A stretch of DNA of 64,000 nt, from assembly GCF_006334915.2 (NCBI RefSeq), contig NZ_VDMA02000034.1:1-64000 (forward strand), read 5' to 3'. The DNA is from Microbispora catharanthi. GTDB lineage: Bacteria > Actinomycetota > Actinomycetes > Streptosporangiales > Streptosporangiaceae. The notes beneath the pieces were generated by a model, which saw nothing but the letters and a program-made list of their open reading frames with translations, was not told the DNA's origin and did not search any database. The number at the start of each line of letters is the position of its first letter. Within the stretch, counting starts at the first letter, position 1. Position numbers and translations under genes: made by a program. Below are positions 1 through 64,000 of this stretch, piece after piece.

Positions 1-300
1 CGCCATAGCCCTGCTGCTGGCCGTAGTCCTGGGGGCCGGTCTGCTGGCCGTAGCCGCCCTGGGACGTCTGGCCATACTGCTGCTGGCCCTGCTGGGCGCC
101 GTAGCCCTGCTGCGGGCCGGTCTGGCCGTAACCCTGCTGGCCCTGCTGAGCGCCATAGCCCTGCTGCTGGCCGTAGTCCTGGGGGCCGGTCTGCTGGCCG
201 TAGCCGCCCTGGGACGTCTGGCCATACTGCTGCTGGCCCTGCTGGGCGCCGTAGCCCTGCTGCGGGCCGGTCTGGCCATAACCCTGCTGGCCATAACCCT
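1..300. repeat. 150-bp in-frame tandem duplication
   Basis: Bases 1-127 are identical to 151-277, and identity continues after one mismatch (128/278) for about 13 more bases. The period of 150 bp equals 50 codons, so the duplication keeps the GYGQQ frame. Shorter CTGCTGG and GGCCATA repeats continue to about 520, so the locus should expand and contract by slippage. Confidence 0.9.
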
Positions 301-703
301 GCTGGGCGTAACCCTGCTGCGGGCCGGTCTGGCCGTAACCCTGCTGACCCTGCTGGGCGCCATAGCCCTGCTGGCCGTACTGCTGCTGCCCGTAGCCCTG
401 CTGCTGGGCGGCCTCCTGGCCATAGCCCTGCTGCGGGCCGGTCTGGCCATAACCCTGCTGGCCGTACTGCTGCTGGCCCTGCTGGGCGCCATAGCCCTGC
501 TGCTGGCCGTAGCCGCCCTGCGCGGGGTCGTGGCCGGGCGGCTGCTGCGGGCCCGTGTGCTGTCCCGAGTGGCGGTAGCTGACGACCGTGACGTCGGGGT
601 CGTAGTCCTGGGGCTGTCTGTCCGTGTTGTACCCGGGGTTCGATGGCGGCGGTGGCGTTCCGTCCGACTCGTCCTGGGGGTACGGCGGCTGTCCGGTGCT
701 CAC
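1..703 (-). CDS. Gly/Tyr/Gln-rich repeat protein, N-terminal part (runs off left edge)
   Basis: Open minus-strand frame from a GTG at 703 to the window edge (234 codons, no stop). A GAGGTG ribosome site lies about 7 nt before the GTG. Residues 1-60 are Pro/Asp/Gln-rich and hydrophilic; from about residue 60 on the chain is almost only Gly, Tyr, Gln, Ala and Thr in units such as [13 protein letters not shown] and QQTGPQ. In actinobacteria such low-complexity N-termini often precede membrane domains (RDD, DUF4190 or Yip1-like), but that part lies outside the window, so the function is unknown. The repeat DNA contains a near-perfect 150-bp tandem duplication. Confident as a coding frame; no family assigned. 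Confidence 0.72.
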
Positions 704-850
704 CGTGTCACCTCGTTTCGAAGACGCATGCGCCGAACGTCTGTAGCACACGCTGATATTGCCAAAAGTAGCGACAGGTGTATCAACAGTCACCTTTGCA
801 GTAGTCGACAACCACCGTCAAGATCATCGATCAATGCTCATCAATCGTGA

Positions 851-1402
851 TCAATGACGGTCGAGGTGCAGCAACATCCGGGTGTTCCCCAGCGTGTTCG
901 GCTTGACGTGCTCCAGGTCGAGGAACTCGGCGACACCCTCGTCGTACGACGCGAGGAGTTCCGCGTACACCTCCTGGGAGACCGGGGTGCCCTGGATGGG
1001 CCTGAAGCCGTGCCTGGCGAAGAACTCCACCGCGAACGTGAGGCAGAAGACCCTCCGCACGCCGAGGTCCCTGGCGGTCTCGATGAGCGCGCCGACGATC
1101 CGATGGCCGATGCCTCCGCGGCGCGCCGCGGGGTCCACCGCGACGGTTCTGATCTCGGCCAGGTCCTCCCACAGCACGTGCAGCGCGCCGCAGCCGACGA
1201 CCTGCCCGTCCGTCTCGGCCACCCAGAACTCCTGGACGTCCTCGTACAGCGTGACCGTGCTCTTCTTGAGCAGGCGGGGACCGACACCCGAGTACGCGTC
1301 GACGAGGCGCCGGATCGCCCGGACGTCCGGCGTCCTGGCCCGGCGCACCGTCACGGCCGTGGCACCCGACTCACTGGATGTCTGCGCGGCGACCTGCTCC
1401 AT
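851..1402 (-). CDS. argA: amino-acid N-acetyltransferase (ArgA-type GNAT)
   Basis: Predicted to acetylate the alpha-amino group of glutamate with acetyl-CoA, the first step of arginine synthesis. The 183-residue protein is a single GNAT domain of the short actinobacterial kind (compare mycobacterial Rv2747), without the kinase-like domain of enterobacterial ArgA. The acetyl-CoA loop is visible near residues 90-105 (VAVDPAARRGGIGHRI), followed by CLTFAVEFFARHGF, typical of ArgA. The start is the ATG at 1402; the frame stays open upstream to 1477 but that extension is Arg/Gly-rich and unlike the family. It stands alone on this strand. Confidence 0.82.
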   Translation of the reverse strand: MEQVAAQTSSESGATAVTVRRARTPDVRAIRRLVDAYSGVGPRLLKKSTVTLYEDVQEFWVAETDGQVVGCGALHVLWEDLAEIRTVAVDPAARRGGIGHRIVGALIETARDLGVRRVFCLTFAVEFFARHGFRPIQGTPVSQEVYAELLASYDEGVAEFLDLEHVKPNTLGNTRMLLHLDRH

Positions 1403-1782
1403 GACCGGCCAGCCTAGCCGGAGCGCGGCCGATCCCACGCGGCCGATCCCACGCGGTCGGCACGGAGTGCCCCCCACGGATAACGGTCATTCCCAAACGC
1501 CACACCCGACATGAGGTTTGACCGTCCGTAGCCGTCAGGATACGGACGGATGCCCGCCCGGCCCCTGAGGCGTCCATCCAGGTTCGTCCCACTTTTTCCA
1601 GCTGTCCGTGCCGCACATCGAAACTCTCGGATCGCTCCAAACACAGGTGAACGCGGATGTATCACTACCGAGCTCGTGACCCGACCGTGATCATTTGGTT
1701 GTCAAACGTAGACGGGTTTCGGAGTTCTGGTTGAGCAAGAACTCGCCGTGCACTATCGTCCAGCGACGATGCCGGTCATCGT
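1403..1782. other. intergenic region between argA and the riboswitch
   Basis: No convincing gene. It is less GC-rich than its surroundings around 1600-1760 and holds the promoter of the riboswitch transcript at 1731-1759. Short open frames here lack ribosome sites and recognisable products. Confidence 0.6.
1731..1759 (+). promoter_or_regulatory. promoter of the riboswitch/NlpC-P60 transcript
   Basis: TTGAGC at 1731-1736 and TATCGT at 1754-1759 are 17 bp apart, a good match to a housekeeping actinobacterial promoter. The predicted start near 1766 lies just before the aptamer's P1 stem. Confidence 0.6.
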
Positions 1783-1950
1783 GAGCGCTCACGGCGACCG
1801 GGCGCCGAATCTTCGAAGCACCGAGTGCGAAGGGGAGCCGGGGACCCAACTGCAGGATCAGGATCGGTTCGATCTCAGATCGTCAAGGGGTGAATCCACC
1901 AAGGTAGGGCTACTCCGGCCCGAACCCGTCAGCTAACCCGGTAGGCGCTC
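1783..1950 (+). promoter_or_regulatory. c-di-AMP riboswitch (ydaO/yuaA type)
   Basis: The conserved core is plainly visible: GCCGAATCTTCG near 1803, GGAGCCGGGGACCCAAC at 1834-1850, GGGGTGAATCCACCAA at 1887-1902, and GTCAGCTAACCCGGTAGGC at 1928-1946. GAGCGC at 1783-1788 pairs with GCGCTC at 1945-1950 to close P1. ydaO aptamers bind cyclic di-AMP and in actinobacteria usually precede secreted cell-wall hydrolases, as here. The family is known to repress expression when c-di-AMP is high. Confidence 0.93.
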
Positions 1951-1954
1951 AGAA

Positions 1955-2002
1955 GTGCCCCTCCGTACGGCCCGTCCCGACAACGGGCCCGCCGAGGGGC
2001 AC
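1955..2002 (+). terminator. hairpin after the aptamer, likely expression platform
   Basis: GTGCCCCTC (1955-1963) pairs perfectly with GAGGGGCAC (1994-2002), and inside it GGCCCGT pairs with ACGGGCC. It sits between the aptamer and the ribosome site at about 2009-2016. No T-run follows, so it may be a GC-type terminator or control access to the ribosome site. Confidence 0.55.
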
Positions 2003-2021
2003 ACGTGGGAGAGGAGCTCGG

Positions 2022-3071
2022 TTGCGCACGCGTGGAGGACGGCCGGCGGGCAGGCACGCCCGCGGCCGACGATCCGGATCCGGCACGGCCGGTCCGGGTG
2101 CCATCCGCCGTCTGGCGTTCGTCGGCGTCGCGATCAGCGCGATCACGTTCGGCGCCCCGGTGATCCGCGCCACCGCCGACCCCAAGCCGAGCCTCAAGGA
2201 ACTCACGGCGCAGGTCGAGAACCTCTACACCGAGATCGAAACCCTCAGCGAGCAGTACAACGGCGAGCGCGTACGCCTGAAGGCGGCCGAGCGGTCCGCC
2301 GACCTCGCCAAGAAGAACCTCGCCAAGAGCGAGGCCGAGCTCGAGGTCCGCCGGCAGAAGGCGAGCGCTCTCGCGCAGCACTCCTACATGACCAACGGGC
2401 TCGGCAACGCGCTCGTGCTCATCGACAGCGACGCCGACCCCCGGCGCTACCTGGACCAGGCCTCCACGACGTACGCGCTGGAGCTGCAGCAGAGCCAGGA
2501 GGTCGCCGAGGTCACCAAGGCCATGGACGCCGCCGCACGGGCCAGGGAGAGCGCCTCCGCCCGGCAGGCCGAGGTCAAGAAGCTCCTCAGCGGCCTCGAC
2601 TCGCGGCGCGACAAGATCACAAAACTGATCAAGAAGACCGAGAGCAGCCTCTACCGGCAGGTCTCCCAGACAATCGGCCGCGAGACGCGGACGAGGACGT
2701 CGTTCCCCGTCATCGGTGACGGCAAGGCCGCCCAGGCGGCGCGCTGGGCCCTCAGGCAGCAGCTCAAGCCGTACGTGTGGGGCGCCGAGGGGCCCGGCTC
2801 CTTCGACTGCTCCGGCCTGGTCATGGCGGCCTACCAGTCCGTCGGCATCAGCCTGCCCCACTACACGGGCGACCAGTGGACGGCCGGCACGCACATCCCC
2901 CGTGACCAGCTCCGCCCCGGCGACCTGGTGTTCTTCTACTCCGACCTACATCACGTGGGCATCTACATCGGCAATGGCTACATGATCCACGCGCCGCAGA
3001 CGGGAGACGTCGTCCACATCGCGAAGATCGCCGGACGGCCGTTCGCGGGAGCGGTGCGCGTCGCCGACTGA
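2022..3071 (+). CDS. secreted NlpC/P60 peptidoglycan endopeptidase with coiled-coil N-domain
   Basis: Cell-wall hydrolase of the RipA/RpfB-neighbour kind (349 residues). The TTG start at 2022 has AGAGGAG 5-8 nt upstream and no better alternative. A basic N-terminus and hydrophobic stretch (about 28-50) form a signal peptide ending near TADPKPS. Residues about 55-190 are Glu/Lys/Arg-rich coiled coil, thought in this family to fold over the catalytic cleft. The C-terminal P60 domain carries FDCSGL (Cys263), HHVGIYIG (His311) and MIHAPQTG (His323), the catalytic triad, so it should cut D-Glu-mDAP bonds in stem peptides. It is under the c-di-AMP riboswitch, linking hydrolase dose to osmotic and wall homeostasis. 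A paralogue is at 30433-31587. Confidence 0.92.
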   Translation: MRTRGGRPAGRHARGRRSGSGTAGPGAIRRLAFVGVAISAITFGAPVIRATADPKPSLKELTAQVENLYTEIETLSEQYNGERVRLKAAERSADLAKKNLAKSEAELEVRRQKASALAQHSYMTNGLGNALVLIDSDADPRRYLDQASTTYALELQQSQEVAEVTKAMDAAARARESASARQAEVKKLLSGLDSRRDKITKLIKKTESSLYRQVSQTIGRETRTRTSFPVIGDGKAAQAARWALRQQLKPYVWGAEGPGSFDCSGLVMAAYQSVGISLPHYTGDQWTAGTHIPRDQLRPGDLVFFYSDLHHVGIYIGNGYMIHAPQTGDVVHIAKIAGRPFAGAVRVAD

Positions 3072-3092
3072 GCCCCTCCTCTACAGAGGGGC
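3072..3092 (+). terminator. hairpin terminator after NlpC/P60 gene
   Basis: GCCCCTC and GAGGGGC arms with a 7-nt loop start right at the stop codon. The gene is convergent with the HTH gene ending at 3124. Confidence 0.6.
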
Positions 3093-3123
3093 GCCCGGCC
3101 CTTCCCCCGCAGGGCGAAGGCGG

Positions 3124-3372
3124 TCAGATGAGGCGGCGGCGTGCCGCCCAGGCGACGGCCTCGATCGCGGTCGCGACGCCGATCCGGTCGCAGATGCACC
3201 GCAGCCGACGCCGCACGGTGCGCCCGCTGACGTCGAGACTGCGGCCCACCCGGTCGGCGGTCACGCCCTTGGCCAGCTCCGCGAGAAGAAGTAGATCCTC
3301 TTCGGTGAGACCGGCACGATCAAGGTCCGAGGCGAGACTGTCACCTCGGTAGACGACCTCGGGAATACCCAT
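3124..3372 (-). CDS. small LuxR-type helix-turn-helix protein
   Basis: An 82-residue protein consisting of little more than a GerE/LuxR-type HTH. Residues about 20-80 read LTEEDLLLLAELAKG, then VGRSLDVSGRTVRRRLRCI as the recognition region and an Ala-rich C-terminal helix. There is no receiver or ligand domain, so it is either a stand-alone DNA-binding protein or a partner of a separate sensor. ATG start with AAGG 6 nt upstream. Targets unknown; its neighbours give no clear hint. Confidence 0.75.
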   Translation of the reverse strand: MGIPEVVYRGDSLASDLDRAGLTEEDLLLLAELAKGVTADRVGRSLDVSGRTVRRRLRCICDRIGVATAIEAVAWAARRRLI

Positions 3373-3409
3373 CGTCCGCCTTCCCCACGACGATGCTTCG
3401 TCGGCCCAC

Positions 3410-3441
3410 CCTTCAGGGAAGGTAAACGCCTCCCCTGAAGG
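3410..3441 (-). terminator. hairpin between HxlR and HTH genes
   Basis: CCTTCAGGG (3410-3418) and CCCTGAAGG (3433-3441) form a perfect 9-bp stem directly after the HxlR stop codon. Confidence 0.5.
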
Positions 3442-3444
3442 TCG

Positions 3445-3855
3445 TCAAGGTTCGGAGTCGGAGCATCGGTCGTACGCCTCCCGGGCCGCCTCGACATCCT
3501 CCATGTGGATCTCGGCCCAGCGCTTGATCGCTTCCAGCAGCGGCATGAGGTCCTCGCCCAGGGGCGTGAGCCGGTAATCGACCCGGACCGGCACCGAGGG
3601 GGTGACCGCGCGGGAGACCAGGCCGTCGCGTTCCATCGTCCGCAGCGTCTGCGTGAGCATCTTCTGGCTGACGCCGGCGATCGTCCTCGCCAGCTCGCTG
3701 TAGCGGAGCGGGCCGCCGGCGAGCGCGGTGAGCGCCAGGCTCACCCACTTGTCGCTGAGCGTGTCGAGCAGCTTCCGCGACGGGCAGGTCGCGACGTAGG
3801 CGTTGTAGCGCTGACGCGCGTCCTCACGCCGCTCGGCCGCCGTCTGAGTGGCCAT
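3445..3855 (-). CDS. HxlR-family winged-helix regulator
   Basis: A 136-residue MarR/HxlR-type regulator. The family signatures CPSRKLLDTLSDKWVSLAL, RYSELARTIAGVSQKMLTQ (recognition helix) and LRTMERDGLVSR (wing) are clear, followed by YRLTPLGEDL. The ATG at 3855 is chosen because the purine-rich ribosome site lies inside the possible 9-residue upstream extension. HxlR proteins commonly sense electrophiles or redox state through a conserved N-terminal Cys, present here before PSRKLL. It is divergent from the MDR oxidoreductase with a 98-bp shared promoter region, the usual arrangement for a regulator and its target. Confidence 0.88.
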   Translation of the reverse strand: MATQTAAERREDARQRYNAYVATCPSRKLLDTLSDKWVSLALTALAGGPLRYSELARTIAGVSQKMLTQTLRTMERDGLVSRAVTPSVPVRVDYRLTPLGEDLMPLLEAIKRWAEIHMEDVEAAREAYDRCSDSEP

Positions 3856-3953
3856 CGTCTTCCCTTCTCCTCCCTTACGCACTTCCAGGTGCCTTCTTAC
3901 CGGCAGAGAGTAGCTCTTCGTACGCTCCTTGCCATACCCCCAAGGAGGAACTC

Positions 3954-4877
3954 ATGAGAGCACTGGTGGCGCGAGACGGAGCCGTACGGGTCGTCGACGT
4001 GGCAGAGCCGGAGCCGGGGCCGGGGCAGGTGCGGATCAGGGTCGAGGCGGCGGCGGTGAACCCCGTCGACCTGGTCACGGCCGCGGGCGCCCTCGCCGAC
4101 TACAAACTCATGCCGCACCAGGAGACGTACGCACTCGGCTGGGACGTGGCGGGTGTGGTCGATCGGACCGGCCCGGGAGTGACGGGCGTACGTCCGGGGG
4201 ATCAGGTCATCGGGCTGTCGGACCGGCTGACGGACCCGCTCAAGGCCCAGGCGGACCTGGTGGTGCTGGACGAGACGGCGGTCGCGCCCGCGCCCGCCGG
4301 GGTGGCCGCGCCCGAGGCGTCGACGCTGCCGCTGAACGCGCTCACCGCCGTCCAGGCGCTCGACCTCGCCGGGCTCGCCGAGGGCGAGACCCTGCTCGTC
4401 ACGGGAGCCGCCGGCGGCCTCGGCGGCTATCTCGTGGAGCTGGCCGTGGCGCGGGGGCTCAGGGTCGCGGCGGTCGCGGCGTCCGGCGACGAGCCGCTGG
4501 TGCGGGGCTTCGGGGCGGAGTGGTTCGTGCCGAGGGGCGCCGACCTGGCCGCCGCCGTCAGAGCCGTCGTTCCCGGCGGCGTGCACGGCCTGGTGGACGC
4601 GGCGGTCGTCGGCCTGCCCGCGCTGGACGCCGTACGCAACGGGGGCGCGTTCGTCGCCGTCGGCGCCGGGCTGGACCCCATCCCGCTGCGCGGCATCCGG
4701 GTCTCGACGGTGTTCGTCCGCGCCGACGCGGCCCAACTCCGGGACGTCGCGAAGCTGGCCGAGGCGGGGCGGCTGAGCATGCGGGTGGCCGGCACCTACT
4801 CACTGGAGCGGGCGGCCGAGGCACACGAACGCCTGCGGAAGGGCGGCCTGCGCGGCCGGCTGGTCCTGCTGCCCTGA
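3954..4877 (+). CDS. NADPH:quinone oxidoreductase-like MDR enzyme
   Basis: Zinc-independent medium-chain dehydrogenase/reductase, 307 residues, ATG with AAGGAGG 7 nt upstream. The N-terminal GroES-like domain includes VEAAAVNPVDLVTA and GWDVAGVVD; the Rossmann domain has VTGAAGGLGGYLVELA (about residues 148-163) for NADPH. No zinc-ligand cysteines are seen. Such enzymes reduce quinones or enals and are often induced by the electrophiles they remove. The divergent HxlR gene is the likely repressor. Substrate unknown. Confidence 0.88.
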   Translation: MRALVARDGAVRVVDVAEPEPGPGQVRIRVEAAAVNPVDLVTAAGALADYKLMPHQETYALGWDVAGVVDRTGPGVTGVRPGDQVIGLSDRLTDPLKAQADLVVLDETAVAPAPAGVAAPEASTLPLNALTAVQALDLAGLAEGETLLVTGAAGGLGGYLVELAVARGLRVAAVAASGDEPLVRGFGAEWFVPRGADLAAAVRAVVPGGVHGLVDAAVVGLPALDAVRNGGAFVAVGAGLDPIPLRGIRVSTVFVRADAAQLRDVAKLAEAGRLSMRVAGTYSLERAAEAHERLRKGGLRGRLVLLP

Positions 4878-4929
4878 ACTCCTCCCTACCCGGAGTTGCC
4901 CGCCCTGGCTTGCCCTGGCACACGGCCGC

Positions 4930-4956
4930 GGGCCGGACGGCCATGCCGTCCGGCCC
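4930..4956. terminator. bidirectional hairpin between convergent genes
   Basis: GGGCCGGACGG and CCGTCCGGCCC form a perfect 11-bp stem with a 5-nt loop between the MDR gene and lysS, which converge here. Confidence 0.65.
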
Positions 4957-4995
4957 GCTCGCAGGAGATCGGACGCAGAGATCAGGAACGACCGA

Positions 4996-6681
4996 TCAGG
5001 CGCGGCCGAGCAGCTCGCGCACCCGGTCGCGGCCCACGGCCAGCAGCAGCGTGGGCAGCCGCGGGCCGGTGTCGTGGCCGACGAGCAGCCGGTAGAGCAG
5101 GGCGAAGAACGCGCGCTGGGCGGCCTTCAGCTCCGGCGTGGCCGCCTTGGCGTCCATGTCGAGCCCGGCCTGCACCTTCGGCACGCCGTAGACGAGCGTG
5201 GTCAGCCCGTCGAGCGACCAGTGCTCGTCGAGGCCCTCCGCCAGCAGGCGCAGCGACTCGCGGTCCTGCTCGCCGAGCGTGTCGAGCAGTTCCTTGTCGG
5301 GCGTCTCGCGCACCTGCGTGCGCTCCTCCGCGGGCACGTACGTGTTCACCCAGTGCTGGGCACGGTCGAGCCGCGGCCGCAGCTCGTCCAGCCCGCCGAT
5401 CTCCGGGTCGAACGCGCGCAGGATGCGCAGCGTCTGCTCCTCGTGCCCGGTGGCGATGTCCACGACCGAGGCGAGCGTCCGGTAGGGCAACCGCCGCGGC
5501 GTCTCCGGCAGGGCCCGGGAGGCCGTGCTCGACGCGCGGCGGTAGGCCGACTGGTCGGCCGGCAGCGCCGTGCCGTCCTGCACCTTCCTGGTCAGCGTGT
5601 CCCACTCGTCGTACATCCGCTGGATCTCCTGGTCGAAGGAGACCTTGAACGACTGGTTGGGACGGCGGCGGGCGTACAGCCAGCGCAGCAGCGCGGGCTC
5701 CATGATCGACAAAGCGTCGGCCGGGGTCGGCACGCCGCCCTTCGAGCTGCTCATCTTGGCCATGCCGCTGATGCCGACGAAGGCGTACATCGGCCCGATC
5801 GGCTGCGGAGCGCCGAACACCTCACGGACGATCTGGCCGCCGACGACGAACGACGAGCCCGGCGAGCTGTGGTCCACACCCGACGGCTCGAAGACCACGC
5901 CCTCGTAGGCCCAGCGCATCGGCCAGTCGACCTTCCACACCAGCTTGCCGCGGGTGTGCTCGGACAGCAGGACGGTCTCACTGTGGCCGCACACGCAGGT
6001 GTACGACATCGCGGTGGTCTCGTCGTCGTACGACGTGACCGTGGTCAGGTCGCGGTCGCATACCGAGCAGTAGGGCTTGTAGGGGTAGTAGCCCCCGGCA
6101 CCGGAGCCGTCGTCCTCGCTCGCGGCCCCCGATCCCTCCAGGGCGGCGGCCTCGTCGGCGTCCACGACCTCCTTGGCCTTGGCCTTCTTGGTGCGGTACT
6201 GGTCGAGGATCGCGTCGATCCGCCGCCGCTCGCGCATGGCGAGCAGCACCTGCTCCCGGTAGGCCCCGGAGGTGTACATCTGGGTCTGGCTGATGCCGTG
6301 GAACTCCACGCCCAGCTCCGCCAGCGCGGCGATCATCGGCGCCTTGAAGTGCTCGGCCCAGTTCGGGTGATCGCTGCCGGGCGGGGCCGGGACGGAGGTC
6401 AGCGGCTTGCCGATGTGCTCGTTCCAGGCGGGGTCGATGCCGACCGGAACCTTGCGGAAGCGGTCGAAGTCGTCCCACGAGATGATGTGCACGCACTCGT
6501 AGCCGCGCCGCCTGATCTCGTCGGCCACCAGGTGCGGGGTCATCACCTCGCGCAGGTTGCCCAGGTGGATCGGGCCGGACGGGCTGAGGCCGGACGCGCA
6601 GACGACGGGTTTGCCCGGTGCGCGCCGTTCGGCCTCGGCGATGACCTCATCGGCGAAACGCGCCACCCAGTCGGCGTCCAT
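4996..6681 (-). CDS. lysS: lysyl-tRNA synthetase, class I (archaeal type)
   Basis: Charges tRNA-Lys. The 561-residue protein is the class I enzyme, not the common bacterial class II form: it has the HIGH-like motif SGPIHLGN near residue 40 and the KMSKS-like MAKMSSSKGG at Lys309. A cysteine pair in the insertion at about 205-230 (CSVCDRD, CVCGHSE) suggests a zinc knuckle. ATG at 6681 (or the adjacent GTG at 6684) with AGAGAGGA upstream. It follows coaX by 59 bp on the same strand, so it probably shares the nadBC-coaX transcript. Class I LysRS is known in archaea, some alphaproteobacteria, spirochaetes and some actinomycetes. Confidence 0.95.
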   Translation of the reverse strand: MDADWVARFADEVIAEAERRAPGKPVVCASGLSPSGPIHLGNLREVMTPHLVADEIRRRGYECVHIISWDDFDRFRKVPVGIDPAWNEHIGKPLTSVPAPPGSDHPNWAEHFKAPMIAALAELGVEFHGISQTQMYTSGAYREQVLLAMRERRRIDAILDQYRTKKAKAKEVVDADEAAALEGSGAASEDDGSGAGGYYPYKPYCSVCDRDLTTVTSYDDETTAMSYTCVCGHSETVLLSEHTRGKLVWKVDWPMRWAYEGVVFEPSGVDHSSPGSSFVVGGQIVREVFGAPQPIGPMYAFVGISGMAKMSSSKGGVPTPADALSIMEPALLRWLYARRRPNQSFKVSFDQEIQRMYDEWDTLTRKVQDGTALPADQSAYRRASSTASRALPETPRRLPYRTLASVVDIATGHEEQTLRILRAFDPEIGGLDELRPRLDRAQHWVNTYVPAEERTQVRETPDKELLDTLGEQDRESLRLLAEGLDEHWSLDGLTTLVYGVPKVQAGLDMDAKAATPELKAAQRAFFALLYRLLVGHDTGPRLPTLLLAVGRDRVRELLGRA

Positions 6682-6740
6682 CACGTCAGTCCTCTCTGAA
6701 CGGGATCCTGCCTTCTATGGTCCCGTACGCGAGGGAGTCG

Positions 6741-7523
6741 TCAGGACGCGTTCCGGGCGTAGACCAGCCGCAGGCCGATCAGCGTGAGCCAGGGCTCGTG
6801 CACGTCGATCGTACGGGCCTCGCCGATGACGAGCGGCGCACCGGTGCCCGTGGCGACCACGGTGACGTCGTCGGGGTCGGAGGCCAGCTCGGCCGTCATG
6901 CGGTCCACGATGCCGTCGACCAGGCCCGCGAAGCCGTAGATGATGCCCGACTGGAGCGCCTCCACGGTGTTCTTGGCGATCACCGACCGGGGCCGGACCA
7001 GCTCGACCTTGTGAAGCTGGGCCCCGGCCGTGGCCAGCGCGTCCACCGAGATCTCCAGGCCGGGCGCGGTCACCGCCCCGACGTACTCGCCCCGGGCCGA
7101 GACGGCGTCGAACGAGGTGGCCGTGCCGAAGTCCACGATCACGCACGGCCCGCCGTACAGGGTGGTGGCGGCGAGCGCGTTCACGATGCGGTCGCTGCCG
7201 ACCTCCTTCGGGTTGTCCATCCGGACCGGGACGCCGGTGCGGACGCCCGGCTCGACGACCACCGCCGTGACGTCGCCGTAGTAGCGCCTGGACATCTCCC
7301 GCATCTCGTTGAGCACCGACGGGACCGTGGAGCAGATCGCGATGCCGCTGATGTCGGCGTCCTTGAGCAGCGGCGACTGCCCGAGCAGACCCTGGAGCAC
7401 CACCGCGATCTCGTCCGCCGTACGGCGGGGGTCGGTGGCGATCCGCCAGTGCTCGATCACCTCTTCACCCTCGAACAGGCCCAGCACCGTGTGGGTATTG
7501 CTGACGTCGATGGTGAGCAGCAT
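6741..7523 (-). CDS. coaX: type III pantothenate kinase
   Basis: Phosphorylates pantothenate with ATP, the first step of coenzyme A synthesis; type III enzymes are insensitive to CoA feedback. About 260 residues of ASKHA fold: phosphate-1 motif LLTIDVSNTHTVLGLF at the N-terminus, GSDRIVNALAAT in the middle and VIVDFGTATSFDAV as the second acidic motif. The start is set at the ATG before LLTIDVSN (7523), 7 nt after the nadBC stop; earlier GTG/ATG codons at 7541/7538 would overlap it. Position after nadBC is the usual actinobacterial order. Confidence 0.94.
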   Translation of the reverse strand: MLLTIDVSNTHTVLGLFEGEEVIEHWRIATDPRRTADEIAVVLQGLLGQSPLLKDADISGIAICSTVPSVLNEMREMSRRYYGDVTAVVVEPGVRTGVPVRMDNPKEVGSDRIVNALAATTLYGGPCVIVDFGTATSFDAVSARGEYVGAVTAPGLEISVDALATAGAQLHKVELVRPRSVIAKNTVEALQSGIIYGFAGLVDGIVDRMTAELASDPDDVTVVATGTGAPLVIGEARTIDVHEPWLTLIGLRLVYARNAS

Positions 7524-7530
7524 TCCCTGA

Positions 7531-10047
7531 TTATGCATCACGAAGATCTAGACCAAGGTCGAGTGCCGGGGCCGAGTGCGTGAGCGCGCCGATGGCCAGG
7601 TAGTCGACCCCGGTCTCGGCGACGGCGCGGGCGGCGTCCAGGGTCAGCCCGCCGCTCGACTCCAGCCGCGCCCGGCCGGCCACCAGCCGTACGGCCTCGG
7701 TGAGCTGGTCCACGGTGAAGTTGTCGAGCAGGATCTCGTCGGCGCCCTCGGCCAGGACCGGCTCGATCTGGTCGATCCTGTCCACCTCCACCTCGATCGG
7801 CAGGCCGGGGAAGGCCTGCCGTACGGCGCGGAACGCCTCGGCAACGCCTCCGGCGGCGACGACGTGGTTGTCCTTGATCAGGGCGGCGTCGTGCAGGCCC
7901 ATCCGGTGGTTGACCCCGCCGCCGGCCCGGACGGCGTACTTCTCCATGGCGCGCAGCCCCGGCAGCGTCTTGCGGCTGTCGCGGATGCGGGCGCCGGTGC
8001 CCTCGACGGCGTCGACCCAGCGGCGGGTCTGGGTGGCGATGCCGGACAGGTGGGTGAGGAAGTTGAGCGCGGTGCGCTCCATCGTGAGCAGGTCCCTGGT
8101 CGCGCACCGCACGGTCATCACCACGTCGCCCGGGCGCACGCGGTCGCCGTCGGCGGCGTGCCGCTCGACCTCGACCGGCCCGGAGGCCTGGCGGAAGACG
8201 GTCTCGGCCACGGCCAGGCCGGCGACCACGCCCTCCTTGCGGGCCACCACGTCGGCGACGGCCCGCTGATCGGCGGGGATGGTGGCGACCGAGGTCACGT
8301 CCTGCCCCCCGGCCAGGTCCTCCTCCAGCGCGGCGCGGACGAGACCGAGCACGGCGTCCGGGTCGAGGCCGGTCTTGTCCAGCTCGGTCCGCAGTTCCTC
8401 GTGAGGCGTGTACGTCAAGGTCAGTCCCTCCGCCGTCAGGGCGATGTCGATGTGCGCCCGCCAGTGGGCGTCGTCGCGGTCGGGGTGGTCCTCCCGCCAG
8501 TGCGAGCCGCGGGTCTCCTCGCGCACGGCGGCCGCGGCGACCAGAGCGGAGGCCACCGTGAGGAGGTTGGTCGCCTCCCACGACTCGGTGCAGGGCTCGA
8601 CCGCGACCGGCGTCCAGCGGGCGTCGGAGAGCGCGCGGGTGACCTGCGCGAGGCTCCGGTCGCTGCGCAGCACCCCGGCGCCCCGGCTCATGTGGCTCTG
8701 GACCCTCGGCCGCGTACGCGGGTCCACCAGGCCCTCGGGCCGATCGTCGGCCGGGACGGGCTCGCGCGGCGTGAGGTCCCGAGTCAGGTTCCCGGCCGCC
8801 AGATCGGCGGCGATGCGCTCGCCGTAGACGAGCCCTTCCAGCAGGGAGTTGGAGGCCAGCCGGTTGGCGCCGTGCACGCCCGTGCAGGCCACCTCTCCGC
8901 AGGCGTACAGGCCGGGCACGCTGGTCCTGCCGTGCAGGTCGGTGCGCACGCCGCCGCTCGCGTAGTGGGCGGCGGGGGCGACGGGGATGGGCTCGGTGAC
9001 GGGGTCGATGCCGTGCTCGCGGCAGACGGCGAGGATCGTGGGGAACCTGGAGCGCCACTTCTCCTCGCCGAAGTGGGTGGCGTCGAGGTAGACGTGGTCG
9101 GCGCCGGTCCGCGCCATCTGTCGCATGATCGCCTTGGCGACCACGTCGCGGGGCGCGAGGTCGGCCAGCTCGTGCACACCCTGCATGAAGCGCTCGCCGT
9201 TCGAGTCGATCAGCACCGCGCCCTCGCCGCGCACGGCCTCGGAGACGAGGGGCTGCTGGCCGGTCGAGCCCTCCCCCAGCCACAGGACCGTGGGGTGGAA
9301 CTGCACGAACTCGATGTCCCTGACCACCGCGCCGGCCCGCAGAGCCAGCGCCACGCCGTCTCCGGTGGACACCACGGGGTTGGTGGTGGCCGCGTAGACC
9401 TGGCCCATGCCGCCGCTGGCCAGCACCACGGCCCCGGCCCGTACGGCGCCGACGCCGTCGCGGGCGCCCTCCCCCATCACGTGGAGCGTGACCCCGCAGG
9501 CGTGGCCCTCGGCGTCGAGGAGGAGGTCGAGGGCGAGGGCGTGCTCGATGACCTCGATGCGGGGCTCGGCCAGCACCGCCTCGGCCAGGGCCCGCTGCAC
9601 CTCGGCGCCGGTCGCGTCGCCGCCCGCGTGGACGATCCGGTTGCGGTGGTGGCCGCCCTCGCGGGTGAGCTGGAGCTCGCCGTCGGTGTCGCGGTCGAAC
9701 TCGGCGCCGTGGCTCATCAGCCGCTTCAGCGCGTCGGGGCCCTCGGTGACCAGGACGCGTACGGCCTCCTCGTCGCACAGGCCGACTCCGGCGACGAGCG
9801 TGTCCCTCAGGTGCTCGTCGGGGGTGTCCTCGGGGTCGAGCACGGCGGCGATGCCGCCCTGGGCCCATCGGGTGGACCCGGCCGACAACACGTCCTTGGT
9901 GACCACGAGCACCCGCGCCCGGGGGTCGAGTTCGACGTGGCGCAGCGCCACGGTGAGGCCGGCGATGCCGGACCCGATAACGACCGCGTCGGCCTCGACG
10001 GTCCAGCCGGGTGCGGGGGCGGTGAGTCTGCGTGCGAGCGCCACCAT
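7531..10047 (-). CDS. nadB-nadC: fused L-aspartate oxidase / nicotinate-nucleotide pyrophosphorylase
   Basis: One frame of about 838 residues encodes two enzymes of NAD synthesis. Residues 1 to about 555 are NadB, which oxidises L-aspartate to iminoaspartate with FAD: AVVIGSGIAGLTVAL near the start, then SAGSTRWAQGGIAA, ASGGMGQVY and GVHGANRLASNSLLEG. From about residue 560 (near base 8390) to the end it is NadC (quinolinate phosphoribosyltransferase): LEEDLAGGQDVTS, RDSRKTLPGLRAMEKYAV, ALIKDNHV and ILLDNF. No stop or internal start with a ribosome site is seen at the junction. The ATG at 10047 has AGGGG upstream; the one at 10068 is possible. No nadA lies in the window. The nadB-nadC-coaX-lysS order supports both calls. 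Confidence 0.95.
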   Translation of the reverse strand: MVALARRLTAPAPGWTVEADAVVIGSGIAGLTVALRHVELDPRARVLVVTKDVLSAGSTRWAQGGIAAVLDPEDTPDEHLRDTLVAGVGLCDEEAVRVLVTEGPDALKRLMSHGAEFDRDTDGELQLTREGGHHRNRIVHAGGDATGAEVQRALAEAVLAEPRIEVIEHALALDLLLDAEGHACGVTLHVMGEGARDGVGAVRAGAVVLASGGMGQVYAATTNPVVSTGDGVALALRAGAVVRDIEFVQFHPTVLWLGEGSTGQQPLVSEAVRGEGAVLIDSNGERFMQGVHELADLAPRDVVAKAIMRQMARTGADHVYLDATHFGEEKWRSRFPTILAVCREHGIDPVTEPIPVAPAAHYASGGVRTDLHGRTSVPGLYACGEVACTGVHGANRLASNSLLEGLVYGERIAADLAAGNLTRDLTPREPVPADDRPEGLVDPRTRPRVQSHMSRGAGVLRSDRSLAQVTRALSDARWTPVAVEPCTESWEATNLLTVASALVAAAAVREETRGSHWREDHPDRDDAHWRAHIDIALTAEGLTLTYTPHEELRTELDKTGLDPDAVLGLVRAALEEDLAGGQDVTSVATIPADQRAVADVVARKEGVVAGLAVAETVFRQASGPVEVERHAADGDRVRPGDVVMTVRCATRDLLTMERTALNFLTHLSGIATQTRRWVDAVEGTGARIRDSRKTLPGLRAMEKYAVRAGGGVNHRMGLHDAALIKDNHVVAAGGVAEAFRAVRQAFPGLPIEVEVDRIDQIEPVLAEGADEILLDNFTVDQLTEAVRLVAGRARLESSGGLTLDAARAVAETGVDYLAIGALTHSAPALDLGLDLRDA

Positions 10048-10061
10048 GAGGGGATCCCCTT

Positions 10062-10076
10062 TCGTCATAATGACGA
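10062..10076. promoter_or_regulatory. 15-bp palindrome at the nadBC promoter
   Basis: TCGTCATAATGACGA has perfect 7-bp arms around one base and overlaps TATCGT, a likely -10 on the minus strand, just upstream of nadBC. A repressor binding here would block transcription. An NAD-synthesis regulator of the NrtR type is a candidate by context only. Confidence 0.45.
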
Positions 10077-10106
10077 TAACGCCCCCCCGGCGATGGTGCC
10101 GCCCCG

Positions 10107-10124
10107 GCCCCTCCTACGAGGGGC
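10107..10124 (-). terminator. hairpin at the 3' end of the TetR gene
   Basis: GCCCCTC and GAGGGGC arms with a CTAC loop overlap the TetR stop codon, upstream of nadBC. The same stem sequence follows the NlpC/P60 gene at 3072. Confidence 0.5.
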
Positions 10125-10764
10125 ACGCCCCAGGGTCGGTGCAGAGCTGGACGGTCAGAGCGGCGCAGGCCCATTCCTCCCACCTGTCCGGCGACCAGCC
10201 GCGGTCCTGGACGAAGAGCAGGTACAGCTGCGGGCTGAGCAGGCAGAACAGCAGGTCCGCCGCCATCGCGACGGAGACGTCCGGCCGGGCGTCGGGTTTG
10301 CCTGCCAGCGCCTGGGCCGCGGCCTGCTGCACGATGTAGCGCGGATCGGGGCCGTCGGGCCATTGCGCGGCGATCTGCGGGTCGGCGGCCCCGGCGGACT
10401 CGATCATCGGCATGAGCGGGGCGACCCGGCCGAGGATCTCACTTGTGCCGCGGACGTGCGCCCGCAGCTGGCCGGCCGCGGTGGGCTCGGCGCACGCGGC
10501 GCGGAACCACTCACGGTCCATGACGGCCACCGGCTCGGCGTCGCCGGCGATGGACGTGTCGACGACGTCCTTGAACAGCGTGCGCTTGTTGCCGAAGACG
10601 AAGTAGACCGTCTGAACGGCCACGCCCGCTCGGTCGGCGACCTCCTGCAGGCTCGTCGCCCCGTAGCCCTGCGCGACGAACAGCTCCCGCGCCGCCTGGA
10701 TGACCTTCTCCCGGGTGCGGCGTGAGCGCTCCGCCCGCTTGTCCGGCCGCTTGACGATGTCCAT
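10114..10764 (-). CDS. TetR-family repressor
   Basis: A 216-residue regulator with a standard N-terminal TetR HTH: TREKVIQAARELFVAQGYGATSL then VADRAGVAVQTVYFVFGNK (about residues 17-60). The C-terminal ligand domain is unassigned. ATG at 10764. It is divergent from the methyltransferase at 10825, with a palindrome between them that is the likely operator, so it probably represses itself and that gene. Confidence 0.9.
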   Translation of the reverse strand: MDIVKRPDKRAERSRRTREKVIQAARELFVAQGYGATSLQEVADRAGVAVQTVYFVFGNKRTLFKDVVDTSIAGDAEPVAVMDREWFRAACAEPTAAGQLRAHVRGTSEILGRVAPLMPMIESAGAADPQIAAQWPDGPDPRYIVQQAAAQALAGKPDARPDVSVAMAADLLFCLLSPQLYLLFVQDRGWSPDRWEEWACAALTVQLCTDPGACPS

Positions 10765-10793
10765 GGCGCGAGTATATCTCTAGAGTTCGTCAC

Positions 10794-10808
10794 TAGAGTT
10801 CAACTCTA
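10794..10808. promoter_or_regulatory. TetR operator candidate
   Basis: TAGAGTTCAACTCTA is a perfect 7-bp-arm palindrome in the 60-bp gap between the divergent TetR and methyltransferase genes. A further CTAGAGTT half-site lies at 10780-10787, so the operator may be extended or doubled. Confidence 0.65.
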
Positions 10809-10824
10809 AGAACCTGGAGGGGCT

Positions 10825-11469
10825 ATGGACAGGCCGAACACGGGCGCGGACGTTGATCAGGAGGAGGCCGTGCGCCGAGCGCTGGAGAAGTACTACCGGG
10901 ACGGCAAGCCGCCGTGGGACACCGGCGTGACGCCGCCCGAGCTGGTCGCCCTGGTAGAGGGGCGCGGGGAAGGGCAGGGGGAAGGGCACGGTGCGCTGCC
11001 GCCCGGCCGCGCCCTGGAGCTCGGCTGCGGCACCGGAACCAACGCGATATACCTGGCCCGGCACGGCTGGGAGGTCGTGGCCGTCGATCTGGTCGACCGC
11101 GCGATCGAGCAGGCCCGGGAGAAGGCCGACGCGGCGGGAGTGGCCGTACGGCTGCTGCACGGAGACGCCACCCGGCTCGACGAGCTGGACGCGCCCGGCC
11201 CCTACGACCTGTTCTTCGACCTGAGCTGCTATTGCGGCATCCCGCCGCACCGCCGCGACGCCTACGCCGCCGGGCTCACCCGCCGCGCCGCTCCCGGCGC
11301 ACTGCTGCTGATGTTCGTGTACGGCCCCGGAACGCTCGGCGACACGTTCGCCGGCGTCACCGCCGACGAGATGCGTGCCAGGTTCGCCGGTTGGGAGCTG
11401 ATCGACGTCACGCCCGGCACGAACCCGTTCCCCACCTTCTGGTTCACACTGCGGGCCGGGGAAGCCTGA
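10825..11469 (+). CDS. class I SAM-dependent methyltransferase (TehB/TPMT-like)
   Basis: A 214-residue methyltransferase with ATG and GGAGG 5 nt upstream. Motif I is ALELGCGTGTNAIYLARHG (about residues 61-79), motif II WEVVAVDLVDRAIEQA, and LLHGDATRLDEL matches the adenine-binding acidic motif. The opening DQEEAVRRALEKYYRDGKPPWD resembles thiopurine/tellurite methyltransferase relatives. Substrate unknown; its TetR neighbour suggests an inducible small-molecule response. Confidence 0.88.
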   Translation: MDRPNTGADVDQEEAVRRALEKYYRDGKPPWDTGVTPPELVALVEGRGEGQGEGHGALPPGRALELGCGTGTNAIYLARHGWEVVAVDLVDRAIEQAREKADAAGVAVRLLHGDATRLDELDAPGPYDLFFDLSCYCGIPPHRRDAYAAGLTRRAAPGALLLMFVYGPGTLGDTFAGVTADEMRARFAGWELIDVTPGTNPFPTFWFTLRAGEA

Positions 11470-11481
11470 GGCGCCGCGCCC

Positions 11482-12336
11482 CTACAGGGTCAGGACCACG
11501 TTGTCGATGAGGCGGGTGGTGCCCACCTTGGCGGCCACGGCCAGGATCGCCTCGCCGCGGTGGTCGTCGCCGACCGGCGCGAACGTCGCGGGGTCGGCCA
11601 GGATCAGGTAGTCGAGCAGCAGCGGCGGGTCGAAGCGGGCGGCCTCCTCCAGCACGGCCCGGGCGGCGTCGAGGATCCCGGCCGGCCCGGCCGTCTGGGC
11701 CCGCGCCGCGCCGGCCCGCAGCGCCCGCGACAGCGCGAGCGCGGTGCGGCGGTCGGCCTCGGACAGGTACCTGTTGCGGCTCGACAGCGCGAGGCCGTCC
11801 TGCTCCCGCACGGTCGGGGCGCCGACGATCGACACCGGGACGTCGAGGTCGGCCACCATCCGCCGGATCAGCGCGAGCTGCTGGGCGTCCTTCTGCCCGA
11901 AGACCGCGACGTCCGGCCGCACCAGGTTGAACAGCTTGAGCACCACGGTCAGCACGCCGTCGAAGTGGCCGGGCCGGAAGGCGCCCTCGACCACCCCGCC
12001 CATGCCGCCGGCCGAGACCTCCACCTGGCGGTCCGGCAGGTACATGTCATCGGCCGAGGGCGCGAAGACCACGCCCACGCCCTCCTCCTCGCACACCTGG
12101 AGGTCGGCGTCGAACGTACGGGGATAGCGGGAGAAGTCCTCGTTGGGGCCGAACTGCAGGGGATTGACGAACACGCTCACCACGACGTGGTCGGCGTGCT
12201 CGCGCGCCAGCCGCATCAGCGACCGATGGCCCTCGTGGAGCGCCCCCATCGTGGGGACCAGGGCGATCCTCCCGGGGCCGAGCACGTCCCTCGCCTTGTC
12301 GAGGGCGGCGCGGTCGGCGGCGACGGTCAGGTCCAT
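11482..12336 (-). CDS. panC: pantothenate synthetase (pantoate-beta-alanine ligase)
   Basis: Joins pantoate and beta-alanine with ATP to make pantothenate, which CoaX then phosphorylates. 284 residues: [19 protein letters not shown] (HIGH-type motif), [32 protein letters not shown] and [10 protein letters not shown]. Start at the ATG at 12336 with GGGAGGGAA upstream, although the frame is open further. It overlaps the DUF2520 gene by 10 bp, so they are translationally coupled. Confidence 0.96.
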
Positions 12337-13217
12337 ATGTTCCCTCCCAGGGCGTCCAGAAGGCGTTCGGCCGCCTCCGGCTTGAGCAGGCCCGCCGCGA
12401 GCGCCCGGTCGGCGGTGAGCCTCGCGAGGGCGACGTACGCATCCGCGGCCTCGGGGGCGGCCAGGATGAGCGCGTCGACGTGCTTGCGCACGGTGCCCGC
12501 GTCGCCGCGCACCACCGGCCCGGTGAGCCCGCTGATGCCGAGACGCAGCACGTTGTCGAGCGCCGCGCTCAGCAGGGGACCGAGCATCCGGCCCGGATGC
12601 TCCACGCCGATCTTCGCGAGCAGTTCCTGCGACTCGGCGACGAGCGTCACCATGTGGTTCGCGGCGCCGGCCAGGGCGGCGTGGTAGAGCGGCCGGTCCC
12701 GGTCGGCGATCCACACCGGCTCGCCGCCCATCTCGATCACCAGCGCCTCGGCCACCGGCCGCAGCAGGTCGGGCGCCGTGACGCCGAACGAGCAGCCGTT
12801 GAGCCGGGTCAGGTCGTCGCTCCTGCCGGTGAACGTCATCACGGGGTGCAGCGCGAGCGGCAGCGCCCCCGCCTCGGCCGCCGGGTCGAGCACGCCCAGG
12901 CCGTACGCGCCGCTGGCGTGCACGAGCAGCTTGCCGCGCAGGTCGGCGCCGGTGGCGGCGAGGCCGGAGACGAGACCGGGCAGCACGTCGTCCGGCACGG
13001 TCAGCAGCACGAGCTCGGACCGGGCGATCACCTCGTCCGGCCTGCTGAGCGTCAGGCCGAGGCGGTCTGCGGCCCGCCGCGCCGACGCGTCGGACACGCC
13101 GCTGGCCGCCACCACCCGATGACCCGCGAGCATGAGCGCGGCTCCGAGCACGGAACCGACCCGTCCCGCGCCGAGCACTCCCACGGCGAGCCGCGCCGGG
13201 CGGTCACTTGTCTCCAT
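12327..13217 (-). CDS. Rossmann-fold and DUF2520 protein
   Basis: A 296-residue oxidoreductase-like protein. The N-terminal NAD(P)-binding fold has [21 protein letters not shown] (residues about 12-32), and the C-terminal helical domain matches DUF2520, which resembles ketopantoate reductase or 6-phosphogluconate dehydrogenase. It is coupled directly to panC here, as in many actinobacteria, so a role in pantoate supply is plausible but unproven. ATG at 13217. Confidence 0.85.
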
Positions 13218-13378
13218 GACGCCTCCCCTCGGTTCAGCGTAGCGGCGGCGCTCCCGCCGGCCCGGGCGTGGCCCAACGGTCGGATTTTGTCCCGTTTCTC
13301 ACGGGCCTATGTTGAGCCATAAGTACGAAAGTGACTACTTTTCGTCACGGCATCGGCGTGTCGGTAACCTAAAGCATC

Positions 13379-14359
13379 GTGGAGGTCACCTGGCGGGAGG
13401 CCATGCGACGGGCGCTCTACGGCGCGGAGGGCTTCTACCTGCGGGAGCGCCCCGACCGGCATTTCCGCACGTCGGTGCATGCCTCGCCGGCCTTCGCCGA
13501 GGCCGTGCTGCGCCTGCTCCTGCGGGTCGACGCCGCCCTCGGGCGGCCCGACCCGGTCGATCTCGTGGACATGGGCAGCGGCAACGGCCTGCTGGCCGCC
13601 CGAGTGCTGGCCGCGGCGCCGCCGGACCTCTCGAAGCGGCTGCGGGTCACCGCCGTCGACCTGTCCCCCCGGCCCGGCGATCTCGACCCGCGCGTCGCCT
13701 GGGAGCCGGAGGCGCCGTACGGGGCCGGCGGCCTGGTGATCGCCAACGAGTGGCTGGACAACGTGCCGCTCGACATCGCCGAGATGACGCCGGACGGCCC
13801 TCGCCTGGTGCTCGTGGACACCTCGACCGGCGAAGAACGGCTCGGGCCCGCTCCCGGCCCGGAGGACCTCGCCTGGCTGGAGCGCTGGTGGCCGCTGCGC
13901 TCACCGGGGGAACGCGCCGAGATCGGCCGCCCCCGCGACGAGGCGTGGGCCTCGGTGATCAGGCGGCTGGCACGCGGCACGGCGGTCGCCGTCGACTACG
14001 CCCATCTGGCCGGGCGGCGGCCCCCGCTCGGCACGGTCGCCGGATATCGCGACGGCTCGGCGGTGCCGCCGACACCGGACGGGTCGTGCGACATCACCGC
14101 CCACGTCGCGCTGGACGCCTGCGCGGCGGCCGGCGAGCGGGCGGGGGCGGAGGCGACCACACTCACCACGCAGCGGGAGGCGCTGCGGGACCTGGGAGTC
14201 ACCGGCGCCCGCCCGCCGCTCGCGCTGGCGTCCACCGATCCCGCCGGGTACGTACGCGCGCTCGGCCGGGCCTCCCAGGAGGCGGAGCTGATCGACCCGG
14301 CCGGTCTCGGCGGCTTCGGCTGGCTCAGGCAGTCACGACATCGAGAGGAGAGATCTTGA
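13379..14359 (+). CDS. SAM-dependent methyltransferase of the MidA/DUF185 type
   Basis: A 326-residue protein related to MidA, which methylates an arginine of complex I NDUFS2 in mitochondria; bacterial roles are unclear. Motifs: FRTSVHASPAFAEAVL, LVDMGSGNGLLAARVL (SAM site, about residues 62-77) and VIANEWLDNVPLDI, the MidA family signature. The GTG at 13379 has no ribosome site; TAACCT at 13365-13370 lies 8 nt upstream, so the message may be leaderless. Its stop overlaps the TTG of the ABM gene by 4 bp. A nuoD-like gene lies about 4 kb away, a loose link to complex I. Confidence 0.83.
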   Translation: MEVTWREAMRRALYGAEGFYLRERPDRHFRTSVHASPAFAEAVLRLLLRVDAALGRPDPVDLVDMGSGNGLLAARVLAAAPPDLSKRLRVTAVDLSPRPGDLDPRVAWEPEAPYGAGGLVIANEWLDNVPLDIAEMTPDGPRLVLVDTSTGEERLGPAPGPEDLAWLERWWPLRSPGERAEIGRPRDEAWASVIRRLARGTAVAVDYAHLAGRRPPLGTVAGYRDGSAVPPTPDGSCDITAHVALDACAAAGERAGAEATTLTTQREALRDLGVTGARPPLALASTDPAGYVRALGRASQEAELIDPAGLGGFGWLRQSRHREERS

Positions 14360-14691
14360 TCGCGAGAATCTGGCGCGCGAGCGCGACCCCGGAGGGCGCG
14401 GACGGCTACGAGCGGCATTTCACCGCGTCGGTCCTGCCCTCCCTGCGCGACGTGGACGGGCACCGTGGCGCGTACCTGCTGCGGCGGGGCGCCGCCGACG
14501 GGCGGGTGGAGATCCAGGTCATGACGCTGCGGGACTCGATGGACGCGATCCGCCGCTTCGCCGGGGACGACCCCGGCACGGCCGTCGTCGAGCCCGCGGC
14601 CCGGGCCGTCCTGCTCGGCTATGACACCACGGTCACCCACCACACGGTCGCTCACCACACGGGTGTCGTTTCAGACGGTGACCTTCAGTGA
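14356..14691 (+). CDS. small ABM-superfamily protein
   Basis: A 111-residue protein with the pattern of antibiotic biosynthesis monooxygenase-like dimers: IARIWRASATPEGADGYERH, VDGHRGAYLLRRG, then a hydrophobic strand. Start is the TTG at 14356, with GAGGAG 5-10 nt before and the MidA-like stop inside it (TTGA overlap), so it is translationally coupled. The 3' end overlaps the convergent P450 gene by 21 bp. The C-terminus is His/Thr-rich. Activity cannot be assigned. Confidence 0.72.
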   Translation: MIARIWRASATPEGADGYERHFTASVLPSLRDVDGHRGAYLLRRGAADGRVEIQVMTLRDSMDAIRRFAGDDPGTAVVEPAARAVLLGYDTTVTHHTVAHHTGVVSDGDLQ

Positions 14692-15870
14692 CTCCAGGCC
14701 GCGCATGATGTAGCTGGGCTTCCAGGCGGGCTCCTCGGCGAGCTCCAGCTTGGGCGCCAACCGCAGCAGGGCGCCGAACGACTCCGCCATCTCGACCCGC
14801 GCGAGCGGCGCGCCGAGGCAGAAGTGGATGCCGGCGCCGAACGAGATGTGCGGGTTGTCCGCCCGGCCGATGTCGAGACGGTCCGGATCGGCGAAGACCT
14901 CGGGGTCGCGGTTGGCCGAGCCGAACAGCAGCGCGATCTCCACACCCTGGGGGATCGTCAGCCCGCCGATCTCGATGTCCTCCAGCACCCACCGCTCGAA
15001 CATCTGTGCCGGGGTGTCGTAGCGCAGCAGTTCCTCGACCGCCGTCGGCATCAGGCCGGGGTCGGCGCGCAGCCGCTCCAGCTCGGCCGGGTTGCGGAAC
15101 AGCGCCCACCACCCGCTGCCGGTGGCGTTGACCGTGGCCTCGTGCCCGGCGTTGAGCAGCAGCACGCAGGTGCCGATCAGCTCGTCCTCGGTCAGCCGGT
15201 CGCCGTCGTCGACCACCTGGGCCAGCGCCGAGATCATGTCGTCGCCCGGCCGCTCCCTGCGCGCCCTGGCCAGCTCGCGCAGGTAGGCGGCGAACTCCGA
15301 CGCCGCGCGTACGGCCGTGTGCTGGACCTCAAGTGAGGGGTTCAGCTCGTACATCCCGCAGATGTCGGCCGACCAGGGGCGCAGCAGGTGGCGGTCGGCC
15401 TCGGGCACGCCGAGCATCTCGGCGATCACGGTGACCGGCAGCGGCTCGGCCACCTCCGCGAGCAGGTCGCCGCCGCCGCGCTCGACCAGTCCCTCGGTCA
15501 GCTCGGTCGCGATCTTCCGTACGCGGGGACGCAGCGACTCGACCATGCGGGGCGTGAACGCCTTGGACACCAGGCGGCGCAGCCGCGTGTGGACCGGCGG
15601 CTCGACGTCGAGCATCCCGGCCCGGATCACCCGCCAGAACGGTTCCTGGAACTCCGGCTCGGGCTCGCGGCCGAACGCCTCGTGCGTCGCCACGTGCAGG
15701 TAGGACCGGCCGAGACGCCGGTCGCGCAGCAGCGCGTTCACATCCGCATGGCGGGCGATCAGCCACTGCCCTGTCGGCTCGAAGAAGCTGACCGGATCGT
15801 TGTCGCGCAGGTCGCGGTAGGCGTCATAGGGGTACGCGATGAACTCGGAATTCCAGGGATCAAACTTCAC
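14671..15870 (-). CDS. cytochrome P450
   Basis: A soluble bacterial P450 of about 399 residues. The oxygen-binding I-helix motif LLNAGHEATVN and the heme loop SFGAGIHFCLGAPLARVE (Cys351) are intact. The start is uncertain: GTG at 15870 (VKFDPWNSEF) or TTG codons 9-12 nt upstream; none has a ribosome site, and TATTGT lies close upstream, so the message may be leaderless. No ferredoxin gene is nearby. Substrate unknown. Confidence 0.92.
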   Translation of the reverse strand: MKFDPWNSEFIAYPYDAYRDLRDNDPVSFFEPTGQWLIARHADVNALLRDRRLGRSYLHVATHEAFGREPEPEFQEPFWRVIRAGMLDVEPPVHTRLRRLVSKAFTPRMVESLRPRVRKIATELTEGLVERGGGDLLAEVAEPLPVTVIAEMLGVPEADRHLLRPWSADICGMYELNPSLEVQHTAVRAASEFAAYLRELARARRERPGDDMISALAQVVDDGDRLTEDELIGTCVLLLNAGHEATVNATGSGWWALFRNPAELERLRADPGLMPTAVEELLRYDTPAQMFERWVLEDIEIGGLTIPQGVEIALLFGSANRDPEVFADPDRLDIGRADNPHISFGAGIHFCLGAPLARVEMAESFGALLRLAPKLELAEEPAWKPSYIMRGLESLKVTV

Positions 15871-15946
15871 AATGGACAACAATACGGATGAAAGGCCTCG
15901 CTTGGGAGTACGGGCGTACGGGTCCGTCGTGGCGTAGGTTGGGGCG

Positions 15947-16624
15947 ATGCCGAAGCGCCGCGAACAGCATCGCAGGGAACCCCGCGAACTCGGCGAGTTG
16001 CCCTATGCCGACCACCTCGAGCCGTTCGAGGGCCGGCTCACTCAGGGCGGCGACTACGACACGGTCCTGTTCGACGGGCGGGAGTTCGAGGACGCCGACG
16101 CGTCCAACGCCCGGTTCATCGAGTCGGCGTTCGCCTCGGTGACGTTCGCCGGCGGCCGATACCGGCGCGCCCGGTTCTCGGACGTGTGGCTGAACGGCGT
16201 GCGCTGGGTGGGCGGCGACCTCACCGAGTCCGTCTGGGCGGACGCGGAGATCATCATGAGCGCCCCGGCCGGCACGGCGCTGCCCGGCGCCGAGATGAAC
16301 CACGTGCTCTTCCACCGGTGCAAGCTCGACTCGGTCAACCTCCGCGCGGCCGACCTGCGGGAGGTCTCGTTCGTCGAGTGCACGCTGCGGGACGTGGATT
16401 TCGCGGGCGCCACGCTGACCGGCGTCGACTTCCCCGGCTCCACGCTGGAACGGGTGCGGTTCGACAAGGCGCGCATGTCCCGGGTCGACCTGCGCGGCGC
16501 CGTGTCCCTGGGCATCTCCGACGGCTACGACGCGCTGCGCGGCGCGACCATCAGCGGCGTCCAGCTGATGGAACTCGCGCCGATGTTCGCCCACATCCTG
16601 GGTGTCGCTGTCGACAACGACTGA
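15947..16624 (+). CDS. pentapeptide-repeat protein
   Basis: A 225-residue protein that from about residue 40 follows the A(D/N)LXX-type five-residue period (FEDADASNARF, VNLRAADLREV, RDVDFAGATLTGVDFPG), which folds as a right-handed beta-helix. Some such proteins (MfpA, Qnr) mimic DNA and protect gyrase; similarity in repeat alone does not show that role. ATG at 15947 with TAGGTT about 10 nt upstream and only a weak ribosome site. Confidence 0.85.
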   Translation: MPKRREQHRREPRELGELPYADHLEPFEGRLTQGGDYDTVLFDGREFEDADASNARFIESAFASVTFAGGRYRRARFSDVWLNGVRWVGGDLTESVWADAEIIMSAPAGTALPGAEMNHVLFHRCKLDSVNLRAADLREVSFVECTLRDVDFAGATLTGVDFPGSTLERVRFDKARMSRVDLRGAVSLGISDGYDALRGATISGVQLMELAPMFAHILGVAVDND

Positions 16625-16645
16625 CTTCGCTCGGGTCGTCCGCAC

Positions 16646-16676
16646 TTGCGGCCGGAGGGCGGTGTCGGGTTATAGT
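16646..16676 (+). promoter_or_regulatory. promoter of the SAM-IV leader
   Basis: TATAGT at 16671-16676 is a strong -10; TTGCGG at 16646-16651 is a fair -35 with a long 19-bp spacer. The predicted start near 16683 coincides with the first conserved aptamer bases. Confidence 0.5.
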
Positions 16677-16683
16677 GCCGTCC

Positions 16684-16800
16684 AGGTCATGAGTGCCAGC
16701 GTCAAGCCCCGGCTTGCTGGCCGGCAACCCTCGCGCTCGCGGCGGGGTGCCCCGGGTGAGGACCGGGTCCGGCACGAGGTGTGCCGGGCAAGCGCGGGCT
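16684..16800 (+). promoter_or_regulatory. SAM-IV riboswitch
   Basis: GGTCATGAGTGCCAGCGTCA (16685-16704), then AGCCCCGGCTTGCTGGCCGG and CAACCCTC match the conserved SAM-binding core of SAM-IV, a riboswitch described in actinobacteria; GGGGTGCCCCGGGTGA follows as the second conserved block. These elements reduce expression of sulfur-metabolism genes when S-adenosylmethionine is abundant. The next gene is a class V aminotransferase/cysteine-desulfurase-like enzyme. Confidence 0.9.
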
Positions 16801-16844
16801 CCGCCTTTCCGATGCCATGGCCGGGGTCCCAACCCCGAGGAGGC

Positions 16845-18122
16845 ATGGCGTTGTCCGCACTCACCTTCGTCCAGCAGGCCGTCAACCGCATCTCCGAGCC
16901 CGTACGCCTACCGGCTGTCGTGGGCGCCGACCTGGAGGTGCCGGTCAGGGGCGGCAGGCTCGTGGCGTACGCGAACCTCGATTACGCGGCGAGCGCGCCC
17001 TGTCTCGAGCCGGTGAACGCCGCCGTCGCGGCGGCGCTGCCGGCCTACTCCAGCGTCCACCGGGGTGCGGGCTACGCCTCGCAGCTCACGACGGCCAGGT
17101 ATGAGCAGGCCAGGCACACTGTGCGGGCCTTCGTCGGCGCCCGCCCCGGCGACGCGCTGGTCTTCGTGCGCAACACGACCGACGCCATGAACCTGCTGGC
17201 CCGCAGCCTCCCCGAGGGCACCACCGTCGTCGTGTTCGAGACCGAGCACCACGCCTCTCTGCTGCCCTGGCCGAACGCCGTACGGCTCGCGCCGCCCGCC
17301 TTCCCCGGCGAGGCGATCCGGGCGGCCGACGAGGCGCTGGCCGCGATCGACGGCCCGGCCCTGCTCGTCGTGACCGCCGCCTCCAACGTGACGGGCGAGC
17401 TGTGGCCGATCGCCGGGCTGGCCCACATCGCGCACCGGCACGGCGCGCGGATCGCCGTGGACGCCGCCCAGCTCGTCCCCCACCGCGAGCTCAACCTGGC
17501 CGCGCTCGACCTCGACTACGTGGCCTTCTCCGGGCACAAGCTCTACGCCCCCTTCGGCGCCGGGGTGCTCGTGGGCCGCCCCGACTGGCTCGCCGACGCC
17601 GATCCGTACCTGCGCGGCGGCGGAGCCGTACGGGCGGTGGGCGAGACCACCGAGTGGAGCGACGACCCCGAGACGCGGCACGAGGCGGGCACCCCCAACG
17701 TGCTCGGCGCGATCGCGCTCGCCGCCGCCTGCGACGCGCTGACCGCGACCGGCTGGACCGCGCTGGTGCGGGAGGAGGAGCGGCTGCTCGCCCGCCTGCG
17801 CGCCGGGCTCGCCGCGATCCCCGGCGTGCGCGAGCTGTCGCTGTGGGGCCAGGACCACCCGCGTGTCGGCATCGTGTCGTTCACCGTCGAGGGTCGTACG
17901 GCCCGCGAGGTGGCCGAGGCGCTGTCGGCCGAGTGGGGCATCGGCGTCAGGGACGGCAAGTTCTGCGCCCACCCGTTCGTCCGCCACCTCCTCGGCGGCG
18001 GTGAGGACGGCGGCTGCGCGGACGGCACGTTCAGCGCCGTACGCGCCTCGATCGGCATCGGCACGACCACCGAACACGTCGACCGCCTCGTCGAGGCCCT
18101 ACGCGAAATCGCCACCGCCTGA
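16845..18122 (+). CDS. PLP-dependent class V aminotransferase (cysteine desulfurase-like)
   Basis: A 425-residue fold-type I PLP enzyme. VFVRNTTDAMNLLARSL and the Schiff-base region FSGHKLYAPFGAGVL (Lys232) are typical of the NifS/CsdA-like class V group. Start is the ATG at 16845 after CCGAGGAGG. It probably acts on a sulfur amino acid, as control by the SAM-IV riboswitch suggests, but the exact substrate (cysteine, cystathionine or selenocysteine) is not evident. The C-terminal CAHP and GGCADG cysteines could form or carry a persulfide. Transcribed alone. Confidence 0.9.
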   Translation: MALSALTFVQQAVNRISEPVRLPAVVGADLEVPVRGGRLVAYANLDYAASAPCLEPVNAAVAAALPAYSSVHRGAGYASQLTTARYEQARHTVRAFVGARPGDALVFVRNTTDAMNLLARSLPEGTTVVVFETEHHASLLPWPNAVRLAPPAFPGEAIRAADEALAAIDGPALLVVTAASNVTGELWPIAGLAHIAHRHGARIAVDAAQLVPHRELNLAALDLDYVAFSGHKLYAPFGAGVLVGRPDWLADADPYLRGGGAVRAVGETTEWSDDPETRHEAGTPNVLGAIALAAACDALTATGWTALVREEERLLARLRAGLAAIPGVRELSLWGQDHPRVGIVSFTVEGRTAREVAEALSAEWGIGVRDGKFCAHPFVRHLLGGGEDGGCADGTFSAVRASIGIGTTTEHVDRLVEALREIATA

Positions 18123-18163
18123 AGACGGAAAGTCAGGTTGGGGATCTCGCAAGAGGTCCCCGA

Positions 18164-18511
18164 TCAAGCGGCATCCGTCGACTTCTCGCTGACAGGCAGG
18201 CGCAACGTCCGATCGCCGAAGTCGACGACCAGGTCCAAGCGGGCCCCGAGCGCCTCCACATAGCGAGCGATGACCTCGAGGGATGTGACCTCTCCATGCT
18301 CGATCTGTGAGATCCGGGCAACGCTCAGACCCATGACAGCCGCGACATCCCTCTGGCCGAGCCCAAGTTGCTTCCGCGCCTCGGCGAGCTGATGACCGCG
18401 CGCCTCGGCGAGAAGCTTTCTGGCGCCCTGCTCGATTACGGAAGGGGAGACGCCGGCCTCGTGCAGTTCCCGCTCAAGGTCGGCCCAGTCCCCCGGCACC
18501 CTCTTCGACAT
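18164..18511 (-). CDS. XRE-family HTH protein, probable antitoxin
   Basis: A 115-residue protein with a helix-turn-helix in the middle (LGLGQRDVAAVMGLSVARIS, about residues 48-67, then QIEHGEV). The arrangement of a hydrophilic N-terminus, HTH and a short beta C-terminus is that of HigA-like antitoxins encoded just after a RelE/HigB toxin. Only a stub of an upstream partner is visible (18514-18630), so it may be an orphan regulator. ATG at 18511, 2 nt after the upstream stop. Confidence 0.8.
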   Translation of the reverse strand: MSKRVPGDWADLERELHEAGVSPSVIEQGARKLLAEARGHQLAEARKQLGLGQRDVAAVMGLSVARISQIEHGEVTSLEVIARYVEALGARLDLVVDFGDRTLRLPVSEKSTDAA

Positions 18512-18513
18512 GT

Positions 18514-18630
18514 TCACTCCTCTTCGTCGCTGGTGTAGTCGAGGTACAGCTCCATTGCCTTCAGCATGAGACGGTGGTCGAGCTCGCGGGAGGCTTTCGC
18601 TCCCACGTGATGAGCGTGAAAGCATGGATG
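18514..18630 (-). pseudogene. possible C-terminal stub of a RelE/HigB-type toxin
   Basis: Directly before the XRE gene the frame ends in [17 protein letters not shown] then TSDEEE and TGA, 2 nt before the antitoxin ATG. Its character (a basic segment followed by an amphipathic helix rich in Met, Leu and Tyr) resembles the last 30-40 residues of RelE/HigB toxins. No start or N-terminal part is present; the frame runs into the 5' end of nuoD2 on the other strand. The call rests on position and a weak pattern match. Confidence 0.35.
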
Positions 18631-18632
18631 GC

Positions 18633-19817
18633 ATGACGACCGAGCAGGAGGGCGGGCGCCGGGAACGCATCGTGGGGATCGGCGCGGGAGCCGACGCCGT
18701 GCAGACGAGGGAGCTGGCCACCGAGGACATGATCCTCAACATCGGCCCGCAGCACCCCTCCACCCACGGCGTGCTGCGGCTGCGGCTCGTCCTCGACGGC
18801 GAGCGCATCACGGCCGCCGAGCCGATCGTCGGCTACATGCACCGCGGCGCGGAGAAGCTGTTCGAGGTGCGCGACTACCGGCAGATCATCGTGCTCGCCA
18901 ACCGGCACGACTGGCTGTCGGCGTTCGCCAACGAGCTGGGCGTCGTGCTCGCGGTCGAGCGCATGCTGGGCATGCAGCCCCCGCCCAGAGCGGTGTGGGC
19001 CAGGACGCTGCTGGCCGAGCTCAACCGCGTGCTCAGCCATCTCATGTTCCTCGGCAGCTATCCCCTGGAGCTCGGCGCGATCACGCCGGTCTTCTACGCC
19101 TTCCGCGAGCGGGAGACCCTGCAGCACGTCATGGAGGAGATCTCCGGCGGCCGCATGCACTACATGTTCAACCGGGTGGGCGGGCTGAAGGAGGAGCTGC
19201 CCCTGGGCTGGCTCGACCGCGTCACGGCCGCCGTCGCGGACGTGCGGCGGCGGCTGCCCGACATCGAGGAACTGATCGCCGGCAACGAGATCTTCCTGGC
19301 CCGCACCCGCGGCGTCGGCGTGCTCGACCGCGAGACGATCATGCAGTACGGCGTGAGCGGCCCCATCGCGCGGGCCTCGGGCGTCGACTTCGACCTGCGG
19401 CGCGACGAGCCCTACCTGGCGTACGGCGAGCTGCCGGTGAAGGTCGTGACCCGGTCGGCCGGGGACTGCCAGGCCCGGTTCCAGGTGCTGCTCGAACAGG
19501 TCAAGGTCTCCCTCGACCTGGCCGACGCCTGCGTCGAGCGCCTGCGGCACCTGCCGCCGGGGCCGATCAACCAGCGGCTGCCGAAGGTGCTGAAGGCGCC
19601 CGAGGGCCACACGTACGCCTGGACGGAGAATCCGCTCGGCCTGAACGGCTACTACCTCGTGTCGCGGGGCGAGAAGACGCCGTGGCGGCTCAAGCTGCGC
19701 AGCGCCTCCTACAACAACATCCAGGTGCTGCGGGAGATGCTGCCGGGCAACCTGGTCGCCGACATGATCGCGATCCTCGGCTCGATGTTCTTCGTGGTGG
19801 GCGACATCGACAAGTAG
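18633..19817 (+). CDS. nuoD2: NuoD-like NADH-quinone oxidoreductase 49-kDa subunit paralogue (NuoD2)
   Basis: A 394-residue protein of the complex I subunit D / hydrogenase large-subunit family: [45 protein letters not shown] and YTVTENPLG-like [15 protein letters not shown]. It ends in the family's VGDIDK. Unlike the main nuo operon copy it stands alone, as the second NuoD does in streptomycetes. It may form an alternative quinone module with other subunits, but none are encoded here. Start ATG at 18633 or 18624. It is convergent with DUF3180. Confidence 0.9.
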
Positions 19818-19820
19818 GGG

Positions 19821-20270
19821 TCACGCCTCCCCGGAAGGCTTGCCGGGCACCCGGCAGCAGTGCTCGAGGAACAGCGCCGCGCAGATCAGGATCACACAGG
19901 CCACGAACGATCCGCCGCCGATCAACGCGTCCTGGCGGGGCTTGTCCAGGTCGAGCAGTTCGAGCACGTGCACCACGAACCCGGCGAAGATGCCGCCGAA
20001 CGCCGCCCCGACGTACGCCGTGGCCTTGGCCAGCGCCGCCAGGCGGGCGACGGCCAGCGGCTCGACGGGCTTGGTGTGCGGGCGGCGCAGGATCCTCGCC
20101 CGGGTCAGCCAGCCCGTGTACGCCTCGCCGACGGCCAGCAGCAGCGTGGTGGGGATCGCGGTCCACGGCAGGGTCGGCACCACGGAGTAGAACTGCCGCA
20201 GCAGCCCCCAGGTGAGCAAGGCGAACACGACCACGAGACCGACGAGCACGCCGGGATTGCTGGGCTTCAC
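19821..20270 (-). CDS. DUF3180 membrane protein
   Basis: A 149-residue integral membrane protein of an actinobacteria-only family. Hydrophobic segments lie near residues 8-25, 37-55, 85-106 and 118-138, so four helices are likely. It is the last gene of the leftward folate block, 18 bp after folK, the conserved position for this family. No known function. It ends 3 bp from the convergent nuoD2 stop. Confidence 0.85.
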   Translation of the reverse strand: MKPSNPGVLVGLVVVFALLTWGLLRQFYSVVPTLPWTAIPTTLLLAVGEAYTGWLTRARILRRPHTKPVEPLAVARLAALAKATAYVGAAFGGIFAGFVVHVLELLDLDKPRQDALIGGGSFVACVILICAALFLEHCCRVPGKPSGEA

Positions 20271-20288
20271 GCGGGGACTCCTCGTCGA

Positions 20289-20789
20289 TCAGGCCGGGGG
20301 TTCGAGCACGAGGTCGGTCCGCAGCCGCACCCCGCTCTGGTCCGTGTCGGCCAGCAGGGCCGCCACCGACCCGCGCCCGGGCAGCACCGCCGCCGGATCG
20401 GCCTGCGCCCACGGGACCAGCACGAAAGCCCGCTCGTGCGCCCGGGGATGCGGGAGCGTGAGCTCGGGGTCGTCCGACATGAGATTCCCGACCGTGATGA
20501 GGTCGACGTCGAGCGTGCGCGGGCCCCACCGCTCCCTGCGCTCGCGGCCGAACGCGTTCTCGACGCTCTGCGCGCGGTCGAGCAGCGTGCGGGGGTCGAG
20601 CATGCTCTCGGCGATCACGACCGCGTTGAGGTAGGGGCCCTGCTCGGGGCCGCCGACCGGATCGGTCTCGTAGACCGGCGACACCGCCACGAACGTGAGC
20701 CCGGGGGCGTCGAACAGCGAGTCGACGGCTCCCTGGAGGTTCTCGATGCGGCGGCCGAGGTTGCTGCCGAGCGCGATCACGACCCTCAT
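20289..20789 (-). CDS. folK: 2-amino-4-hydroxy-6-hydroxymethyldihydropteridine pyrophosphokinase
   Basis: HPPK transfers pyrophosphate from ATP to the pterin, preparing it for FolP. 166 residues: VVIALGSNLGRRIENLQGA at the N-terminus, GPRTLDVDLITVG as the metal/pterin motif and LTLPHPRAHERAFVLVPW. Its ATG overlaps the folB stop (ATGA), so translation is coupled. Confidence 0.95.
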   Translation of the reverse strand: MRVVIALGSNLGRRIENLQGAVDSLFDAPGLTFVAVSPVYETDPVGGPEQGPYLNAVVIAESMLDPRTLLDRAQSVENAFGRERRERWGPRTLDVDLITVGNLMSDDPELTLPHPRAHERAFVLVPWAQADPAAVLPGRGSVAALLADTDQSGVRLRTDLVLEPPA

Positions 20790-21169
20790 GCGCGGCCCCT
20801 TCTGATTGTCACCACCACGTCGCCGAACGGCAGCGGGATGGGCGCCGCCGGTTTGTGCACGCTGACCTCCGCCTCCTCGACCAGCTCGTGAGCCAGGCAG
20901 GCCGCCGCCAGCCGCTCGGCGAGGGTCTCGATGAGGTTGACCGGCTCGCCCTCCACGATGCGGACGAGCTCCGCCGCCAGTGCCCCGTAGTCCACGGTGA
21001 GCGTCAGGTCGTCGGCCGCCGCCGCGGGGGCGGTGTCGAACCACAGGGCCACGTCGATCACGAACTCCTGGCCCAGCTCACGCTCGGCGGGCAGGCAGCC
21101 GTGCCTGCCGCGGGCCCGCAGACCCGTCAATCGAACGGTGTCACGACCGGTCGCCGCCCGCGCCGTCAC
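20786..21169 (-). CDS. folB: dihydroneopterin aldolase
   Basis: Cleaves 7,8-dihydroneopterin to the FolK substrate. 127 residues with LTGLRARGRHGCLPAERELG near the start, EGEPVNLIETLAERLAAA in the middle and VSVHKPAAPIPLPFGDV including the conserved Lys. GTG start at 21169 with AGGAG 2-6 nt upstream; it overlaps the preceding stop (GTGA). Confidence 0.94.
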   Translation of the reverse strand: MTARAATGRDTVRLTGLRARGRHGCLPAERELGQEFVIDVALWFDTAPAAAADDLTLTVDYGALAAELVRIVEGEPVNLIETLAERLAAACLAHELVEEAEVSVHKPAAPIPLPFGDVVVTIRRGRA

Positions 21170-21609
21170 TGCTCCTGATCCTCCTCGTCGTCGTCGCTCT
21201 GCAGGACCGGTGAGCCGTGGTAGAGCCACAGCCGCCAGTCGGTCCCGGTCCGCACGTAGGTGCTGGAGGCGACGACCCGGCCGGCCGCGAAGCCCGGCTC
21301 GTCGGTGTCGGCGGCCGTGAGGATGTTCTCCGCGCAGGTGACCACGGCGACGTCCCCGATCACGTTCGTCTGCACGTCGGTCAGCACGAACTGGATGTAC
21401 GGCGTGTTGGCCATGATGAGCGCCCAGGAGCGCAGCACCTCCGACCGGCCGGTCAGCATGGGCCAGCCGGGGTGGACGCACATTGCAGGACGTCCCGGGA
21501 CGTCCTCTATCCAGATCTCCGACATCTTGTCGAGGTCGCCGCTCTCGATGGCGTTGTAGAACGCCTGGTTGAGCTCCTCGATGTCCTTCATCGGCGTCCC
21601 TGTCGGCAT
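21166..21609 (-). CDS. NTF2/SnoaL-like small protein in the folate operon
   Basis: A 147-residue cone-fold protein: ELNQAFYNAIESGDLDKMSE, VHPGWPMLTGRSEVLRSWA, then beta strands and a very acidic tail (DDDEEDQEQ). The NTF2-like fold serves as enzyme or binding pocket; no catalytic role is evident. It sits between folP and folB, overlapping folB by 4 bp, a position seen in many actinobacteria, which suggests a pterin- or folate-linked task. Start ATG at 21609 or, with AGGGA upstream, 21591. Confidence 0.82.
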   Translation of the reverse strand: MPTGTPMKDIEELNQAFYNAIESGDLDKMSEIWIEDVPGRPAMCVHPGWPMLTGRSEVLRSWALIMANTPYIQFVLTDVQTNVIGDVAVVTCAENILTAADTDEPGFAAGRVVASSTYVRTGTDWRLWLYHGSPVLQSDDDEEDQEQ

Positions 21610-21613
21610 GTCG

Positions 21614-22486
21614 TCACCGGCCCTCGTCAGCGTGTCGTACGGCTGCTGCCCTCCACGCGGCGGCCACACGCACCGCGTCGGCGTTCGCCCGCACCCGGTG
21701 CACCCGCACGCACCACGCGCCGGCCCGCGCGGCGAGCGCGGTGACGGCGAGTGTGGCGTCGTCGCTGCCGTCGAACGGCCGGGGCTCGCCGTCCGGCCCC
21801 GCCAGCAGGCGGCCGAGGAAGCGTTTCCTCGACGCTCCGATCAGCAACGGGCGGCCGAGGCGGTTGAGTTCACCGATGCCGGCCAGCAGGGCCCAGTTGT
21901 GCTCGGCGTTCTTGGAGAATCCGAGGCCGGGGTCGAGCACGATCTGCTCCTCCCGCACGCCCTCGGCCAGCACGGAGTCGACCCGCTTGCGCAGCTCCTC
22001 CGCCACCTCGGTCACGACGTCGCCGTAGATGGCCCGGCTGTCCATGTCGCGACTGTGCCCGCGCCAGTGCATCACGACGTACGGCACGCCGGTCGCGGCC
22101 ACCACCCGCGGCATCGCCGGGTCGGCCAGCCCGCCGCTCACGTCGTTGACGAGCTTCGCCCCTGCCGCGACGGCCGCCTCGGCCACCTCCGCGCGCATGG
22201 TGTCGACGCTGACCGTCACGCCCTCCTCGGTGAGCGTGCGGATCACCGGCTCGACGCGGCGCAGCTCCTCCTCCAGGGACACCCGCGCCGCACCGGGGCG
22301 GGTGGACTCGCCGCCCACGTCGACGATGTCGGCGCCCTCGGCCACCAGGTCGAGGCCGTGCCTGATCGCGACGTCGGCGTCGAACCACTGCCCGCCGTCG
22401 GAGAAGGAGTCGGGGGTCACGTTGACCACGCCCATGACCAAGCAGCGCCCAGACTCGGGCATACCGGGCACACTCGCTGCGGTCAT
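21614..22486 (-). CDS. folP: dihydropteroate synthase
   Basis: Joins p-aminobenzoate to the pterin pyrophosphate; the sulfonamide target. About 290 residues with VMGVVNVTPDSFSDGG, DIVDVGGESTRPGA, VSVDTMRAEV, LVNDVSGG, IVLDPGLGFSK and LLIGASRKRFLG, all complete. ATG at 22486 has no clear ribosome site; TAGTCT lies 7 nt upstream, so an internal leaderless promoter is possible. It follows folE by 74 bp. Confidence 0.96.
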   Translation of the reverse strand: MTAASVPGMPESGRCLVMGVVNVTPDSFSDGGQWFDADVAIRHGLDLVAEGADIVDVGGESTRPGAARVSLEEELRRVEPVIRTLTEEGVTVSVDTMRAEVAEAAVAAGAKLVNDVSGGLADPAMPRVVAATGVPYVVMHWRGHSRDMDSRAIYGDVVTEVAEELRKRVDSVLAEGVREEQIVLDPGLGFSKNAEHNWALLAGIGELNRLGRPLLIGASRKRFLGRLLAGPDGEPRPFDGSDDATLAVTALAARAGAWCVRVHRVRANADAVRVAAAWRAAAVRHADEGR

Positions 22487-22560
22487 GGGGTCAAGACTAG
22501 TGCCCCGAGACTCGGTGCCTGTCGGGCAGGAGCGGAGTCCCAATCGGCCGTCGCCCGCGC

Positions 22561-23157
22561 TCAGCCGCGCAGGATCAGCGACATGGCCTCGGCCCTGGTC
22601 GCCTCGCTGGAACGGAAGTCACCCCGGACGGCCGATGTGATCGTCTTGGCACCGGGCTTGCGGACACCGCGCATGGTCATGCACATGTGCTCGGCCTCGA
22701 TCACCACGATCACGCCGCGCGGCTCCAGCACCTGCATCAGGCCGTCGGCGATCTGGGAGGTCATCCGCTCCTGGACCTGCGGCCTTCGGGCGTAGACGTC
22801 CACCAGCCTGGCCAGCTTGGACAGGCCGGTGATGCGTCCCTTGTCGTTCGGGGTGTAGCCGATGTGGGCCACGCCGTGGAACGGGAGCAGATGGTGCTCA
22901 CAGGTGGACATCACCTCGATGTCCTTGACGAGCACCATCTCGTCGTGGTCCGCGTCGAACATGGTGGTCAGCGCGTCCTCGGGTCGCTGGCCCAGGCCGG
23001 CGAACTGCTCCGCGAACGCGCGGGCCACCCGGGCCGGAGTGTCCCGGAGCCCGTCGCGATCGGGGTCCTCCCCGATCGCGAACAGGATCTCCCGGACGGC
23101 CTTCTCGATCCGGTCGTGGTCGAAGCCGGGGGGCGGCCCCACCATCGGTTCGGCCAT
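22561..23157 (-). CDS. folE: GTP cyclohydrolase I
   Basis: Converts GTP to dihydroneopterin triphosphate, the first folate step. 198 residues; zinc ligands are visible in [19 protein letters not shown] and [16 protein letters not shown], and [19 protein letters not shown] is the allosteric/active-site helix. The ATG at 23157 is 2 nt after the ftsH stop, so it is coupled to ftsH. Confidence 0.97.
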
Positions 23158-23159
23158 GG

Positions 23160-25166
<2,007 letters not shown>

Positions 25167-25433
25167 CCGTTGCGGAACCCCGGCGGGCCCGTCCCTTCCT
25201 GACCAAGGCCTGCCCCGGGAAAACCCGGGGTCGCGGCATCCCTTGCCGCTCCTTCTGGCTACCGCGGGGCGGCCGACCGGCCTCCCGCGGATATCCGAAG
25301 GTACACCCGGCAGCCGCGTCGGGTAACTGCCCGAGCGGCTCCGGCTTTGCCTTTCCAACGTACGTCAGCCAACCCCGTGTTCCCCGACCTGGCGCCCAAT
25401 AACGCACGATTCGAGGGTCACTTCGCTAAGGGC

Positions 25434-25991
25434 TTACTCCCCTCCGTACACATGAGGCGCAAGAGTCCCGATGAACGGCAGGTTGCGGTACCGCTCCGCG
25501 TAATCGAGCCCGTACCCGATGACGAACTCGTTGGGGATGTCAAAACCGACGTAACGGACGTCCAACTCGACCTTCACCGCGTCCGGCTTGCGCAGCAGCG
25601 TGCAGATCTCCACGGACGCGGGGTTGCGCGACTTCAGGTTGTTCATCAGCCACGAGAGGGTCAGCCCGGAATCGATGATGTCCTCGACCACGAGCACATG
25701 CCGGCCGGCGATGTCGGTGTCCAGATCCTTCAGCACCCGCACGACGCCGGACGATATGGTCCCCGCGCCGTACGAGGAAACGGCCATCCAGTCCATCTGC
25801 ACGGGCACGTGCAGCGCGCGGGCGAGGTCGGCCATAACCATGACCGCTCCCTTGAGCACGCCGACGATCAACAGTTCCCTGCCGGCGTAGTCGGCGTCGA
25901 TCTGGCCCGCCAGTTCTCTGATCTTCTCCTGTAGCTCCTGCTCGGAGATGAGGACTCTGGAGAGATCCTTGCCCATGTCGGCTGCGTCCAC
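25434..25991 (-). CDS. hpt: hypoxanthine phosphoribosyltransferase
   Basis: Salvages hypoxanthine and guanine to IMP/GMP using PRPP. 185 residues: [33 protein letters not shown], the PRPP motif [14 protein letters not shown], and [22 protein letters not shown] start at 25991 with AAGGA about 9 nt upstream. It follows tilS by 12 bp, the conserved tilS-hpt-ftsH order. Confidence 0.96.
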
Positions 25992-26003
25992 CTGGGGTTT
26001 TCC

Positions 26004-27014
26004 TTACGCGAGCGAGAGATTGTCCACGGCGAAGACAAGGGTGCCACAGCGCCTGACCACCCCCACCCCCCCGGGTAGGTCCACTCCCTTCTGCCCGTGC
26101 CAGCCGATCACCAGCCGCTCGACGGCCTCGATGTGCACCGCCGCGAGCGCGGCGGCGTGCGCCCCTGCCTCCACGGCCGCCCGCTGGATGACCCGCCGCC
26201 GCACCGCCCCCGGCACGTCCGCGAGCACGGACACGTCCAGCTCCCCGCCGGGGCCGCGCGACTTCGCGTGGACGGCGTCCGCCCACGCGTCCAGGGCGTC
26301 GGCGTCGTCCCGGCACAGCCGCGCCGTGCGGGCCAGCGCCTCGGCGATCCCCGGCCCCAGCGCGGCCTCCAGCGCCGGGAGGGCGTCGCGCCGCACCCTG
26401 ACCCTGGTGTACGCCGGATCGTCGTTGTGCGGGTCGTCCCAGGGGCGCAGGCCGAGGGCGTCACACGCCTGCCTGGTCCGCGTCCGGCCGAGCCCCAGCA
26501 GGGGCCGCCGGTAGAACCCCGAGACCTCCGCCATTCCGGACAGGGACCGCGTGCCGCTGCCGCGGGCCAGGCGCAGCAGCACGGTCTCCGCCTGGTCGTC
26601 ACGCGTGTGGCCGAGCAGGACCGCGGCGGCGCCCAGCCGACCGGCCGCGGCGGACAGGGCGGCGTAGCGGGCCTCCCGCGCCGCGGCCTCGGGGCCCCCG
26701 GCCGTGCCGACCGTGACGGTCAGCACCTCGGCCGGGTCGAGACCAAGCGTGGGCGCGAGCCGTACGACGTCGCGGGCTCGGTCGGCCGAGCCCTCCTGCA
26801 GCCCGTGGTCGACGGTGAGCAGCCCCGCGCGCAGGCCGAGGCGCGGGGCCGCGAAGCCGGTGGCCGCCGCCAGCGCCAGCGAGTCGGCGCCGCCGCTGCA
26901 GGCCACGAGGACGAGCGCGCCGGACGACTCCCCCGCCCTCCGAGGGGCGGCGAGGTCCGCGAGCGACAGCCGTACGGCGCGGCGGACGTCGGCGACGGCG
27001 GGATGCGGGCCCAT
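26004..27014 (-). CDS. tilS: tRNA(Ile)-lysidine synthase
   Basis: Attaches lysine to C34 of the CAU-anticodon tRNA-Ile so that it reads AUA. 336 residues; the PP-loop is [14 protein letters not shown] (about residues 36-49), followed by [36 protein letters not shown] and [15 protein letters not shown]. It lacks the long C-terminal domain of E. coli TilS, as usual in actinobacteria. ATG at 27014. Confidence 0.95.
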
Positions 27015-27111
27015 GCGGCCATTCTGGCCGCCCGCGGCGGGCAGGGGAAACGCCCGTCCGGCGGGCCCGGGCGGGTGGGTGAACGTCAGGCGGAGGGCGG
27101 GTGGATTTACG

Positions 27112-28161
27112 TCAGGCGGAGGCCAGGACGCGGGACATCCAGGCGTGCGGGTCGGCGATCTCCCCGCGGTCGGGCAGGGTCTCCGGCGAGGTCCAGACCT
27201 TGTTGAACGACTCCATGCCGGCCTCGTCCACGACGGTGCGGACGAAGTGGGAGCCCTCGGCGTACTGCTTCATCTTCAGCTCGATGCCGAGCAGCCGGCG
27301 GACGAGCTGGTCGAAGCGCGAGCCGCCCTCGCGGCGGCGCTGGAACTTGGCGCGTATCTCGGCGACCGACGGCACGACGGACGGGCCCACCGCGTCCATG
27401 ACGTAGTCGCCGTGCCCCTCCACCAGCGTCATCACGGCCGTCACGCGGTCGAGCACGGCCTTCTGCTCGGGTGTCTGGATGGCCTCGATGAGGTTGCCCT
27501 CGCCGCCCCTGAAGGCGTCGGCCACGGCGTCGGAGGCGGCGCGCAGGCGCTCCAGCAGGGTCGCCAGGTCCATCTCGGACGCGAGGAGGAACTCGGTCAT
27601 CTGGCCGCGGACGTACTCCCGGAGCCAGGGGACGCCGGTGAACTGCACCCGGTGGGTCTCCTCGTGCAGGCACACCCACAGGCGGAAGTCGCGGGGATCG
27701 ACGCCCAGCTCGCGCTCGGCGTGCACGATGTTGGGGGCCACCAGCGTCAGGCGGCCGGTCGGGGCGTTGCCCGAGGGATCGGGCGGGAGGAACAGCTCAT
27801 ACTGCCCGAGCACCCGGGAGGCGAGGAAGGCCAGCACCGCGCCGACCTCGAGCCCGGTGATGCGCGAGCCGACCGCGCCGACGACCGCCGGCATGTTCGA
27901 CATCTTCTGCGTCAGCGGCTCGAGCACCACGCGGAAGCCGTCCACGTTCGCGCGGATCCACCCGGGACGGTCGACCACGGTCGCCGCCTCGGGCGTCGCC
28001 GAATCGATGCGGGTGAACTCCCGCACGTGCCCCTCGGCGTCCCGCGACAGCCGCCGCAGTTCGAGGACCGCCTGCCTGGCCTCCTCGCGGCTCACCTGAG
28101 GGCCGGGACGCACAAGGCGCACCCCGGTCGCGACGGCCAGATCCCAGTCGATCACCTGCAT
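27112..28161 (-). CDS. zinc-dependent metalloprotease-like protein (DUF2342 family)
   Basis: A 349-residue protein of the actinobacterial family often labelled coenzyme F420 biosynthesis-associated. The zinc motif HEETH at 166-170 (in [18 protein letters not shown]) is intact, followed by [20 protein letters not shown] at 28161 ([10 protein letters not shown]). It lies between dac and tilS, its conserved position. Proteolysis has not been shown for most members, and the F420 label rests on phylogenetic profile. Confidence 0.87.
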
Positions 28162-28266
28162 ACCCACCACCGTACGTTCTCCGACTGCTCGCCGCGCATG
28201 CAGCCCTGTGAGGGGCGCGGCCGTGTTCTGGACCGAGGAACGAGCGAGCACGCGCCGAGGAAGTGC

Positions 28267-28318
28267 CTGATTGCGCGCCTCCGGCACGACCGGCTGATTG
28301 CGCGCCTCCGGCACGACC
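28267..28318. repeat. 27-bp tandem duplication
   Basis: A 25-bp stretch beginning CTGATTGCGCGCCTCCGGC at 28267 recurs exactly at 28294. It lies in the gap between dac and the DUF2342 gene, next to short GCGAGCG inverted repeats at about 28340-28362 that could fold as a terminator. Confidence 0.8.
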
Positions 28319-28373
28319 ATCGGCCTTGGGCGCCCCGAACCGCGCGAGCGGAGCGAGCGCGATTCACCACAGC

Positions 28374-29759
28374 TCAGCTCTGGGAGACGATCGTGGCCAT
28401 CTTGTCGAGGGCGGCGATCGCCTCCGGCGGGTTGGCCACCTGGTCGGCCATGAACGCGAAGGTCAGCAACCGGCCCTCGGATGTGTACGCGATGCCCGCC
28501 AGGGTGTTCACCCCGTTCAAAGTGCCCGTCTTCGCGCGTACCAATCCGGCGCCGGCCTTCGATTCGGACTTCTCATAGCGATTGTGCAGAGTTCCGGTGA
28601 AATGCGCGATCGGCAGGCCGCTGATCAGCGAGTGGAGCTCCGGATGGGCGGGGGACGCCGCCACGGCCAGGATGTGGGCGAGGGCCGTCGGCGCGATTCT
28701 GTTCTTTGTGGACAGCCCGCTGCCGTCGTGGACCTCCACCCCGTCGGCCACGCCGAGGCGGGTGAGCACGCGCCCGACCGCCGTGGGCACGCCCTGGAAG
28801 GTGTGCGGGAGGCCCTCCTTGATGGCGGACTGCCGGGCGAGCGCCTCGGCGAGGTCGTTGTCACTGTGGGTGAGCATCCGCTCCACGAGCGCGTAGATCG
28901 GGCCGGACTCCACCCGAGCCAGCTCCTGCGCGGTGGGCGCCGCCTTGGCCGAGTCGACCCCCTTGCCCACCCTGATGCCGTTCTTCCTCAGCAGCGTGGC
29001 GAACGCGTCGGCGGTGGCCTGCGCCGGGTCCGGGTAGCGGGCGCCGTTGGCCGCCCGGCCCTCGTCCATCATGAGCGCGGACACCGGGGCGACGCTGCCC
29101 TCCGGGATGTACGTCGGCTTCCAGCCCGGCGCCGTCCGCGGCCCGTTGAACAGGGAGGCGTCGTACGACAGGTCCACCGAGGTGAGCTTCGCCGCCTTGA
29201 GCGCCTTGGCCGTGCTCGAGGCGAGCCGGGCGAGCGACGCGGGCCGCGGGTAGATCTCCTCCTGCTCGGCGGCGCTCGTCCGCGGGCCTGCCAGGGTCGG
29301 GTCGCCGCCGCCGACCAGGACGATCGATTTGGCGGAGGCCCCCCGCACGACCCGGGTGGCCAGGCGGGCGTCCGGCCCCACCGTGGCCAGCACCGTCAAC
29401 GCGGTGACGACCTTGGTGGTCGAGGCCGGGGTGATGGCGGTGCCCGAGCGGCCGTCGAAAATCGGCGTTCCCGTCGCGACGTCGAGCACGATCCCGGCCA
29501 CACTGCCGCCGAGGGCGGGGTCACCCATCGCAGCGGTGAGCCGGGTGGTCAAAGTACCCTTGGCGGGGAGAGCCCCGTCCCCCGCCGCGGCCAGAACCGG
29601 ACCCGCGGTCACCAGGGGGATCGGGGTCGGCTTCGGAGACGCGACCGGAGCCGGGGTCCTGTCGGCGTCATGGGTGATCAGATAAGTGCCCGCGAGGACG
29701 ACGAAGATCTGCAGCAGGGCGAGGGTGGCCACCACCATCCACCGCTCACGTCGCACCAC
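28374..29759 (-). CDS. dac: D-alanyl-D-alanine carboxypeptidase/endopeptidase (PBP4, DacB type)
   Basis: Low-molecular-weight class C penicillin-binding protein, 461 residues, that trims peptidoglycan stem peptides. An N-terminal hydrophobic helix (about 8-28) exports or anchors it. The three active-site motifs are present: STTK (Ser113-Lys116), HSDND as the SxN motif, and RAKTGTLNG as KTG. A Pro/Thr-rich linker follows the helix. GTG at 29759 with GAGGG 4 nt upstream. Divergent from ppa. Confidence 0.94.
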   Translation of the reverse strand: MVRRERWMVVATLALLQIFVVLAGTYLITHDADRTPAPVASPKPTPIPLVTAGPVLAAAGDGALPAKGTLTTRLTAAMGDPALGGSVAGIVLDVATGTPIFDGRSGTAITPASTTKVVTALTVLATVGPDARLATRVVRGASAKSIVLVGGGDPTLAGPRTSAAEQEEIYPRPASLARLASSTAKALKAAKLTSVDLSYDASLFNGPRTAPGWKPTYIPEGSVAPVSALMMDEGRAANGARYPDPAQATADAFATLLRKNGIRVGKGVDSAKAAPTAQELARVESGPIYALVERMLTHSDNDLAEALARQSAIKEGLPHTFQGVPTAVGRVLTRLGVADGVEVHDGSGLSTKNRIAPTALAHILAVAASPAHPELHSLISGLPIAHFTGTLHNRYEKSESKAGAGLVRAKTGTLNGVNTLAGIAYTSEGRLLTFAFMADQVANPPEAIAALDKMATIVSQS

Positions 29760-29845
29760 TACACCCTCATTTCGCGCCGACCTTGACCACGCCTACGAGA
29801 CATTAACGCCAGCCCGGGAGACCGGGGACTCATGCGGAGGAACGA

Positions 29846-30349
29846 GTGGAGTTCGACGTTGTCGTTGAGATCCCCAAGGGACAACGGAACAAGTACGAGG
29901 TTGACCACAAGACCGGCCGCATACGTCTGGATCGCCTGCTCTTCACGTCCACCCAGTACCCCGCCGACTACGGGTTCATCGAGAACACCCTCGGCGAGGA
30001 CGGGGACCCGCTCGACGCGCTCGTCCTGCTCCAGGAGCCGACCTTTCCCGGTTGCCTGATCCGCTGCCGCGCTGTCGGGATGTTCCGGATGACCGACGAG
30101 AAGGGCGGCGACGACAAGGTCCTGTGCGTTCCGGCGACCGATCCGCGGATGGAGCACATCCGCGACATCCACCACGTCGCCGAGTTCGACCGGCTGGAGA
30201 TCCAGCACTTCTTCGAGGTCTACAAGGACCTGGAGCCCGGCAAGTCGGTCGAGGGCGCCAACTGGGTCGGCCGTGTCGAGGCGGAGGCCGAGATCGTCGC
30301 CAGCATCGAGCGCTTCCAGGAGACCGAGCACCACGACGAGGAGCACTGA
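29846..30349 (+). CDS. ppa: inorganic pyrophosphatase (family I)
   Basis: Hydrolyses pyrophosphate, pulling biosynthetic reactions forward. 167 residues; [39 protein letters not shown] (metal-binding aspartates) and [14 protein letters not shown] are family hallmarks. GTG start at 29846 with GGAGG 4-8 nt upstream. It shares an 86-bp promoter region with the divergent dac gene, the standard actinobacterial layout. Confidence 0.97.
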
Positions 30350-30432
30350 GTCAGGGAGTGTCCCGCGGATCTTGCCGTGGCGAGGCGCCGGCTGGGCGAC
30401 CGCGGTAGGCGGAAGATCCATGGGGCGCGCCC

Positions 30433-31587
30433 CTAGCCTGGCCGGGTGGCGCCGACCAGATCGTGGCGCCAGATGGGCGAGATGCGCACCACGTCCCCCG
30501 TCTGGGGGGCGTGGACCATCATGCCGCGCCCGATGTAGATGCCCACGTGATGGATGTCGCCGGGGTTCCGGCTCAACCGGCCGTAGAAGATGAGGTCGCC
30601 GGTGCGCAGTTCCTTGAGCGGGACGTGCCGTCCCGACGTCCACTGCGTGCCGGTCCAGTGATCGAGTGACACCCCGGCCCGCTGCCAGGCCCGCATCGTC
30701 AGCCCCGAGCAGTCGAACCCCGACGGGCCTGCGGCGGCCCACACGTACGGCTTGCCGATCTGTTTGAGCGCCCACTGGGCGGCCATCTCACCGGGTCCCG
30801 ACCCGAACCGCCCGGTCCAGGCCGGCACCGCCAGGCTCCTGCGCGCGGGGAGCGCCGCCCCCCTGGCCTTGCTCCTCGCCTGTTTCAGCTCGTCGACGCG
30901 GTCGCGGGCGGCCTCCAGCCGTTTGGAGATCTCCGCTTTCTCCTGCTCGATCCGTTTGGTCTGTTCGAGCTGTTCCTCGACGGCCCGCTGTGCCGCGTCC
31001 TTCGCCTGTCGCACCTCGTCGGCGCTGCGCGACTGGTCGGAGTAGGCACGGGCCGCCTGTTCTCGGAGGATCTCGAAGACCTGTTGCGCGTCTTTCAGCC
31101 GTTCCAGCGAAGCGGTCTGTTCGTCGCCGAGCTGTGTCAGCATGCTGGCTCTTCGCAGGAAGCCGTGCACGTCGCCGATACCGCCGAGCATGGCCGCGGC
31201 GGGCGGTGACAGCCGCACCCCGCCGTATCCCTCGGCCACCCTCGCCGCCACCTCGCCGCGCAGCCGGGCGACCTGGTCGGACGCTTGGCGGACCCGCCGC
31301 GCCGACTGCTCGTACGCGGCACGCGCCTGCTCGAGCTGGACGAGTTGCCCGTTGTACGACTCCACGAGCCGCTCGGCCTCGGTGTTCAGCGCCTCTCGAC
31401 GGGCCTGCGCGACCGCGAGGTCGGCCTCGGCTTCGCCCAGTTCCCGTGCGCGTTCCTGCACCTGCTGGCGTGCCTTGGCGACGTCCTTCGCGGACGGTTT
31501 CGGATCGGCTCCCGCCGGGGCTCCGAAGGTCAGGACGAGACTTGACCCGAGCCCGGCGACCAGCCCCGACGCTCTGAGGAGTGGCAA
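30433..31587 (-). CDS. secreted NlpC/P60 peptidoglycan endopeptidase with long coiled coil
   Basis: A 384-residue paralogue of the gene at 2022. Signal peptide in residues 1-27 (cleavage near GAPAGADP), a coiled coil from about 35 to 235 (ARQQVQERARELGEAEADL and on), an Ala/Arg-rich linker, then the P60 domain with FDCSGL (Cys293), HHVGIYIGRG and MVHAPQTGDVV. The start is TTG at 31587 with AGGGG 6 nt upstream. No c-di-AMP aptamer fits in the 103-bp gap upstream, so it is controlled differently from its paralogue. The adjacent membrane-tethered sigma gene may be related to wall control. Confidence 0.92.
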   Translation of the reverse strand: MPLLRASGLVAGLGSSLVLTFGAPAGADPKPSAKDVAKARQQVQERARELGEAEADLAVAQARREALNTEAERLVESYNGQLVQLEQARAAYEQSARRVRQASDQVARLRGEVAARVAEGYGGVRLSPPAAAMLGGIGDVHGFLRRASMLTQLGDEQTASLERLKDAQQVFEILREQAARAYSDQSRSADEVRQAKDAAQRAVEEQLEQTKRIEQEKAEISKRLEAARDRVDELKQARSKARGAALPARRSLAVPAWTGRFGSGPGEMAAQWALKQIGKPYVWAAAGPSGFDCSGLTMRAWQRAGVSLDHWTGTQWTSGRHVPLKELRTGDLIFYGRLSRNPGDIHHVGIYIGRGMMVHAPQTGDVVRISPIWRHDLVGATRPG

Positions 31588-31690
31588 TTCCTTCCCCTTC
31601 CCTGCTCCACTCCCCTCACTTCCCGGCGACTACTCTCCGTACACATCTAAGTTACGCCCTGTAATCAACCTATGTGGTAGGTCGTCCCGT

Positions 31691-33658
31691 TTAGACAGGG
31701 AAAGCGCCTCCGGGCCCTCCGGAGCTTCCGCTCGCGGGGTCGCCGGAAGTGCCACGACGCTCCGTTCCGCGCTCGGAGCCTCCGTCCCGGACTCCTCCGG
31801 GTACGCCCGGCAGGGAGCCGTCCCGGCCGGGGCGGCCGGGACCCGGACCGTCGCGGCGCGAGCCGTCGCGGCGCCAGCCGTCCTGGCCGGGGCCGCCGGG
31901 ACGGGCGTGCCGCGACGGTCCGCCGTCTCCGGCGCCCTGCCCCCTCCAGCCTGAGGCGTCCTGCGGCCTCCCACCGGCTTCGGCGTTCTGCGCCCTCCCG
32001 CCGCCTCCGGCGTTCTGTGCCTCGTGCCTGGCGCCGTGTCCGCCGCGCCACGGCGGTAGGGCCGTGGGCCCGCCGTCGTCGCCCGAGGGCTTGCGGGAGG
32101 GCGCGGGAGTCGGCGGGCACTCCCTGTGGGGACGGGGATGGTGCTGGTGGTCACGCCAGGGCGGACGGTGTCCCGGCCAGTGCGCCGGAGGCGGTCCGCC
32201 CCGGGGCGGCCAGCCCGGGCCGGGGCCGCCGGACCCGTGTCCACCAGAACCGGGCCAGCCGGAACCCGGCCCACCAGAACCCGGCCCCCCGGAGCCGGTG
32301 CCGCCGGGGGTGGGCTCCTCGCCCGGCTCGGTGCCGGGGCTGCTGGGGGTGCCGGGGGTGATGGTGGGCGTGGGCGTCGGGCCGGACGGCGAGGTGCCCG
32401 GACCCTGCGAGGAGGGGGCGCCTGTAGGGCGCCCGGACGGCTTCCCGTGCGGGGCGGGACGGTGCGGCCGGCCGGCGGAGGGCGGCACGGGTGCGGGCAG
32501 GGGCGCCGGGCGCGGCAGGGCGACCGGCCTCGCGGGAACCACGGGCACGACCGGCTCGGCCAGTTCCCGGGAGACCGAAGGCACGGGGGAGCGCCCGCCG
32601 ACCCCGTCGACCTCGTCCGACGACCCCTCCGGGGAGGCGGTGCCGCCGGACGGGCCGGCCGGAGCCTCCGCCGTGGGGAGCCGGAGCGGGGCGATCGTGT
32701 CGGCGGCCCGCTCGCGCAGGTCCCCGGCGAACTGGGCGAACACGAGCGCGATCGTCGCCACCGCCGCCAGGGCGGCCACGGCGCCCGCCACCGCCTGCGC
32801 CAGCCTGCCCTCGCGGCGACCGGCCCTCGGGAAGCCCCCGGCGTTTAGCCCGCCGACGCGCTTGGCGACGTACCGCCGATAGGGGACGAGTTCGGGGTCG
32901 ATGAAGCTGCTGAGCACCCGCACCCGCAGCGTCTCCGGCAGAGCGATCTGAGGGAGCAGACCGAACACCTTGGCCGGGGAGATCTGCCTGACGCGCTGGC
33001 GCGCGCAGGTCTCGCACCGCGCGAGGTGCCGGGTGAGCTGGGCCCGCGCCTGCGCGGTGAGCTCTCCCGTGAACCCCGCGAGGATGGCGGACGCCCGCGG
33101 GCAGTCGTGGGTCGCACGCCTGGCCAGGATCTCGACGGTCACCGTCTCACGCAGGCGTTCCGTGGCCGCGTCGAGGAGCGCCTCGGCGTACCGCTCGGCC
33201 GTGCCGAGCACCCCGGCCAGGTCCTGGCCGGTCATCCCGTGCCGGGCGGCCAGTTCGAGCACCTCCCGATCCTCGGCCGACAGCGCCCCCACGGCGCTGC
33301 TCGCGACGAGGCGCAGGTCGGCCTCGGCGCCTTCGGCCGTGACGCCGGGGAAGGGCACGGTCGCGACGGGGACCGGCCCGGTCTCCGGCCCGTCCTCCTC
33401 TTCCGGCGTGCGGCGGCGCATGCACTCGCCGCGGGCCAGGGCGTACAGCCAGGGGCGGAACCTGTCCGGGTCGGCCAGCGAGCCGACGAGGGCCTCCGCG
33501 GCGATCAGGGTGTCGCGCAGCGCGACCTGGGCGGCGTCGGGCCCGGCCAGCAACGTGCGGCAGTACCGGTAGAGATTGCCCGCATATGTGTCATAAAGGG
33601 CGGCCAGCGCTCCCGGATCCCGGGCCCGCAACGCCTCGACCAGGACGCCATCATTCAT
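31691..33658 (-). CDS. ECF sigma factor fused to zinc anti-sigma motif, membrane helix and Pro/Gly-rich tail
   Basis: A 655-residue frame. Residues 1-90 are sigma region 2 (ARDPGALAALYDTYAGNLYRY, FRPWLYALARGECMRRR) and 125-170 sigma region 4 (LSAEDREVLELAARHGMTGQ). Residues 186-218 hold Cys186 and HLARCETC (His211, Cys215, Cys218), the H-x3-C-x2-C pattern of zinc anti-sigma domains. A single membrane helix follows at about 287-310. The remaining 345 residues are Pro, Gly, Ser and Arg-rich and presumably outside the membrane. This reads as a sigma factor carrying its own membrane-bound inhibitor, released perhaps by proteolysis (inference). ATG at 33658 without a ribosome site; TACTCT lies 7 nt upstream. 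Confidence 0.82.
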   Translation of the reverse strand: MNDGVLVEALRARDPGALAALYDTYAGNLYRYCRTLLAGPDAAQVALRDTLIAAEALVGSLADPDRFRPWLYALARGECMRRRTPEEEDGPETGPVPVATVPFPGVTAEGAEADLRLVASSAVGALSAEDREVLELAARHGMTGQDLAGVLGTAERYAEALLDAATERLRETVTVEILARRATHDCPRASAILAGFTGELTAQARAQLTRHLARCETCARQRVRQISPAKVFGLLPQIALPETLRVRVLSSFIDPELVPYRRYVAKRVGGLNAGGFPRAGRREGRLAQAVAGAVAALAAVATIALVFAQFAGDLRERAADTIAPLRLPTAEAPAGPSGGTASPEGSSDEVDGVGGRSPVPSVSRELAEPVVPVVPARPVALPRPAPLPAPVPPSAGRPHRPAPHGKPSGRPTGAPSSQGPGTSPSGPTPTPTITPGTPSSPGTEPGEEPTPGGTGSGGPGSGGPGSGWPGSGGHGSGGPGPGWPPRGGPPPAHWPGHRPPWRDHQHHPRPHRECPPTPAPSRKPSGDDGGPTALPPWRGGHGARHEAQNAGGGGRAQNAEAGGRPQDASGWRGQGAGDGGPSRHARPGGPGQDGWRRDGSRRDGPGPGRPGRDGSLPGVPGGVRDGGSERGTERRGTSGDPASGSSGGPGGAFPV

Positions 33659-33846
33659 ATAACTGAGAGTAAATGCTCAGTAACTCCCCGCTCCACCCAT
33701 TCAGGTGAAGTCACGTTCCTACATCGTCGGTTTTTACCTCTGCCATCCAGTTAATTTGCCGGAGTTCGCCGCTTTATTAGGTGACTAATCGCGAAAAATC
33801 CGGCCCGCATAGAGGACGCCGTGCACGACGCCGTACGGACGCGCTG

Positions 33847-34944
33847 TCACTCCCTGACGGCCATTCCCACCTCGGCGCAGCCACGGGTGAGCGCGTCGAG
33901 GCCGAAGGCGTCCACGGGTCCCAGGGCACCGGTGCCGTGCACGCCCTCGGCAAGCGCCGTCGTCGCCGCCCAGGCCAGCACGCCGGCCGTGAACTCGTAC
34001 GGGTCGCCTCCGGTCAGGTGGACGGCGGCCAGCCGGCGGCCTCCCGCGTCGTACGCCTCGGCGACGATGCTCGACGACACGCCCGCCCCGGCCGGCGCGC
34101 CGCCCCCGCCCGTACGGAGCACCCGGTCGGCCAGCGCCTCGGTCGCCCGCCGGATCCCCGGCAGCGCGGCGATGGCGGGGGCCGCCTTGGCCAGCACGCC
34201 CGCGACCCTGGTCAGCCCGCCCAGCCAGCCGAGGTAGACGTTCACCTCGCGCAGGCCGGGATGCGCGGGCGGCAGCGTGAAGTGCTCGGAGGCGCCGATG
34301 GACAGGCCGTGCCGCACGCGGCCGTCCACGAGGAACTTCCGGGTGCGGCCGTGCTCGGGGACGATGCGGCCCTCGCGGAAGCCGTACATCGGCTCGAGGA
34401 CCATTCCCAGCGCCGAGGCGCGGGTCCCGGCGCTCGCGCGACGCGCCATGCCGCCCTCCACGAAGTAGCCGACGTCCACACGGACGGCCCCCGGCCCGGC
34501 CTTGCGCAGGGCCAGGGCCGCGGCGAGGTTGCCGGGCACGTAGTCGTACCCGAAGGCGGTGATCAGGGCCGCGCCCCGGGCCGCCGCGGCGGGGCCGTAC
34601 CGCTGGAAGATCCGCTTGATGAACGTGGGCTCTCCGGTGGTGTCGAAGTAGACCGCGCCCGCCTCGGTCGCGGCGGCGACCGAGGCCTCTCCCCACCGGA
34701 CGAACGGGCCGACGGTCGAGATCAGCACGTCGCCCGGCGCGACGATCCTGCGTACGGACTCGGGGCGACCGACGTCGGCGACCGCGGTGGGCAGGTCGCC
34801 GCCCAACGCGTCGGCGAGGGCGGTGAGCCTCGTCTGGTCCCGCCCGGCCAGCAGCGGCCGGGCCCCGCGCGCGGCGAGCGCCTCGGCGGTGAGCCTGCCG
34901 GTGAAGCCGGTGGCTCCGAACAGCACGATCCTGGGGATGGCCAT
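33847..34944 (-). CDS. saccharopine dehydrogenase-like / trans-acting enoyl reductase family protein
   Basis: A 365-residue NAD(P)-binding protein: IVLFGATGFTGRLTAEALAA (residues 5-24) begins the Rossmann fold, and STVGPFVRWGEASVAAATEA with YFDTTGEPTFIKR is typical of the group that includes the mycobacterial phthiocerol-lipid enoyl reductase Rv2953. Substrate here unknown. ATG at 34944; an upstream in-frame GTG is less likely. It runs on the same strand as the upstream lipoprotein gene with a 47-bp gap. Confidence 0.82.
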   Translation of the reverse strand: MAIPRIVLFGATGFTGRLTAEALAARGARPLLAGRDQTRLTALADALGGDLPTAVADVGRPESVRRIVAPGDVLISTVGPFVRWGEASVAAATEAGAVYFDTTGEPTFIKRIFQRYGPAAAARGAALITAFGYDYVPGNLAAALALRKAGPGAVRVDVGYFVEGGMARRASAGTRASALGMVLEPMYGFREGRIVPEHGRTRKFLVDGRVRHGLSIGASEHFTLPPAHPGLREVNVYLGWLGGLTRVAGVLAKAAPAIAALPGIRRATEALADRVLRTGGGGAPAGAGVSSSIVAEAYDAGGRRLAAVHLTGGDPYEFTAGVLAWAATTALAEGVHGTGALGPVDAFGLDALTRGCAEVGMAVRE

Positions 34945-34991
34945 CCCGCTACGGTAACCCGCCTGTCCTGTCAAGATCGGCAGTGGGCCGC

Positions 34992-35783
34992 TCACTGGCG
35001 CCGGTCGTTGGGCGGTGGATATCCGCGGTCCTTGACGAACGGCTCCGTCGTCGGCGCGACCGTGTGCAGCGGAACGGCTCCGGCCTGGGCCAGGTCCTCG
35101 TACGTCTTGGCGGTCGAGCCCCAGGTCGTGGCCTGCACGTCGGTCGCGCCGACCGGCCCCTGCACGCCCTCGACGGTGATGACGAACCTGCTCCTGGCCC
35201 CCGGCCGTACGTCGTCCACGAACGACGTCGCCCCGCCGACGAGCTTGCCCGCCGCGTCACGCAACAGGGCCGTGACGGCGAGCCCGCCGGCGGGCTTGCG
35301 GAACGGGTCGAGCACGTAGCCGGTGACGAGGTAGGACCCGTTCGTCAGCTTGTCGGTGCGGACGTCCGAGATCGGGAACTTGAGGAACGCCGACGGGACG
35401 CGCGGAATGGACCGCCATGAGGCGGGACGGTAGTCGATCTTCACGCGCACCGGCTGGGCGTGGCTCGTGACCTGGCCGCTGAAGGCCAGCGGGCGGCCGG
35501 GCGGCACCGCGTCCAGCGGCTGCTCCTGATGGACGACCTCCTTGCCGGCGGCGTCCACGGCCGTGATCACGGCGACGGCGTTCTCCCCGAAATGCCAGCG
35601 GTTGGGGTTGCTCAGCACCCCCGCCCAGGTCACCGCGTATCCGGCCCCCGAGCGCACGATCGAGGACACCTGCTCCTTGAGGGCCAGCGGTTGCGGGCCC
35701 TCCTGCTTGTCTTCCCTCGCGCACGACGCCATCGCCAGCGCGGCGAGGGCGAGTGCGACGGTCATGTGGCAACGTCGCGTCAC
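34992..35783 (-). CDS. lipoprotein of unknown function
   Basis: A 263-residue secreted lipoprotein. MTRRCHMTVALALAALAMASC is a signal peptide with the lipobox ending in Cys21. The mature part is predicted all-beta: FSGQVTSHAQPVRVKI and VTGYVLDPFRKPAGG look like immunoglobulin-like strands of substrate-binding or FxLYD-like proteins, without a clear match. The C-terminus is Pro-rich. The GTG at 35783 is preferred over ATG at 35765 because only the longer form has positive charges before the hydrophobic core. Confidence 0.7.
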   Translation of the reverse strand: MTRRCHMTVALALAALAMASCAREDKQEGPQPLALKEQVSSIVRSGAGYAVTWAGVLSNPNRWHFGENAVAVITAVDAAGKEVVHQEQPLDAVPPGRPLAFSGQVTSHAQPVRVKIDYRPASWRSIPRVPSAFLKFPISDVRTDKLTNGSYLVTGYVLDPFRKPAGGLAVTALLRDAAGKLVGGATSFVDDVRPGARSRFVITVEGVQGPVGATDVQATTWGSTAKTYEDLAQAGAVPLHTVAPTTEPFVKDRGYPPPNDRRQ

Positions 35784-35857
35784 TTAGCCGTCATAACCGC
35801 TGAATGGGACGCCGCCTCCGGGACACGCGCGCTCCCGCCGGTATCTTTACCGGCGGT

Positions 35858-37468
35858 CTATCGCGGGCGGACCACGCGTGTCTCGTCCCAGACCGGATCG
35901 GGCGACTCGTACACCCGCCCGTCGGAGCCGAAGACCAGGTAGCGGTCGAAGTCGGCCGCGAACCAGCGGTCGTGCGTCACCGCCAGCACGGTGCCCTCGA
36001 AGGCGTCCAGGCCCTGCTGCAGGGCCTCGGCGCTGGCCAGGTCGAGGTTGTCGGTCGGCTCGTCAAGCAGCAGCAGCGTGGCGCCGGACAGTTCGAGCAG
36101 CAGGATCTGCAGGCGGGCCTGCTGGCCGCCCGACAGCGTCTCGAACCGCTGCTCGGCGACCCGGCCGGCGAGTTCGTAGCGGGCCAGGGCCTTCATCGCC
36201 TCGTTCTTCAGCCGGGCGTGCTCGGTCATGACGATCTCGCAGGGCGTACGGCCGAGCAGTTCGGGCCGGGCGTGGGTCTGGGCGAAGTGCCCGGGGACGA
36301 CCCGTGCGCCGAGCCGCATCGTGCCCGAGTGACGCACGTCCTCCCCCGCCAGCAGCCGCAGAAAGTGCGACTTGCCCGAGCCGTTCGAGCCGAGCACGGC
36401 GACCCGCTCGCCATACCAGACCTCCAGGTCGAAGGGCTTCATGAGGCCGGTCAGCTCCAGGCCCTCACACATCACCGCACGCTTGCCGGTGCGTCCGCCG
36501 CGCAGCCGCATGCTGATGACCTGGTCCTTCGGCGCGACCTCCGGCGGCCCGGCCTCCTCGAACCGGCGCAGCCGGGTCTGGGCGGCGTGGTAGGCCGGGG
36601 CCATGCCGTCGTTGTAGGTGGCCTTCTGTTTGAGCATGACCACCAGGCGTTTGAGCTTGGCGTGCTCCTCGTCCCAGCGCCTGCGCAGCTCGTCGAGCCG
36701 CTCGTTGCGCTCCCGCCGCGCCTCTGCGTACGTTGCGAAGCCACCGCCGTGGATCCAGACGTTGCCGGACTCGACCGTGACGATCCGGTCGGCGGCGTTG
36801 GCGAGCAGCTGCCGGTCGTGGGAGACCAGCAGCACGGTCTTGGGCGTCTCGCGCAGCGCCGTCTCCAGCCACACCTTGCCCGGCACGTCGAGGTAGTTGT
36901 CGGGCTCGTCGAGCAGCAGCACCTGGTCGGGCCCGCGCAGCAGCGCCTCCAGCACCAGCCGCTTCTGCTCGCCGCCGGACAGCGTGGCGACCTCGCGATA
37001 CTTCACCCTGTCGTACGGCGTGCCGAGGGCGGCCATCGCGCAGGCGTCCCAGAGCACCTCGATGTCGTAGCCCCCGGCGTCGGTGTAGTCGGTGATCGCC
37101 TGGGCGTACCGCATCTGGGTCTTCTCGTCGTCGCGCTCCATCATCGCGAGCTCGGCGGCGTCCAACCGTTCCGCCGCCGTCCTGACCCGTTCCGGCGCGA
37201 CGCTGAGCAGCAGGTCCTGGACCGTACGTCCGTCCCGGATGTTGCCGACGAACTGCCGCATCACGCCGAGACCGCCCGAATGGGCCAGCGTGCCCTCGAC
37301 CGGCTGGAGATCGCCCGCGATCATCCGGAGCAGGGTCGTCTTGCCCGCGCCGTTCGGGCCGACCAGGGCCGCCTTGACGCCCTCCCCCACTCGGAACGAG
37401 ACGTCGCTCAGGAGCATCCTGCCGTCCGGCAGCACATGCGTCAGATGCCCGACCTCGACATGCCCCAC
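35858..37468 (-). CDS. ABC-F family ATPase
   Basis: A soluble 536-residue protein with two ABC domains and no membrane part, so an ABC-F factor acting on the ribosome. Domain 1: GPNGAGKTTL, LSGGEQKRLVLEALL, LLLDEPDNYLD. Domain 2: GSNGSGKSHFL, LSGGQQARLQILLLEL, LLLDEPTDNLDL. The linker (about residues 250-330) is charged and helical, as in the P-site tRNA interaction motif. Members give antibiotic protection or rescue stalled ribosomes; which applies here is not visible. GTG at 37468 with AAGGGG upstream. Transcribed alone. Confidence 0.93.
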   Translation of the reverse strand: MGHVEVGHLTHVLPDGRMLLSDVSFRVGEGVKAALVGPNGAGKTTLLRMIAGDLQPVEGTLAHSGGLGVMRQFVGNIRDGRTVQDLLLSVAPERVRTAAERLDAAELAMMERDDEKTQMRYAQAITDYTDAGGYDIEVLWDACAMAALGTPYDRVKYREVATLSGGEQKRLVLEALLRGPDQVLLLDEPDNYLDVPGKVWLETALRETPKTVLLVSHDRQLLANAADRIVTVESGNVWIHGGGFATYAEARRERNERLDELRRRWDEEHAKLKRLVVMLKQKATYNDGMAPAYHAAQTRLRRFEEAGPPEVAPKDQVISMRLRGGRTGKRAVMCEGLELTGLMKPFDLEVWYGERVAVLGSNGSGKSHFLRLLAGEDVRHSGTMRLGARVVPGHFAQTHARPELLGRTPCEIVMTEHARLKNEAMKALARYELAGRVAEQRFETLSGGQQARLQILLLELSGATLLLLDEPTDNLDLASAEALQQGLDAFEGTVLAVTHDRWFAADFDRYLVFGSDGRVYESPDPVWDETRVVRPR

Positions 37469-37719
37469 GTGCCGCCCCTTCCAGATTTCCCGGAGAGGCT
37501 ACCTGCCGCTCACCACACCGGGCACGCCATTTTTCCGCCGTCACGACGGCCTGCGGGCCCGGAACATCGGCATCGTGAACCATTCCGGAGGCGGCCGGTA
37601 ATAACGGGTGCAGGACCTGCCCTCCCTCGCACCCCACCCCTCCCACGTCAAGGTGCCCTGCTGACGGTTCGCCCCGCCGCGTGCGGGAACCATGCGGCGG
37701 AGACGTGAGGAGGCGGGCG

Positions 37720-38016
37720 ATGCCGCGTGGGGAGCCTTCGGTGGCCGCGTCGGGCGAGTGGCGGGACGAGGACGGCGTACGCAAGCCCGCGGGCGAGGCG
37801 CACGCCTGGTGGCCCGGCGCCAACCAGACCGTGTGCGGGCTCGCGCTCAGCCGGTCGCGGCTGCACCGGTTCCACCACGTCCCGTGGCCGGACGCGTTCC
37901 CCGAGTCGGGCGGGGCGGCCGACGAGGTGCGGAGGGTCTGTCCCCGCTGCCGGGCCGCGACGGGGAAGGGCCAGAACCAGGGTCGGCTCTGGCAGCGGAC
38001 CTCGCCCCGGCCCTGA
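37720..38016 (+). CDS. small zinc-ribbon-like protein
   Basis: A 98-residue protein, ATG with GGAGG 7 nt upstream. The central segment AHAWWPGANQTVCGLALSRS and the C-terminal EVRRVCPRCRAATG give CxxC plus upstream Cys/His residues that could bind one zinc. Similar small proteins occur in other actinomycetes without known function (recalled pattern, not searched). It may start from an earlier ATG at 37692 in another frame, but that lacks these motifs. Confidence 0.62.
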   Translation: MPRGEPSVAASGEWRDEDGVRKPAGEAHAWWPGANQTVCGLALSRSRLHRFHHVPWPDAFPESGGAADEVRRVCPRCRAATGKGQNQGRLWQRTSPRP

Positions 38017-38150
38017 GATCCGGCCCTGAGACCCGGCCCTGGGATCTGGTGTCCGATCTTTTCCACAGTCCCGGAATCTCTTGACCTGGTGGCGAATCGC
38101 CCGGAAATAGCCTGGCTTTTCAGGGGATTTCCGAGTCAAAGGGGCCGGAT

Positions 38151-39245
38151 ATGTCAACAGATCCGATCCTCGACTGCCCGCTCGACCAGGTCCCGGAGGG
38201 CCCGGAGTTCATCGCGGCCGCCATGCGGTGGCACTTCAACCCCGAGACCGGCTCGCCATACTGGCTGGACCGGGCGAAGACGCTCGGCTTCGACCCGCGT
38301 GAGGACGTGCGCACCTTCGAGGACCTGCGCCGCTTCCCCAACGTGGCCAACGAGCTGCGCGACGTCCGGGTGGAGGACCTGATCCCCCGGGGGTACGGCG
38401 CGGACGCGGACGTGATCGGCGTGTACGAGAGCGGCGGCACGACCGGGCCGCCCAAGCGCGTCGTGCTGCTACGGGACTGGGTGGAACGGCTGATGCACCG
38501 GACCGAGCAGGACCTGCGGGCGAGGGGCTACCCCGAGAGCGGCCACTGGCTGTCGCTCGGGCCGACCGGGCCGCACGTCTTCGGCGAACTGGTCCGATGG
38601 CAGGCCGCGCGGCGGGGCGGCATCCGGTTCACGGTCGACATGGACCCCCGGTGGGTGAAGAGGTGCATCGCCGAGGGCCGCGCCGACGAGGCCGAGCGCT
38701 ACGCCGAGCACCTGATCGACCAGAGCACCTACATCCTGGAGACCCAGGACGTAAGGGTCCTGGTGACCACGCCGCCGCTGCTGACCCGGCTGGCCCGCAG
38801 GAAGGCGCTCGTCGACCTGATCAACACGAAGGTCGGCGCGATCAGCTGGGGCGGCGCGCACATGGACCCCGACACCCGCTACCTGCTCCGCACCGAGGTC
38901 TTCCCGAACGTCAAGCTGTACGGCACGTATGGCAGCACGATGATCCTCGGCGGGCTGGCCGAGCGCGTCGCGCCGCCGGGGGAGGACCTGGTCGTCTTCG
39001 ACACGTTCTCGCCCTACATCTCGTTCTCGGTGGTGGACCAGGAGACCGGGGAGGCCGTCCGGTACGGCGACCGCGGCCAGGTGGTGATGCACCACGTCAG
39101 CAAGAGCTTCCTGCTGCCCAACAACCTCGAACGCGACCTGGCCACCCGCGTGGCGCCGCCGCCGGGGCAGATGGGCGACTCCGTCGCCGACGTCGGCCCG
39201 CTTCCCACCTTCGAGAACGAGACGGTCATCGAGGGGGTGTACTGA
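38151..39245 (+). CDS. EhpF-like adenylating enzyme (truncated ANL family)
   Basis: A 364-residue acyl-adenylate-forming protein. The ATP phosphate loop ESGGTTGPPKRVVLLRDW is at about residues 87-104, and SWGGAHMDPDTRYLL and LYGTYGSTMILGG match the adenine-binding region. It is about 150 residues shorter than ordinary ANL enzymes and lacks the C-terminal lid with the catalytic Lys, as described for EhpF of D-alanylgriseoluteic acid synthesis. It is coupled to the ALDH-like gene by a TGATG overlap. Likely role: activate a carboxylic acid for reduction by that partner. Substrate unknown; no phenazine core genes are nearby. Confidence 0.78.
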   Translation: MSTDPILDCPLDQVPEGPEFIAAAMRWHFNPETGSPYWLDRAKTLGFDPREDVRTFEDLRRFPNVANELRDVRVEDLIPRGYGADADVIGVYESGGTTGPPKRVVLLRDWVERLMHRTEQDLRARGYPESGHWLSLGPTGPHVFGELVRWQAARRGGIRFTVDMDPRWVKRCIAEGRADEAERYAEHLIDQSTYILETQDVRVLVTTPPLLTRLARRKALVDLINTKVGAISWGGAHMDPDTRYLLRTEVFPNVKLYGTYGSTMILGGLAERVAPPGEDLVVFDTFSPYISFSVVDQETGEAVRYGDRGQVVMHHVSKSFLLPNNLERDLATRVAPPPGQMGDSVADVGPLPTFENETVIEGVY

Positions 39246-40615
39246 TGGACGAGCTGATCCGGCTCGACGCGCTGGGCGCGGGCGGGCCCTACCACAGCCG
39301 CAGCCGACTGACGATCACGGAGCTGACCGGGACGCCGGTCGCCGAGCTGAGCCTGGTGCCGCGGCTGTTCGTCCAGCGGACGATGGCGGCCCTGCGCGAG
39401 GCGCGGACCCTGCCGGCCCACGAGCGGGCGGCGGCCCTCGCCCGCGCGGGACGGCTCTTCGCGACCGGCGTGGTGGACGGCATTCCGGCGGAGGAGTACC
39501 AGCACATCGTCAGCCGCGTCTCGGGGATGCCGATCATCGTGGTCCGCGCGGCGACCTCGGGCATCGGACGGCGCGCCGGAGAGGCGTACCGCACCACCCG
39601 GTACGCACGTCCCGAGGGCGCGGTGGACGACTGGCGCGACCCGCTCACCCGCAACGGCCAGGCGGTCTGGACGCGGCGCGGCGACGTCTTCGCCGTACAC
39701 GCCGCGGGCAACCACCCGGGCGTGCACACGCTGTGGCTGGAGGCCCTCGCGCTCGGCTACCGGGTCGCGGTGCGCCCCTCGCGGCGCGAGCCGTTCACCC
39801 CCCACCGCCTGATCACGGCGCTGCGGGAGTCGGGGTTCGGCGACGACCAGGTGGTGCTCCTGCCGACCGACTACGCGGTGGCCGACGACATCATCCGCGA
39901 CGCCGACCTCGCCATGGTGTACGGCGGCGAGGAGGTCGTGAACAAGTACGGCAACGACGTCAGGGTGCTGCCGCAGGGCCCGGGACGGTCCAAGATCCTG
40001 CTCACCGGGCACGACTGGGAGTCCCACCTGGGCACGATCGTGGAGTCGGTCAGCGCCTTCGGAGGGACGGCCTGCGTGAACACCACCGCCGTCTTCGTGG
40101 AGGGCGATCCCGCACCGGTGGCCGAGGCCGTCGCGGAACGGCTCTCGGCGATCCCGAGCCTGCCGCCGGAGGACGACGGCGCGGTGCTGCCCGTCCAGCC
40201 GGTCGCGGACGCGCACGCGATCGAGAAGTACCTGCTCGACCACGTGAACGGCGCGACGCCGGTGATCGGAGGCGACGGCGTGGTGGACGACCTGGGCGAC
40301 GGCAGCGGCGTCCTGCGGCCGGCCGTCTTCCTGGTGGACCGGCCGGACGCGCCCCAGACGGGCATCGAGCTGTCGTTCCCCTGTGTGTGGTTCGCGCCCT
40401 GGAGCCGGGCGGACGGCATCGAGCCGCTGCGGAACACGCTCGTGCTGACCGCGATCACGGAGGACGCCGGGCTGGTCGACCATTTGGTGGAGGACCCGTC
40501 GATCAGGAACGTCTACCTGGGGGACACTCCCACCTATCTGATGCCGCCGTGGGTTCCGCACGACGCCTACCTCGGTGAGTTCCTCATGCGTACGAAAGGC
40601 GTCATCCGCACTTAA
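39245..40615 (+). CDS. aldehyde dehydrogenase-superfamily reductase (EhpG-like)
   Basis: A 456-residue protein of the ALDH/LuxC-like acyl reductase fold. HAAGNHPGVHTLWLEALALG resembles the NAD(P)-binding face, and AFGGTACVNTTAVFVEG carries the presumed catalytic Cys277. It starts inside the stop of the EhpF-like gene (TGATG) with GAGGGGG upstream, so the two are made together. The pair most simply reduces an adenylated acid to an aldehyde, as proposed for EhpF/EhpG. The last bases overlap the -35 of the next gene. Confidence 0.8.
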   Translation: MDELIRLDALGAGGPYHSRSRLTITELTGTPVAELSLVPRLFVQRTMAALREARTLPAHERAAALARAGRLFATGVVDGIPAEEYQHIVSRVSGMPIIVVRAATSGIGRRAGEAYRTTRYARPEGAVDDWRDPLTRNGQAVWTRRGDVFAVHAAGNHPGVHTLWLEALALGYRVAVRPSRREPFTPHRLITALRESGFGDDQVVLLPTDYAVADDIIRDADLAMVYGGEEVVNKYGNDVRVLPQGPGRSKILLTGHDWESHLGTIVESVSAFGGTACVNTTAVFVEGDPAPVAEAVAERLSAIPSLPPEDDGAVLPVQPVADAHAIEKYLLDHVNGATPVIGGDGVVDDLGDGSGVLRPAVFLVDRPDAPQTGIELSFPCVWFAPWSRADGIEPLRNTLVLTAITEDAGLVDHLVEDPSIRNVYLGDTPTYLMPPWVPHDAYLGEFLMRTKGVIRT

Positions 40616-40647
40616 CCAACGGATAAAGGCCCAGTAGATTCTGGGCC
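40612..40647 (+). promoter_or_regulatory. leaderless promoter with palindrome around the -10
   Basis: TTAACC (40612-40617) and TAGATT (40635-40640) are 17 bp apart, and the ATG begins 7 nt after the -10, so transcription should start at the ATG. GGCCCAG (40628-40634) and CTGGGCC (40641-40647) form a perfect 7-bp inverted repeat whose loop is the -10 hexamer. It could be an operator and also a terminator for the upstream pair. Confidence 0.65.
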
Positions 40648-41763
40648 ATGCGCTGGACGACACGATGGCGGCGCCGCCTGCTGTGGACGCTCGCCGTCGT
40701 CGTGGTGCTCGCGGTGGCCGCCGTCGGCGGCGCGGGCTGGTACTACTCCGGCCTGGTCATCGATCCCGTCCACACCTCCGGATATCCCCTGGAGGTGACG
40801 GCCGTCAGCGGCGACCAGGTCACGATCAAGGGCGGCGCCGACACGGCCGCCCCCGGCACGTACGGCCTGACCTGGGCGGACGGCAACGCACTGGTGGGGC
40901 AGGTGATCACGACCGGGACCGGCACGGTGACCAGGAAGGTCACCGAGGTCGTCCACGGCGAGTTGCGGCCCGGAGTGCACGCCTACCTCGACCGCTGGCT
41001 GTGGGGCCACGCGACCCCGGCCGCCGCCGGCGTGCCGTACACGGACGTGAGGATCCCCTCGCCGCTCGGCGACTTCCCCGGCTGGCGGACCGAGGGCACC
41101 TCGACGACCTGGGTGATCGCCGTACACGGCCGCAACGGCGGCCCGGCGGAGGCCCTGCGCGTGCTGCCGGTTTTCCACAGCCTGGGGATGCCGGTGCTGG
41201 GCATCACCTACCGCAACGACGAGGACGCCCCGGCGAGCTCCGACGGCAAGTTCCACCTCGGCGCCACCGAGTGGCAGGACGTGGCGGCGGCCATCACGTA
41301 CGCCAAGAACCAGGGCGCGACCGGAATCGTCCTGTACGGCTGGTCGATGGGCGGGGGCATCGTGCCGATGGCCGTACGCAACCTGCCCGGCGAGCCGATC
41401 AAGGCCATGATCCTCGACAGCCCGGTCATCGACTGGCGGGCGCCGATCGCCCTCGGGGCCGAGCAGATGGGTGTGCCCGGCTTCCTCGTGTCGGTGGGCG
41501 AATGGGTCATCGAGCGGCGCACCGGCGTGTCCTTCGACGACATCGACCACCTGCGGCACGCCCGCGAGTTCAGGATCCCCACCCTGGTCTTCGTGGACGA
41601 CGACGACGCGACCGTGCCGATCGGCCCGGCGCTGCGGTTCGCCGAGGCCCGCCCCGACATCGTCAGGCTCGTGCGGACGAGCGGAGGCGGGCACACGGGC
41701 TCCTGGAACGCGGACCCCGGGCGTTACGAGCGGGAGGTGAAGGAGTTCACCTCGTCCCTGTGA
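40648..41763 (+). CDS. membrane-anchored or secreted alpha/beta hydrolase
   Basis: A 371-residue protein. A signal anchor occupies residues about 12-35 (LLWTLAVVVVLAVAAVGGAG). A beta-rich N-terminal part is followed by an alpha/beta-hydrolase domain: VIAVHGRNGGPAE as the oxyanion strand, LYGWSMGGGIVPMA as nucleophile elbow (Ser233), FVDDDDATVPIG with the acid and SGGGHTGSWN with the His. This resembles Rv-type BAAT/peptidase S9 esterases. Leaderless start at 40648. Substrate unknown. Confidence 0.85.
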   Translation: MRWTTRWRRRLLWTLAVVVVLAVAAVGGAGWYYSGLVIDPVHTSGYPLEVTAVSGDQVTIKGGADTAAPGTYGLTWADGNALVGQVITTGTGTVTRKVTEVVHGELRPGVHAYLDRWLWGHATPAAAGVPYTDVRIPSPLGDFPGWRTEGTSTTWVIAVHGRNGGPAEALRVLPVFHSLGMPVLGITYRNDEDAPASSDGKFHLGATEWQDVAAAITYAKNQGATGIVLYGWSMGGGIVPMAVRNLPGEPIKAMILDSPVIDWRAPIALGAEQMGVPGFLVSVGEWVIERRTGVSFDDIDHLRHAREFRIPTLVFVDDDDATVPIGPALRFAEARPDIVRLVRTSGGGHTGSWNADPGRYEREVKEFTSSL

Positions 41764-41766
41764 CGG

Positions 41767-42489
41767 TCAGTCCGGGACGACCACGGTCATCGAGGTGCCG
41801 ACCAGGGTGAAGCCGAGCCGTTCGTAGACGCGTCTGGCCGGGTTGCCCTCGGACACGACCAGGCCGAGCCGCTCCCATCCGCCTGCCGCCGCCCTGTCCC
41901 GTGCGGCGGCCAGCATGCGCGCGCCGAGGCCGGAGGGTGTGCGGGCGGGGTGGCGGAAGACCTCGACCACCCACGGCCGGTCGTGGAAGAGGGTGACCAC
42001 CGCGCCGCCGGCCACCGCGTCGTCCCGGTCCACGGCGAGCACGCCGCAGGGCAGGATCTCGCCGGTCATCTTCCCCTCCAGCAACGGGGTGAGGATGTCG
42101 CGCAGCGCGGCGTCGTCGTCCACGTTCCGGTGGTCGGGGTGACCCGGCGGATAGGCCGCCCGCCACGCCGCGAACACCTCCTCTGGAGACCGGTCGCAGG
42201 GCACGAACCGGAAGCCCTCGGGCGCCCCGGTCTCGGCGGGCGGCGCCGTCCGCAGCTCGCAGGTCATCTCGTGGGCGTGCCGCATCACGCGCGCACCGCG
42301 CGCGACCAGCGCCTTGCCCAGATCGACCGGCCCCGCCACCGCCCAGCCCGGCAGCTTCGCCATGATCGCATCGACCGCCCCCGGGCCCAGGACCTCGACC
42401 AGGTCGGCGCACCGCAGCCCGTAACGCTCGTCCTCGACATAACTGAAGGCCGGGACGCCGTCCGCCCCCGCCAGAATCACTCGCTCCAC
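41767..42489 (-). CDS. GNAT-family acetyltransferase
   Basis: A protein of about 240 residues with a C-terminal GNAT domain: VVEVFRHPARTPSGLGARML is the acetyl-CoA loop region and VSEGNPARRVYERLGFTLVG the final conserved segment. The N-terminal 100 residues (LAGADGVPAFSYVEDERYG) are less conserved. Start uncertain: GTG at 42489 or 42480, the latter with GGAG upstream. Convergent with the hydrolase, 3 bp between stops. Substrate unknown. Confidence 0.75.
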   Translation of the reverse strand: MERVILAGADGVPAFSYVEDERYGLRCADLVEVLGPGAVDAIMAKLPGWAVAGPVDLGKALVARGARVMRHAHEMTCELRTAPPAETGAPEGFRFVPCDRSPEEVFAAWRAAYPPGHPDHRNVDDDAALRDILTPLLEGKMTGEILPCGVLAVDRDDAVAGGAVVTLFHDRPWVVEVFRHPARTPSGLGARMLAAARDRAAAGGWERLGLVVSEGNPARRVYERLGFTLVGTSMTVVVPD

Positions 42490-42612
42490 AGGAGGGAGGC
42501 TTCCGCAGCCCGCAAGGGCGGGCAACACCTTTTTCGCCCCGCGAGCGCACAATCAACCGGAGGAAACGGCGGCCGCGGCCCTTTTCCCTCATCCGTACAT
42601 TTCGATCTTCCT

Positions 42613-43647
42613 GTGGATAAGGTGCCTCCTGGTTTTGTCGCCCTCGGCCGCGATGGCGAGAAGGCCGCGGACAAGTTCGCGGAGGAGGCCGCCGAGAACG
42701 AGGGCACGGCCTTGAGTATCGGCGATGACGTCGACGAGGGCGGAGACGACGGCGGAGATCAGGGCGGGTTCGCCGGGGAGCCCGATTGCGACCCGTGGAC
42801 CGTGATCCGCCAGTCGTACGGCGACACCGCGCCCCGCGACCGCGAACTCGCCTTCCTCTGCACGGCGCGGGACGTCGCGGGGTACGCTCCGCGGCTCGTG
42901 GCGCTGCCCGATCGGGAGCTGCTGTCCTTCGGCCGGGCGTTGTGCGGCGTCGCCGGGCGGCCCTCCTCCGAGCCGCGCGTCCGCACCCTGCTCGACCAGG
43001 CCGGGGCGTACGACTGGAGCTACTCGCTCATGGGCGCGCTGGTGTTCCTGTGCCCGGACGCGGTCGCGCGGAAGTGGCCCGACCTCGTGCTGTCGGAGGC
43101 CGAGGCGCAGCGGAAGGAGGACGAGTACCAGGCGCGGATGACCGCCCGTTGTGCGGACCCTGCCCGCCGCCTGCGGGCGGTGCGGCAGGCGACCACCGCC
43201 CTTCACGTGGGTGAGGGCGGCGGCTATCTGGTCGACGACGGCACGGGCCGGTCCGGCGAGGAGCGGCCGCGCAGACTGGACCGCGCGTTCGACGACGTCA
43301 TCGACTGGCTGACCACGACCGCCGTCTCGGTCGGCACCGCCGTGGACAACTACCCGATCTGCATGACGGTCAAGGCGCTGCGCCAGGCTCCCCGCCTGGG
43401 GCTGAAGGGCTGGGACACGGTCGTCGAGACCGGCGTCGACAGCCCGGACGGCACGCTCGAACTCCTCGGAGAGGAAAGCGCCCCTCTGCCGAACCTCGCC
43501 TCCGCCGGGCCCGGCCGCTATCGCGTCCGCGTCTACGTGCGGAAACAGGAGGAGGCCATGACGTACGAGTCCGACGGCCCGGTCGAGGAGCACCTGGTCC
43601 TCGTCTTCCCCGGCAGGTCCGGAAAGACCGTCTTCCTCCGGGACTGA
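42613..43647 (+). CDS. unidentified acidic protein with C-terminal beta-rich domain
   Basis: A 344-residue protein I do not recognise. Residues 1-60 are strongly acidic (GDDVDEGGDDGGDQGG). Residues 60-190 look helical (LLSFGRALCGVAG, YSLMGALVFLCPDAVARKW). The last 110 residues, from TAVSVGTAVDNYPICMTVKA on, are predicted beta strands ending in VLVFPGRSGKTVFLRD. No signal peptide or membrane helix. The start is likely the GTG at 42613 or 42622, without a clear ribosome site. It lies between unrelated genes; an immunity or stress role would be a guess. Confidence 0.62.
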   Translation: MDKVPPGFVALGRDGEKAADKFAEEAAENEGTALSIGDDVDEGGDDGGDQGGFAGEPDCDPWTVIRQSYGDTAPRDRELAFLCTARDVAGYAPRLVALPDRELLSFGRALCGVAGRPSSEPRVRTLLDQAGAYDWSYSLMGALVFLCPDAVARKWPDLVLSEAEAQRKEDEYQARMTARCADPARRLRAVRQATTALHVGEGGGYLVDDGTGRSGEERPRRLDRAFDDVIDWLTTTAVSVGTAVDNYPICMTVKALRQAPRLGLKGWDTVVETGVDSPDGTLELLGEESAPLPNLASAGPGRYRVRVYVRKQEEAMTYESDGPVEEHLVLVFPGRSGKTVFLRD

Positions 43648-44014
43648 GCGGGGCTTGCGCAGCGGGCGCCGGAGATCGGCTTGGAAAAAGATGGCGTGGC
43701 CCGGGAACAACGAGTGCGGACACGTGGTTGGATGAAGCGTGGCCGGTGTGCAGGTGTCCCCGGGCCTCACCTAATTTGCCTTCGCGGACTACCGTTCGGC
43801 TGGAGCCGCGTTGTGCCTTTCGCCGAGAGGCGACCCGGCACCGGCACCACACGTGCGGGACCCCGGCAGGAGATCCTCCTGCCGGGGTCCTGGCGTCTCC
43901 GGAGCCTCTTGGAAGGTGAACGGTTCACCCCCACAGGCCGTCTGACCCCTGCGGACATCACCCGTCTTACCCTTTGCATCCACTTTTGTCGGCTGCGGGT
44001 GACAAGATGCGTCC
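43648..44014. other. intergenic region with one strong hairpin
   Basis: No convincing gene in these 367 bases. Short frames on both strands lack ribosome sites and family patterns, and I found no tRNA cloverleaf. The only clear structure is the hairpin at 43858-43890. Confidence 0.55.
43858..43890. terminator. perfect 15-bp-stem hairpin
   Basis: GGACCCCGGCAGGAG (43858-43872), loop ATC, CTCCTGCCGGGGTCC (43876-43890): 15 uninterrupted pairs. It lies 211 bp after the upstream gene and 125 bp before the methyltransferase, so it may terminate read-through or a small RNA. Confidence 0.6.
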
Positions 44015-44671
44015 GTGCCTGATCTGAATCCCCAGTCGATCGCCTCCTACTGGGACGCGGAGGCAGACACCTTCGACGACGAAGCCGACCACGGGCTTCG
44101 CGACCTCCGGGTCCGCGCGGCCTGGGCGGGACGGCTGCGGTCCTGGATGCCGCGGCCTCCCACCGACGTCCTCGACCTGGGCTGCGGCACCGGGTCGCTG
44201 ACGCTGCTGCTGGCCGAGCAGGGACACCGGCCGGTGGGCGTGGACCTGTCCCCGAGAATGGCCGAGGCGGCCCGGGGCAAGCTCGCCGCGGCGGGCTTCA
44301 CCGCGCCCGTCCTCACCGGCGACGCGAGCGACCCGCCGGCCGCCGCCGGAACCTCCTTCGACGTCGTCCTGGCCAGGCATCTGCTGTGGACCCTGCCCGC
44401 ACCGGAGCGCGCGTTGCGCACCTGGATGAGTCTGCTGCGCCCGCACGGCCGGCTGATCCTCATCGAGGGCAACTGGCAGGCCTCCGGGGACGGCCCGCCG
44501 TACGTGCCGGGCGCCGGCTCCCTGCCCTGGCTCGGCGGGGTGAGCGCCGAACCTCTGGTCGAGGTGCTGCGGCCGTACGCCGCGAGCGTGGGGGTGGAGC
44601 CGCTGACCGACCCCGTGCTGTGGGGCAAGCCCATCCACGACGAACGGTACGCCGTCATCGCCCACCGCTGA
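44015..44671 (+). CDS. class I SAM-dependent methyltransferase
   Basis: A 218-residue methyltransferase: VLDLGCGTGSLTLLLAEQG (about residues 52-70) is the SAM-binding loop, PVGVDLSPRMAEAARG motif II and LTGDASDPP the acidic motif. The opening SIASYWDAEADTFDDEADHG is typical of small-molecule methyltransferases in actinomycetes. GTG at 44015 has no ribosome site; the start may be leaderless. Substrate unknown. Confidence 0.87.
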   Translation: MPDLNPQSIASYWDAEADTFDDEADHGLRDLRVRAAWAGRLRSWMPRPPTDVLDLGCGTGSLTLLLAEQGHRPVGVDLSPRMAEAARGKLAAAGFTAPVLTGDASDPPAAAGTSFDVVLARHLLWTLPAPERALRTWMSLLRPHGRLILIEGNWQASGDGPPYVPGAGSLPWLGGVSAEPLVEVLRPYAASVGVEPLTDPVLWGKPIHDERYAVIAHR

Positions 44672-44927
44672 GCCTGCGCTTTCTCCGGAAAACACGCAAT
44701 GCCGAATCCGTAAACGTCTCGGCAATTAGTCGAAGCGCATTGTCGGCGAAATGCGGAGGCAAAGCGGAGGCCGGTCAACGACGTCGTCGTCGATAGCCAC
44801 GCCCATTGGCACCTATGGAATGCCACAGCGAACGGCCCGGGAGGGGTCAACTCGCCTGGACGGGCTCCGGCGGCGTGTGCCAACGATTGAGATACGACCC
44901 GATCGCTGATCGGAGAGGAGTATCTCT

Positions 44928-46040
44928 ATGCACGGCACTCGATTCTCATTACTGCTGGGTCCGGCAGTCCTGTCCGCGGTTACGCTCTGGCCGGCCATCG
45001 CATCGGCCTCCACCGCCGCCCACCCCTCCGGCCTCGCCGCCGCGCTCAGCGCGCCGCGGGCCGAGGAGCCGGGCACCAGCCTCGGCGAACAGTCGGAGGA
45101 GGCGGCTCAGCAGAGCGGACGCGCGTACGAGGAGGAGAGCGGGTACGGGCCGGAGAGCGCCCAGGAAGGTTCATCGAGCGAGGAGTCGAGCGGCAGCCAG
45201 TCCCAGAGCAACATCGCCTACCACCGCTCGCGGGCCTCGCTGGGCGAGTCGTCGCTGCGTTCGTCGTCGCTGCGTTCGTCGTCACTGCGCGAGTCGTCGC
45301 TGCGCTCGTCATTGCTGCGGAGCAGCAGTCCGGCGCTCCGCGAGCAGTCGTCGTACAGCCGTCCGATCAGCTACACGCGGACGATCACCTATCGGCGCCC
45401 GGTCACCGAGATGCGTATGGTGACCGAGAGCCGTCCGGTCACGTTCACCCGGCAGGTCACCTTCCGGCGCCCGGTCACCGAGACGCGGATGGTCACCCGG
45501 ATGCGTCCGGTCACCGAAACGCGTCAGGTGTCCTACCAGCGCCCCGTGACCTACACGCGCATGATCACGGAAAGCCGGCCGGTCACCCGCCAGGTGACCT
45601 ACCAGCGCCCGGTCACCCAGACGCGGTACGTCACCGAATCGCGTCCGGTGACGCGCTACGTCACCTACCAGCGCCCGGTGGTGAGCTACGTCACCGAGAG
45701 CCGACCGGTCACCCACCAGGAGACCTACCAGCGGCCCATCACCGAGACGCGCTACGTCACCGAGTCACGTCCGGTCACCCGGCAGGAAACCTTCCGGCGC
45801 CCGGTCACCGAGACGCGCTTCGTCACGGAAAGCCGTCCGGTCAGCTACACCCGGATGGTGCCGGAGACTCGCGAGGTGCAGTCCACGCACTTCGTCAGCG
45901 AGAGCCGTCCGGTCAGCTACACGCGCATGATGACCTACCGGCGCCCGGTCAGCGAGACCCGGTACGTCACCGAGTCACGGCAGGTCACCGGCTACAGCCG
46001 GCCCATGATGCACTCCTCCAGCGAGGACTGCGACCCGTGA
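44928..46040 (+). CDS. secreted protein made of RPVT repeats
   Basis: A 370-residue protein, ATG with AGAGGAG 7 nt upstream. Residues 1-28 are a signal peptide (LLGPAVLSAVTLWPAIASAS). Residues 30-140 are Ser/Glu/Gln-rich and include SSLR tandem copies at about 104-130. From residue 145 to about 352 it is built from about 17 units of 10-12 residues, RPVTETRxVTES alternating with RPVT(YT)RQVTYQ. The even spacing of Thr, Val, Tyr and Arg suggests stacked beta strands with a highly basic face. The C-terminus SSSEDCDP has the only mature Cys. No catalytic or sorting motif is seen; a surface or matrix role is inference. It converges on an ECF sigma gene with 66 bp overlap. Confidence 0.85.
   Translation: MHGTRFSLLLGPAVLSAVTLWPAIASASTAAHPSGLAAALSAPRAEEPGTSLGEQSEEAAQQSGRAYEEESGYGPESAQEGSSSEESSGSQSQSNIAYHRSRASLGESSLRSSSLRSSSLRESSLRSSLLRSSSPALREQSSYSRPISYTRTITYRRPVTEMRMVTESRPVTFTRQVTFRRPVTETRMVTRMRPVTETRQVSYQRPVTYTRMITESRPVTRQVTYQRPVTQTRYVTESRPVTRYVTYQRPVVSYVTESRPVTHQETYQRPITETRYVTESRPVTRQETFRRPVTETRFVTESRPVSYTRMVPETREVQSTHFVSESRPVSYTRMMTYRRPVSETRYVTESRQVTGYSRPMMHSSSEDCDP
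45360..45995 (+). repeat. array of about 17 degenerate 30-36 bp coding repeats
   Basis: Each unit starts with CGxCCGGT (Arg-Pro-Val) and encodes RPV(T/S) plus 6-8 residues. Units ending in ES alternate with units ending in YQ, YR or FR, so the higher-order repeat is about 22-24 codons. Units differ at many third positions, so the array is old rather than a fresh expansion. Confidence 0.85.
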
Positions 46041-46655
46041 GCCGGGAAGCGAGGTCCTGACATCCAGTAGGGCCACGAGGGGCATGGGCGTTCCCGCCCG
46101 TGCCCCTTCCACGTGTCCAGGCACGCTCAGCGTTCCCCGCCTTCGTTCGCGGAGGAGTTTGGCCAGGGCTCGTGCGGTCGTGGATCTGACGGTGCTCTGC
46201 CCCACCCCCATGACCAGGGCGATCTCGGAGTCCGCCAGGTCGAGGTAGTAACGCAGCACCAGCGCCTCCCGCTGGCGCCTGGGCAGCCGGGCCAGTGCCC
46301 GCAGCACCTGCCTGCGGGACTCGCCGATGAGGACGGCGGTCTCCGCCGAGTCGGCGAGGTCGGTGACCCGCTGCGTGCGGCGCAGCATGACCGCGCGGCG
46401 GCGCAGCACCGACCGCGACCCGTTGAGCACACAGGTCCGCAGATAGGCGAGCGTCAGATCCGGGGGCCGCCGCCGGCCGTGCAGCCGGGCGAAGACGTCC
46501 TGCACCACGTCCTCCGCCGACTCCAGGTCGCCGACGAGCAGCACCGCGAGCCGCACCAGGCCGACCCGGTGCTCGCGGTACAGCCCCGCCAGATCGGACT
46601 CGGGAGGCGGCGCCGGCGATGCGAGCGCCGTCAACCGTAGGGATTCACGATCCAT
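45975..46655 (-). CDS. ECF sigma factor (SigE-like)
   Basis: A 226-residue sigma-70-family factor. Region 2: LAGLYREHRVGLVRLAVLL and DLESAEDVVQDVFARLHGR; region 4: LPRRQREALVLRYYLDLAD, then SEIALVMGVGQSTVRSTTAR as the HTH. After region 4 there is an extra tail of about 50 residues (SVPGHVEGARAGTPMPLVAL and on) whose DNA contains the terminator of the convergent repeat gene, so its conservation is doubtful. ATG at 46655, weak ribosome site. No anti-sigma gene is adjacent; the neighbouring secreted repeat protein is a candidate target. Confidence 0.88.
   Translation of the reverse strand: MDRESLRLTALASPAPPPESDLAGLYREHRVGLVRLAVLLVGDLESAEDVVQDVFARLHGRRRPPDLTLAYLRTCVLNGSRSVLRRRAVMLRRTQRVTDLADSAETAVLIGESRRQVLRALARLPRRQREALVLRYYLDLADSEIALVMGVGQSTVRSTTARALAKLLRERRRGTLSVPGHVEGARAGTPMPLVALLDVRTSLPGSRVAVLAGGVHHGPAVAGDLP
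46078..46107 (+). terminator. terminator hairpin of the RPVT-repeat gene
   Basis: AGGGGCATGGGCG and CGCCCGTGCCCCT pair over 13 positions with one mismatch and a TTCC loop, 38 bp after the repeat-gene stop and inside the 3' part of the opposing sigma gene. Confidence 0.6.
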
Positions 46656-46717
46656 GCAGTGTGAACGCGTAGCCCCGCCGATCCGCTGCTCGCGTGTTTC
46701 CGGCCCGGTACGTGCGA

Positions 46718-46746
46718 AGGCCCCTCCGGATGGTCCGGAAGGGCCT
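46718..46746 (-). terminator. terminator after the NTF2-like gene
   Basis: AGGCCCCTCCGGA and TCCGGAAGGGCCT pair at 12 of 13 positions with a TGG loop, 20 bp beyond the stop of the gene at 46767-47150. Confidence 0.6.
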
Positions 46747-46766
46747 CGCGACTTCGGAACCTCGCG

Positions 46767-47150
46767 TCACGCCTCACTGGCGTGGGCCGCCAGGACGCGC
46801 CAGCCGTACTCGCCGGTGTGCACCCACGTGCGCGTGTAGCGCAACCGGCCGGCGAACGGCTCGCCGTCGAAGGTGCCTTCGAGCGTGCCGAGGAAGCACG
46901 TGACTCCGGTCGTCCCCGAGACGACGACGGTGAGGTCCTCCTCGGCCACCTTCGTCATCACCTGCGTACGCGAGCGGTGGTTGTGGAGATCGAGTTGCTT
47001 GGCCTCCGTGTGCAGCCGGCCGTCCGGCGGTCCCGTGAAGACGAGCCGCTCGTCGAGCAGCCGGTCGAGCTCCTCCACGTCACCGCCGAGCTGCGCCTTC
47101 TGCAGTCGCCGCTCGGCCTCGTACAGCTCGTTAAGGAGCGTGCCTGTCAT
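46767..47150 (-). CDS. NTF2-like (DUF4440-type) protein
   Basis: A 127-residue cone-fold protein: LYEAERRLQKAQLGGDVEEL, LDERLVFTGPPDGRLHTEAK and GRLRYTRTWVHTGEYGWRVL follow the SnoaL/DUF4440 pattern of a small pocketed dimer. ATG at 47150 with GGAGAGGA 6 nt upstream. It is followed by a clear terminator, so it is its own unit. Ligand unknown. Confidence 0.8.
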   Translation of the reverse strand: MTGTLLNELYEAERRLQKAQLGGDVEELDRLLDERLVFTGPPDGRLHTEAKQLDLHNHRSRTQVMTKVAEEDLTVVVSGTTGVTCFLGTLEGTFDGEPFAGRLRYTRTWVHTGEYGWRVLAAHASEA

Positions 47151-47221
47151 GTCGGTCCTCTCCGTCGTGGCGCGTCTTCGGCGACACAACGGTAGTCCCG
47201 GCGGCTTCCGGTTTCAGCAGG

Positions 47222-48775
47222 TCACTTCCCGGTGTCCTGCTTGCTCCCGGGCGTGCAGTACGGGCAGAACGGCTCGCGCTGGACGCAGACCTTGACCGTG
47301 TCGCTGTCGTTGGCCGGGTCGAGGTCGAGCTCCTTGCCGCCGACGGTGGCGGTGTTGACCGTCTCCCCGATCGCGGTGGCCTTCGCGCGGACGACCAGCG
47401 TGGCCGTCGCGCCACTGGCCAGCGTTCCCACGGTCCACGTTCCACCGGCGTACGTGCCGGTCGAGCGCGTGGACGACAGGAAGGCGAGGTTGGCCGGCAG
47501 GACGTCCTTGACGGCGACGCCCGTGGCGTCGTTGGGCCCGGCGTTGGCGACCGTGACGCGGTAGGTGACGGTCTCCCCCACGGTGACCTCGGTCTTGTCC
47601 GCGGACTTGACCACGCTCAGGTCGACGGCCGGGTTGACCTCGGTGACGGCGTCACCGCTGGTGGAGGTCAACGGCTCGGGCTCGGGGCCGAGCCGGTTCT
47701 CGTAGGCGACCGCGCCGCTGTTGACGACCTGCTTGCCCGCGACCGCCCTGCCGACCTTGACCCGGAACTCCACGGTGGTGCCGTCCGGCAGGGTGGTGTC
47801 GTTGGCCAGCCGACCCCCCGTCGTGCCCGTGGCGCCGTCTCCCAGCCTGAAGGAGACAGCACCGGTGGCGGCGTCGAACTCGGCCTGGTCGTCGCCGGCC
47901 TGGTCGGTCATGGCGCCGCTGCCCGGGCCGCTCACGACGCGGAGCGAGCCGGGCACGTAGGTGGTCCCGGCCGGGACCTTGTCGGTGAGCCGGACGTTCT
48001 GCGCGACGTCGCCCCCCTTGTCGACGGCGGTCAGCCGGTAGGTGATCTCGTCGCCGACGTCCACCGGCCCCTGCGGGCTCGCGGACTTGGTGACGACGAC
48101 GCACGGCGGGGTGCCGAAGAAGACGTCGTCGAGGAAGTTGCCGATCGCCGCGTTGCCCCCGGCGGCGGAGATGGAACGGAAGGCGAACCTGGTGATCGTC
48201 TGCCCGGCGGGCACGGTGTAGGTGCCGTGGTAGGCGCCCCACTTAGCGGTGCCGTCGGACATGATCCCCTGCTGGGCGGGACCCGAGGGAGCGCCGATGT
48301 CCAGCGCCATCTGGTCGGTGCCGAGACGCCCGCGGTGGGACAGCCGCCAGTACAGCTTCTGGCCCGGAGTGGTCGGACGGTCCTGGTAGAGGGTCGAGAC
48401 CTGGTTGGCGTTCAGCTCCGCGAACTGCGCGCCCTCGACCGCCGGAACGTTCATCCGGGGGCTCCAGACCTCGATCATGTGATCGGTGGCGGTCGTCCGC
48501 CAGCCCGGCACCGCGTTCGGGTTGTTCTGCGAGGCGTCGGGGAACGAAGCCCACGTCCCCGCGACGACGGGCTTCTCGAAGCCGCCGTCGACCAGCGCCA
48601 CCTGCTCAGGACACGACGCGGGGTTCGGCGCCGCGGCCCGCTGCGCCGCCGTGGCCGCGGCCTCGACACGGGCGGGCGCGGCGTCGGCAGGGACCGCTCC
48701 GCACAGCGTCAGGGGGACAGCCGCCGCCACCAGGGCGGCGACGGGGTAACACATCCTGCGGATGTGCCTCATCAT
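47222..48775 (-). CDS. secreted surface protein with two DUF11 repeats
   Basis: A 517-residue exported protein. Signal peptide in residues 1-32 (YPVAALVAAAVPLTLCGA). Residues about 60-240 are a lectin-like or CBM-like beta domain (VALVDGGFEKPVVAGTWASF, GTYTVPAGQTITRFAFRS). Two DUF11 modules follow: CVVVTKSASPQGPVDVGDE and VDLSVVKSADKTEVTVGET, each with the family's DVLP-type NVRLTDKVPAGTTYV/VAVKDVLPANLAFL. The C-terminus CVQREPFCPYCTPGSKQDT has three Cys and no LPXTG signal. ATG at 48775 with AGAGGAC 6 nt upstream. Probably wall-associated. Confidence 0.85.
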   Translation of the reverse strand: MMRHIRRMCYPVAALVAAAVPLTLCGAVPADAAPARVEAAATAAQRAAAPNPASCPEQVALVDGGFEKPVVAGTWASFPDASQNNPNAVPGWRTTATDHMIEVWSPRMNVPAVEGAQFAELNANQVSTLYQDRPTTPGQKLYWRLSHRGRLGTDQMALDIGAPSGPAQQGIMSDGTAKWGAYHGTYTVPAGQTITRFAFRSISAAGGNAAIGNFLDDVFFGTPPCVVVTKSASPQGPVDVGDEITYRLTAVDKGGDVAQNVRLTDKVPAGTTYVPGSLRVVSGPGSGAMTDQAGDDQAEFDAATGAVSFRLGDGATGTTGGRLANDTTLPDGTTVEFRVKVGRAVAGKQVVNSGAVAYENRLGPEPEPLTSTSGDAVTEVNPAVDLSVVKSADKTEVTVGETVTYRVTVANAGPNDATGVAVKDVLPANLAFLSSTRSTGTYAGGTWTVGTLASGATATLVVRAKATAIGETVNTATVGGKELDLDPANDSDTVKVCVQREPFCPYCTPGSKQDTGK

Positions 48776-48939
48776 GAACGTCCTCTCGTCGTGGCGATTC
48801 ACCAGGCCGTACGAGCGGCGCTGGCACCGCAGGGAAGATTCGTCCGACGGGGACGAGAGGCGCGGCACGACACGTGCGGCCGTGCCAACAGTTGGCCGGA
48901 TCTTGTTCTCTGCCGACCCTGTGCAGGGAAGATCTAGAT

Positions 48940-49338
48940 CTAGGTCGAGGCCCCCCGCGGCCAGAACTGGACCAAGAACTGCTCCCGCGGATCCGCTTCG
49001 TCATCGGCCCGTGTGTACACCCGTACGTTCCACAGCCGCTCCGGCTCCCCGAGCAGCAGGAACCCGTCCTGCACGCCCGTGTACAGCTCCGCCGCGCAGA
49101 CTTCTCCGGCCTCCGAGCGGAGGACGCGGGTGACGACATCCGACCACGGCTCGCGCTGATCACCTGGCTCGTCGTCCCACACTTCGAGCGTGAGGCTCAC
49201 GAGGTCGTCCTCGGCCGAGAGCCTGAGGCCGCCGCGGTCGGACGGCGCGAAGGGGTCCCAGGAGAACGACACATCGACGATGAAAAAGGTCCCGTCGTGG
49301 ACGTTCACCTCGCAGTCGCTACGGGAGATCAGGGGCAC
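48940..49338 (-). CDS. unidentified protein paired with a crystallin-J1-like protein
   Basis: A 132-residue acidic protein, predicted mostly beta: VNVHDGTFFIVDVSFSWDPF, VSLTLEVWDDEPGDQ and LWNVRVYTRADDEADP. I do not recognise the family. It begins 4 nt after the stop of the 49343-49708 gene, so the two are co-translated. No signal peptide. Confidence 0.68.
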   Translation of the reverse strand: MPLISRSDCEVNVHDGTFFIVDVSFSWDPFAPSDRGGLRLSAEDDLVSLTLEVWDDEPGDQREPWSDVVTRVLRSEAGEVCAAELYTGVQDGFLLLGEPERLWNVRVYTRADDEADPREQFLVQFWPRGAST

Positions 49339-49342
49339 GAGC

Positions 49343-49708
49343 TCATGTCCTGTCCAGGTCCGGCCGGAACTCGTGCACCACTTCGATGACGCCGGAGATG
49401 TGCGCGTTGAACTCGTCCAGCTCCTCGGCGGGCACCCACAGTTCGAGAATCGTCTCCCCGCCGGCCTGCTGGATCGGATAGCGGGCCAGGAAGTCTTCGG
49501 GCACGTGAAAGCGGGTCACATAACCGACCCCGTAGCGGGGAGCATTCCAGTCACGGGCGATCCTGATCGCGTAGTCCTCGTTGAGCACGGGATAGAAGAT
49601 CGGCTGCTCGGGCAGCCGCGGCGGCCACGCCCGCCACCCGGACCGCCGGACCAGTTCCAACTCCTCCGGCCCGGTCGGCCGCCACAAGGTCTTCAACTCG
49701 CCCGACAT
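49343..49708 (-). CDS. ADP-ribosylation/crystallin J1-like small protein
   Basis: A 121-residue protein matching the small actinobacterial family usually labelled ADP-ribosylation/crystallin J1: LKTLWRPTGPEELELVRRSG, WPPRLPEQPIFYPVLNEDYA, ARYPIQQAGGETILELW and VPAEELDEFNAHI. It is far shorter than ADP-ribosylglycohydrolases and has none of their metal-binding motifs, so the label says little about function. ATG at 49708 (49714 possible) after GGGAGGAG. Confidence 0.72.
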   Translation of the reverse strand: MSGELKTLWRPTGPEELELVRRSGWRAWPPRLPEQPIFYPVLNEDYAIRIARDWNAPRYGVGYVTRFHVPEDFLARYPIQQAGGETILELWVPAEELDEFNAHISGVIEVVHEFRPDLDRT

Positions 49709-49801
49709 GATCATCTCCTCCCGCGACCCCCAACCTAACCGGCCGGATCACGAGGAGGCATCCGAAATGTTCCGGTGCCGCGAACGGACGGCGGGGACGG
49801 C

Positions 49802-52048
49802 TCAGCGGGCCGCGCGCACGGTCTCCCGCGCCGCGCGGGCGAGCTTCTCGTCGTACGGCCGGCCCAGCTCACGCGCGAGCTCGATGGTCCGGTCGAGCAG
49901 CGTCAGCGCCTCGTCATAGCGGCCCGCCGCGCGGCACGTCTCGGCGTAGGCGTGCAGGACATCGATCTCCAGCTGCACCTCGGCCAGCGGTTCCAGCAGC
50001 TCGAAGGCCCGCCGGTGGTGTTCGAGCGCCTTCTCGGGTGAGCCCGTGGTCCGCAGCGCGACACCGAGACAGTTGTGGCACCACGCCTGGTTGTGCTGGA
50101 GATTGTGCTGTTCGGACAGCGTCAACGCGTCATGCAGCGTTCGCAGCGACTCCGCCGGATCGTCCGGTGCCAGCGCGAGACCGAGGGTGACCAGACCAGT
50201 GATCTGTGCGGGCCCGTCTGCCAGGGCGATGGATGTCCGGGCGAGTTCGACGGCTTCGCCGCGCTGCCCGAGGTGAAGTGTCACCCATCCGTCGAAGGCC
50301 AGCGCCTGGGACTGTCCCGCGTGGCGCCCGATCTTCTCGAACAGCTCGCGTGCCCGCCGGAAGTGCGCCTGTGCCGCTTCGAGGTCACCGAGATCCCGGC
50401 GCACCATGCCGATACGCAGCGCCAGGGCGGCTGCGATGTCGTCGTCCGGCCCTGACTGCTCGGCCAGTTCGTAGGCGGAGAGCGCCTCGGTGAGGCGTCC
50501 GGCGGTGGCACGGGCGTACCCGAGGTCCGCGAGCAGCGAAGCCCGCTCCTGGTCGCGGCCGAGACGGGCCGCGGCGGCCGCGGCGGCTTCGAGGAGGCGT
50601 GCCTGGTCGTCGGTTCCGCGGTGCCGGAAGAACCAGACCCGCATGGCCTGCGGCAGCTCGGCCACCACCTCGTCCACGCCGAGCCGCACGGCGGCGTCGA
50701 AGCAGGCCACCAGGTTGACGTACTCGAGGTCGAACCAGGCCAAGGCCCTCGCCGGATCTCCTGGCGAGGATTCCTTGCGGTGCGGCGAGGGCAGGGTCCG
50801 CTCGTGGGCGACGGCCTGCGCCAGATAGTGCATGAGGACCCGGCGCAGGGCGGCTTCGGCCCGCGGCTCCTCGTCGGCGGCGATGTCCGCCGCGTACTGC
50901 CGGATCAGATCGTGCATCCGGTAGCGCCCGGGCGAGGGCTCCTGGACCAGGTGGGCGTCGACCAGCTCCTCCAGCGACGCGCCGGCCCGGTCGGGCGGCA
51001 TGTCGGTGAGCGCGCCCGCCACCGCCGCGTCGAAGTCGGCGCCCGGCAGCACGCCCAGCAGCCGGAACATGCGCCGCTGGACCGCGTCGAGCTGCTGCAG
51101 CGACATGCCGAAGGCGGAGCCGAAGCGGCTGGGGGTGGCACGCAGCCGCTCGGCCAGCACGGCCACCGTCCAGCCCGGGCGGTGGCGAAGCCGCGCACCC
51201 GCCATCCGCAGCGCCAGCGGAAGTCCGCCGCACTGCCGCAGCACCTGGCCGACCGCTTCCTCTTCGGCGAGCGAGAGCCCCGCCGCCCGGCCGAACAGGT
51301 GCACCGCGTCGTCGTCGGTCAGCGGCTCCAGGGACACCGGCGGCACTCCGTCCAGGCTCACCAGCCGGTGACGGCTGGTGACCAGGACCGCGGACTTCCC
51401 CGCGCCGGGGAGCAGCGGGCGCACCTGCTCCGCGTCGACCGCGTTGTCGAGCACGACGAGAATCCGCCTGCGGGACAGCTCCGACCGCCAGAGCGCCGCG
51501 CGATCGGCGGTGCCGGCCGGGGGGTGCGTGACGTCCAACGCGCCCAGCAACCGGCCCAGCGCGGCGTGCGGCTCCAGTGGCTCCTGCCCCGGGGTGAAGC
51601 CCTGCAGGTCGAGATAGAGCCCGCCGTCCGGATACGCGGGGACGAGCCGATGGGCCACATGCACGGCCAGGCTGGTCTTGCCCACGCCGGCCATGCCGTC
51701 GACCGCGGCCGCGCCAGTGGTGCGCAGCAGCTCTTCGACCAGCGCGGACTCCGCTTCCCTGCCGGTGAAGTCGAACAGGTCGGCCGGGAGATCGTTGCGG
51801 CGCCGGGCGGGCGCCGCGCCGGCGTCTGCCGCCTCGGCCCACAGCGCGCGCAGTGGCCGGGGATCGCGTCCCACAGCGCGGCACAGCGCCACGACGGCCT
51901 CCCACGGCGGCACGAGCTGGCCGGTCAGGTACCGCGACAACGACGAGCTGCTCAGATCCGTCTGACGGGCAAGGGCGCGCAGGCTGAGCCCGCTCAGCTC
52001 CTTGATCCGGGCGAGCTGAGCCACCAGTCGCTCCTGGGGGCTGGACAC
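49802..52048 (-). CDS. STAND regulator: XRE HTH, NB-ARC ATPase, TPR
   Basis: A 748-residue signal-transducing ATPase. Residues about 1-65 are an XRE HTH ([39 protein letters not shown]). NB-ARC follows with Walker [19 protein letters not shown], Walker [21 protein letters not shown] and [16 protein letters not shown]. The winged helix ends in [13 protein letters not shown]. From about residue 450 come TPR repeats ([39 protein letters not shown]). ATP-dependent activation on ligand binding is known for the class. GTG at 52048 lacks a ribosome site; TACGGT lies 7 nt upstream, so the start may be leaderless. Divergent from the AhpD-like gene. Confidence 0.88.
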
Positions 52049-52212
52049 GTGCAACACCGTACCCGTCCCGGCCCACGCGGACGGATCGGCGATGCGTTCG
52101 CGCTGGTCAACAGGGTTCCGCGTGTCCCACGGTGTCCCACGGACCATGCGGGCCCCGGCGCGCCGATGGTCGTATAGCTCCTGTCGGAAACACCCGCGAC
52201 GAAGGAGAAGCG

Positions 52213-52668
52213 ATGTCGACCGAGCGCATGCCGAACCCGGCGGCTTTGATCCCCGAGGCGATGGAGGCCCTGGTAGCGGTCAACAGCGCCATCGCGGGTG
52301 CCGGAGTGGACGGCAAGCTGCTGGCGCTGAGCCACCTGCGGGCCAGCCAGATCAACGGCTGCGCTCCGTGTGTGGCCGGGGGCGTTCACCAGGCCCAGCG
52401 GCACGGCGTGACCGCAGACCAGGTGCACGCCGTCGCCGCGTGGCGGGAGACGCCGTGGTTCAGCGACGAGGAGCGCGCCGCGCTGGCCCTGACCGAGGCC
52501 GTGACCCGGCTCGCCGACCAGCCGGACCCGGTGCCGGACCAGGTGTGGGACATGGCCGCCACGCACTTCGACCAGAAGGAGCTGGCCGCACTGCTGCTCA
52601 ACATCGCGATCACCAACGCCTTCAACCGGCTCAACGTGCCGACCCGCCAGCAGGCGGGCCAGTGGTGA
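52213..52668 (+). CDS. AhpD/carboxymuconolactone decarboxylase-family peroxidase-like protein
   Basis: A 151-residue all-helical protein with the AhpD active-site pattern [19 protein letters not shown] (Cys50, Cys53, His near 58). Such proteins reduce peroxides or pass electrons to peroxiredoxins. ATG with AAGGAG 8 nt upstream. The DUF1801 gene follows by 56 bp and a peroxiredoxin lies 2 kb away. Confidence 0.87.
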
Positions 52669-52724
52669 CACCGCCCCCGTCCAGCGCCACCCCGAGCCAC
52701 ACTTCACAGAGAGAGGAAGTCGTC

Positions 52725-53183
52725 ATGTCGACCACCACGAAGACCACCACCGCCGAGGGCCAGAAGTACGACGGGTTCACCGAGGAAGAGCGCGACGCGA
52801 TGAAGCAGCGCGCCAAGGAGCTGAAGACGAGCGCTCGGCGCGGCGCCAAGGCCGACACGGAGAGCGAGGTGCTCGCGAAGATCGCCGAAATGGCGGATTC
52901 CGACCGGGTGATCGCCGAGCGGCTGCACGCCCTGATCAAGGCCAGCGCGCCCGAACTCACGGCGAAGCTGTGGTACGGGATGCCCGCGTACGCCCGCGAC
53001 GGCAAGATGATCTGCTTCTTCCAGGCTGCGGCGAAGTTCAAGGCCCGCTACGCGACGCTCGGCTTCAGCGACGAGGCGAACCTCGACGAAGGCGCCATGT
53101 GGCCGGCCTCGTACGCCCTGACCGAGATCACCGCCGACGTCGAGGCGAGGATCGGGGCGCTCCTGAGGCAGGCGCTGAGCTGA
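52725..53183 (+). CDS. DUF1801 (YdhG-like) protein
   Basis: A 152-residue protein. The N-terminal half is charged ([19 protein letters not shown]) and the second half has the DUF1801 pattern: [39 protein letters not shown] and [13 protein letters not shown]. Relatives include frataxin-like iron chaperones (YdhG/Fra), but the match covers only the core. ATG with AGAGAGGAA upstream; probably co-transcribed with the AhpD gene. Confidence 0.82.
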
Positions 53184-53197
53184 GGACCGGGCGCCGG

Positions 53198-54250
53198 TCA
53201 GCCGGGAATCGGGCCCAGCCCGAGAACGGCGCGCAGAGCGTTCTCCAGGTCGGCGGCGCGATCGAAATCGCCCGCATGGCCAGTGAGAAAGGCGAAGGAG
53301 TAGCCGGCGGCTCCGGCGTAGTTGCCGCCCAGGCCGCCCATCCCGTAGTCGTCACCGTCGATGCCGAAGCCCAGCCCCCAGGTCGTCTGTGCCCCGAAGA
53401 CCGCGTCCGTCCCCGAGCACTGGGCGGTGGTGGCCTCGGCGAGCAGGTCGGCTGACAGCAGCCGCGGCAACGCGGAGTAGAACCCGGCGGCTGCACGGGC
53501 GGTGCCGTGGCCGTTGACAGCGGGGATCTCGGCGGCCCGCCAGGCGGCGGAGTTGACCACGGCCGGGTCCTGGGCACCGGGCGGATTGCCGATCGCCCGG
53601 GGGTAGAGGCCGGGCTTGCCGTCCAGCGCGGCAGCCCGGAAGGCCGGGGTCAATCCGGTCAGCTCGATCGCCCGTGCCTGTTCCTCGGGGCCGAGGCCGA
53701 TGTGGAAGTCCAGCCCGTGTGGGCCGCAGACCTCCTCGGCGAGAAAGCGGCCGAGCGTCCGTCCGTCGGTGCGCCGGACCAGTTCGCCGACCAGGTGCCC
53801 GTAGAACAACGCCGACTCGCCGTGCGCGGTGCCCGGCTCCCACGACGGCTCCTGCGCGGCGAGAAGCGCGCACAGCCGGTCCCAGTCGTAGAAGCTCTCG
53901 GTGGGCACCGGTCGGTCCAGCGCCACGACGCCGGCCTGGTGCGACAGGACATGTCGTACGGTCGCCGGCGCGGTGAACTCGGGCCAGTAACGCTGCATCG
54001 GGGCGTCCAGCTCCAGCACGCCCCGATCCACGAGGAGCAACGCACAGACCGCCGCGAACGGTTTGGTCACGGAGTACGGCATGACGATGCTGTCGCGTGA
54101 CCAGCCGGGCCCGCCCCACAGGTCGACGACCCACCGGCCGTCCAGCTGGGCGGCGACCGCCGCCCCCGCTCCGCCGGCCTGCCGCTTCAGCACATCGGCG
54201 AAAACGTCCCGTACGTGCTCGAAACCAGGTTCCACCGTTCCGTTGATCAC
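53198..54250 (-). CDS. beta-lactamase-fold serine hydrolase (class C/esterase type)
   Basis: About 350 residues. SVTK (Ser60-Lys63) is the nucleophile motif and FYGHLVGELVRRTDGRTLG carries the Tyr-x-x/Asn position; GGLGGNYAGAAGYSF near the end replaces the KTG strand. Opening INGTVEPGFEHVRDVFAD is typical of actinobacterial EstB-like esterases. The GTG at 54250 is favoured: TTGCCT (54282-54287) and TAGGTT (54258-54263) are 18 bp apart and 7 nt before it, so it looks leaderless. Substrate unknown. Confidence 0.87.
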   Translation of the reverse strand: MINGTVEPGFEHVRDVFADVLKRQAGGAGAAVAAQLDGRWVVDLWGGPGWSRDSIVMPYSVTKPFAAVCALLLVDRGVLELDAPMQRYWPEFTAPATVRHVLSHQAGVVALDRPVPTESFYDWDRLCALLAAQEPSWEPGTAHGESALFYGHLVGELVRRTDGRTLGRFLAEEVCGPHGLDFHIGLGPEEQARAIELTGLTPAFRAAALDGKPGLYPRAIGNPPGAQDPAVVNSAAWRAAEIPAVNGHGTARAAAGFYSALPRLLSADLLAEATTAQCSGTDAVFGAQTTWGLGFGIDGDDYGMGGLGGNYAGAAGYSFAFLTGHAGDFDRAADLENALRAVLGLGPIPG

Positions 54251-54391
54251 GGCCACAAACCTAGGAACGGAGGTCAGCCGAAGGCAATCTCGGCGCCGCA
54301 AGGATCCGGCCGGGCAGGCCGGTGACGTTCCGGCCTGCCCGTGCCGCCCTGCCCGTGTCGCCCCGCCCGTGCGCGCGACGCGCAAGGAGGT

Positions 54392-54877
54392 TCAGGCGGC
54401 GGGCGAGTGCTCCCGGATGTAGCGGATCAGGCCGACGACGTCGTCGGGGACGAGACGGCCGATCGCGCCGCTGGAGTAGACGCTGACGACGACCCGCCCG
54501 TCGGGGTCGAGCACGAAGCCGGTCGACTGGACATACCTGGGGTCGTCGTTGACGAAAGCGCCGGTCGCGCGGGCCAGGAGGTCCGGGTCGGCGCTGTGAC
54601 CGACCGGGAAGTCCAGCCGGAGTGTGGCGGCCAGTTCCCCCGTCGTGGCCTCGTCGTCCACCGACAGGGCCACCACCTTGGCTTCCACGCCGGTGAGGGT
54701 GTCCAGCGACCGCTGGAAGGCGCGCAACTGCGCCTTACAGTAGGGGCACCACGAACCCCGGTAGAAGAGGACGACGCCGAAGCTTCCGGCCAGCGCGCCG
54801 GGCAGGTGCAGGGTCTCCCCGCCGGGAAGGGCCACGGCCAGGTCGGGAAAGCGGTCGCCGGGGTGAAGCAGTGTCAT
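54392..54877 (-). CDS. peroxiredoxin (AhpC/TSA, two-cysteine CxxC form)
   Basis: A 161-residue thioredoxin-fold protein: FYRGSWCPYCKAQLRAFQ puts the reactive residues at Cys44 and Cys47, the spacing of PrxQ/BCP-like or redoxin enzymes. DDEATTGELAATLRLDFPVG and TGFVLDPDGRVVVSVYSS complete the fold. It should reduce peroxides in the cytosol. ATG at 54877 with GAGAGGA about 9 nt upstream. It shares a 101-bp divergent region with the ECF sigma gene. Confidence 0.88.
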   Translation of the reverse strand: MTLLHPGDRFPDLAVALPGGETLHLPGALAGSFGVVLFYRGSWCPYCKAQLRAFQRSLDTLTGVEAKVVALSVDDEATTGELAATLRLDFPVGHSADPDLLARATGAFVNDDPRYVQSTGFVLDPDGRVVVSVYSSGAIGRLVPDDVVGLIRYIREHSPAA

Positions 54878-54978
54878 GTCGATGTTCCTCTCGTGTCGGG
54901 ACGATGTGCTGACACTGTCTTCGCGTCACCGTCGGCCGAGGTCTTACCTCCTGAGGGCGGTCGAATACCATCGGACGC

Positions 54979-55647
54979 ATGGCGGCGGATCCCGGTCTCG
55001 GGGAGAACCAGGCCACCCCCGCCTCGGGCGACGCGGAGTCGGCCGAGTGGCTGCGTACGCTCGGCGGCGCCGGAGTGGAGCGGGAGGCGGCCGTGGAACG
55101 GCTGCACGCGATCCTGCTGCGCGTCGCGGGCAACGAGGTGCGCAGGCGCGCCCCGCGATTGCGCCTCGCCGGACCCGAGCTGGACGACGTGGCTCACCAG
55201 GCCGCGGCCGACGCCCTGCTGGCCGTGATCGCGAAGCTCGGTGAGTTCCGCGGTGAGAGCCGGTTCACCACCTGGGCCTACAAGTTCGCCGTGCTGGAGG
55301 TGTCGGCCAAGCTCGGGCGCCACTTCTGGCGTGACCCGGGGGTGCGGCTGGAGGGTGAGGACTGGGAGCGCCTGCCGGACCGGTTCGGGTTCGACCCGGC
55401 CGAACGCTCCGAATGGCACGATCTGCTCGCCACGCTGCGCCGGGCCGTGGACGAGGAACTCACCGAACGGCAGCGCCAGATCTTCGTGGCGATCGTGCTC
55501 AAGGGCGTCCCGACGGACGCTCTGGCCGTCGAGCTGGACACGAACCGCAACGCCGTCTACAAGGCGATGTTCGACGCCAGGCGGAAGCTGCGCGCCGCGC
55601 TCGTCGCCCGAGGCTATCTGGATATCGGCACTTCGAGGCGGTCATGA
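54979..55647 (+). CDS. ECF sigma factor
   Basis: A 222-residue sigma factor: LDDVAHQAAADALLAVIAKL and ESRFTTWAYKFAVLEVSAKLG cover region 2, LTERQRQIFVAIVLKGVPTD and ALAVELDTNRNAVYKAMFDA region 4. TACCAT at 54966-54971 ends 7 nt before the ATG, so it is probably leaderless. Its stop overlaps the ATG of a zinc anti-sigma gene, a standard co-translated pair. Divergent from the peroxiredoxin, so a redox trigger through the zinc cysteines is plausible. Confidence 0.92.
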   Translation: MAADPGLGENQATPASGDAESAEWLRTLGGAGVEREAAVERLHAILLRVAGNEVRRRAPRLRLAGPELDDVAHQAAADALLAVIAKLGEFRGESRFTTWAYKFAVLEVSAKLGRHFWRDPGVRLEGEDWERLPDRFGFDPAERSEWHDLLATLRRAVDEELTERQRQIFVAIVLKGVPTDALAVELDTNRNAVYKAMFDARRKLRAALVARGYLDIGTSRRS

Positions 55648-55868
55648 ACGGCTGGGATGAGCTCGACCGGTTCCTGGGCACCGACCCGCGCGACGTGGGC
55701 TGTGAGAAGGCGATGGACCTGCTCCACGTGTACGTCGAACTCGTGACGCGGCACCCGGAGGCCGCACGGCGGCGATACCCGGGGATCGTCGCGCACCTGC
55801 GTGCCTGCGGCCCCTGCTCCGAGGATTTCGAGGGCCTGCTCGCCGCGGTGTCGGGCACCGCCGGCTAG
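55644..55868 (+). CDS. soluble zinc anti-sigma factor
   Basis: A 74-residue protein overlapping the sigma stop (ATGA). HLRACGPCSEDFEG gives the H-x3-C-x2-C zinc motif of ZAS proteins, preceded by CEKAMDLLHVYVELV, the sigma-binding helix. There is no membrane segment, so it is cytosolic, like RsrA/ChrR-type sensors; oxidation of the zinc cysteines would free the sigma factor (inference from the class). Confidence 0.85.
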   Translation: MNGWDELDRFLGTDPRDVGCEKAMDLLHVYVELVTRHPEAARRRYPGIVAHLRACGPCSEDFEGLLAAVSGTAG

Positions 55869-56012
55869 CGCGCGGCCGGCGCGGGCCGCCCTGCCGGTCA
55901 GCGCGGCCCCGCGCTGTCGGTCCCCACGGCTCGCGCCGGGCCGTTCAGGGAGCCCGCGACGCGTGGAGGCAGAGGCCGACCACGGTGTCGGCGTACGCGG
56001 CGTCCAGGGCTT

Positions 56013-56423
56013 CTAGCCGCGCCGGCGGCTCCCCCGGAGCCGCACGGCGATCATGGTGAGCGCCGTCACGAGGGCGATCAGGCCCAGCACGACGAGCAGG
56101 TTCCGCCCGTAGTCCAGCGGCAGGAGTGAGGAGTTGTCGGCCCGCCTGCCGATGCCCGCGACCATCGGCAGGGCGACGAGGGACAGCACGGCTGCGACGG
56201 TCAGCCCCGCCCGCACCGGAGACGGCTCGCGCAGCCTCCCCACGGCCACGCCGGCGAGCAGAACCAAGGGCACGAGCACTCCGTCGTGCGCCACGATCAG
56301 GCCGCCGAACCACAGGGCCCAGCCGAGCGGGTCGGTCAGACGAGCGTCCACGACCAGGCCGGCGACCCCGGCCACGACCAGTGCGCCGCCCAGGCCGTAC
56401 CCCAGCGAACGCCCCACGTTCAC
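56013..56423 (-). CDS. small four-helix membrane protein coupled to the Moco reductase
   Basis: About 136 residues with hydrophobic stretches near 5-25, 35-55, 72-90 and 105-125 (YGLGGALVVAGVAGLVV, VLVPLVLLAGVAVG, LVVLGLIALVTALTMIAV). GTG at 56423 overlaps the stop of the preceding reductase gene (GTGA), so translation is coupled. It may help anchor or supply electrons to that enzyme. No known family recognised. Confidence 0.75.
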   Translation of the reverse strand: MNVGRSLGYGLGGALVVAGVAGLVVDARLTDPLGWALWFGGLIVAHDGVLVPLVLLAGVAVGRLREPSPVRAGLTVAAVLSLVALPMVAGIGRRADNSSLLPLDYGRNLLVVLGLIALVTALTMIAVRLRGSRRRG

Positions 56424-57580
56424 GCCGCCACCACCTTCGACACCCACTTGGTCTGCAGCACACCCGGCCTGTTCGGCGCGATCAGCCGTACGGGGAAACC
56501 GTGGTCGGGCGCGAGCGGCGCGCCGTCGATCCGCAAAGCCAGCAGCGTGAGCGGGTCGTTCCAGTGCGGTGGCCGCACCTCGCTCGACCGGTATCCCCCG
56601 CCCCTCTCCAGCGACTCGACCGTGAGCACGGCGTCCGGCGCGACACCCGCCAGGGCGGCGAGGTCACGCAACCGGATGCCCGACCATTCGGCCTCGGCGC
56701 TCCAGCCCTCCACGCAGGCGATCGGCAGCCGGACGGTGTGCTGGGGGAGCCGCAGCAGGTCGTCGTACGCGAGGGCCAGCGGCGTGCGCACCGCGCCGGT
56801 CACGGTGAGCCGATATCCCGGATCGCGGATCACCGCGGTCACTCCCGCCGCCGCCGCGGACTTGTTGACCGGCAGGCCCTGCGGACCGGTATGCGGGTTG
56901 CGCGGCGCGAGCAGGGCGAGCCCGGAAAGCGGCGCGTACGTCTCGCCCACCGTGAACAGGACGGTGAGGCCCGACGCAGCGGCCACGGTGCCGAGGAAAC
57001 GCCGCCGCGTCGTGACCGCCTCCCGTGGCTCGACCTCTTCCCGCGTCCACAACTGCCTGCGCACCTTCGCCCATTCGTTCACGACGTGAATGACCAGGGC
57101 CCCGTACAGGAGGTATGCCGTCCAGTAGTGCGCGGCCGGAAAGGAGAACGGCCAGAGGTAGGCGTACGAGACGTTCAGCAATCCAGTTATCGACTGAAAC
57201 AGCGAAGCGCCGACGAGAACGAGCACGAGCGCGCGTTCCACGGCGTGCGAGAGCGACCGGAAGGGTGGCCACTGCCAGAGCTTGGGATAAACGGTCCAGA
57301 GTTTCGCGAGAAGCAGCGGAATCGTCGCCAGCCCGCCGATCACATGCAGGCCCTGCGTGACTCGGTAGAGCCCGACCGGCCGGGACGGCCACGCCAGCCG
57401 GCCGGGGGGATGCTGCATGAAGTGGCTGAACAGGCCGGTGGCGAAGGCGACGGTGAAGCTGATTCCGAGCCACAGGCCGAGCCGGGCGGCCACCCGTTCG
57501 GAGTGCAGCCCGCTGGTGAAGCGGCCGGGCACGCCCCGCATCAGCGTTTCGACGCGTTCCTTCACGGCGGAATCACGCAC
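56420..57580 (-). CDS. fused cytochrome b561-like / molybdopterin oxidoreductase
   Basis: A 386-residue protein that joins, in one chain, what MsrQ and MsrP do in two. Residues 30-175 hold four membrane helices with candidate heme ligands His53/His57 (FSHFMQHPPG), His79 (LHVIGG), His151 and His165 (VIHVVNEWAK). TTRRRFLGTVAAASG at 190-204 looks like an internal Tat signal plus helix. The sulfite oxidase-fold domain follows, with Cys289 (LPIACVEGWSAEAEW) as the molybdenum ligand. It should reduce an oxidised extracytoplasmic substrate using quinol electrons. GTG at 57580 with GAGGGT upstream. Confidence 0.87.
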   Translation of the reverse strand: MRDSAVKERVETLMRGVPGRFTSGLHSERVAARLGLWLGISFTVAFATGLFSHFMQHPPGRLAWPSRPVGLYRVTQGLHVIGGLATIPLLLAKLWTVYPKLWQWPPFRSLSHAVERALVLVLVGASLFQSITGLLNVSYAYLWPFSFPAAHYWTAYLLYGALVIHVVNEWAKVRRQLWTREEVEPREAVTTRRRFLGTVAAASGLTVLFTVGETYAPLSGLALLAPRNPHTGPQGLPVNKSAAAAGVTAVIRDPGYRLTVTGAVRTPLALAYDDLLRLPQHTVRLPIACVEGWSAEAEWSGIRLRDLAALAGVAPDAVLTVESLERGGGYRSSEVRPPHWNDPLTLLALRIDGAPLAPDHGFPVRLIAPNRPGVLQTKWVSKVVAA

Positions 57581-57748
57581 CCTCGTTTTCCCGGCACGGT
57601 GGCGAATCGAGATCCGCGCCGGGAAGGAAATTCACAAGCACATTCGCGACCATACCGCCACCCGGGCCCGCGAATGCTTACGGATCAATGACGGGCCGTT
57701 GGGAGAAAGCGGCGCGGAAACCACCGGATGCCCGCCGGACTGTCTGCA

Positions 57749-58417
57749 TCACTCACCGGAAGACGGATATCGACACGCCGCAAGGTCATCGGCAAGGTCC
57801 TGCAAGGTGAGCTCGGGATTCAGCGAACAGACCAACGCTTGCGTCAGCGGACGAAGGGCATAGACGTGTCGCACCGCATCGAGGTTGAGAGAGACTCCGT
57901 AATAGTCCTCGGCAAACCGCTGAAACGCCTCCGGCGACGGATCGACGAGCAGCTCGAAAAGGTGCGCGGCACCGTCCGGGTCGCTCTCGTCGTCCGGGTA
58001 TTCGATCTCTCCCACCTGCCAGCGACCAACGCCGGACTCACGCCACAGGCAGGCAGTCACGATCGGCATGCCGTCCTCGTCGCAGAACGCGGGCTCCTCC
58101 ACACAGTGGCGGAAGGCGTGAGGGACCGAATCGACCACCCCTGGCCACGGCCCGTCGTTCTCGTACGGGCTCATCACCGCCTCGTGATCGAAGCCGCGAA
58201 TGTACGCGCCTCCAGCTGAGAAGACGATGGAATACTCATCGCCCGAGCCGTTCCGCATTGAGGCCATCTCTTCTCCCGGCCCCCAGTTCGCGTCGAAGGA
58301 GTGGTAGCGGCTCTCCCAGTCCGGGCTCAGCACCGCTTCCAGTACCGCTAGAGAGCGGCACAGGTCGCGAAGCACTGGGACATCCGGCAATAGCCGGACT
58401 ACATCATGAGCAGTCAT
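57749..58417 (-). CDS. conserved actinobacterial protein of unknown function
   Basis: About 222 residues, acidic, no signal peptide. The core reads WESRYHSFDANWGPGEEMAS, MRNGSGDEYSIVFSAGGAYI, RGFDHEAVMSPYENDGPWPG, a pattern I recall from many actinobacterial proteins without function. The C-terminus is helical (PSPEAFQRFAEDYYGVSL). Start is most likely the ATG at 58417 (MTAHDVVRLLP); ATGs at 58426 and 58447 are possible. A SUKH-like immunity role has been suggested for similar folds, but nothing here shows it. Confidence 0.72.
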   Translation of the reverse strand: MTAHDVVRLLPDVPVLRDLCRSLAVLEAVLSPDWESRYHSFDANWGPGEEMASMRNGSGDEYSIVFSAGGAYIRGFDHEAVMSPYENDGPWPGVVDSVPHAFRHCVEEPAFCDEDGMPIVTACLWRESGVGRWQVGEIEYPDDESDPDGAAHLFELLVDPSPEAFQRFAEDYYGVSLNLDAVRHVYALRPLTQALVCSLNPELTLQDLADDLAACRYPSSGE

Positions 58418-58633
58418 GAGTCCCATCCAATCGGACGCCAGTGACATCCTCCGGTTCGTCCTCTCGCAGGAACCCGGTGTGGCAGTCACGGCAGCGGGAC
58501 TGCCTGCTTGCAAACGGGAGCCAGTCACAAGGTAGAGGGCTCCTCGCCCTGCGATTAGATTCGGCGCGGTGCATCCAGGCTGAGCGGTTCGGCTCGCTCG
58601 AGGCGTGGCAGTTCGCTTGCCCGGTGGGGGGAC

Positions 58634-58677
58634 GCAGCGGTCCGCCGGGGCTTGCGCCAGGACGGCCGGACCGCTGC
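58634..58677 (-). terminator. terminator after the two-module secreted gene
   Basis: GCAGCGGTCCG and CGGACCGCTGC form an 11-bp stem, 11 bp beyond the stop of the gene at 58688-59620. Confidence 0.65.
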
Positions 58678-58687
58678 GCCTGACGTT

Positions 58688-59620
58688 CTAGTCGGTGAGC
58701 AGGATGTCGTCCAGGCACAGCGTGTACGGCGCGTCCGCGCCGCCCACCTGGAACAACACCTGGGCCTCCCGGTCGGAGGTCTTGGCGGTGTTCTGGTAGG
58801 CGTAGGTCCTGGAGCCGGTGCCGACCTCGGGGTAGCCGTCCACGATCGCGGCGTGCGTCTCACCGCTGCCCTGGACCACTGACCTGATCTTCACCGTCCG
58901 CGTCGCCGACGCCTTGAAACTCAGCCGGTACGTCTTCCCGGCCTCCACGGCGATTCCGCTCTGCCCGATCATCGCGGCCCACACGTTGTCACCACCCGCG
59001 GGGACGTGAGCGCACAACCGCCCTCCCGTCGCCTCGATCGGGGTGTTCTTGGACGCCCACCAACCCTTGACCCCGTTGTCCAGCGAGCCGTTCACCACAC
59101 TCTGGTGCACGGGCACGAGGGACACATTGTCCAGGCACAACGTGTACGGCGCGTCCGCGCCGCCCACCTGGAACAACACCTGGGCCTCCGAGTCCGACAC
59201 TTTGGCCGTGGCCGCGTAGGTGAACTTCTTCGGGCTGCCGCCGACCTCGGGGTAGCCGTCCACGATCGCGGCGTGCGTCTCGCCGCTGCCCTGGACTACC
59301 GACCTGATCCTGGTCGTCTTCGTGGCGGTCGCCTCGAAGCTCAACTGGTAGGTCCGTCCAGCCTGGACCGCGACGCCGCTCTGCCCGATCATCGCAGCCC
59401 ACACGTTCTCACCCCCTGCGGGGACCTGGGCGCACAACCGACCGCCCGTCACGTTGATCGGGGTGTTCTTGGACGCCCACCAGCCCTTGACCCCGTTGTC
59501 CAGCGAGCCGTTGACCACGACGTCGCCGGCGGGCGCAGCGGCGTACGCGGGAGTCGCCGCCGCGGCCATTGCCGCAAAGGCGCCGACGGCGATGAGACGC
59601 ATCGAAAGAGGATTCCGCAT
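58688..59620 (-). CDS. secreted protein of two near-identical carbohydrate-binding-like modules
   Basis: 310 residues: signal peptide 1-28 (LIAVGAFAAMAAAATPAYAA), then two copies of a module of about 138 residues, each beginning VVNGSLDNGVKGWWASKNTP and ending ADAPYTLCLD(N/D). The layout (LDNG...W, ENVWAAMIGQSGV, YQLSFEATAT) matches CBM4/9-type beta sandwiches. There is no catalytic domain. The copies are also highly similar in DNA, so the duplication is recent or under conversion. ATG with AAGGAAG upstream. It may bind polysaccharide outside the cell. Confidence 0.85.
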   Translation of the reverse strand: MRNPLSMRLIAVGAFAAMAAAATPAYAAAPAGDVVVNGSLDNGVKGWWASKNTPINVTGGRLCAQVPAGGENVWAAMIGQSGVAVQAGRTYQLSFEATATKTTRIRSVVQGSGETHAAIVDGYPEVGGSPKKFTYAATAKVSDSEAQVLFQVGGADAPYTLCLDNVSLVPVHQSVVNGSLDNGVKGWWASKNTPIEATGGRLCAHVPAGGDNVWAAMIGQSGIAVEAGKTYRLSFKASATRTVKIRSVVQGSGETHAAIVDGYPEVGTGSRTYAYQNTAKTSDREAQVLFQVGGADAPYTLCLDDILLTD

Positions 59621-59636
59621 TCATACTTCCTTGCCT

Positions 59637-59659
59637 TGCTCCGGCCTTTGTCCGGAGCA
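59637..59659 (-). promoter_or_regulatory. hairpin in the leader of the two-module gene
   Basis: TGCTCCGG and CCGGAGCA form a perfect 8-bp stem with a 7-nt loop, about 17 nt before the ATG and directly before the ribosome site. It could control translation or be an operator. Confidence 0.45.
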
Positions 59660-60020
59660 GCGATCTTGACGACTAATCGAAGACTTGCATTTATCGCGAC
59701 ACGATGCCGCGCGTCCCTACGACGCGAGCCACACGCAGATTGCGAACCGCCTGAAACGACAGCGCCGCTACGCGAGTCACGCTATGGCGGAAGTTCCTCG
59801 GTTCATCCTCGTCGGATCCTCGTCGCGTCCTCGCTCGCACGAGCATTGGGCGATTGTCAGTAACTGAAGATCATGTTGTGTGATGCCGACATGGCCCCAC
59901 GCCCGAAGGACCAGGTCAGAGACTGATTCCCGACCTGGGCCTTATTGAGCCTTTCCCGGTGACCGTTGATCACGCTGGGTAGGAGGCCAGGGCCGTGGTC
60001 AACGTCGCGCTCTCCTGACG
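59660..60020. other. gene-poor region, lower GC
   Basis: About 360 bases without a gene I can support. A 63-codon minus-strand frame (59857-60048) overlaps the metallopeptidase 3' end and lacks a ribosome site. No transposon ends or tRNA were found. Confidence 0.5.
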
Positions 60021-61379
60021 TCACATCCTGTGCAGGAATGCGGTCCACTGCTGCCAGAACAGGGAGCTCCTCGTGGTGACGAACGCGTCCCTCTGCAGTT
60101 TGAGGCGGTACAGCGCGTCGAAGAGCGCGTCGCTGCCCTGCATGTTGCCGAAACTCGCCCTCGACACCAGCTCCACGTACACCTTGAGCGCGGTCGCGTG
60201 GCCCTTGGCCTCGGCGATGAACTGGAACAGCGACCAGCCCAGCGAGTAGTTGAACGAGCGGTACTTGTCATCGTAGAAGTGCTCGTTGTTGGGCAGGTCC
60301 GCGCGCAGCAGGCCCTTGGCCAGGCCGTCACGGATCACCCACCTGTCGCCAGCCGCCGGGGTCCCGCGGTTCTCAATGTAGCGGGCGAAGCCCTCGACGG
60401 CCCACCGGGGCGCGGACAGGCTCAGCCCCGTGCCTGCGGCACCGCTTACCGGGCCGAGCTCGATGTCGATCGGCTGCACCGCCGTACTGATCGCGTGGGT
60501 GATCTCGTGCTTCATCACCCCCAGCGGATTGTCCGCCTTGATGGCGATCTCCATGTTGACCACGACGCGCGAGCCCACGTAGTGGCCCGTGACATCGATC
60601 TTGTCGGTGGTGGCGCCGTACAGGGGGATCTCCACGCCCTCCGACCAGCTGGGCGTGCCCGCGCCGAACCACTTCTTGTAGCTGGCGGGCCTGCGGGTCA
60701 GGAACAGGGCGAAGCCGGAGGGTGCCGGGTTGCTCAGCCAGTCGCGGCGCACCTCGGCGCTGGCCCTGGTGGCGACCTTGACGTAGGTGTCGAAGTCGGG
60801 CACCGACCCATCCGTGGCCAGCACCACGTCCCCGCGCTTGGCGACGGTCAGCGGGGTCAGCTCCCACGGCGAGTCGTAGGTCGCCCTGTAGTCGTCGGTG
60901 TCGGGCCCGACGTCGATCAGCATGTACCGCCCGTTCATCATCGCGAACAGGTAAATGAAATCGCTGGCGCTGCTGGCCTTGTCGACCCCGGCCATCTTGG
61001 AGAGCATGCGGACCTTGAAGCCGTCGACGTTCTGCGGCAACGTCTTGGTGTGGCGCTGGGGCTCGGCGACCAGCGGGCCGCTGCCAGGTCCGCTGGACAG
61101 CTGCAGGGTTTCCCACTTGAACTTGCGCAGATTTGCGAAGTGCAGCTTCTGGCTCGCCATCAGCGCGGCGTTGGACGTGTCGACGTCCGCGAGCCAGGCC
61201 TGCTCGTCATGGGAGCGCAGCGCAGCGTTGCGGCGCTCGACGAAGCGCTTGACGTCGGCCTGCATGTCCGTGGCGTCGCGCGTCTTCTCCACCCCTGTCA
61301 GAACGCCGGGCAGGCGGCACCCGCTCAGCAGGAACACCGATCCGGTGAACGTGAACAGGGCACGACGGCGTGTCAGCAC
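60021..61379 (-). CDS. lipoprotein zinc metallopeptidase (gluzincin-like)
   Basis: 452 residues. The signal peptide RRRALFTFTGSVFLLSGC ends in a lipobox Cys near residue 20, so it is tethered to the outer face of the membrane. A domain of about 170 residues follows, then the catalytic part with VMKHEITHAIS (His291, Glu292, His295) and WAVEGFARYIENRG, the downstream Glu of MA-clan peptidases. GTG at 61379 after GGAGGAAGG. It overlaps the pseudo-subtilase gene by 7 bp and is translated after it. Confidence 0.85.
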   Translation of the reverse strand: MLTRRRALFTFTGSVFLLSGCRLPGVLTGVEKTRDATDMQADVKRFVERRNAALRSHDEQAWLADVDTSNAALMASQKLHFANLRKFKWETLQLSSGPGSGPLVAEPQRHTKTLPQNVDGFKVRMLSKMAGVDKASSASDFIYLFAMMNGRYMLIDVGPDTDDYRATYDSPWELTPLTVAKRGDVVLATDGSVPDFDTYVKVATRASAEVRRDWLSNPAPSGFALFLTRRPASYKKWFGAGTPSWSEGVEIPLYGATTDKIDVTGHYVGSRVVVNMEIAIKADNPLGVMKHEITHAISTAVQPIDIELGPVSGAAGTGLSLSAPRWAVEGFARYIENRGTPAAGDRWVIRDGLAKGLLRADLPNNEHFYDDKYRSFNYSLGWSLFQFIAEAKGHATALKVYVELVSRASFGNMQGSDALFDALYRLKLQRDAFVTTRSSLFWQQWTAFLHRM

Positions 61380-62014
61380 GTAGACCTTCCTCCATGGACG
61401 CTGATGGTCGGGCAGTACGGTGCGGCGGCCGCCCGGTCGGGTGCGGCGCGAGCCGCGGCCTGTACCGCGGCCCGGGCGTTGATCAGGCCGCGGCCCAGGA
61501 AGACGGTGTAACCCCGCGCGGGCTTGACGGCCGTCTCGACGAGGACGCGGCGCACCTGACGCGGGCTCAGGCCGGGAGCGCGGGACATCATCAGGGCCAC
61601 CGTCCCCGCGGCGAGCGCGTAGGCCGGAGAGGTGCCGTCCACCAGCTGGTACCCGCCCGTGTTCGAGGCGCTGTATATGTCGACGCCCGGAGCGGCGATC
61701 GTGGTGTACGAGTGCACCTGCGAGAAATCCGCCCGCCTCCCGTCCGGCCTCATCGCGGCGACACCCTTGTCCACGGCGTGGTGCGCGATCAAGCCGCCAC
61801 CGGCCAGGACGGCCAGCTTGCCCAGGCAGAGGGCGATGACACCCATCACGACGCGCCACGCCTTCCTCCTCTCCCGGGGCGGAGGGGGCGCGCCGGGCCG
61901 GGACATGCCGGGCGGGTACATGCCGGGCGGGGGCTCGGCGGCCTGCGATGGCGGTCCCGGCCAGGGCTGCGGGTATCCCTGCACGGGCGGGCGCCCTTGC
62001 GAGGGGTGGACCAT
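61373..62014 (-). CDS. membrane-anchored degenerate subtilase (Ser subdomain only)
   Basis: 213 residues. Residues 1-48 are Pro/Gly-rich and cytosolic (PPGMYPPGMSRPGAPPPP), a helix spans about 52-78 (VVMGVIALCLGKLAVLAGGG), and the outside part matches only the last third of a peptidase S8 domain: TTIAAPGVDIYSAS, GTSPAYALAAGTVALMMSRA, then LSPRQVRRVLVETAVKPA. Ser129 is kept, but the GTSMA motif reads GTSPA, and the catalytic Asp and His subdomains are absent. It resembles the end of a mycosin/type VII subtilase but cannot be an active protease. ATG at 62014 with AGGAG 7 nt upstream; coupled to the metallopeptidase. Confidence 0.78.
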   Translation of the reverse strand: MVHPSQGRPPVQGYPQPWPGPPSQAAEPPPGMYPPGMSRPGAPPPPRERRKAWRVVMGVIALCLGKLAVLAGGGLIAHHAVDKGVAAMRPDGRRADFSQVHSYTTIAAPGVDIYSASNTGGYQLVDGTSPAYALAAGTVALMMSRAPGLSPRQVRRVLVETAVKPARGYTVFLGRGLINARAAVQAAARAAPDRAAAAPYCPTISVHGGRSTC

Positions 62015-62188
62015 CGTGGGCTCCTGTCCGATCACGGTGACGACCGGTGAGGGGCTGTCCCCCACCGGGTCCCTGACGCTAGGACGGCCTGTCCTCGATC
62101 CGCCCTCATCCGCTCCTCGAACCGGTCTCGCCGGCGCATCCCTCCGGGTGTCTACACTGACGCTCGCGGATCAAGGGGGGAACGCGTG

Positions 62189-64000
62189 ATGGCCACGGCC
62201 TGGTTCGGCATCTTGGGACCGATGGACGTCCGGTTGGACGGCCGCCCGGTGGTGCTGCACGGGCCACGGCAGGAAAGAACGCTGGCGGCGCTGCTGCTCG
62301 ACGCCGGCCGGGTCGTCACCGTGGACCAGCTCGTGGACGTCGTGTGGGAGGAGCCGCCCGCCTCCGCGCGCCGGCAGATCCAGGACCTGGTCACCCGGCT
62401 GCGCCGGATGCTGGTCGACGCCGGGGCCGCTCCCGGCCTGATCACCACGCAGCGCGCGGGCTACCTGCTGCAACCCGGCGAGCACGGCCTGGACACCCGT
62501 ACTTTCGAGGCCGTAGCCGCCGCGGCGCGCCAGACCGCCGACCGGGACCCGGCGGGGGCCGTCGCCGCATACCGGGAGGCGCTGTCGTTGTGGCGCGGCG
62601 CCTTCCTGGCCGGCATGCGGGGCTGGGCCTTCGAGGGCGCGGCCAGGATCTGGCAGGAGCGCCGGCTCGCGGTCGTGGAGGAGTGCCTGGCGCTGGAGCT
62701 CTCGCTGGGCCGTCATGGCGAGGTCACCGCCGAGGCCCTGGCGCTGGTGGAGCAGCATCCGTTCCGGGAGTCCCTGGTCGAGCTGCTGATGCGTGCATTG
62801 CACGGTTCGGGCAGGCTGGCCGACGCCCTCGACGCCTACCGGGCCCTGCAACAGCGGCTGGCCGACGAGCTGGGCCTCGACCCCGGCGCCGACCTGCGAC
62901 GCCTGCACGACACCCTGCTGCGCTCCCAGGCCGGGCCCGCGGCCACCACCGTTCGCCCGGCCCGGCACGTCGCCGCGATGCTGCCCCCGGACGTGTACGG
63001 CTTCACCGGCCGCGAGGGCGAACTGGCCAGGCTGGACGCCCTGCTCGCCAGGGCCGGCGAGCAGCCCACGGCCCTGGTCGTCGCCGCCGTGACCGGCGCC
63101 CCAGGCGTGGGCAAGACCGCGCTCGCCGTCCACTGGGCCCACCGCGTACGTGACCGGTTCCCCGACGGCCAGCTCTACGTGAATCTGCGCGGCTTCGACC
63201 AGAGCGGGCGGCCGATGACCCCGGTCGAGGCCATGCGCGCCTTCCTCGACGCCCTGGGAGTGCCGACCGATCGCGTCCCCGCTGGGATCGAGGCCCAGAC
63301 CGGGCTCTACCGTAGCCTGCTGGCCGGGCGCCGGACGCTGATCGTGCTGGACAACGCGCGCGACGCCGAGCAGGTCCGGCCGCTGCTGCCCGGCGGGCCC
63401 GGCTGCCTGGTGCTGGTGACCAGCCGCGACCAGCTCCCGGCCCTGATCGCCGCCGAGGGCGCCCATCCGGTCCGTCTCGGCCTGCTGTCCGACACCGAGG
63501 CCCGCGAACTGCTCGCCCACCGGCTGGGCGGCGAACGGGTGACCGCGGACCCCGGCGCGACGGCGGAGATCATCGCCCGGTGCGCGCGGCTGCCGCTGGC
63601 CCTGGCCGTCATCGCGGCCCGCGCGGCCACCCACCCCGACTTCCCGCTGGCCGCCATCGCCGGCGAACTGCCCGCCGTGCACGACAACCTGGACGCCTTC
63701 GACGCCGGTGGCCCCGGGACGCAGGTGCGGTGCGTCTTCTCCTGGTCACACCAGGCGCTGAGCCCAGGGGCGGCGCGCATGTTCCGGCTGCTCGGCCTGC
63801 ATCCAGGGCCCGATTTCGGCGTGCGGTCGGCGGCCGGTCTCGCGGGCCTGCCGGTCGAGCGGGCCCGTCCGCTGCTGGCCGAGCTGTGCCGCGCCCACCT
63901 TCTCACCCAGCACGTCCCCGGCCGCTACACCTTCCACGACCTGCTGCGCGCCCACGCCGTCGAGCTGACCCAGGCGTTCACCCCGGAGGCCGAACGCAGG
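62189..64000 (+). CDS. AfsR/SARP-family regulator (BTAD and NB-ARC), runs off right edge
   Basis: 604 codons visible, no stop. Residues 1-95 form the OmpR-like winged helix (LGPMDVRLDGRPVVLHGPRQ, LVTRLRRML), 100-245 the bacterial transcriptional activation domain (FRESLVELLMRALHGSGRLA, ALDAYRALQQRLADELG), and from 265 an NB-ARC ATPase with VTGAPGVGKTALAVHWAH and [22 protein letters not shown] repeats probably follow beyond the window. SARP proteins activate antibiotic clusters by binding direct heptamer repeats. ATG at 62189 after a G-rich ribosome site. It is divergent from the pseudo-subtilase gene, which may be its target. Confidence 0.9.
   Translation, partial: MATAWFGILGPMDVRLDGRPVVLHGPRQERTLAALLLDAGRVVTVDQLVDVVWEEPPASARRQIQDLVTRLRRMLVDAGAAPGLITTQRAGYLLQPGEHGLDTRTFEAVAAAARQTADRDPAGAVAAYREALSLWRGAFLAGMRGWAFEGAARIWQERRLAVVEECLALELSLGRHGEVTAEALALVEQHPFRESLVELLMRALHGSGRLADALDAYRALQQRLADELGLDPGADLRRLHDTLLRSQAGPAATTVRPARHVAAMLPPDVYGFTGREGELARLDALLARAGEQPTALVVAAVTGAPGVGKTALAVHWAHRVRDRFPDGQLYVNLRGFDQSGRPMTPVEAMRAFLDALGVPTDRVPAGIEAQTGLYRSLLAGRRTLIVLDNARDAEQVRPLLPGGPGCLVLVTSRDQLPALIAAEGAHPVRLGLLSDTEARELLAHRLGGERVTADPGATAEIIARCARLPLALAVIAARAATHPDFPLAAIAGELPAVHDNLDAFDAGGPGTQVRCVFSWSHQALSPGAARMFRLLGLHPGPDFGVRSAAGLAGLPVERARPLLAELCRAHLLTQHVPGRYTFHDLLRAHAVELTQAFTPEAERR

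Follow-up and report, generated by a model that had tools for sequence, protein, structure and literature searches.

The open reading frame at 44928-46040 on the forward strand of the Microbispora catharanthi stretch analysed here (64,000 nucleotides in all, hereafter the window) encodes a 370-residue protein built around an array of RPVT-type repeats. We propose that this RPVT protein is exported and has a structural role at the surface of the cell or spore, and that it belongs to a family whose members are probably co-expressed, a reading drawn from sequence to which we give a probability of roughly 0.4. The gene itself can be taken as real, since an ortholog with the same frame and start is present in 14 of 15 Microbispora genomes, counting that of the window. 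The strongest alternative to the surface role, a disordered cationic binder, is considered below together with other rivals.

The protein is arranged as a signal peptide, an acidic Ser/Glu stretch, an SSLR stretch, the RP[VI] array, and a Cys-bearing tail (Table 1). A first-pass annotation of this DNA had described a signal peptide followed by a Ser/Glu-rich segment with SSLR copies, and all of these are present by sequence. We read residues 1-29 as a putative signal peptide with a cleavage-like motif, ASA. The SSLR segment differs in length among orthologs, and in the window Tandem Repeats Finder places a 15-bp tandem repeat inside it (45237-45319). The single mature Cys that had been noted earlier, without its place, proves to be residue 368 of 370, near the C-terminus. 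Every one of the 18 orthologs has one Cys and no more; it is one of the last three residues in the Microbispora proteins (14) and in the two from genus g35, and lies deeper in the remaining two, L038 and L039, at 155 and 110 residues before the C-terminus.

Table 1. Features of the RPVT gene and its upstream region (window positions).
Feature	Position	Strand	Remarks
Promoter-like element GGTCAACT-N3-CTGGACG-N20-ACGATTGA	44845..44890	+	Precedes the RPVT orthologs of four genera in conserved form
5' leader	44889..44927	+	Possible pairing of GAGATAC (44889-44895) and GTATCTC (44920-44926)
Putative signal peptide head MHGTRFSLLLGPAVLSAVTLWPAIASAST	44928..45014	+	Residues 1-29
TTA leucine codon	44949..44951	+	Codon 8; sole TTA in the RPVT gene
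Ser/Glu-rich acidic segment	45015..45215	+	Residues 30-96, net charge -10
SSLR repeat segment	45216..45350	+	Residues 97-141, net charge +5
RPVT array	45351..45989	+	Residues 142-354; 17 RP[VI] units, mostly of 12 or 10 residues; net charge +21
C-terminal tail and stop	45990..46040	+	Single mature Cys368 at 46029-46031

The count of 17 RP[VI] units, 14 of them strictly RPV[T/S], agrees with the earlier estimate of about 17 RPVT repeats, and the successive spacings between units in the window protein are 12, 12, 12, 12, 12, 12, 10, 12, 10, 10, 10, 12, 10, 12, 24, and 12 residues. Self-similarity within the array peaks at lags 6 and 12 (identity 0.40 and 0.39, against a maximum of 0.24 in 500 shuffles), and the basic repeat is thus six residues long, or twelve if taken as a double unit. 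The 22-24-residue higher-order period reported in the first-pass annotation does exist, at lags 22 and 24 (identity 0.31 and 0.34), but is weaker than these and is not the main period. At the DNA level the array units are only about 64-81% alike (Tandem Repeats Finder), suggesting an old array that is maintained at the protein level. Unit order is kept across most Microbispora species, and many Thr, Val, Arg, and Pro columns of the array are invariant among 16 orthologs; the cationic character and regular Thr/Val/Arg spacing remarked on earlier are both evident.

The spacing of the units follows a simple rule. Across the 18 orthologs (the window protein among them), 261 of 263 intervals from the proline of one unit to that of the next span an even number of residues, a count that leaves out two intervals longer than 36 residues (39 in L038 and 40 in L039) and in which the intervals are not independent because the orthologs share history. 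Both odd intervals involve the first unit, one in L012 and the other in L014, and in L014 the unit order differs, yet the even spacing holds past the first unit. In a beta strand, a step of two residues leaves side chains on the same face, so the even-spacing rule would suit an extended strand array and indirectly favors extended beta strands. The stacked beta structure suggested in the first-pass annotation was not recovered: AlphaFold2 produced no usable fold for the whole protein (mean pLDDT 41, with four long strands drawn), and its model of the array alone (pLDDT 40, with about one strand drawn per unit) carries no weight. AlphaFold2 is often unsuccessful on repeat proteins with shallow alignments.

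Searches of the window protein returned nothing above cut-off in Pfam, NCBIfam, or the PDB, in keeping with the earlier view that it contains no named domain, and by PDB sequence search the RPVT protein has no relative of known structure. PHROGs, which has no cut-off, gave phrog_21172, of unknown function, at E 1.4e-5 over residues 200-229, with no stretch passing alone. The YsnF/AvaK model (TIGR02271) scored 18.5 bits (E 0.0016) with the window protein, below its cut-off of 49.75, and 10 of the 18 orthologs match it at E up to 1. A strong hit to an existing repeat family, which the first-pass annotation had named as the finding that would count against a new repeat class, is absent for the window protein. 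Of the 17 other orthologs, only the two from g35, L036 and L037, exceed a Pfam cut-off: they score 29.4 and 29.8 bits with Cementoin (PF10511), whose cut-off is 27, while the window protein reaches 6.4 bits and the matching Microbispora orthologs 6.5-7.8. Cementoin is a transglutaminase-binding repeat of animal trappins, whereas the window RPVT protein contains no lysine at all. In our view the match may reflect a likeness between short hexapeptide-type repeats; a cross-linked extracellular anchor of the Cementoin kind would nonetheless fit the coat reading developed below.

Chaplins, the exported surface proteins of sporulating actinomycetes, may be regarded as functional analogs of the RPVT protein, which would likewise be exported to the actinomycete surface but lacks the chaplin domain; the ChpA-C domain (PF03777) has no Pfam match among the 18 orthologs. 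All 15 Microbispora genomes, including the RPVT-less G006, have a chaplin-domain protein of their own, and RPVT would thus be an addition to the chaplins rather than a replacement for them. Chaplin-domain hits number 5 to 8 per Microbispora genome and fall mostly in one frame of about 700 residues (e.g., G000:C67:349334-350764), which we read as a multi-chaplin protein in the 15 genomes. The RPVT family is not named in the portions available to us of the literature on exported or surface proteins of Microbispora and the Streptosporangiaceae, on YTV proteins, or on bldA and TTA codons.

Matches at E<=1e-3 were found in 33 of 297 Streptosporangiaceae genomes, and from these we accepted 18 proteins as true orthologs: the 14 from Microbispora and four from other genera, with identities of 58 and 58% in g35 (G097 and G048), 47% in g60 (G073), and 44% in g23 (G154). 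One Microbispora genome, G006, yielded neither the RPVT gene nor a match to its head. The matches in G102, G167, and G219 were rejected as orthologs, being to the heads of other proteins, and in twelve further genomes of the family the matches were short, with none of those read taken as an ortholog. With the cut-off set at E<=1e-6, a class sample of 394 genomes gave L063, L064, and L065 as the only matches outside Microbispora. Two of them were discarded as homologs, L064 being an RPVTGE tract within a different 526-residue frame and L063 a low-complexity frame that is perhaps the wrong one. The class samples used here (394 and 345 genomes) provide counts and no rate, as their share outside the Streptosporangiaceae is not given. 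As far as searched, RPVT orthologs appear confined to one actinobacterial family, the Streptosporangiaceae, which accords with the restriction to actinobacteria anticipated in the first-pass annotation.

Through matches to the N-terminus of the RPVT protein, and to its full-length profile, we arrived at proteins that carry a different body behind the same kind of head. A head profile, A3, built from 12 sequences, has a match in 56 of the 297 family genomes (14 of the 56 being Microbispora) and in 15 of 68 genera; the window head matches it at E 1.9e-18, which is so by construction because the first row of A3 is the window protein's own head. Beyond the family, A3 matched just one genome of the 345-genome class sample, and that weakly (G332, E 7.5e-4). 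We read 50 head matches, together with six Cys-rich Microbispora proteins and two others, and by our grouping the bodies comprise a 77-81-residue Cys-rich protein, His-rich repeats, acidic chains rich in Ser, Glu, and Gln, GY-x-x-GY proteins with two Cys and diverse tails, Met/His/Lys/Glu repeats, and Arg/Gly/Ser repeats. No match over cut-off was found in Pfam for ten representatives of the head family or in NCBIfam for seven. Low complexity was dropped as a trait of the head family, whose complexity is not significantly lower than that of the other window ORFs (p 0.06). Some of the weaker A3 matches (E 1e-4 to 1e-3) may be no more than ordinary signal peptides. Taken together, the head proteins and the RPVT gene seem to represent an undescribed set of cell-surface proteins. 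One of the Cys-rich type, L085 (G000:C55:389573-389677, minus strand), is a small, basic, exported protein of 80 residues (...KPKPPKCTYRCTNHRKYKCCPKC...) with a head as in the RPVT protein and with a leader and promoter that resemble those of the RPVT gene. Of the 15 Microbispora genomes, 13 have a second head match, which in nine was read as the L085 Cys-rich type.

The surroundings of the RPVT gene are conserved only in part. A methyltransferase gene precedes it in six of the seven Microbispora loci compared, and a gene on the opposite strand that follows it encodes a protein with Pfam sigma-70 regions 2 and 4, which we read as a sigma factor of the ECF type; this gene is matched in five of the seven loci, in two of them over short stretches. 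It was considered as a partner and rejected, as it is not near the RPVT gene in G003 or in other genera. None of the tested neighbors from the window is present at the G003 locus (L056) or at the four loci of other genera, and the two g35 loci have neighbors in common only with each other. As no tested neighbor accompanies it in G003 or in g23, g35, and g60, the gene looks like a stand-alone unit and is best seen as a single-gene unit that would have its own promoter. A DUF11-domain protein encoded at 47222-48868 on the minus strand of the window is matched near the locus in three of the seven Microbispora loci.

A candidate for such a promoter lies immediately upstream. The RPVT orthologs of four genera have GGTCAAYT-like and CTRGACG boxes with ACGATKGA about 20 bases further on, and in the window the pattern CTRGACG-N-ACGATKGA occupies 44856-44890 with a spacer of 20, 37 bases before the ATG. 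In g23 and g60 the same boxes stand upstream of the Ser/Glu/Gln-rich genes and of most His-rich ones. The Cys-rich head genes have a looser form of them; a sigma-70 consensus had no match in 44600-46300. As drawn from RPVT and related genes, the pattern that defines membership is CTRGACG-N19/20-ACGATKGA about 40-50 bases before the start, and the window carries it. A search for CTRGACG-N15..21-ACGATKGA in ten genomes of g1, g23, g35, and g60 returned 28 hits, against one hit for the backward control. Every hit with a spacer of 19 precedes a head gene (19/19), while among the other spacers only one of nine does so, this being the window's RPVT gene with its spacer of 20; all eight hits without a head gene were inspected. 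Because the pattern was drawn from known members, 16 of the 20 head-gene hits are expected, and the independent part of this result is four genes. These four are absent from the A3 protein search; the heads of L174, L193, and L198 score 22.7-23.5 bits and that of L191 12.8, and L191 is counted as a head gene because its start resembles that of L198. The L191 and L198 proteins both have strong repeats. L198 (G090:C57) is an exported protein with an RP[FMLVI]RERFxEE repeat about every ten residues, RP-based like the RPVT array, of which it is possibly a relative. In the other genera read, the region upstream of head genes is different, so we claim co-regulation only for g1, g23, g35, and g60.

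The complementary segments of the leader (Table 1) enclose a hairpin, CCGATC-GCT-GATCGG (44899-44913), and a ribosome-binding site, GAGGAG (44915-44920). The window leader has an MFE of -17.4 and a z-score of -3.34 against 200 dinucleotide shuffles; the mean over 69 leaders, some of them near-identical, is -0.79, with 13 below -2. Covariation over 17 leaders was not above that of shuffles, and Rfam gave no match for the leader. An RNA structure in the leader is a predicted possibility only. Unusual conservation of synonymous sites in the first codons was also considered and set aside: these codons looked invariant, but neighbor genes are equally conserved within Microbispora.

In all 14 Microbispora orthologs (window included) and in both from g35, codon 8 is TTA; in L039 the TTA is codon 9, and L038 lacks one. 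The codon is rare in its surroundings: 57 picked ORFs of the window contain two TTA in 17,956 codons, 1,751 of them Leu codons, and in the rest of the head family (59 proteins) TTA accounts for 2 of 400 Leu codons. The other TTA-bearing ORF among the 57 is at 60021-61859 on the minus strand. In Streptomyces, such TTA codons place a gene under bldA, and the bldA-controlled genes of that genus likewise have a rare TTA near the start that is conserved across species. The difference is in the host, the Streptosporangiaceae, where such control is doubted; a review, in the portion available to us, indicates that the developmental role of bldA may stop at the Streptomycineae (PMC4255298). A search of the genome for tRNA-Leu(UAA), using an ad hoc pattern, gave no match. 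The conserved TTA of the RPVT gene is either an exception to this limit of bldA or an accident kept by descent.

Several other accounts of these observations must be weighed. The array could be a disordered cationic polymer, devoid of any fixed fold, whose charge alone would let it bind DNA, acidic proteins, or the acidic polymers of the wall (teichoic or teichuronic acids). Its net charge, the presence of acidic and basic blocks in one chain, the AlphaFold2 pLDDT of about 40, and the lack of a relative of known structure by sequence are all consistent with this account, but the even spacing in 261 of 263 intervals and the columns invariant in 16 orthologs represent more order than binding by charge would require, and we consider it somewhat unlikely. 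The regular, Arg-bounded units also invite comparison with a peptide precursor that trypsin-like proteases would cut at Arg to release short signaling or antimicrobial peptides, and on our reading the small basic Cys-rich paralog could be a secreted antimicrobial. This we judge improbable, as the units are non-identical and their order is kept across most Microbispora species, unlike a store of equal peptides, and some paralogs are strongly acidic.

The head family might likewise not be real, if ordinary signal peptides had simply converged on a similar head. The weak A3 matches, at E 1e-4 to 1e-3 and in some cases covering only part of the head, would agree with this, as would the low score of the L191 head and a synonymous identity in the first 22 codons that is not unusual relative to neighbor genes. 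Convergence of signal peptides is nevertheless very improbable given that promoter and leader DNA are common to these genes as well, that the spacer-19 DNA pattern lies before head genes in 19 of 19 cases, and that the class sample gave one weak match outside the family. We regard as least credible of all, close to negligible, the idea that the RPVT protein belongs, as a divergent member, to the YTV repeat family of planctomycete cell-wall proteins (PF07639). The loose resemblance to planctomycete proteins mentioned in the first-pass annotation is borne out to the extent that the RPVT orthologs share with YTV proteins export, short repeats, and a weak profile resemblance: when the 17 other orthologs were scanned individually, seven matched YTV at E up to 10, the best at 16.7 bits (E 0.0075). 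YTV proteins are present in cell-wall preparations, according to an excerpt of one report (PMC8567305). Against membership, all scores are below the curated cut-off of 21 bits, the window protein has no match, and a YTV search of its own genome was empty, though the control for that search also matched nowhere. In addition, the parts of two reports available to us describe YTV proteins as Cys-rich and planctomycete-restricted (PMC8567305, PMC10632474), whereas each RPVT ortholog has one Cys and a Streptosporangiaceae host; we therefore rejected YTV membership.

In the reading we prefer, that of a structural role at the surface, the signal peptide would send the RPVT protein through Sec, the acidic Ser/Glu stretch would act as a flexible spacer, and the array would form an Arg-rich rod or sheet with one short beta strand per RP unit, while the lone Cys would permit disulfide dimers or a single attachment. 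Sequence comparison places the gene in a Streptosporangiaceae family in which a common promoter-leader-signal-peptide module is joined to unrelated bodies; as the module is shared, the members in g1, g23, g35, and g60 are probably co-expressed, and their products would build an extracellular coat. The TTA codon would hold back translation of the RPVT protein until the rare tRNA-Leu(UAA) is plentiful. This fuller scheme, of a family-specific, co-expressed coat made by joining one cassette to many bodies and with RPVT also timed by a bldA-like use of TTA, is offered tentatively and is open to considerable doubt. Several results count against the coat reading: there is no confident fold (pLDDT 41 and 40), the complexity of the head family is not significantly low and leader covariation does not exceed that of shuffles, the TTA is missing in L038 and near-absent in the rest of the head family, and G006 has neither the RPVT gene nor a head match. 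If the surface reading is true, a family of soil actinomycetes possesses an undescribed surface-protein system, whose recognizable promoter would allow members to be identified from a DNA pattern and nothing else. Such a system would also provide a test case for TTA timing of development outside Streptomyces and for gene families in which the protein changes behind a retained control region and export signal.

Repeats occur elsewhere in the window as well. A 420-base tandem repeat is present in 1.9 copies, 84% alike, at 58709-59518, and tandem repeats are packed into positions 1-522, their periods including 15, 27, and 150 bases; perhaps they belong to a repeat-rich protein truncated by the edge of the window.
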